From a virus: a stretch of 23,838 bases of DNA. The DNA is taken from positions 1-23,838 of IMG/VR virus record IMGVR_UViG_3300032053_003165; one strand, given 5' to 3'. The translations under genes and the position numbers were made by a program. Shown here piece by piece: positions 1-23,838 of this stretch (positions within the stretch are counted from its first letter, which is position 1; each line of letters opens with the position of its first letter). The notes under the pieces are model-generated. The model saw only the letters and a program-made list of their open reading frames with translations, made no database searches and was not told the origin of the DNA.

Positions 1-120
1 TTCGAGAGAATTTCCGAAGGGGCAACCTTCCCTGATATTAAGAAGGTCGGACGGGCGTTTGGCGTGGATATTCGCGTCGTGCACGTCCCCCATGATGAAG
101 TTCCACCACCGAAGGAATAG
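1..120 (+). CDS. C-terminal fragment of an unidentified protein
   Basis: An open frame enters from the left edge and ends with TAG at 118-120, giving the last 39 residues of a protein. The piece reads as real protein (for example PDIKKVGRAFGVDIRVV) and ends in a proline-rich, charged tail (VPPPKE). The next gene starts at the very next base, so this is probably the preceding member of the same operon. The fragment is too short to name. A nonulosonate-pathway enzyme and a thiamine-diphosphate enzyme both crossed my mind, but no diagnostic motif is present. The reading frame is well supported; the function is unknown. Confidence 0.6.
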   Translation, partial: FERISEGATFPDIKKVGRAFGVDIRVVHVPHDEVPPPKE

Positions 121-1227
121 ATGCGAAAAATAGGCGTCATCACCACATCACGCGCCGAGTATGGCATATTGCGTCCGGTATTGCGGCAAATAACCAAAGA
201 TGCTGACCTGTCGCTGCAACTATTCGTGTCTGGTGCGCACCTGTCCCCCGAGTTCGGCAATACCTGGAAGCAGATCGAATACCCGATAACAGAGCGCATC
301 GAGAGCCAGATGTCCAGCGACACACCCACTGGAATATCCATGACGATGGGTAACACCATGAACGGCTTCGCACAGGCGTACGAGCGCACGCGCCCGGACA
401 TCCTGTTGATCACGGGCGACAGATACGAGGCAGCAGCGGCGGCTATGGCAGCCCTGCCATTCAAGATACCTGTCGCTCATCTGGGCGGCGGAGACATCAC
501 CATCGGCGCGTTCGACGACAGCCTGCGTCATGTAATTACAAAGTTATCACATTACCACTTTGCTTATGCAGAATGCAATGCAAAGCGCATAAGGCAAATG
601 GGTGAACGAAACGTGTGGGTGACGGGCAACCCTGCCATAGACGGGATCCACGAAAGTTATGGAGCGCCAATCGCTACAGGCGCACTGGTGGTCATCTTTC
701 ACCCTGTCACGCTGGAGTACGAGCGCACAGATGAATATATCGACAACCTGCTGGAGGCACTCAAACAATGCACAGAGCCGATAGTGTTTATCCTACCGAA
801 TGCAGACACGGCGGGGAGGAACATAATCAAGAAGATGCGCCGCTTCTGCAACTGGCAACCAGGAGCAGGGGCACAGGCGCATGCCAATCTTGTTCCCGCG
901 CGTTTCTACGACCTGCTCCGCTCCTCGCTCGCTATTATAGGGAATTCATCGTCTGGACTTATGGAGGCGCCGAGTTTTGGATTACCTTCGGTCAATATCG
1001 GCAGTCGCCAGGAAGGCAGGCTGCGCGGGGAGAACGTCATCGACGCAGGCTGTACCACAGACGAAATACTGGCTGGCATACGAACAGCCACAAGCCCGCA
1101 ATTCAGAGAGGGCATTCAGGGTGCTCCTAACCCATACGGGGACGGGCACGCCTCCCAACTCATTGTCGAATTACTGAAGACCGTCGATCTGAACGTCATT
1201 GAGAAGGAATTCCATGAACTTTCCTGA
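121..1227 (+). CDS. neuC: NeuC-like UDP-N-acetylglucosamine 2-epimerase (hydrolysing)
   Basis: This 368-aa protein belongs to the UDP-GlcNAc 2-epimerase family of the hydrolysing NeuC/LegG type, which releases UDP and an epimerised amino sugar (ManNAc or a relative) as the first step to nonulosonic acids. Visible family motifs are TSRAEYG near residue 9, GDRYE at 99-103, the HLGGGDITIGAFDDSLRH stretch near 120, GNPAIDGI, and the nucleotide-binding GNSSSG at 274-279 followed by EAPSFG and VNIGSRQ. The length is normal for the family. ATG follows directly on the previous stop, and the 3' end overlaps the NeuB-like gene by 14 nt, so the two are translationally coupled. The true substrate (UDP-GlcNAc or a diacetamido-bacillosamine derivative) cannot be read from sequence alone, so neuC is a family-level symbol. 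Confidence 0.9.
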   Translation: MRKIGVITTSRAEYGILRPVLRQITKDADLSLQLFVSGAHLSPEFGNTWKQIEYPITERIESQMSSDTPTGISMTMGNTMNGFAQAYERTRPDILLITGDRYEAAAAAMAALPFKIPVAHLGGGDITIGAFDDSLRHVITKLSHYHFAYAECNAKRIRQMGERNVWVTGNPAIDGIHESYGAPIATGALVVIFHPVTLEYERTDEYIDNLLEALKQCTEPIVFILPNADTAGRNIIKKMRRFCNWQPGAGAQAHANLVPARFYDLLRSSLAIIGNSSSGLMEAPSFGLPSVNIGSRQEGRLRGENVIDAGCTTDEILAGIRTATSPQFREGIQGAPNPYGDGHASQLIVELLKTVDLNVIEKEFHELS

Positions 1228-2197
1228 GATCATCGCAGAGATAGGCATCAACCATAACGGCGACATGGACAAGGCGATCCGGATGATAGATGCGGTGGCA
1301 GTGACCGGCTGCAAGTGCGTTAAGTTTCAGTGCCATATTCTGGAAGACGAAATGATCCCGTTGGCACGCACCGTCATTCCAGGCAACGCAAAGGAAGACA
1401 TCTATTCCATCATGGAAAAGGCAGCCTTGAACGAGGAGCAGGAACGGGAGCTCAAGGAATATGCCGAATGGCGCGGGTTGCAATATCTATGCACCCCCTT
1501 CAGTCGTGCAGCTGCGGAGCGATTAGACAGAATGGGCGTGAGTATGTTCAAGATCGGCTCGGGCGAATGCAATAACTACCCGCTCCTGAAGCACATCAAC
1601 GCAATGGGTAGACCGATCATTTTATCCACTGGTATGAACGACATACAGGGTATCTATCGTGCGCTGGACTACATCACCCAGCCGGTCGCATTGATGCACT
1701 GTGTATCCATGTACCCTACCCCATACGACCAGGTACATCTGGGTGCAATGCAGGAATTACAACGAGAATTCCAGATACCGGTCGGGTTATCCGACCATTC
1801 ACTAGGTATCTATACTGCACTGGCGGCTATTGCGCTGGGTGCGGATATTGTGGAAAAGCATTTCACGCTTGACCGTCAATGGGAAGGCCCAGATAACAGC
1901 ATCAGCATTATCCCGTTCGAGTTACGTCAGCTGGTGGAGGGCAATAATGCCATTCGCCAGGCGAAAGGTGGAAGGAAGGAAATACAGCATGGAGAAACAT
2001 CTACGATTGCGTTCGCAAGTGCTTCGGTGGTTTCAATTGCTCCTATCCGATCCGGCCAGGTATTGGACTACGACAACACGTGGGTCAAGCGACCCGGTGG
2101 AGGCATACCAGCAAGTGAGTTCTACTCCCTACTTGGTCGGACATGCAAGCGAGATATCCCCACAGACGTACAGATCGAGCGTGACTGGATTGAATAA
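1214..2197 (+). CDS. neuB: NeuB-like N-acetylneuraminate/nonulosonate synthase
   Basis: This 327-aa protein is of the NeuB family, which condenses phosphoenolpyruvate with a 6-carbon N-acetylated mannosamine-type sugar to form a nine-carbon nonulosonic acid. It opens with AEIGINHNG (residues 8-16), followed by VKFQ (36-39), TPFS (94-97), FKIGSGE (112-118), LSTGM (137-141), GLSDHS (191-196) and EKHFTLD (214-220), all typical of the TIM-barrel synthase. Residues from about 265 to the end match the C-terminal SAF (antifreeze-like) domain in position and pattern (RPGGGIPA). ATG 1214 is preferred over an upstream in-frame TTG at 1199 because AGAAGGA at 1202-1208 sits five bases before it. Sialic, legionaminic and related synthases are not separable by eye. 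No CMP-sugar activating enzyme (NeuA) is in the window. Confidence 0.92.
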   Translation: MNFPEIIAEIGINHNGDMDKAIRMIDAVAVTGCKCVKFQCHILEDEMIPLARTVIPGNAKEDIYSIMEKAALNEEQERELKEYAEWRGLQYLCTPFSRAAAERLDRMGVSMFKIGSGECNNYPLLKHINAMGRPIILSTGMNDIQGIYRALDYITQPVALMHCVSMYPTPYDQVHLGAMQELQREFQIPVGLSDHSLGIYTALAAIALGADIVEKHFTLDRQWEGPDNSISIIPFELRQLVEGNNAIRQAKGGRKEIQHGETSTIAFASASVVSIAPIRSGQVLDYDNTWVKRPGGGIPASEFYSLLGRTCKRDIPTDVQIERDWIE

Positions 2198-2888
2198 GGT
2201 CGCAGTCGTCACGGGCGGACGCAGGGGCATCGGGCGTGCGTGCGCATTAGCATTGAAAGATGCTGGTTACAGAGTTGTAGTGGTCGCTCAAAGTCCGACC
2301 AAAGGCGATATGCCGAAGGATATCGATTATGTGCGAGCTGACCTGTCCAGCCGCGAGAACAGACGCGGGCTGATGTCCGACATTACAGAACTGGTTGGAC
2401 CGCCGGACGTATTGGTAAACAATGCTGGTATTGCACATTCATACTCTGCGATGGATTACCCACTGGGTGAATGGGAAGACATATTAGAAGTCAACCTGAC
2501 TGCCCCATTTGACCTGGCAAGGCAAGCGGTGCATCTGGGAGCTAAGCGCATCATCAACATTGCCAGTATCTCTGCCTTCAATGGAGCGCGTAATATCAGC
2601 GGGTATGCAGCCAGCAAACATGCGCTCATTGGTTTGACTAAGTGTTTATCCAACGAGTGGGCACCTCTGGGAGTGACAGTCAATAACATTGCTCCAGGCT
2701 TTATTCAAACTGATATGCTGACATTCAAAGACGAACAGCACATGAATAATATTATAGGGCGCATACCGGCGGGCAGAATAGGCACTCCGCAAGACGTGGT
2801 GGGTGCGCTGTTGTTCCTGGTATCGGATGCGGCGCAGTACGTGACGGGCACGACTATCGTGGTCGATGGGGGTTGGCTTGGGCGTTGA
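2190..2888 (+). CDS. Short-chain dehydrogenase/reductase (SDR)
   Basis: This 232-aa classical SDR has the NAD(P)-binding TGGRRGIG (residues 8-15), NNAG (77-80), a catalytic Ser at 126 or 128, and YAASK with Tyr139 and Lys143, followed by PGFIQTDM and a C-terminal VDGGWLGR. It resembles FabG-type ketoreductases, but its neighbours NeuC and NeuB suggest a sugar substrate, for example reduction or epimerisation of a nonulosonate precursor; that is inference. The start is TTG 2190, overlapping the NeuB stop. GTG 2181 is an alternative in-frame start, and neither has a strong Shine-Dalgarno site. The 3' end overlaps the first DNA methyltransferase by 23 nt. The last six codons recur at 3540-3560 inside a duplication. 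Confidence 0.87.
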   Translation: MNKVAVVTGGRRGIGRACALALKDAGYRVVVVAQSPTKGDMPKDIDYVRADLSSRENRRGLMSDITELVGPPDVLVNNAGIAHSYSAMDYPLGEWEDILEVNLTAPFDLARQAVHLGAKRIINIASISAFNGARNISGYAASKHALIGLTKCLSNEWAPLGVTVNNIAPGFIQTDMLTFKDEQHMNNIIGRIPAGRIGTPQDVVGALLFLVSDAAQYVTGTTIVVDGGWLGR

Positions 2889-3495
2889 CGTTACTCTGCA
2901 TTTAGGCGACTGCTTAGAATACATGAAAACGATGCCGGATAAGTCGGTGGATGCCGTCATAACCGACCCGCCGTATGGGATAGGAGAGGACGGGGGAGCC
3001 TGCAGGACACGAGGAAGACCGGGATATGCCAAACACGAGGCTCGTGGATGGGACAGCGAAAGACCGTCGCAAGAGTTCTTCGACGAGATTCGGCGCGTGT
3101 CTAATAGGCAGATTATATGGGGCGGTAATTACTTTGCCGACATGCTACCCCCAAAAATGGGGTGGTTGTACTGGCAGAAGCTAATGGGCGGCGACTTCTC
3201 TGACGGGGAGCTGGCTTGGACTTCTTTCGATAGGGCATTGCGAGAGTATACGAAATGCCCGAAGGGAATGGACAAGGAGCATCCAACCCAGAAGCCCGTA
3301 GAGTTGATGAAGTGGTGCGTTGAGATGAGCAAAGCGCAGACCATCTTCGACCCGTTCATGGGCAGTGGCACTACTGGCGTTGCGTGTGTCCATTTGGGGC
3401 GCAACTTCATCGGGTGTGAGATTGACCCGAAATACTTCGCAATAGCAGAGAAGCGGATAAAGCAAGCACAATTACAGGAGCCGTTATTCACATGA
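2866..3495 (+). CDS. DNA amino-methyltransferase (N6-adenine/N4-cytosine), copy 1
   Basis: This 209-aa protein is a small phage-type DNA methyltransferase. It shows the catalytic motif IV DPPYG at residues 34-38, HPTQKP from 139, and the SAM-binding motif FDPFMGSGTTG from 161, followed by GCEIDPKYF. Motif IV before motif I is the beta-class order of N6-adenine and N4-cytosine methyltransferases. The central segment (about 45-135) should carry target recognition. No restriction endonuclease is visible, so it is probably an orphan methylase protecting phage DNA or altering its regulation. The gene begins inside the SDR gene. It shares its first and last parts, but not its middle, with the second methyltransferase just downstream, and its last codons overlap the start of a gene remnant at 3492. 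Confidence 0.9.
   Translation: MGVGLGVDVTLHLGDCLEYMKTMPDKSVDAVITDPPYGIGEDGGACRTRGRPGYAKHEARGWDSERPSQEFFDEIRRVSNRQIIWGGNYFADMLPPKMGWLYWQKLMGGDFSDGELAWTSFDRALREYTKCPKGMDKEHPTQKPVELMKWCVEMSKAQTIFDPFMGSGTTGVACVHLGRNFIGCEIDPKYFAIAEKRIKQAQLQEPLFT
2868..2980 (+). repeat. 5' arm of methyltransferase duplication, copy 1
   Basis: This segment covers the last codons of the SDR gene and the first part of methyltransferase copy 1, and aligns without gaps to 3540-3652. By hand count about 93 of 113 bases match. Nearly all differences are synonymous: only one residue differs (Thr versus Ser) between the shared LGVDVTL and PPYGI. Confidence 0.85.
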
Positions 3496-3539
3496 AAATA
3501 GCAACCGAATGTATCTGTTGTGGAAGCAAGGAACTGGAC
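3400..3539 (+). repeat. 3' arm of methyltransferase duplication, copy 1
   Basis: This is a 140-bp direct repeat of 4111-4250 with only two mismatches (3417 and 3423). Bases 3424-3539 are identical in both copies. It encodes the C-terminus of the methyltransferase and the first 16 codons of the following zinc-ribbon methyltransferase gene. Confidence 0.93.
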
Positions 3540-3560
3540 GGTGGCTGGCTTGGGCGTTGA
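3492..3560 (+). pseudogene. Chimeric gene remnant at duplication junction
   Basis: An ATG at 3492 opens a 22-codon frame. Its first 16 residues (MKIATECICCGSKELD) are identical to the start of the intact zinc-ribbon methyltransferase at 4203, and its last six (GGWLGR, then TGA) are identical to the end of the SDR at 2871-2888. It is therefore a scar joining the head of one gene to the tail of another, left where a second methyltransferase cassette was inserted. It is almost certainly not a functional protein, although its position ahead of the second methyltransferase could allow coupled translation. The junction falls at 3539/3540. Confidence 0.75.
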
Positions 3561-3652
3561 CGTAACCTTACACTTGGGTGACTGCTTGGAATACATGAAG
3601 TCCATGCCCGATAAGTCGGTGGATGCGGTGATAACTGATCCGCCCTATGGAA
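3540..3652 (+). repeat. 5' arm of methyltransferase duplication, copy 2
   Basis: This is the partner of 2868-2980. It begins with a second copy of the SDR 3' end (GGWLGR and stop) and continues through the DPPYGI codons of the second methyltransferase. It is markedly more diverged (about 82 per cent identity by hand) than the 3' arm (about 98.6 per cent). Confidence 0.85.
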
Positions 3653-4206
3653 TAAGAATCGGCGGGAGTGGAAGAATCGGCGGGAGTGGAATGGTTTCGC
3701 CTACACAATATGATGCAGTCAAATGGGACGATGACGGACTGACTAGTGAACAATTAAGTGAGATTAAAAGAATATCAAAAATACAGGTTGTTTTTGGATT
3801 TGAGCACTTAGCAGACATACTTGGAAAAGCAGAAAGCGTAATCGTATGGGACAAGAAAATGAGGAACGGTTGGGATGATAACTTTTCGGATTGCGAAATA
3901 GCGTGGTCAAATCTAAAAAAACCAACTAAAGTGTTTCGTCATTTATGGATGGGCGCACTAAGAGAAGAGAAAATAGTCAGACAGCATCCGACACAAAAAC
4001 CAGAAGAAGTAATGCGCTATATCATAGAACGTGCCACGAAGGACGGCGACACCATCTTCGACCCCTTTATGGGTTCAGGCACGACCGGCGTAGCCTGTGT
4101 TCAACTAGGGCGCAACTTCATCGGGTGCGAGATCGACCCGAAATACTTCGCAATAGCAGAGAAGCGGATAAAGCAAGCACAATTACAGGAGCCGTTATTC
4201 ACATGA
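3541..4206 (+). CDS. DNA amino-methyltransferase (N6-adenine/N4-cytosine), copy 2
   Basis: This 221-aa paralogue of the preceding methylase has DPPYG at residues 33-37, HPTQKP, and FDPFMGSGTTG from 173, so it has the same beta-class motif order. The N-terminal 35 and C-terminal 50 or so residues are nearly identical to copy 1. The middle differs throughout and its DNA is visibly richer in A and T (about 3715-3990), so a different target sequence is likely. The start is GTG 3541, because AAGGA at 3528-3532 lies eight bases upstream. GTG 3520 in the same frame would add seven residues derived from out-of-frame remnant sequence and has no clear ribosome site. Directly after DPPYGI, a six-residue block is duplicated in tandem (3654-3689). 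The 3' end overlaps the next gene. Confidence 0.88.
   Translation: MAGLGVDVTLHLGDCLEYMKSMPDKSVDAVITDPPYGIRIGGSGRIGGSGMVSPTQYDAVKWDDDGLTSEQLSEIKRISKIQVVFGFEHLADILGKAESVIVWDKKMRNGWDDNFSDCEIAWSNLKKPTKVFRHLWMGALREEKIVRQHPTQKPEEVMRYIIERATKDGDTIFDPFMGSGTTGVACVQLGRNFIGCEIDPKYFAIAEKRIKQAQLQEPLFT
3654..3689 (+). repeat. 18-bp perfect tandem duplication inside methyltransferase copy 2
   Basis: Two identical 18-bp units (3654-3671 and 3672-3689) follow each other in frame and encode RIGGSG-type residues twice, immediately after the catalytic DPPYG motif. Copy 1 has no such glycine/serine insert here. Confidence 0.9.
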
Positions 4207-4250
4207 AAATAGCAACCGAATGTATCTGTTGTGGAAGCAAGGAACTGGAC
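4111..4250 (+). repeat. 3' arm of methyltransferase duplication, copy 2
   Basis: This is the partner of 3400-3539, offset by 711 bases, with two mismatches. It spans the end of the second methyltransferase and the first 16 codons of the intact zinc-ribbon methyltransferase. Confidence 0.93.
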
Positions 4251-5006
4251 AGTTGGAAGGCAGAGGTCATGCCGTTCGTGGCTTGGCGCACGTTCGCGCA
4301 GCTATACGAATATGGTGGAGACTTCGACGAAGATAGAAAGTGTCACAGTTTGCGCTGTCGCGATTGTGGCGTGACGTTTCTGGATTGGAGATATTCGGAT
4401 AATGAAATATCGCGTCTATATGACGGATACCGTAACGAAGAATATGTTGCTTCGCGCGAGATGTTCGAGCCGGGCTACCGAATGCGACAACTTGGCTTCA
4501 GCGGCAGATTGCACTACATTCCACAGGTGGAAGAATTTCTACTGCCGTTTCTTTCACCCGATAATATTGTTACCGATTGGGGAACAGATAATGGATATTA
4601 CGCGCCACACTATCTCATCCTGGATTGGGGTGGGGGCAGTGGCATTAACACGCCGTTTCGCGAAACTTCGGCGGACGTGTTCGACATCAGCGGGGTACAG
4701 CCGGAATACGGAAGGCTGATTGATAAACCGGGCAAGTACGACCTGATCGTATTCGCTAACGTCATCGAACATACACCCGATCCAGCGCGTGAATTGGAAC
4801 GTATTAAGAAGCATATGCGGGGCGTCCTGTACATCGAAGTTAGCCTGGATAACGCAACGGATAAAAAGCGCTGGCACGAACACATAAATTTATTCACAGA
4901 GAAGTCGTTAATTGAACTGGTAACGCGCTGTAAATTAAATATTGTGGACATGAAACTATTAAACTCACCCCCCTATCATCCCTTCTTAATGGCGGTCAAA
5001 TTATGA
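4203..5006 (+). CDS. Zinc-ribbon class I SAM-dependent methyltransferase
   Basis: This 267-aa protein has an N-terminal cysteine cluster (C7, C9, C10, then C52-x-x-C55) that looks like a zinc-binding ribbon. A Rossmann methyltransferase domain follows, with motif I DWGGGSG at 141-147, a YDLIVFANVIEH stretch typical of motif II/IV regions, and HEHINLFTEKSL near the end. The architecture is like small-molecule or sugar methyltransferases from surface-polysaccharide and natural-product clusters (Methyltransf_23 type with a zinc-binding head) rather than DNA methylases. ATG 4203 overlaps the preceding stop, and the gene ends with an ATGA overlap into the radical SAM gene, so the two are probably made together. 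A duplicated copy of its first 16 codons survives at 3492. The substrate is unknown; a sugar in this cassette is the simplest guess. Confidence 0.82.
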   Translation: MKIATECICCGSKELDSWKAEVMPFVAWRTFAQLYEYGGDFDEDRKCHSLRCRDCGVTFLDWRYSDNEISRLYDGYRNEEYVASREMFEPGYRMRQLGFSGRLHYIPQVEEFLLPFLSPDNIVTDWGTDNGYYAPHYLILDWGGGSGINTPFRETSADVFDISGVQPEYGRLIDKPGKYDLIVFANVIEHTPDPARELERIKKHMRGVLYIEVSLDNATDKKRWHEHINLFTEKSLIELVTRCKLNIVDMKLLNSPPYHPFLMAVKL

Positions 5007-6013
5007 GAATTCAAGGCTGTGATCTGCGCAATAAAGAGCGCGTCAAACTACAGGATGTAGTCCCATTGGATACGCCTATGCTGATGTACCTGGAGCCGAC
5101 TAACCTGTGCAACCTGGAATGCTCATTCTGTCCAACGGCTGACAGACCGTTGCTTAGAAGCGTAGGTAGACCGGCGGGCATTATGAAGTGGGATCTATTT
5201 GCCAAGATCGTAGATGACCTGAAGCAGTTCCCGCGTCCGCTCAAGATGATAAACATTTACAAGGACGGGGAGCCGTTGCTAAATCAGAACCTGCCTGAAA
5301 TGGTGCGCTATCTTAAAGAGGCGGGTGTGACCGAAAAGGTCTGGATGAAGACCAACGGATTATTATTGACGCCCGCCTTGAACGACCGACTGGCAGATTG
5401 CGGGCTGGACATGATCGGAATATCCGTCATTGCCCCACATGATACCGGCTACGAAAAGACGGCTCACAAGAAGATAAATTACAACTCTCTGGTAGCCAAC
5501 GTATGGGATCTACATCGCCGCAAAACGAGACCGCAAATATATGTCAAGATGGCGGATGTCGGTTTCAATCAAGATGAGATAGATAAGTTTTACAGGAACT
5601 TCGAGCCGATCAGCGATTATATTGCCGTGGAAAACTTACACGGTTGGAGCCGCACCGACTTGAAGGATTTCACGCTCGGCAAGGCTACGGATACGTTTGA
5701 CGGGTTACCGAATAAGAATAAGATCGTTTGCCCGTGGACGTTGTACCAGATGACCATCAATTGGAACGGGACGGTACAACCCTGCAATGAGGACTGGAGC
5801 TGGGCAAATATCATGGGGGACGCAAGTAAGGAAAGCCTGGTGGATATCTGGAACGGAAAGACCCTGCGTGATTTTCAGCGTATGCACCTGGAAGGCAGAC
5901 GCGCCGAGAGCAAAGCGTGTGCCACGTGCTGGCAGATAATGTCGCAGGTGGATGACGTGGACGTATATCGATCACAGATATTGGAGCGATTAAATGGCAC
6001 CTCCCATTCTTGA
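5003..6013 (+). CDS. Radical SAM/SPASM domain protein
   Basis: This 336-aa protein has the radical SAM 4Fe-4S motif C36-x3-C40-x2-C43 (CNLECSFC) followed by conserved-looking KDGEPLLN and KTNG stretches. A C-terminal SPASM-like cluster is formed by C243 (CPW), C261 (PCNEDW), C306 and C309 (ACATCW), with GDASKESLVDIWNG between, the usual layout of a SPASM tail. Such enzymes make 5'-deoxyadenosyl radicals to modify peptides, sugars or cofactors. No RiPP precursor peptide is obvious nearby. It is coupled by ATGA to the upstream zinc-ribbon methyltransferase, and its 3' end overlaps the head morphogenesis gene by 20 nt, so the accessory cassette is transcribed into the head genes. The fold is certain; the substrate is unknown. 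Confidence 0.88.
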   Translation: MRIQGCDLRNKERVKLQDVVPLDTPMLMYLEPTNLCNLECSFCPTADRPLLRSVGRPAGIMKWDLFAKIVDDLKQFPRPLKMINIYKDGEPLLNQNLPEMVRYLKEAGVTEKVWMKTNGLLLTPALNDRLADCGLDMIGISVIAPHDTGYEKTAHKKINYNSLVANVWDLHRRKTRPQIYVKMADVGFNQDEIDKFYRNFEPISDYIAVENLHGWSRTDLKDFTLGKATDTFDGLPNKNKIVCPWTLYQMTINWNGTVQPCNEDWSWANIMGDASKESLVDIWNGKTLRDFQRMHLEGRRAESKACATCWQIMSQVDDVDVYRSQILERLNGTSHS

Positions 6014-7001
6014 ATTATTAAGACAATACCGCGTAGCGTTGGCGACACAGGACGCACAGAACATGACGCGCATCATGGCGGCATACAAAGCCATGTACGG
6101 GCGCATCACCCCGCTTATCGAGGCATTATCACAGACCGTTTCAAAAGGGACTTACACCGCCGCTCAAGTCGCAAAGCTGGCACAATACATCTCCCTGCAA
6201 AAAGCGATCAATACGGAACTATCTCAATTTGCCATATACATGAAGATGGACATTTCCCCGACGGCACTGGCAGCCGCCAAGTTGGCAGAGTTGGACGCCA
6301 ATAATATCCTCAAGGTACTTGCGCTCGGGAAAGGGGCTATTTCCGTGCCATTCGACCGTATCCCAATGGAAGCGGTATTAAAGATGCTGACATTCCTTGA
6401 CCCCAATGGGGCACTGTTCCAGAGATTGGAGCAACTTGCACCGTATTATGGTCAGAAAGTAGCAGATGCCATTCTAGACGCCATTGCAATGGGGGTAAAC
6501 CCGAAACAGACAGCACGCATGATGCTGCTTGCGGCTGAGAACGCATTCGGGGGCGGGCTGGTGGACGCCTTGCGTACCGCGCGCACGGTGCAACTGTGGG
6601 CATACCGCGAAGCCTCACGCGCTAATTATGCCGCCAACAGTGATGTAGTCACGGGTTGGGTGTGGATGGCAGAACTCGATGACCTTACTTGTGAGGCGTG
6701 TATTGCAGAACACGGGCAGGAACACGGGTTGGATGAAAGTCTGGATGGACATTACAACTGCCGCTGTGTCGCTGTGCCAATGGTCATGGGACAAAACCCG
6801 GTTGATAATATGCAGACCGGCGAAGCCTGGTTTAATGAATTATCCGAGGAGCAACAACGTGGCATCATGGGTGATACGAAATATGACGCCTGGAAAGAAG
6901 GTAGATTCAACTTCTCCGACCTGTCCATGAATACCCCGAATGATGTATACGGAAACATGAAGACCGTCACCCCACTAAAAGACCTGATCGGGGAAGAATG
7001 A
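5994..7001 (+). CDS. MuF-like minor head (head morphogenesis) protein
   Basis: This 335-aa, mostly helical protein ends in the signature of the phage Mu gpF/SPP1 gp7 minor head family: W-x-x-x-LDDLTC233-x2-C236, then H253-x2-C256-R-C258. In this family a few copies associate with the portal inside the procapsid, and the C-x2-C/H-x2-C-x-C residues resemble a metal site. ATG 5994 has GGAG ten bases upstream and lies within the end of the radical SAM gene. In most phages this gene directly follows the portal, so the sugar and methyltransferase cassette has probably been inserted between portal and MuF gene; the portal itself is outside the window. Confidence 0.87.
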   Translation: MAPPILELLRQYRVALATQDAQNMTRIMAAYKAMYGRITPLIEALSQTVSKGTYTAAQVAKLAQYISLQKAINTELSQFAIYMKMDISPTALAAAKLAELDANNILKVLALGKGAISVPFDRIPMEAVLKMLTFLDPNGALFQRLEQLAPYYGQKVADAILDAIAMGVNPKQTARMMLLAAENAFGGGLVDALRTARTVQLWAYREASRANYAANSDVVTGWVWMAELDDLTCEACIAEHGQEHGLDESLDGHYNCRCVAVPMVMGQNPVDNMQTGEAWFNELSEEQQRGIMGDTKYDAWKEGRFNFSDLSMNTPNDVYGNMKTVTPLKDLIGEE

Positions 7002-7063
7002 TTAATGGTACTTAAATACCAATTGTCTTATTGTGTTTATACGGTTACTCTAGGAGATGAATA

Positions 7064-7198
7064 ATGCCTGACAAACATTATCCGTACAAAATACCTGCCA
7101 AACCGCTGGTGTTTGGGCAATATCCTGAAATGCCCTGGAAAAAGAAAAAGACAATGTGGCAGAAGATCAGGTTATTACTGCGCAGGTTGTTCAAGTGA
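7064..7198 (+). CDS. 44-aa basic hypothetical protein
   Basis: This short ORF starts at ATG 7064 behind a good ribosome site (AGGAG at 7052-7056). The product is strongly basic, with a KKKK run in the middle and an amphipathic basic C-terminus (KIRLLLRRLFK). It could bind nucleic acid or membrane, but no family is recognised. Its last codon overlaps the GTG start of the next tiny ORF (AAGTGA). Between 7002 and 7063 there is only a weak hairpin around TGGTA/TACCA. Confidence 0.6.
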   Translation: MPDKHYPYKIPAKPLVFGQYPEMPWKKKKTMWQKIRLLLRRLFK

Positions 7199-7287
7199 CA
7201 GACAAGGAATTTTGGCAGCTCATTCGCCGGGCGATCATCATGATACTCAAGGCGATTGAGAAGAAATATCTGGATAAAACTGAATAA
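7195..7287 (+). CDS. 30-aa amphipathic hypothetical peptide
   Basis: GTG 7195 overlaps the stop of the preceding 44-aa ORF, and the frame ends with TAA at 7287. The peptide is one amphipathic helix (FWQLIRRAIIMILKAIEKKY). Many phages carry similar tiny FWxLIRxALxMIxxAIE-like ORFs between the portal/MuF genes and the scaffold; that comparison is from memory. Translational coupling and this pattern support it as real. The function is unknown. Confidence 0.55.
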   Translation: MTDKEFWQLIRRAIIMILKAIEKKYLDKTE

Positions 7288-7309
7288 TTAGCAAGCCCCC
7301 CGTAAATGG

Positions 7310-7346
7310 CGCGCTTGTGTCGAGATGACACAGGCGCGTTTTTTTT
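7310..7346 (+). terminator. Rho-independent terminator before the scaffold gene
   Basis: A 12-bp stem (7310-7321 with 7327-7338, one G-T pair) with loop GAGAT is followed at once by eight T (7339-7346). This is a textbook intrinsic terminator. It separates the accessory/MuF transcription unit from the scaffold-capsid unit, which then starts with AAAGGAG before ATG 7369. No clear promoter lies in the 22 bases between, so partial read-through may set capsid gene dosage. Confidence 0.88.
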
Positions 7347-7368
7347 ATTTCAATAAAGGAGTTTAATC

Positions 7369-7983
7369 ATGTCTACATCAACTATCACGGAACCCACTAT
7401 CGAGCCGACAGTGGCAACCACGACTGCAACCGAGCCGGTTGTGGTTAACCCCGCTAATCAACCAGCAAAGACGCTGGACGAATTAACGGCTGAAAATATG
7501 CGCCTGGAAAAAGAATTACATTCCCGCAACAAGGAAGAGGCAGGGCGGCGCAAGAAACTTGAGGAACTTGAAAAGGCAGAGCTGGAAAGGTTGCAAGCCA
7601 GTAAGACCGAATTGGAGAAGGCACAGGAGCGCGCCACGAGAGCGGAAGCGGACAAAAAGAGCCTTGAACTCTCCCTGTTGCGGCGAGACGTTGCGCAGAA
7701 AGTTGGTCTTCCGGCTGCATTAGTTGATCGTTTGAAGGGCGAGACGCTCGAAGAATTGGAAGCTGATGCCAATGCCTTAATGGAATCTTTGCCTAAAGCG
7801 GACCCGGCTAAAAAGCCAAATCCGAACATAAACCCCACTAATCCCGCCGGTGCTTCACAAGCTGAAACAGTGGCACAACAGAAAGCCCGTCTTGGCTTGA
7901 CGAGAGGATTTGATCTATTCAGTCAATCCACAAACGAGGCTTTGGGAGGAGGGGTACTCCAACTTGGAGAAAAAGGAGAATAA
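7369..7983 (+). CDS. Capsid scaffolding protein
   Basis: This 204-aa protein has a Thr/Pro-rich N-terminus (residues 1-35), then a long charged coiled coil (about 38-110, rich in E, K, R, L), a short folded region (about 110-145), an Asn/Pro-rich linker and a C-terminal segment. This layout, and the position three bases before the major capsid gene, is typical of phage scaffold proteins (DUF4355/GP20-like) that organise capsid subunits and leave the mature head. A strong ribosome site AAAGGAG precedes ATG 7369. No protease motif is visible in it or nearby. Confidence 0.8.
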   Translation: MSTSTITEPTIEPTVATTTATEPVVVNPANQPAKTLDELTAENMRLEKELHSRNKEEAGRRKKLEELEKAELERLQASKTELEKAQERATRAEADKKSLELSLLRRDVAQKVGLPAALVDRLKGETLEELEADANALMESLPKADPAKKPNPNINPTNPAGASQAETVAQQKARLGLTRGFDLFSQSTNEALGGGVLQLGEKGE

Positions 7984-7986
7984 GTC

Positions 7987-8841
7987 ATGGCTGTAATCAA
8001 CACTTCGGGAAGCATTAGTGCCTTCCTATCAAACATTTACGAAGCCGCGTTGCTGACCGCACGCGAGGCTTCCATTATGGTGCCGCTCGTCTTTTCCCGC
8101 GGCGACACGGGTATGAATCAGTACGTCTGGGCTGCTTATACAGGTGGAACATTCGGTACTGTGTCGGAGGCTACTGACACTGCCTCCAGTTCACAAGCGT
8201 TCACACCGAGCGCGGCTGGTTCGATCACCCCCGCACTCTATCAGGCGACTTACACCATCTCTGACCTGCGCATTGCCTCCGACCCGTTCAATGTCGCCGC
8301 AGATGCAGGACGCGATCTCGGGCAGTTATATGCCGTTGCGATTGACACCGCTCTTGTCACGCTATTTGCAACCGCCGCGAACTTTACCGCCGGTACACTG
8401 GCGGGAACCGTTGCCATCACCTGGGCTGGGCTCCTGAAACAAGCCTCCAACCTGCGGGTTAAATTTGCACCTCCGCCTTATAACTGTGTGCTCGCACCCC
8501 GCCAGTGGTATGACCTGTCCGCTGGCACTCCTCCGACTTTGTTCCAGAGCCAAAAGTTAATGGAACAGTTTGGGGACTTCTATCAGGCTTCCTGGGGAGG
8601 CATCAACTTCTTTGTTGATGCCAATATCACCCAGAGCATAGGTGTGGCTGGTGGTACTGCTTATGGCGCATTATTCAGCCAACAGGCAGCCATTCTGGAC
8701 ATCCGGCGCGCTTTCCGGATCGCACCCCAACGCGACGAGAGTATCGGTGGTGGTGTGACTGAGTTGAACGCATCCGCCGTGTTCAATGTTGGCGTGTACC
8801 GCCCGACCTTCGGCGTATCAATCGCCGGGTGCTCGGCATAA
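7987..8841 (+). CDS. Major capsid protein (HK97-like)
   Basis: This 284-aa protein directly follows the scaffold gene, with a GGAG-type ribosome site in the preceding gene's end. Composition is typical of a capsid protein: rich in Ala, Thr, Gly and Ser, few Lys and Cys, no signal peptide. An N-terminal helix (SAFLSNIYEAALLTAREAS) is followed by an E-loop-like region, a helical P-domain segment (DPFNVAADAGRDLGQLYAVA), and late strands with a FNVGVYRPTFGVSIAG end. I assign it by gene order and overall pattern of HK97-fold coat proteins rather than by a specific motif. A perfect hairpin lies 20 bases after its stop. Confidence 0.85.
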   Translation: MAVINTSGSISAFLSNIYEAALLTAREASIMVPLVFSRGDTGMNQYVWAAYTGGTFGTVSEATDTASSSQAFTPSAAGSITPALYQATYTISDLRIASDPFNVAADAGRDLGQLYAVAIDTALVTLFATAANFTAGTLAGTVAITWAGLLKQASNLRVKFAPPPYNCVLAPRQWYDLSAGTPPTLFQSQKLMEQFGDFYQASWGGINFFVDANITQSIGVAGGTAYGALFSQQAAILDIRRAFRIAPQRDESIGGGVTELNASAVFNVGVYRPTFGVSIAGCSA

Positions 8842-8860
8842 CCTGATCCTAATATCAAAT

Positions 8861-8882
8861 CGGGGGGCTGAAAAGCCCCCCG
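8861..8882 (+). terminator. Perfect GC-rich hairpin after the capsid gene
   Basis: A 9-bp perfect stem (8861-8869 with 8874-8882) carries a GAAA tetraloop. There is no T-tract, so it may be an mRNA 3'-end stabiliser or a weak attenuator that lowers expression of the glycosyltransferases downstream rather than a full terminator. Confidence 0.55.
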
Positions 8883-8898
8883 TGAAAGCGACAATTTA

Positions 8899-10086
8899 AT
8901 GAGAATTGCTTGGACTTCCAACGCTCCCTGGTCGTGCACGGGCTATGGTTGCCAGACGCGGCATATCACACAGCGACTGATAGATAAAGGACATCCCACC
9001 GCCATCATTGCCAATTATGGTCATCAGGGCACACCGTTGATGATTAACAACCTGCTCATATATGGTCAGGCTTATCACCCGTTCTGTGCTGATGTTATGG
9101 ATGCACACTGTAACGACTTCAAAGCGGATATTCTGATTTCGTTCATCGACATCTGGGTCATGCAAGGGAACGACATCAAAACGCGTTGGGCTATGTGGAT
9201 ACCGGTTGACCATGACCCTATTCCCCCGCCAGTCGCAGCCGTCGCACGCACCGCTTATCACCGTATCGCCTGTTCCAAGTTTGGAGCGGAGAAAATTCAA
9301 GAAGCCGGAATGGATTGTGATTACATTCCTTGCGGCGTTGAAACTGATGTGTATAAACCGTCCGAATTATCGGATGAAGAGCGCAAAATAACCGGATTGA
9401 CCAAAGACCGCTTTATTGTGGGCATGGTGGCCGCCAACAAGGGTGATCCCCCACGCAAAGCGTTCTGGCAGAACATATCCGCCTTTGTCGAATTACACAA
9501 GAAACACCCGGACGCGTTACTGTACCTGCACACAATGGATGGGCACCCACAAATGGGTGAGCAGATCGACATCCTGGCTTATTGCGTCAAGGAAGGATTA
9601 AAGCCTGGCATTGACGTCATCTTTCCGAATAAATATCAACTCACCCTCGGCTATGCAGATCAATTCATGGCGAAGTTGTATAGCGCAATGGACGTGCACA
9701 TGCTGGTGTCGATGGGCGAAGGATTTGGAATACCGCTCATAGAGGCACAGGCTTGCGGGACACCGGTCATTACCGGCGATTGGACGAGTACAGGAGAATT
9801 GGTCTGGTCTGGTTGGAAAGTACCGAAGTCAGAGACCGTCCCGTTCTGGGGCGCATTGCAGTCTAATTTATTTATGCCCAAAGTGGGTGCGATAGTTGAC
9901 CGGCTCGAAGCTGCCTACGAAATGAAGGGTAACCAGGAATACCGTGAGCGCGCCGTCAAGGGTGCAAAAGCCTATGACCAGGATCGCATTATGGAAAAAT
10001 ATTGGATGCCTACCTTGAAGAAAATCGAGGACAAAATCGCTGGAGAAGGCAAAACAGAATACAGCATGAACGGGGTCAAGCAATGA
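8899..10086 (+). CDS. GT-B (GT4-like) glycosyltransferase
   Basis: This 395-aa protein has the two-Rossmann GT-B layout. The N-terminal half has an acceptor-domain opening (TSNAPWSCTGYG), and the C-terminal half has FIVGMVAANKGDPPRK and the GT4 E-x7-E motif EGFGIPLIEAQACGTPVI, with E274 and E282 as the expected donor-binding glutamates. Such enzymes transfer a sugar from a nucleotide donor with retention of configuration. No signal peptide or membrane segment is seen, so it acts in the cytoplasm. No strong ribosome site is visible before ATG 8899. It couples by ATGA to a second glycosyltransferase. Its place right after the capsid gene suggests virion glycosylation, although host surface modification is also possible. 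Confidence 0.87.
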   Translation: MRIAWTSNAPWSCTGYGCQTRHITQRLIDKGHPTAIIANYGHQGTPLMINNLLIYGQAYHPFCADVMDAHCNDFKADILISFIDIWVMQGNDIKTRWAMWIPVDHDPIPPPVAAVARTAYHRIACSKFGAEKIQEAGMDCDYIPCGVETDVYKPSELSDEERKITGLTKDRFIVGMVAANKGDPPRKAFWQNISAFVELHKKHPDALLYLHTMDGHPQMGEQIDILAYCVKEGLKPGIDVIFPNKYQLTLGYADQFMAKLYSAMDVHMLVSMGEGFGIPLIEAQACGTPVITGDWTSTGELVWSGWKVPKSETVPFWGALQSNLFMPKVGAIVDRLEAAYEMKGNQEYRERAVKGAKAYDQDRIMEKYWMPTLKKIEDKIAGEGKTEYSMNGVKQ

Positions 10087-10787
10087 GAGACGCCGTTCTA
10101 ATCCAGCAAGTCTACAACTGGTTTCACAACGACGATTACCGTCCGATGTTGGAATTAGTCAAAGACCGTCACCAGGCGTATGCCGATAAGTGGCAGATGG
10201 ATTATCTAACAGTGATCGGGGCTGTCAAACCAGAATGGGAAGCCTGGCACGGCGGCTGGGCGAAGGTCGAGCTGATCCGACAAATGCTGGAAAAAGATTA
10301 CCAGTATGTGTGCTGGGTGGATGCCGACGCCATGATCGTGGATCTGAATACCGACTTGCGCACCGGTTGCCCAACTGGAATCGGCATGGTCAAACACGAC
10401 GGGACAGGTACGCCTGGAGCGCACCTAAATGTGGGCGTCATCCTCATGCAGAACAGTGCGGATGTACGCGCTTTCGTAAACGAATGGGCTTCCCATTATC
10501 CAGGAACGACAGAATTCCCCTGGTACGAACAGGGAGAGATCCACAAAATGCGCAGCGAGGCAAAGTGGGCTGGCGCGATCGAGGAAATACCCGCCAAGTG
10601 GAATTCGTGCCTAGCAGCCGCCAACCATGTCGAAGATGCTATTATCGAGGGCTGGCACGGCATGGGGAACGGTTCCATGCGCTATTTGCAAATGAGTCAA
10701 TACCTGCGAATTTTGCAGGAAAAAGAGACCGAAAGTGACAAGCGTCAACCCCCTGCCAATGGGGGTGAGGTGAATGTCAAGGAGTAA
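10083..10787 (+). CDS. GT-A glycosyltransferase (GT34/GMA12-like)
   Basis: This 234-aa protein looks like a GT-A fold glycosyltransferase related to the GMA12/MNN10 (GT34) galactosyl/mannosyl transferases. It has WVDADAMI with the metal-binding D80-A-D82, then LNVGVILMQNS, and WYEQGEI, the usual order in that family, followed by IPAKWNSC and GWHGMGNG. The protein is short, as expected for a single catalytic domain, with no membrane anchor. ATG 10083 overlaps the stop of the GT-B gene (ATGA), so the two act as a pair and probably build a disaccharide or longer glycan stepwise. AAGGAG follows at its 3' end as the ribosome site of the next structural gene. Confidence 0.83.
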   Translation: MRDAVLIQQVYNWFHNDDYRPMLELVKDRHQAYADKWQMDYLTVIGAVKPEWEAWHGGWAKVELIRQMLEKDYQYVCWVDADAMIVDLNTDLRTGCPTGIGMVKHDGTGTPGAHLNVGVILMQNSADVRAFVNEWASHYPGTTEFPWYEQGEIHKMRSEAKWAGAIEEIPAKWNSCLAAANHVEDAIIEGWHGMGNGSMRYLQMSQYLRILQEKETESDKRQPPANGGEVNVKE

Positions 10788-10790
10788 ATA

Positions 10791-11171
10791 ATGGCTAAAT
10801 TTATTTATGCAACCGCAATGGATGCGGAGTTGGCTTATATCCGTGATAACACCACGAATATTGCCATCTGTAATGCGCAACCGACCACAGTATCGCAAGC
10901 TACCACGTCTGCGACTTATTCGCTTGGCACTGCCACTTATGGCACGGCGGGCTGGACGATTGCTCAGGGTGATGCTGGGGTTGGCAGCCGCAAAATTACC
11001 ACCGCCGGAACTGCTGTGGTAGTGTCGACCAGTGGTACTGTGTCACACATTGCCTTTTATAACGCCGGTACTATTATCGGGGTTGGTACTTGTACCGCCA
11101 CGGCTGTTACAGCGGCTGGCACAATGACCGTCAACGCCTTTGACCTGGTAGAGATCGGCATAATTTCGTAA
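10791..11171 (+). CDS. Small virion structural protein (decoration-like)
   Basis: This 126-aa protein is rich in Thr, Ala and Gly with alternating beta-strand patterns after a short helical start (ATAMDAELAYIRDNTTNIAICN). Small proteins with a similar opening and a SRKITTAG / VSHIAFYNAG core are common next to capsid genes in phages, but the exact role (head decoration, spike or joining) is not known to me. AAGGAG precedes ATG 10791 at good spacing. Its place between capsid/glycosyltransferase and connector genes supports a head-associated protein. It could be a substrate of the glycosyltransferases because of its many Thr and Ser residues; that is speculation. Confidence 0.65.
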   Translation: MAKFIYATAMDAELAYIRDNTTNIAICNAQPTTVSQATTSATYSLGTATYGTAGWTIAQGDAGVGSRKITTAGTAVVVSTSGTVSHIAFYNAGTIIGVGTCTATAVTAAGTMTVNAFDLVEIGIIS

Positions 11172-11177
11172 CACCCG

Positions 11178-12551
11178 ATGGCTGATTTAACTGTTTATGC
11201 CGGCACTTACTTTGCAGATGGCACTCTAACTGCGTGGACAAATCCGCAGAATGCCTTTGCAAACGATGGGACATATTCGACCCGTGCTGGTACCACCAAA
11301 AATCTGTGGTACGGCAGCCTGTTTGGTTTCGACCTGTCCAGTCTGTCGGACGGTGCAACATTAGGAACGGTCACGCTGGCAGCGGAGTGGAAGAATGATT
11401 CTGTTGACGCCGCTGGGCCTGAATTTTTTCTAAGCGCACAAAATGCGGGCACTGCCGTTGGAACTGGAACCACAGATACCAGCGGTGGTACGGTGGAAGA
11501 AACCGTCTCGTATGTTCCAACCGGATTAACTGTTGCACAACTAAAAACTTCTGGCACAGCCGGATTTTTAGGAGTTGTCAGATTTCGACGAACTGACAAT
11601 ACCGCTCACGTCGCATCACTTGATTACGTCAAGGTAACCATAAATTACAGCCTGTCGTGGAGCGTAACCCCTTCAGACGGCTTCCAGGCTCAAGTTGGCG
11701 ATACCGCCAGTGTATTTGCAACCTACAGCGCAAGTCCGGCGGAAGGATTACAGACACAAGTCGGAGATACTGCGGGAGTAAGCGCAGGTTATCCGGTCAC
11801 GCCGGTTGACGGATTCCAAACACAAGGCGGGGACGCCGCGACCGTCAGTTACAGCGCACCATCCCTGAATGTCACCCCAGCGGACGGTTTCCAGGCGCAG
11901 GTTGGTGATGCTCCGAATGTTTACGCCACGTATTTCGTCACCCCCGTAAAAGGGGTACAGACACAGACCGGCGATGCGTCTGTTGTTTACAGTGCTTATT
12001 CACTGACCCCCAGTGATGGATTTCAGGCGCAAATCGGAGACGTACCAACTGTTCGAGCGGCTTATTTAATTACTCCAGCAGACGGCTTTCAGGCACAGAC
12101 TGGTGATATTGCAACCGTCACGCTCGAAAGCGCCGGGCTGAATGTTACTCCAAGTGATGGATTTCAAACCCAGGCAGGGGACGCGGTTGCTGTATTCGCT
12201 ACTTATTCGACTACTCCAATCAAGGGAACTCAAACCCAAGTTGGCGATGCGAGCGTGGTACGTGCATCTTATCCACTTACACCGGAAGACGGGTATCAGG
12301 CACAGACCGGAGATCTTCCAAATGTATTCACTGGATACCCGGTCACTCCAGAACAGGGCTACCAGGTACAGACCGGGGACATATTCAGTCTGACTTTGAA
12401 TACACCCACATCACCACACGTTGGTGTGACCGGCTCCTGGTTGCGGACTGGAAATAGATCCAATTTATCTTCAAAAGATTCAGTGCTGGTAATGGCACGC
12501 GATGGAGAACTCCATGTCGGAAATATTCGGAAACCTCTCACAATCGACTAA
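11178..12551 (+). CDS. Repeat-rich virion protein with eleven 22-residue repeats
   Basis: This 457-aa protein has three parts. Residues 1-162 form a beta-rich domain (FGFDLSSLSDGATLG and VRFRRTDNTAHVASLDYVKV). Residues 163-410 are eleven repeats of about 22 residues with consensus TPxDGFQxQxGDxxxVxxxY. Residues 411-457 form a C-terminal tail ending in a beta-hairpin-like LVMARDGELHVGN. The repeat part may form a beta-solenoid or a string of small beta modules projecting from the particle. The function is not recognised; a head fibre or decoration is the best guess from position, before the connector genes. There is no clear ribosome site, and translation probably continues from the gene ending six bases upstream. 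Its end overlaps the connector gene by 38 nt. Confidence 0.7.
   Translation: MADLTVYAGTYFADGTLTAWTNPQNAFANDGTYSTRAGTTKNLWYGSLFGFDLSSLSDGATLGTVTLAAEWKNDSVDAAGPEFFLSAQNAGTAVGTGTTDTSGGTVEETVSYVPTGLTVAQLKTSGTAGFLGVVRFRRTDNTAHVASLDYVKVTINYSLSWSVTPSDGFQAQVGDTASVFATYSASPAEGLQTQVGDTAGVSAGYPVTPVDGFQTQGGDAATVSYSAPSLNVTPADGFQAQVGDAPNVYATYFVTPVKGVQTQTGDASVVYSAYSLTPSDGFQAQIGDVPTVRAAYLITPADGFQAQTGDIATVTLESAGLNVTPSDGFQTQAGDAVAVFATYSTTPIKGTQTQVGDASVVRASYPLTPEDGYQAQTGDLPNVFTGYPVTPEQGYQVQTGDIFSLTLNTPTSPHVGVTGSWLRTGNRSNLSSKDSVLVMARDGELHVGNIRKPLTID
11664..12407 (+). repeat. Eleven coding repeats of about 66-75 bp with a four-unit super-period
   Basis: The repeats encode variants of TPxDGFQAQxGD. Units 4-7 and 8-11 match in register: one unit of DGFQ type, one with KGxQTQxGDASVV, one LTPxDG unit, and one ending GDIxxxTL. 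The first block (units 1-3) appears to lack one unit. Units 3 and 7 are longer and end in LN. Confidence 0.85.
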
Positions 12552-13398
12552 TGAGATAAAGACCCATACGGTTGACTTTACCTCCCTGCTTCCATCCGGC
12601 GGTACGGTCACGGCTGGCACTGCCACGCATACCCCGCCTGGTGGAGGTACAACTGTGGCTGTAACATGCGCCATTACCAGTCCATATGTGTATGTGACCG
12701 TCGGCCCTCTGGCAACCCTCGGTGTGAATTATGTCGATGTGCAAGCGACTTTCAACGACGGTGATATTTCAACCGCCCGATTGATCGTGGACGTGTTCTA
12801 TCCATCCGTCGCGGCTCGATCCGGCATGGTGGATATTATTACAGAACTACGCGGCATGACCGAAGCCAGTGCCGATGATTATGTCGTTGTTAATCAGGGG
12901 TATTGGTCTGACAAGCAGCTGCAAGACATCCTGGACAAGCACGCGTGGTTGCTGGATAACGAGCCATTGACGCTTGTTCCAACCCGCAAGTCGGGCGGGT
13001 ATGAGTACAAGGATTACTACATCGGGCGCGGTAATATTGAGAAAACCACCGGCGGGACGGCTATCTTCAAAGTGCTGGACACGACCGGCACATCCGTATC
13101 GTCCGCTCTCTATTCCGTTGATTACAACGTCGGAAAAATCACATTTGCAACCGACCAGGTTACGGCGGTTATTTACAACGTGACTTGTGCTGCTTACGAT
13201 CTGAATGCCGCGGCTGCTGAAGTGTGGCGAAAAAAGGTCAGCCACTATGCCAGTGCTTATGATTTTTCGAGCGACAATCATTCCGTCAAGCGCGAACAGT
13301 TGTTCACGCACGCACGCGACCAGATGAATTATTACCTCGGCTTGAGCGGTGATGGTGTGAACTGCATATCACTGGGGAGGGCGGATGATATCTACTAA
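12514..13398 (+). CDS. Head-tail connector with N-terminal Ig-like adaptor domain
   Basis: This 294-aa protein seems to be two-part. Residues 1-100 look like an Ig-type beta domain seen in phage fibre-tail adaptor proteins (DFTSLLPSGG, VDVQATFNDGDISTARLIVDV). Residues 110-294 begin VDIITELRGMTEA and continue YWSDKQLQDILDKH, a VDYNVGKITFA strand pair, YDLNAAAAEVWRKKV and DFSSDNHSVKREQ, a pattern I associate with phage connector (gp6-like adaptor) proteins. ATG 12514 is chosen over ATG 12502 because GGAG at 12504-12507 lies six bases before it. Position before the stopper and gp10-like genes fits a connector. The assignment to exact structural role is inference. Confidence 0.68.
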   Translation: MSEIFGNLSQSTNEIKTHTVDFTSLLPSGGTVTAGTATHTPPGGGTTVAVTCAITSPYVYVTVGPLATLGVNYVDVQATFNDGDISTARLIVDVFYPSVAARSGMVDIITELRGMTEASADDYVVVNQGYWSDKQLQDILDKHAWLLDNEPLTLVPTRKSGGYEYKDYYIGRGNIEKTTGGTAIFKVLDTTGTSVSSALYSVDYNVGKITFATDQVTAVIYNVTCAAYDLNAAAAEVWRKKVSHYASAYDFSSDNHSVKREQLFTHARDQMNYYLGLSGDGVNCISLGRADDIY

Positions 13399-13741
13399 GG
13401 AATTATCCGACATGCGCTCTGTGCTGGCTGAAATAATGCCGGACACATGCACCATCCTGTCTGTCGCTCACGCAAGCGACGGGGCGGGCGGGTGGATTGA
13501 AACGTGGGGCACGGTCGCCTCCGGCGTGGTTTGCAGGTTGGATATGCTGACAGGCAGGGAAGCCATGCGTGCGGATGCATTGATACCGTATACCCGTTTT
13601 GTGCTCACTACCACTGCCAGTGAGAGCATATCCACTGCCAACCGAATTGAGATGGGTGGATACCTCTACAACGTGGTTTCCATCAACCTGGGTTCGTCCT
13701 GGAAATTGACTACGCGGGCGATATTGGAGCGGGTGACATGA
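13385..13741 (+). CDS. Head-tail stopper (head closure) protein
   Basis: This 118-aa protein has the small beta-barrel pattern of SPP1 gp16-like stoppers: a helical start, then TILSVAHASDGAGGWIETWGTVASGVVCRL, DALIPYTRFVLTT, and a closing NRIEMGGYLYNVVSI and TTRAILERV. In this family it seals the connector after DNA packaging. ATG 13385 lies 14 nt inside the connector gene with GGGAGG just upstream. The stop overlaps the next start as ATGA. Confidence 0.78.
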   Translation: MISTKELSDMRSVLAEIMPDTCTILSVAHASDGAGGWIETWGTVASGVVCRLDMLTGREAMRADALIPYTRFVLTTTASESISTANRIEMGGYLYNVVSINLGSSWKLTTRAILERVT

Positions 13742-14157
13742 GTACATTTATTTTGGATGACGCTGTATTACAGAGGTTGATAAAAGTATCGCCGGAAATG
13801 GTGGATAAGGCGATCCGTGCCACAGCGTTTGATGTTGCCGCCAATGCCATTAATCTGGCTAAAGTGGCTACAGGTGCGATGCGTGCCAGTATCTTTGTCA
13901 AAACTAGCAAAGGAAGCGATGTCAGCCAAGCAGAACAGGCGGCAAACTATATGAATCCAAATACTGAGTTTTCCGACCCAACACCAGGCAACCCGCCATT
14001 AATGACCGCTTACGTGGCGCCTGGTGTAAATTATGCTGTTTTTCAAGAGTTTGGAAAACCTTCGCAACCTAATTATCCTTACAAACCGTTTATGACGCCC
14101 GCCATTGAGAATGCCGACAGAAAGTTTGAAGAATATCTCAAGAAGGTGTTCGAATGA
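13738..14157 (+). CDS. HK97 gp10-like head-tail/tail component
   Basis: This 139-aa protein has an N-terminal helical half (VDKAIRATAFDVAANAINLAK), the TGAMRASI turn, a variable middle, and a YAVFQEFGK stretch followed by PYKPFMTPAIE and a final helix. The TGxLRxSI...YAxxxEFG...PFxxPA order is the signature of the HK97 gp10 family of putative tail-completion proteins. It is ATGA-coupled on both sides. Confidence 0.85.
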   Translation: MSTFILDDAVLQRLIKVSPEMVDKAIRATAFDVAANAINLAKVATGAMRASIFVKTSKGSDVSQAEQAANYMNPNTEFSDPTPGNPPLMTAYVAPGVNYAVFQEFGKPSQPNYPYKPFMTPAIENADRKFEEYLKKVFE

Positions 14158-14564
14158 TAAACGCATTTTGGACAGCACTCTACTCGCGGCTGGCAGGCGG
14201 AACGGCTTTGACCGCTCTGCTTGGTGGAACTTATATCTATCACGGGCAAGCGCCGGACGGGCAAACCCCGCCATACGCCGTCTACTCTATTCAGGGCGGC
14301 GGGTACACACCTACTTCAAGACACGTGGACGCCAACGCGGTAATTTACGTACGCGGCTACTCGGACGTGAGCGCACTCGCGGCTGGCTCAATATCCGAGG
14401 CGATATTTACCCTGTTGGACAGGTTGCCACTGACCGTGACTGGTTGGACAAACGCCGAGTTGATCGCAGAAGCACCGCACATTCAATTCTCGGACGTGGA
14501 CGAAAGTAAAAAAATAACGTGGACAAGCGGTGATGTTTACCGTATTTTATTGGATCGAAATTAA
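14154..14564 (+). CDS. Tail terminator/completion protein
   Basis: This 136-aa protein starts with a helix (FWTALYSRLAGGTALTALL), then YIYHGQAPDGQTPPYAVYSI, a beta-sheet (NAVIYVRGYS), a second helix (AAGSISEAIFTLLDRL) and late strands ending SGDVYRILLDRN. This alpha/beta pattern and the position between the gp10-like gene and the tail tube fit the DUF3168/gpU-like tail terminators that cap the tail end joining the head. It is ATGA-coupled to the gene before it. Confidence 0.8.
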   Translation: MINAFWTALYSRLAGGTALTALLGGTYIYHGQAPDGQTPPYAVYSIQGGGYTPTSRHVDANAVIYVRGYSDVSALAAGSISEAIFTLLDRLPLTVTGWTNAELIAEAPHIQFSDVDESKKITWTSGDVYRILLDRN

Positions 14565-14576
14565 GGAGATTAAAAA

Positions 14577-14984
14577 ATGGCTGAATATACAGGAAAGGAT
14601 CTGGTTTGCACCTGGACAACTTCCACGGGCACGACCACACTCACGGCGGATTACCAGAAATTTACCTGGGCACCGTCGATCGAGAAATATAAGACCCGCG
14701 CTTCATCCGAGGCATTTGAGAGCTACATCACGGGCGCGACGGATTTCACCGCCTCATTTGATGGATTGGCTCAAACCAGCGGCACAGCCTTGACCGCTCA
14801 ATGCGCAATGGGGCAGATTGGCACGGTCGTCGTCCAACCGGAAGGAACTGCGACTGGCAAGCAGAAGATAACGCTGCCTTGCATGATCGATAAGTTTCCA
14901 TTGACCGACTTTGCCTATAACGACCTGGTGCATGTCAATATCTCATGGCAGGGTAACGGCGCCTTCGCAATTGCCTCCAACTAA
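14577..14984 (+). CDS. Major tail tube protein
   Basis: This 135-aa beta-rich protein with many Thr and Ser residues is preceded by a strong ribosome site (AAGGAG, 14563-14568), as expected for an abundant product. It contains a central loop-strand segment (TRASSEAFESYITGATDFTASFDGLAQ) and a late strand LVHVNISWQGNGAF, consistent with the tube fold of TP901-1-like major tail proteins. It sits directly before the tail chaperone pair and tape measure, the usual place. Confidence 0.8.
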   Translation: MAEYTGKDLVCTWTTSTGTTTLTADYQKFTWAPSIEKYKTRASSEAFESYITGATDFTASFDGLAQTSGTALTAQCAMGQIGTVVVQPEGTATGKQKITLPCMIDKFPLTDFAYNDLVHVNISWQGNGAFAIASN

Positions 14985-14999
14985 TCAGGTTTGCTGATT
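14983..14999 (+). promoter_or_regulatory. Short hairpin between tail tube and chaperone genes
   Basis: A 6-bp perfect stem (14983-14988 with 14994-14999) with a 5-base loop overlaps the tail tube stop codon. It has no T-tract. It may reduce translation or stabilise the tube mRNA end before the low-copy chaperone. Confidence 0.35.
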
Positions 15000-15011
15000 G
15001 AAAGGAATAAT

Positions 15012-15278
15012 ATGACTGAAATAAAGAAGCCGGATTGCGTTCTTTCGGACGGGCGCGAGATATTTATTGACCTGTCGAAAGTGACCATCCAGGAATGGCG
15101 AGATATGTTTGACGCGAAACAAAAAGTCGAAGCGGGCGACGCGGTACAGTCGCGCGTGGCTGGATTGACACTAGAAGAACTGCATGGGCTCACCGTTAAC
15201 GACTGGAAGTTGTTGAACAAGACCATGTTCGATGTGTTCCGCCAGCCACTGGAAAACCCTACCTCGCCCGGCGCATAA
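15012..15278 (+). CDS. Tail assembly chaperone (G-type)
   Basis: This 88-aa protein lies between the tail tube and tape measure genes, where phages place the tail assembly chaperone (lambda gpG equivalent). ATG 15012 has GAAAGGA upstream; TTG 14991 is an unneeded longer start. The sequence (GREIFIDLSKVTIQEWRDMFDAK, LEELHGLTVNDWKLLNKTMFDVFRQ) is a compact alpha/beta domain of the kind seen in these chaperones. The frame ends with TAA shortly after a slippery heptamer at 15254-15260, so this is probably the short product, with a longer frameshifted product also made. Chaperones coat the tape measure during assembly and are absent from the virion. Confidence 0.78.
   Translation: MTEIKKPDCVLSDGREIFIDLSKVTIQEWRDMFDAKQKVEAGDAVQSRVAGLTLEELHGLTVNDWKLLNKTMFDVFRQPLENPTSPGA
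15254..15260 (+). promoter_or_regulatory. -1 ribosomal frameshift slippery heptamer
   Basis: In the chaperone frame the codons read GAA AAC CCT, so the heptamer is A AAC CCT and fits X XXY YYZ exactly. A -1 slip at this point avoids the TAA at 15276-15278 and opens the frame running to 15448. Confidence 0.7.
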
Positions 15279-15448
15279 CTATCGCGCTGGGCGGGTATGA
15301 GGCGGAAATACCGTTTGAATATTATCGCTGGCTCATGGCAGAAAGATTTGGTTGGACACTGGAATATATTGACGCTCTTTCACTGGCTGATTTTTATGAG
15401 TTTCTCCAGGTTGATGAAGGCAGGGCTAAGGCTAAAAAGGTGAGATAG
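15260..15448 (+). CDS. Frameshift extension of tail assembly chaperone (T part of G-T)
   Basis: Reading in the -1 frame from the slippery site gives 62 residues to TAG at 15446-15448. The sequence is convincingly protein-like (TIALGGYEAEIPFEYYRWL, MAERFGWTLEYIDALSL, then a charged AKAKK tail). It has no usable start of its own until ATG 15335, which would leave only 37 residues, and no ribosome site. The G and T parts together would give a 145-aa fusion, matching the conserved G/GT arrangement in long-tailed phages, where the T part binds the tape measure. The TAG overlaps the GTG start of the tape measure gene. Confidence 0.78.
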   Translation, partial: YLARRITIALGGYEAEIPFEYYRWLMAERFGWTLEYIDALSLADFYEFLQVDEGRAKAKKVR

Positions 15449-17532
15449 TGAGTACAAAAATTGCATCATTCTACGCCGAAATATCCGCAAAAGATACCCT
15501 TACCCCCGCCTTGAGAGGTACAAAGGGTGCGCTTGATTCGGTAAAGACCATGATGGGTAGCGTGGCTATGGCGGCTGGTATCTTGGCGGGCGCATACCTG
15601 GCAGGAAAAAAGGTCGTTGATGATACGGTGGGTTCTTACGTCGACCTTGCCAACAGCGTGCGCACACTAAATCAAGTAAACGGGGATTCGTCCGAAAATA
15701 ATTCGCGCCTGATCCAGACGTTGGATGATTATAAGATAAGCACTGACCAGGTACTTGTTGCACAGCGGGCAATGGCAAAAGAGGGTAAATCCATGACCAT
15801 CCCGACATTAATGGAAATGTCGGACGCTTATTTGCGCTTGAATAACGGGGCGGAGAAACAACAATTTCTTACCAATAATTTTGGTAAGGCCGGAGTTGCT
15901 TTTGCCGAAGTCATGTCAAAAGGCAGCGATGCTATTTCGGCACAAGCCGATTCGATTTCCAAAAATTTGATATTGACCGACCAGGCAGTACAGAAAGCCA
16001 GAGCATATGAAACCGCTCAAGATAACCTCGCGGATGCAGCCGAAGGACTCAAGGTAGCTATCGGTCAACAGCTTGCTCCTGTCCTGACAACGGTTGCGAA
16101 CAACATGGCGACCACCATCGAAGGTGCTTCGACGATGGGGAGCGCTTTTGATGGATTAAGCGTAAAAACCGCCGAGAATGCGAGAAGTTATGAGAATTAC
16201 AACCGCGCCATGATGGATTTTTTCGACACATTGAGTTTTGGCGAGAAAGTAATGTCTGTCAATGCCTTCAAACAATCTTTAATGTCCGAGGCAATGTATA
16301 ACGCCATAAGCGCTTCTGACCAGAATAAAGATGCAACCGGACGGGCAACTAAAGCTCAAACAGATTACGCTGCCGCCCTGGAGGCTTCAAAGCTGTCTAT
16401 GGCGGGTTTGGATGAAGCTTCTGTCGCCGCAATGGCAACTAATGCATCGTTTGTAGGATTACTAGACCAGATGCAGGCGGCAGAAACATCGTTTCAAGAA
16501 ACATCAATGTCTCTTGAAGAAGAACGCGCTGGGTTGATTCAAGAAAAAGAAGAATATATCTTTAACGCGCGACAATGGGGTATTGACCAAATCGAAAAAT
16601 ATCAAGATGCACTGAAGGATACTACCCTCACAGAAGAAGAGCGGGCTAAAATAGCGGGGAAAATTGCCTGGCTCGAAGGGGACGCGTGGCTGAACGTATC
16701 TGATACAGTAACTGGTCTTAATGACAAGATTGAAGAAAACAGCAATGCAATTGAAGAAAATGCGCGAAAACACCAAGAAGCCAACCAAAAAATAATATTC
16801 GGTTATATATCACAAGAGTTGGCAGCCGACGGCTTAACAGAGCAGGAAACTACTGGATTACTCGCTCTTGGTGTGAAGTGGGGTATTTATTCTGACACAA
16901 TTATTGCAGAAGCCACCACTGCGAGAAATGAAGCCAATGCAATACTCGCTGGGATAGAAGACAAGGGTGTTAAATTAAATATAGGTGTAACTGTAGGTTT
17001 GACAGATTTTACATCCAGCGATTCAAATTTAGCCAGAAGTTTATTCGACGGTACGTTTGTGTTTCCAAAAACCGAGACCAATATAACTGCGGTAGTCGAT
17101 AAGAAGCAAGTTGATGACCTAATGACAACTATGACGGACTTCGAGAAGCCTCACGAAACGGAAGCTAAAGTTATAGTCAGTTTTACAGGCGATCTTGTCC
17201 GATATGATTTCTTGATGAATAATTCCAACGGGGGTGGTAGTTGGAATGGGGATTATGATTACAAGTGGACGGGCGGCGTTATCGGTTCCGGACAAACCGC
17301 ACTGGTGGGTGACATGCCGGGAGGAATACCGACGCCTTACTCGGAAATGGTTGAAGCCATTCCAGGCGGGGGCGTCAAGGTCTACAACGCCAACGAGACC
17401 CGCTCTAAGATGGGCGGGGGTATGCGCTCGTTCGCGGGCGGGGGCGAGATAGGTGGGGGCAAATCCGACCCAATAGACTATGACAGACTGGCTATCATAG
17501 TACGCGACGCAGTGTTGCAGGCGGTCAGATGA
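15448..17532 (+). CDS. Tail tape measure protein
   Basis: This 694-aa protein starts at GTG 15448 behind AAGGTGAG and overlaps the chaperone extension stop. It opens with a tape-measure-like N-terminus (FYAEISAKDTLTPALRGTKG) and a hydrophobic Ala/Gly segment (about 35-58). Long helical and coiled-coil stretches follow (notably 350-450, rich in E, K, Q). It ends in a Gly-rich segment (GGGMRSFAGGGEIGGG) and a final helix. Tape measure length sets tail length; at roughly 1.5 angstrom per residue this implies a tail near 100 nm. The middle (about 16500-17150) is more AT-rich than its surroundings. No lytic transglycosylase or peptidase domain is seen. It is ATGA-coupled to the next gene. Confidence 0.88.
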   Translation: MSTKIASFYAEISAKDTLTPALRGTKGALDSVKTMMGSVAMAAGILAGAYLAGKKVVDDTVGSYVDLANSVRTLNQVNGDSSENNSRLIQTLDDYKISTDQVLVAQRAMAKEGKSMTIPTLMEMSDAYLRLNNGAEKQQFLTNNFGKAGVAFAEVMSKGSDAISAQADSISKNLILTDQAVQKARAYETAQDNLADAAEGLKVAIGQQLAPVLTTVANNMATTIEGASTMGSAFDGLSVKTAENARSYENYNRAMMDFFDTLSFGEKVMSVNAFKQSLMSEAMYNAISASDQNKDATGRATKAQTDYAAALEASKLSMAGLDEASVAAMATNASFVGLLDQMQAAETSFQETSMSLEEERAGLIQEKEEYIFNARQWGIDQIEKYQDALKDTTLTEEERAKIAGKIAWLEGDAWLNVSDTVTGLNDKIEENSNAIEENARKHQEANQKIIFGYISQELAADGLTEQETTGLLALGVKWGIYSDTIIAEATTARNEANAILAGIEDKGVKLNIGVTVGLTDFTSSDSNLARSLFDGTFVFPKTETNITAVVDKKQVDDLMTTMTDFEKPHETEAKVIVSFTGDLVRYDFLMNNSNGGGSWNGDYDYKWTGGVIGSGQTALVGDMPGGIPTPYSEMVEAIPGGGVKVYNANETRSKMGGGMRSFAGGGEIGGGKSDPIDYDRLAIIVRDAVLQAVR

Positions 17533-20384
17533 CATTAAACGCAGCTGTCGCATTGTGGGTGAAGCCCGTCGCTACCTGGGTAAATATTACCAGCGACGTG
17601 GTTGACAACTACAACTTTAGCGCGGGCTTACCGGGCAGTGGGGCTACCGATCTGGTGGCACGCACCGGGCAATTATCATTCGTTCTGGATAATTCATCAT
17701 CCACTTATACGCCGGGGGCGGTAAGCGCATTGAGCGGGTGGAAGTCCGGTATCCCGGCTAAACTCGTGGTCACTTACGACGGGGAGACGTTCATCCGCTT
17801 TTATGGACAGATAAGCAGTATCAATATATCCGCGGGTATATACGACGAGCGCACCGTGGAAGTGACCGTCGTGGACTGGATGGATAACGCCGCAAAGTAC
17901 AACGTGAGCGGGGTGAATATCACGGCTGACCAAACGGCTGACCAGGTGATAACCACCATCAAGTCCGGCATGCCCGTCAAACCAATCTCATCCGACCTGG
18001 ATACTGGTATCAATACCTTTCCACAATCATTCGATACTGTCACGACCACGACTAAAGCATTGTCTGAATTCAATAAAATAGCGAACAGTGAGTTCGGTTA
18101 TGTTTATTTGAAGAAGGACGCGGCTCATGGCGAGACGCTGGTGTTCGACAACAATCAGGCGCGTAATGGGATGCGACAGTTGGATGTCCTGCCAATGGGT
18201 TCCAGTGAAACAGCCAATCTACTGGCAGAAGACAGCACGTCTCTACTGGCAGAGGACGGGGAAGCGTTAAACGTCAATACGCCGAGAAGCGCTATTTTCA
18301 ACGATGGAATGTTCTCCGACCTGAAAGTCACTTATGGCAAGGGACTGGTAAATCGTTTCACCGTCAAGGTCGAACCTAAAAAGGAAGACACTACCCCGCA
18401 AATATTATTCAGCCTGCAGAAGCGGGCTAAACTCGCCTCCGGCATACTCACACACGTTACGGGTGCATTTTCCGACCCGGACGGTGGTAAGCCGATCACG
18501 GGCAAGAATATGATAACTCCCGTGGGTACCACGGACTACACCATGTACACCAATTGGGATGGGACGGGTTCGAATATCACTGGTGACCTGACCATCGTGG
18601 CTACTTATTCGGCTGAGAGTGTCACTTATGATTTGACGAATGGTAATACCGCGACGGGTTACGTCTGGGTACAGGCGCGCGGGTACGGGGTATATCCTGA
18701 TTACCCGGTGGAATACGAAGCCACGGATGGAACGTCTATTGCGGCTTACGGTGACCAGAGCAAGAGCATCAACCAACCCTATCTGCAGGATATTGCTCCG
18801 GGCGCGTTGGAAGCCGAAAAGATCGTAGAGCGCGAGAAACGTCCTCACCTGGAAGCCTCCGAAGTGTCCTTTATTGCCAACAAGAGCGACGAGAATATGC
18901 AGGCGTTCCTAAATATCGATATCGGCTCGTTGGTCAATATCAGTGAGACACAAACGGGTATCAATGGTTATTTCTACGTCCAGAGCATAACCGCGACCAT
19001 CATCGGCGAGGGAAGTAATTCCATCATCTGGTTCACCTGGAAATTGCGCCAACAGTACAGCTTGCGCAATGGGTTATCGCTAATTCCGCTTGTGTTCTCC
19101 GCTGCCAATGCCTACGCCATTGATTGGGGACAGATACCCTATTTGTGGAATGTCAACACGCGCACCATCAGCGTGTGGGTAAATCAGTCCAGTCGTGGGA
19201 CGGTAAACAACACCATCCTGGCAATGACCAGCGGGTACGCGGGCTGGTGGTTGGGGATAACCACCGCTGGTTCTGTCCAGTTTGTCCAGTGTTCGTCTGT
19301 CACGAACGGGACATGGGTAGGTGGTTTTATTCCATTAGGTACAGTAACTAATATTGTTGTGAGTCGTAATTCGGCAAATAATGCCAATAATCCGGATTTC
19401 TATATAAATGGAGTCACGTCCTCTCCAGTTGTATTAAGCACTCCGGCGGGGACAATAGCCGAGGACGGATTATATCTGACCACCGGAAATTATAAATCCG
19501 CGACTTTTGTACTCGGTGGCGGTTTTGGCGGCACCATCAATGACGTGCGTATCTATGATTCGGTTATCGGCGCGACTGGTATTACAAGTTTATACAATGC
19601 CGGAATTGCCGGCACGCAAATTGCCTCGCTCGATAGCGTCATGCAGTTTCAAGCGCCATGCATTCGGGCGGAGTACATATCTGATTACGTCACCAACGGG
19701 ATCGGGAACAGTTGGAACCTGTTGGACAACTGTTTCGGGGTGGTCGGCAAGGTCATCGGCACCGGACTACCGTCCCTGCCGGGAACGGTAACCTACACGA
19801 CCCAGCCGACTGAAACGGACGGGATCGACAACTACATGAGTGATGACGCTCTGGGTGGAATTATCACCAACTATGGTACCGCGACGACCATGTATATTGG
19901 CAACAGTAGTGGCATTACTGTACGCGGGTTGTTAAAATTTGATCTGACCAAAGGCACGAACTCCCCACCGACCAACGCATCTGTCATATCCGCAACGATG
20001 TATCTCACCCCGGTTGTGGATATGAGTACCAGCGCGCGGACGCTAAATGTCTACCGCTGCTTGCGTGATTGGGGCGAATTGACCTCGACCTGGTTGACCT
20101 GGAACGGGACAAATAACTGGTCAGCATACGGGGCAAATAACACGACCAACGACCGCGAATCAACTCCGCTCGGGAGCGTGGCAGTATCAGAATCATTGAC
20201 ATTGAATACGCCCGTCGCAATAACCCTTAATGCTGCCAAAGTACAGGAATGGATAAACGGGGCAACATCCAACTATGGCATGGTGATTAGAACGGACGCC
20301 GAGGGTGCGGATGTGTACCAGTGGGCATCCTCCAGTCACGCAACGGCCGCGTACCGCCCTAAGTTGGTGATTATTTACGTGTAG
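17529..20384 (+). CDS. Large tail tip/receptor-binding protein with LamG-like and DNRLRE-like domains
   Basis: This 951-aa protein follows the tape measure, the place of distal tail/hub proteins. Residues 1-530 are beta-rich, begin WVNITSDVVDNYNFSAGL, and carry a hub-like region with the phage motif LLAEDSTSLLAEDGEAL. Residues about 535-690 resemble a LamG/concanavalin fold (RTISVWVNQSS, GWWLGI, then DVRIYD and SLYNAG). Residues about 760-951 match the DNRLRE type (DNYMSDDALGG, RGLLKFDLT, WGELTSTWLTWN, then LNAAKVQEWINGATSNYGMV and AAYRPKLVIIY). LamG and DNRLRE modules are known from surface carbohydrate-binding proteins, so this is the best candidate for host glycan recognition. A single protein seems to merge hub and receptor-binding roles. 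Confidence 0.75.
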   Translation: MTLNAAVALWVKPVATWVNITSDVVDNYNFSAGLPGSGATDLVARTGQLSFVLDNSSSTYTPGAVSALSGWKSGIPAKLVVTYDGETFIRFYGQISSINISAGIYDERTVEVTVVDWMDNAAKYNVSGVNITADQTADQVITTIKSGMPVKPISSDLDTGINTFPQSFDTVTTTTKALSEFNKIANSEFGYVYLKKDAAHGETLVFDNNQARNGMRQLDVLPMGSSETANLLAEDSTSLLAEDGEALNVNTPRSAIFNDGMFSDLKVTYGKGLVNRFTVKVEPKKEDTTPQILFSLQKRAKLASGILTHVTGAFSDPDGGKPITGKNMITPVGTTDYTMYTNWDGTGSNITGDLTIVATYSAESVTYDLTNGNTATGYVWVQARGYGVYPDYPVEYEATDGTSIAAYGDQSKSINQPYLQDIAPGALEAEKIVEREKRPHLEASEVSFIANKSDENMQAFLNIDIGSLVNISETQTGINGYFYVQSITATIIGEGSNSIIWFTWKLRQQYSLRNGLSLIPLVFSAANAYAIDWGQIPYLWNVNTRTISVWVNQSSRGTVNNTILAMTSGYAGWWLGITTAGSVQFVQCSSVTNGTWVGGFIPLGTVTNIVVSRNSANNANNPDFYINGVTSSPVVLSTPAGTIAEDGLYLTTGNYKSATFVLGGGFGGTINDVRIYDSVIGATGITSLYNAGIAGTQIASLDSVMQFQAPCIRAEYISDYVTNGIGNSWNLLDNCFGVVGKVIGTGLPSLPGTVTYTTQPTETDGIDNYMSDDALGGIITNYGTATTMYIGNSSGITVRGLLKFDLTKGTNSPPTNASVISATMYLTPVVDMSTSARTLNVYRCLRDWGELTSTWLTWNGTNNWSAYGANNTTNDRESTPLGSVAVSESLTLNTPVAITLNAAKVQEWINGATSNYGMVIRTDAEGADVYQWASSSHATAAYRPKLVIIYV

Positions 20385-20392
20385 GAGTAATT

Positions 20393-21067
20393 ATGGCAAA
20401 GATAAGTTCATTAACTGAATTAGCTGTCGAACCCGCGACCGACGATGTGTTCGCAGTCGTGGACACAAGCGTTACCACTACCAAAAAAATACAGTGGGCA
20501 ACGATAAAGGCGTTATTCCCAACCCACGATCTGGCTACCGCCGCCTCCGATTTTCTGGTTGCCTCCGGCTCGGGCGCGTGGATAAAGAAGACGCTGGCAC
20601 AGACAATGGCGCTGCTCGGGATCGACCCATACGGCGCGCCAAAGTACGTGATGAGAACCGGTATCGGTACGGTGACAAATTCGACAACTTTAGCCAATGA
20701 CTCAACGCTGTTATTTCCAGTCAGTGCCAATCAGTGGTACGGGTTCTTTGCCGACCTGTACTACAACTCAAAGGGGACTACAGCTGACTTCAAGTGTGGC
20801 TGGTCGGTTCCAGCCGGAGCGACCATGTACTGGAATAATTCGAACGCCTCCGAAACGCTTACCGACGTTCCATCCGTCGTACTGACCGAAGGTTCTGTCG
20901 CGGCAAGACCGGGTGCGAACTATTACACGCGGGCTAATTTCTCCGGAATAATTAACATGGGTACCACCCCTGGAACGGTCTACCTCCAGTGGGCACAGAA
21001 TACGGCGGGCACAACCAACTTACTCCTATCAGTCGGCTCCAATATTTGCTACTGGCGAGGTGGATAA
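20393..21067 (+). CDS. Fibre-like tail/virion protein
   Basis: This 224-aa protein has TAGGAG upstream of ATG 20393. The N-terminus (MAKISSLTELAVEPATDDVFAV and VDTSVTTTKKIQWATIK) is the opening found on many phage fibre and appendage proteins, a short trimerising or attachment segment. The rest is beta-rich with many aromatic residues and a jelly-roll-like look (FADLYYNSKGTTADFKCGW and YLQWAQNTAGTTNLLLSVGS). It is probably a tail fibre or tip protein with a small C-terminal receptor or structural domain. Confidence 0.72.
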   Translation: MAKISSLTELAVEPATDDVFAVVDTSVTTTKKIQWATIKALFPTHDLATAASDFLVASGSGAWIKKTLAQTMALLGIDPYGAPKYVMRTGIGTVTNSTTLANDSTLLFPVSANQWYGFFADLYYNSKGTTADFKCGWSVPAGATMYWNNSNASETLTDVPSVVLTEGSVAARPGANYYTRANFSGIINMGTTPGTVYLQWAQNTAGTTNLLLSVGSNICYWRGG

Positions 21068-21068
21068 C

Positions 21069-21338
21069 ATGGCAACAAACACAGAGAAAATTGACGCAAT
21101 ACTAAAAATAGTCCAGGAGATCCAGACCCAGAACGTAGTCCAGGCGTTGGAGATAGAAGACTTGCAAGATTGCACAAAAGAACACGATGCGGATATTGAC
21201 GGGAATGGTAACCCTGGACTGAAAGCCGACATGGGGATGGTCAAGGCAAATTTAAAACTGATAAATTGGATTGGGGGAATTATCACCGCCGCAGTCGTAC
21301 TGGACGCGGTATCCAGGCTCATTTTATTGGTACATTAG
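21069..21338 (+). CDS. Small coiled-coil membrane protein, holin-like
   Basis: This 89-aa protein has an N-terminal coiled coil (about 5-62) and one C-terminal membrane-spanning segment (about 65-88, WIGGIITAAVVLDAVSRLILLV). That layout resembles XhlA-type haemolysin/holin partners. ATG 21069 is preferred to GTG 21060 because GAGGTGG lies just upstream. Its place after the last tail gene is where lysis genes are often found, but no endolysin is visible, so the lysis role is only a guess. Confidence 0.5.
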   Translation: MATNTEKIDAILKIVQEIQTQNVVQALEIEDLQDCTKEHDADIDGNGNPGLKADMGMVKANLKLINWIGGIITAAVVLDAVSRLILLVH

Positions 21339-21351
21339 GAAAGGATGACCA

Positions 21352-22161
21352 TTGACTAAAATAACTGTAGTCGCAGTCTCGGATTTACATATCAACTTTA
21401 CTGGTGGTTTATGTCCGCCAAGCGTGCAACTCGACGATGGTGGGACTTATCTACCCTCAAAACCACAACGGGTTTTATGGAAGGCGTGGTTGGATTTTTG
21501 CGAAAAGGCGCATTCTGTTAAAAATCCAGTGTATGTTATTTTAAACGGGGATATTGTGGAAGCGGATGGATCCAAAAGTTTACAGCATATTTCCCGTAAT
21601 AAATCCACTATTCACGACATGGCAATGACCGCTCTATCTCCGCTAACAGACAGGGCGGAAAAGGTTTTTATTGTCAGAGGAACAGAGTATCATGTCGGAC
21701 AGAGTTCCCCAAGCGAAGAAATGATAGCAAAGGATCTGGTTAATATTGTCCCTTACGATAAAAGGGGTGCGTTTTCCTGGTGGTATTTGAGAACAAAAAT
21801 CGCGGGAGTTAGATTCGACGTTGCTCATCATATTTCGATGGGGTTCGCTCCCTGGACGGAAAAAAACGCATCAAACAAATTGGCGGTTCAACTCATGTAT
21901 GAATACGCAGAATGGGAGGAACCCTATCCTCATATTGCTCTACGAGGACATATGCATCGTCTTTCGGATAGCGGTATAAATTTTCCTATCCATGCCTTGA
22001 CCATGCCATGCTGGTGCATGAAATCTGCATTCACCCACAGGATCGGACGTGGAAACGATATGCCAAAAATAGGCGGGTTGATAATAACCTGTGAAGACGG
22101 TAAAGCAGATGTAGAGGCGGTGATGTATAGACCTCACAGAGACGAAATGAGGAACGAATGA
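21352..22161 (+). CDS. Calcineurin-like metallophosphoesterase
   Basis: This 269-aa protein has the metallophosphoesterase motifs in order: D11-x-H13 (VSDLH), G66-D67-x2-E (NGDIVEADG), RGTEYHVG at 109-116 in place of the usual GNH(D/E), H159/H160 (AHH), and G199-H200-M-H202. Two-metal phosphoesterases of this kind cleave phosphomonoesters or diesters; nucleic acid or nucleotide substrates are usual in phages. The start is TTG 21352 with AAGGATG upstream; no ATG fits the frame nearby. It is ATGA-coupled to the small gene downstream. The replaced Asn in motif III suggests a distinct subfamily rather than an inactive enzyme, since all His and Asp ligands remain. Confidence 0.85.
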   Translation: MTKITVVAVSDLHINFTGGLCPPSVQLDDGGTYLPSKPQRVLWKAWLDFCEKAHSVKNPVYVILNGDIVEADGSKSLQHISRNKSTIHDMAMTALSPLTDRAEKVFIVRGTEYHVGQSSPSEEMIAKDLVNIVPYDKRGAFSWWYLRTKIAGVRFDVAHHISMGFAPWTEKNASNKLAVQLMYEYAEWEEPYPHIALRGHMHRLSDSGINFPIHALTMPCWCMKSAFTHRIGRGNDMPKIGGLIITCEDGKADVEAVMYRPHRDEMRNE

Positions 22162-22415
22162 CAATCGTTTCTGAAAACGAGTTAGGTATAAGTAATGACG
22201 ATTTTTGGAAAGAACTTTATAAAGACGTACCTATTCCGCTCAAACCTGGAGAAAAGACCGTTCCAATGATGATTGACGAAATACCGGATAGAAGTTGCGA
22301 ATATCAAACCATGAGCAACATGGTCAAGAAGTGGGTCAAGGAAGGCAAGCTGGTATCTGTCGGTATGCGAATATCAAACGGGAAGCTGGCACAAGCCTAT
22401 AAGGTTGTGGTATGA
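22158..22415 (+). CDS. 85-aa hypothetical protein, possibly winged-helix-like
   Basis: This small protein is ATGA-coupled to the metallophosphoesterase and ends right before the structured RNA region. The C-terminal half (YQTMSNMVKKWVKEGKLVS, then GKLAQAYKV) has the helix-turn-strand pattern of a small winged helix, where a recognition helix is followed by a KEGKL turn and a beta wing. The N-terminus is acidic. No family is recognised, and DNA binding is only suggested by the pattern. Confidence 0.6.
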   Translation: MTIVSENELGISNDDFWKELYKDVPIPLKPGEKTVPMMIDEIPDRSCEYQTMSNMVKKWVKEGKLVSVGMRISNGKLAQAYKVVV

Positions 22416-22416
22416 T
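22408..22416 (+). promoter_or_regulatory. Extended -10 promoter candidate for the structured RNA
   Basis: TGGTATGAT at 22408-22416 matches an extended -10 element (TGn plus TATGAT, one change from TATAAT). Transcription would start near 22423, some 20 bases before the first strong helix. It overlaps the stop codon of the preceding gene, and there is no good -35, so this may be coincidence. Confidence 0.33.
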
Positions 22417-22439
22417 TTTATTAACTCTAATCCATTGAG

Positions 22440-22919
22440 CTACATTAGTCGGAGCGTAAAAGGCGTATCAGGTACAAGTAACCGAATCAATAGGGTGCAA
22501 TTCCCTACCCGACTAAATTGGTGCATCGAGGGCAATCGTCACTAAGGCGTATTGCGGGGGTGTGGCGAGCCAGAGCGGACAACGTAATGCGTGACGGATG
22601 ACCCCACCACGCAGAGCACGCAGGTAACGCCATCTTGGGAGCGGACGTCATCGCCTAAAGCTCCGACTACATCGCAATGTTGAGCGACCTGGACACCATG
22701 AATACGGGTCTTATGCTGGTGGTATGTCCCACCAACAAGACATTAAAGAGAAAGTCACCTGTCCTGCCTGATCGGCGAAGTGGTGAGACTACGAAGGCTT
22801 GTCGGATTATGTTATAGCCTTACCTACCATGAGTAGGCAAAGATCTGAAGCCCCCGCAAGGGGGCTGATGCCAGTCAGCAACTCCCGAACCGCCATGTGA
22901 GGTGGTTCGGGAGTTAGCT
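22440..22919 (+). ncRNA. Candidate large structured noncoding RNA, class unknown
   Basis: These 480 bases hold no credible ORF in a genome that is otherwise packed with overlapping genes, and they are dense in local helices. Pairings I can see are: 22445-22452 with 22509-22516 (8 bp); 22491-22495 with 22503-22507 (7-base loop); 22532-22536 with 22551-22555; 22638-22642 with 22660-22664; 22708-22712 with 22737-22741 enclosing 22717-22722 with 22729-22734; 22794-22799 with 22816-22821; 22823-22827 with 22833-22837; 22849-22855 with 22860-22866 (GCAA loop); and a long terminal stem 22877-22919. GNRA-type loops and stacked helices suggest a folded RNA rather than spacer. Phage-borne large ornate RNAs such as GOLLD and ROOL are the obvious comparison. 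Several short strings also recall group II intron domain I, but no domain V was found. Confidence 0.6.
22877..22919 (+). other. Long terminal hairpin of the structured region
   Basis: A 15-bp stem (22880-22894 with 22901-22915, one G-T pair) has a 6-base loop and is extended by three more pairs (22877-22879 with 22917-22919) around a single bulged A at 22916. There is no T-tract after it, so it is not a normal intrinsic terminator. It probably closes the RNA described above or protects its 3' end. Confidence 0.75.
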
Positions 22920-22948
22920 TATACTAATCCAGATTATTATAATCATGG

Positions 22949-22968
22949 TTTTCAGCGTTTGCTGAAAA
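22949..22968 (+). other. Perfect 8-bp hairpin
   Basis: TTTTCAGC at 22949-22956 pairs exactly with GCTGAAAA at 22961-22968 around a GTTT loop. The symmetrical sequence could be an operator-like palindrome or a bidirectional weak terminator, since T runs and A runs flank the stem. The function is unknown. Confidence 0.5.
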
Positions 22969-23234
22969 TTTCGTCAATTGCCGTCAAATGTCGTAAAGAT
23001 TTGGTTAATCGTCAGGGAATATGGCATAATGTGGGCATTACTAAAATCGACATTTCGCTATTAACCCCCCATAAATTGCATAAAAACGCATCGGACGGCA
23101 TAACTTACCTTTTCGCGAAATAAACGATTATTCGTCCCGAGTTTAAGCCCGTTTTTTGGCAAGCTAGAACGTGTTCCACCAACAGGACGGGGTCGGAATA
23201 TTGTTGTCCCGCGAGATCTAATTCCAAAACGAGT

Positions 23235-23276
23235 TTGTAAATTGCCTATTGCATTTTATAAAATATATGATATATT
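23235..23276 (+). promoter_or_regulatory. AT-rich promoter-like region before the regulator gene
   Basis: TTGTAA (23235-23240) is 16 bases from TATAAA (23257-23262), and a second option is TTGCAT (23249-23254) 16 bases from TATATT (23271-23276). The AT-rich repeats TATATGATATAT lie between here and the AGGAG ribosome site of the ribbon-helix-helix gene. The regulator may bind these near-palindromic repeats itself. Confidence 0.4.
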
Positions 23277-23303
23277 GATGATATAAACTAATAGGAGTTG
23301 AAT

Positions 23304-23504
23304 ATGGCTGATAAACGATTACTAATTTCTATCGATGACGAAACCAGGCGCAAGCTGACCGCGATTGCCAAAGAGGAAAACCGGAGCATGGCGGGGGAAA
23401 TCCGCAACCTAATCAACGAGCGGTACGATGCGCTATTCGTGGCCATCCCGAAGATCGAGATCCCCACCAACGGGAAGATCGTGTACCCACAAAGGCAGGA
23501 GTAG
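23304..23504 (+). CDS. Ribbon-helix-helix (Arc/CopG-like) DNA-binding protein
   Basis: This 66-aa protein has the ribbon-helix-helix pattern: a short strand (KRLLISI, residues 4-10), DDETRRKLTAIAKEENRS as helix 1 and turn, and MAGEIRNLINERYDAL as helix 2. A less conserved tail follows. Such proteins dimerise and insert the paired strands in the DNA major groove, usually repressing their own promoter or acting as phage regulators. ATG 23304 is chosen because AGGAG at 23292-23296 lies at proper spacing; TTG 23298 is an upstream in-frame alternative without one. The AT-rich region upstream is a plausible operator. The next gene begins two bases after its stop. Confidence 0.85.
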   Translation: MADKRLLISIDDETRRKLTAIAKEENRSMAGEIRNLINERYDALFVAIPKIEIPTNGKIVYPQRQE

Positions 23505-23506
23505 AG

Positions 23507-23838
23507 ATGAGCCTCATAAACCCCACCTCCAGATTGGATCAACTCAAGTCTGAATATGCACACGAACGGGAAGACCGTGATGCACTGTGGCGCGACTGGC
23601 AGAACATGGTCGACGAGTGGAACCGGACACATAACTACGCCGCGAAAGAGATCGGCTATCAGATATGCCAGGAAGCCGAGAAGCGGTGTCACGAACTCTT
23701 CGGTGCCATCAACGGGTGCCAGCACAAGACCGTGAGCGATTATTGTATCCAGAGGGTCGTTGCAGGGGATCTAGTCCAAGAGGATCGGACAACCTGCTTT
23801 GACTGTGGACGTGTGTTGACCAGCCGATTGGCTGATGA
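23507..23838 (+). CDS. Hypothetical protein with C-terminal CxxC, truncated by window edge
   Basis: ATG 23507 follows AGGAG (23497-23501), and the frame stays open to the end of the window, giving at least 110 residues. The first part is helical and charged (SRLDQLKSEYAHEREDRDAL, then WRDWQNMVDEWNRTHNYA). Several Cys and His residues follow, ending with CFDCG, half of a possible zinc ribbon. No family is recognised. The tight spacing places it in one operon with the ribbon-helix-helix regulator. Confidence 0.75.
   Translation, partial: MSLINPTSRLDQLKSEYAHEREDRDALWRDWQNMVDEWNRTHNYAAKEIGYQICQEAEKRCHELFGAINGCQHKTVSDYCIQRVVAGDLVQEDRTTCFDCGRVLTSRLAD

Follow-up and report, generated by a model that had tools for sequence, protein, structure and literature searches.

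A conserved tRNA-like RNA domain in a gene-free gap of a tailed phage genome and in other uncultivated phages

Introduction

What does a tailed phage keep in a long stretch of DNA that carries no recognizable gene? The question is raised by a 23,838-base linear virus record, analyzed here over its whole length (the window), whose plus strand carries throughout the genes of a tailed phage, including those for head morphogenesis, scaffolding, head-tail connectors, the tape measure and a large tail protein. An earlier note on this DNA had singled out positions 22440-22919 as a candidate large structured RNA, similar in size, density and location to ROOL and GOLLD, which are long noncoding phage RNAs sometimes found near tRNAs (PMC12286853). 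The analysis presented below indicates that the conserved unit is a much smaller domain with tRNA-like loops, and the conclusion that this domain represents a previously undescribed family of phage RNAs with a tRNA-like elbow, belonging to none of the Rfam 15 families, is well supported. To our knowledge, structured RNAs that have covariation support and are yet unnamed are uncommon, and tRNA-like elbows are rare beyond tRNA, tmRNA, the ends of plant viruses and yjdF.

Results

The gap and its gene setting

As had been proposed, the gap follows late genes. The tail genes are succeeded by a small, putatively holin-like protein whose C-terminus is hydrophobic (21060-21338), a metallophosphoesterase-like gene (21352..22161, plus strand) named from its motifs SDLH, NGD and GHMHR and without a match in a Pfam search, and an 85-aa gene (22158..22415, plus strand) that stops 30 nt 5' of the first helix of the domain described below. 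No ORF with a protein match occurs between 22416 and 23297, and the gene at 23298..23504 (plus strand) is predicted to encode a ribbon-helix-helix (Arc-like) regulator (PF22513, 2e-5, below its cut-off; phrog_3431, 2.5e-4). The claim that some 480 bases lack any credible ORF was borne out in that no ORF of at least 60 aa lies wholly within 22440-22919 on either strand, and ten of the longest stop-free frames had no Pfam match (best E 0.2), on which ground a decayed gene was also rejected. The extent of the gap had been underestimated: because the ORF-free stretch reaches as far as 23298, where the next gene probably starts, it measures about 880 nt and not about 480.

The large tail protein (17529-20384) ends in a Disaggregatase-related repeat domain (Disaggr_repeat, PF06848), a possible sign of an archaeal host, whether Methanosarcina-like or another; together with the presence of a relative of the phosphoesterase in a Methanomicrobiales virus, this domain is a hint of a methanogen host for the window. 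Among the head genes are also found a radical SAM protein (phrog_21308, 5003-6013) and a glycosyltransferase (phrog_2170, 8899-10086). Two adjoining ORFs (2866-3495 and 3520-4206) match the same part of the DNA methyltransferase family phrog_67; they are either two genes in tandem or the product of a duplication.

Fold strength is concentrated at the 3' side

Measured against 25 dinucleotide shuffles, the stretch 22440-22919 reached z -4.7 on the plus strand and -6.6 on the minus strand, plus-strand tiles elsewhere in the window ranging from -2.8 to +2.0; the slightly longer 22416-22935 reached -3.6. The middle of the stretch (22516-22845) taken alone gave z +0.14, no better than shuffled sequence, and attained -4.0 only once the 3' hairpins were added to it. 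These two hairpins, both on the plus strand and both present as the earlier note had described them, are the source of most of the fold signal: a 7-bp hairpin with a GCAA tetraloop (22849..22866) and a 15-bp hairpin closing the 3' side (22880..22915; stem 22880-22894/22901-22915). No T-run follows the latter stem, and terminator prediction at this hairpin was negative. Of the nine helices that had been read by eye, most of those in the middle are thus at chance level. Since the fold energy is this uneven, the nine helices are not by themselves evidence for a large ornate RNA.

A domain with D-loop-like and T-loop blocks recurs in other phages

The T-loop-like hairpin GGGTGCAATTCCCTACC was chosen as the query because it offered the best structural clue, and IMG/VR was scanned with a pattern based on it (GGGTGCAATTCCCNACC), yielding 41 loci; findable members are accordingly limited to IMG/VR contigs with the exact T block. 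Five of these loci (L023, L032, L033, L045 and L054) carry, like the window, the block GCGTAANAGGCG 5' of the T-loop. This second block lies outside the search pattern, is absent from all other loci compared and, by an arithmetic estimate, would be expected by chance about 0.002 times in the approximately 6 kb concerned. L045 and L054 are identical in sequence, and the family therefore comprises five independent members including the window, that is, at least four further independent uncultivated phage contigs with the domain. The search for homologues in IMG/VR thereby upheld the candidate as a recurring element of phage contigs.

The domain common to these five sequences (22446..22515, plus strand, as are all of its parts) is composed of four helices, P1 to P4, and includes a D-loop-like block, AGCGTAANAGGCGT, and a T-loop block, GGGTGCAATTCCCYACC, both of them nearly invariant. 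P1 pairs TAGTCGG (22446..22452) with CCGACTA (22509..22515). The D-loop-like block AGCGTAAAAGGCGT (22453..22466) contains P2 (22454-22456/22464-22466) and the loop TAAAAGG; within it, GCGTAANAGGCGT is invariant in all five members even though it lies outside the search pattern. P3 (22471..22483) is a variable middle hairpin, GGT/ACC when the window domain is folded alone, in an arm whose length among members goes from about 20 to 110 nt, so that the whole domain spans some 70-150 nt across the family. The T-loop block (22493..22509), which supplied the search pattern, contains P4 (22493-22495/22503-22505) and the loop TGCAATT. The loops TGCAATT and TAANAGG are found in 5/5 members; equivalents of U54, C56, R57 and A58 are present in the T-loop, as is a GG in the D-like loop. 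Folded in isolation, the window copy forms a cloverleaf-like four-way junction, and by analogy with the tRNA elbow the D-like loop probably docks with the T-loop.

P1 covaries among the five members. Its sequence is different in each of them (TAGTCGG/CCGACTA, TGCTCCG/CGGAGCA, CCGGCG/CGCCGG, CCACAG/CTGTGG and ATGCCAG/CTGGCAT), with both sides changed in six of the seven pairs; the covariation score is 0.585 versus 0.124, and none of 500 shuffles reached it. Over the structure, 96.9% of cells are paired, against 42-54% in slid controls. In every member P1 abuts both blocks without gaps, lying one nucleotide before GCG and sharing the last C of YACC, so that the blocks dictate how it is aligned and no fitting is involved. 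Neither P2 (GCG/CGT) nor P4 (GGG/CCC, part of the search pattern) varies, which leaves conservation as the sole argument for these two helices. A covariance model (R1; seed alignment A4), built from the very members that it scores, gave 76.7 bits at 22446..22515, 68.8-86.1 bits across members and 27.6 bits for the next locus. In our estimation, these sequences very probably represent a conserved and hitherto undescribed family of tRNA-like phage RNAs.

A perfect long-range complement (22446-22455/22660-22669) would form a 10-bp helix in competition with P1 and P2, and is 8.7 kcal/mol better by the energy model. As a conserved switch this helix was rejected, for despite a p value of 0.004 in the window the relatives are without it; the comparison of sequences supports the local helix 22446-22452/22509-22515 over the 10-bp alternative.

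Contexts in the relatives

The domain is intergenic and co-directional with the neighboring genes in all five phages, in otherwise varied settings. In L045 it lies about 57 nt 3' of genes for tRNA-Trp and tRNA-Met, and both small ORFs and the terminase gene come after it; about 17 nt separate the domain end from an AAGGAGG site with a GTG start. In L033 it is located 3' of a RecT-like gene, and in L032 its neighbors are genes without recognized families. Beyond the first ~70 nt, similarity to the window is kept in one of the four relatives, L023, and three of the five members are without the longer extension. L023 shares a second conserved block (22521..22560, plus strand; 78% identity over 41 nt, 31.0 bits, the best of 60 shuffles reaching 22.9) with a CGTC-ACTAA-GGCG hairpin at 22537-22549, a weaker block near window positions 22671-22691, and an AT-rich flank (TTATACTAATCCAGATTATTATAAT at 22919..22943, plus strand, in the window; TTATANTAATCCNGATTATNATAAT in L023; 88% identity over 25 nt), which may serve the transcription unit that follows as its operator or promoter. 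The noncoding stretch of L023 has a z of -4.8, and in both phages the next gene starts 780-970 nt from the domain.

Gene order is likewise shared with L023: GH25 endolysin, short protein, metallophosphoesterase-like gene, RNA and ribbon-helix-helix-like gene. This synteny is one of predicted function with homology unproven, because pairwise BLAST found no significant similarity between the phosphoesterases of the window and L023. GH25 lysins being muramidases, the one in L023 suggests that this phage infects bacteria.

Comparison with known RNAs

In keeping with the proposal that the element belongs to no known class, Rfam matches to the stretch as a whole did not rise above chance, and none of the Rfam 15 families matched the domain at gathering score. 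Low-threshold scans of L045, L032 and L023 returned weak and mutually inconsistent matches, among them a tymovirus tRNA-like structure (L045, L032) and an FMN fragment. No ROOL, GOLLD, group I or HEARO match was obtained in the Rfam scans, which weigh more than an additional, equally negative ROOL search run without a positive control. A likeness to group II introns seen by eye (CGACTNNRTCGCAATGTT and the GAACCGCC hairpin) was dropped for want of a homologue or significant alignment; group II domain V (RF00029) gave nothing at E<=10 under conditions in which control genomes matched. RAGATH-21 (RF03097) was rejected as well, L045 alone matching at 15.9 bits against a cut-off of 70.3 and the other members missing or matching elsewhere; control genomes matched in this search too.

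A close structural parallel is the yjdF aptamer, which has four helices and two conserved loops equivalent to the D-loop and T-loop of tRNA (PMC9142559). The domain resembles it in its helices P1-P4 and in these loop equivalents, but differs in its phage setting and in that its members share neither a downstream gene nor an expression platform, and the yjdF model (RF01764) had no match at E<=10 in the five contigs, whereas control genomes matched, two of them above the cut-off. With tRNA and tmRNA the domain has in common the GG of the D-like loop and, in the case of the permuted tmRNAs of L029, L030, L034 and others, an identical T-arm (GGG-TGCAATT-CCC); unlike them, it lacks a CCA, a tag ORF and an anticodon arm of constant size. 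A 6-7 bp covarying stem occupies the place of the acceptor, but the sequences 3' of it are AATT, ATTA, TATT, CATA and TTCC. The tRNA model (RF00005) and ARAGORN were negative on the domain, L045 yielding only its two true tRNAs, and no tmRNA gene was called by ARAGORN at default settings, forced low-threshold matches being noise. FMN riboswitches share the T-loop hairpin followed by NACC, their P2/L2 module being the same as the T block; this module alone matches, the remainder of the aptamer is absent from the domain, and the full FMN model (RF00050) scored 7.5-15.2 bits against a cut-off of 66.2. L024, found through the shared module, is itself an FMN riboswitch as judged from its sequence.

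Other searches were unproductive. Blastn of the whole stretch against 50,697 phage and 72,556 plasmid records gave nothing notable; genome contigs scanned by RNA pattern and, separately, by phosphoesterase gave no matches; and searches of isolate phages, for which each of the two blocks and the corresponding regions of the relatives served as queries, returned only FMN riboswitches or unconvincing matches. L002 carries the flanking phosphoesterase at 75% DNA identity and has no RNA 3' of this gene, in vir555 the phosphoesterase is followed by an unannotated gap that shares only a GC-rich hairpin, and a match in L008 from a back-translated search of 22659-22814 proved spurious.

Discussion

Any proposed role has to be set against the observed conservation, covariation and orientation of the domain, its partial synteny with L023 and its absence from Rfam. 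Our tentative preference, held at clearly less than even confidence, is for an operon-embedded processing and stability element that acts as a tRNA mimic. The domain would fold as such within a polycistronic phage transcript and be recognized by the tRNA-handling machinery of the host, for instance by RNase P, acting where P1 begins on its 5' side, or would simply block exonucleases; either way, the end of the downstream RNA would be defined and protected. In the window, the protected RNA would be a noncoding late-transcript tail reaching to the hairpins at 22849-22915, ahead of the flank of the next regulator. Transcription, processing and the tertiary elbow are all inferred. A processing or protecting tRNA mimic would explain both the independence from context and the proximity to tRNAs. 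The free middle arm and the missing CCA argue against decoding or charging; charging is unlikely, and recognition by bacterial RNase P weak, because there is neither a CCA end nor a constant discriminator base. The D-like block is more strictly conserved than RNase P needs, which could reflect a specific ligand or protein.

The strict conservation of both loops suits an aptamer equally well, yjdF being an example of an aptamer with such a fold (PMC9142559), and we rank a ligand-binding leader controlling the next gene through a yjdF-type D-loop/T-loop elbow as the main rival of the processing element, as a somewhat unlikely one. The yjdF riboswitch binds azaaromatic ligands and activates translation. 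The four-helix layout and loop-loop logic of the domain resemble this aptamer (PMC9142559), two strictly conserved loops with free arms are typical of aptamers, the T block is the FMN P2/L2 module, and in L045 the AAGGAGG site and GTG codon follow about 17 nt after the domain; however, downstream genes share nothing across members, the next gene in the window and L023 begins only after 780-970 nt, no common expression platform is seen, and the matches to known aptamers are absent (yjdF) or partial and below cut-off (FMN). Alternatively, the domain could act in trans by binding, or serving as a decoy for, a protein of the phage or its host, such as a tRNA-modifying enzyme, a nuclease or an EF-Tu-like factor. 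The tRNA-like loops, the unconstrained middle arm and the variety of settings, one of them beside tRNAs, fit such a site, which we nevertheless consider unlikely given that no partner gene is common to the five loci and that a promoter of its own is not evident in most of them.

The reading of the whole ~480-540 nt as one ornate ROOL/GOLLD-type RNA, whose 5' part the tRNA-like domain would form, draws on the comparably long and stably folding noncoding stretch of L023 and on the second block and 3' flank shared with it. The single dense RNA that the earlier note had envisaged found no support, as the middle folds no better than shuffled sequence, the extension is kept by one relative in four and no ROOL or GOLLD match was obtained; the likeness to these RNAs comes down to a long noncoding stretch in a phage, the conserved unit here being about 70 nt, and we regard this reading as quite improbable. 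Least credible, to the point of being very improbable, is an origin by decay of a tRNA gene or as an attP copy of the end of a host tRNA, or a resemblance due to chance. The cloverleaf-like fold, the T-loop and the tRNA genes adjoining the L045 copy would agree with such an origin, but tRNA model and ARAGORN find no match, compensatory change has kept P1 paired, contrary to decay, and an attP copy would carry only the 3' part of a tRNA and no identical D-like block across unrelated phages.

It is a real possibility, rated by us a little short of even, that the domain stands for an uncatalogued and widespread family of phage tRNA mimics, portable modules placed before genes, beside tRNAs or at the head of noncoding tails, with a new role as an aptamer class or in anti-host mimicry. 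If phages do carry a portable tRNA mimic, it would provide a testable handle on operon processing or on the exploitation of host tRNA enzymes, and seed alignment A4 and model R1 allow the family to be searched for at scale.

Further structured RNAs were noted among the loci inspected. Permuted tmRNA genes occur in the IMG/VR phage contigs L029, L030, L034, L036, L041, L043 and L049, some beside tRNA-Leu, and an abiF RNA (RF03085) barely over its cut-off was found at L009:1834-1870(-) in the environmental phage genome MW202647. A 428-kb phage contig carries, directly 3' of a sigma-70-like promoter, another cloverleaf-like RNA (L048:4171-4240(-)) with the same T arm and a GTCAGG/CCTGAC stem, which scores 27.6 bits with R1 and perhaps represents a second tRNA-like family.
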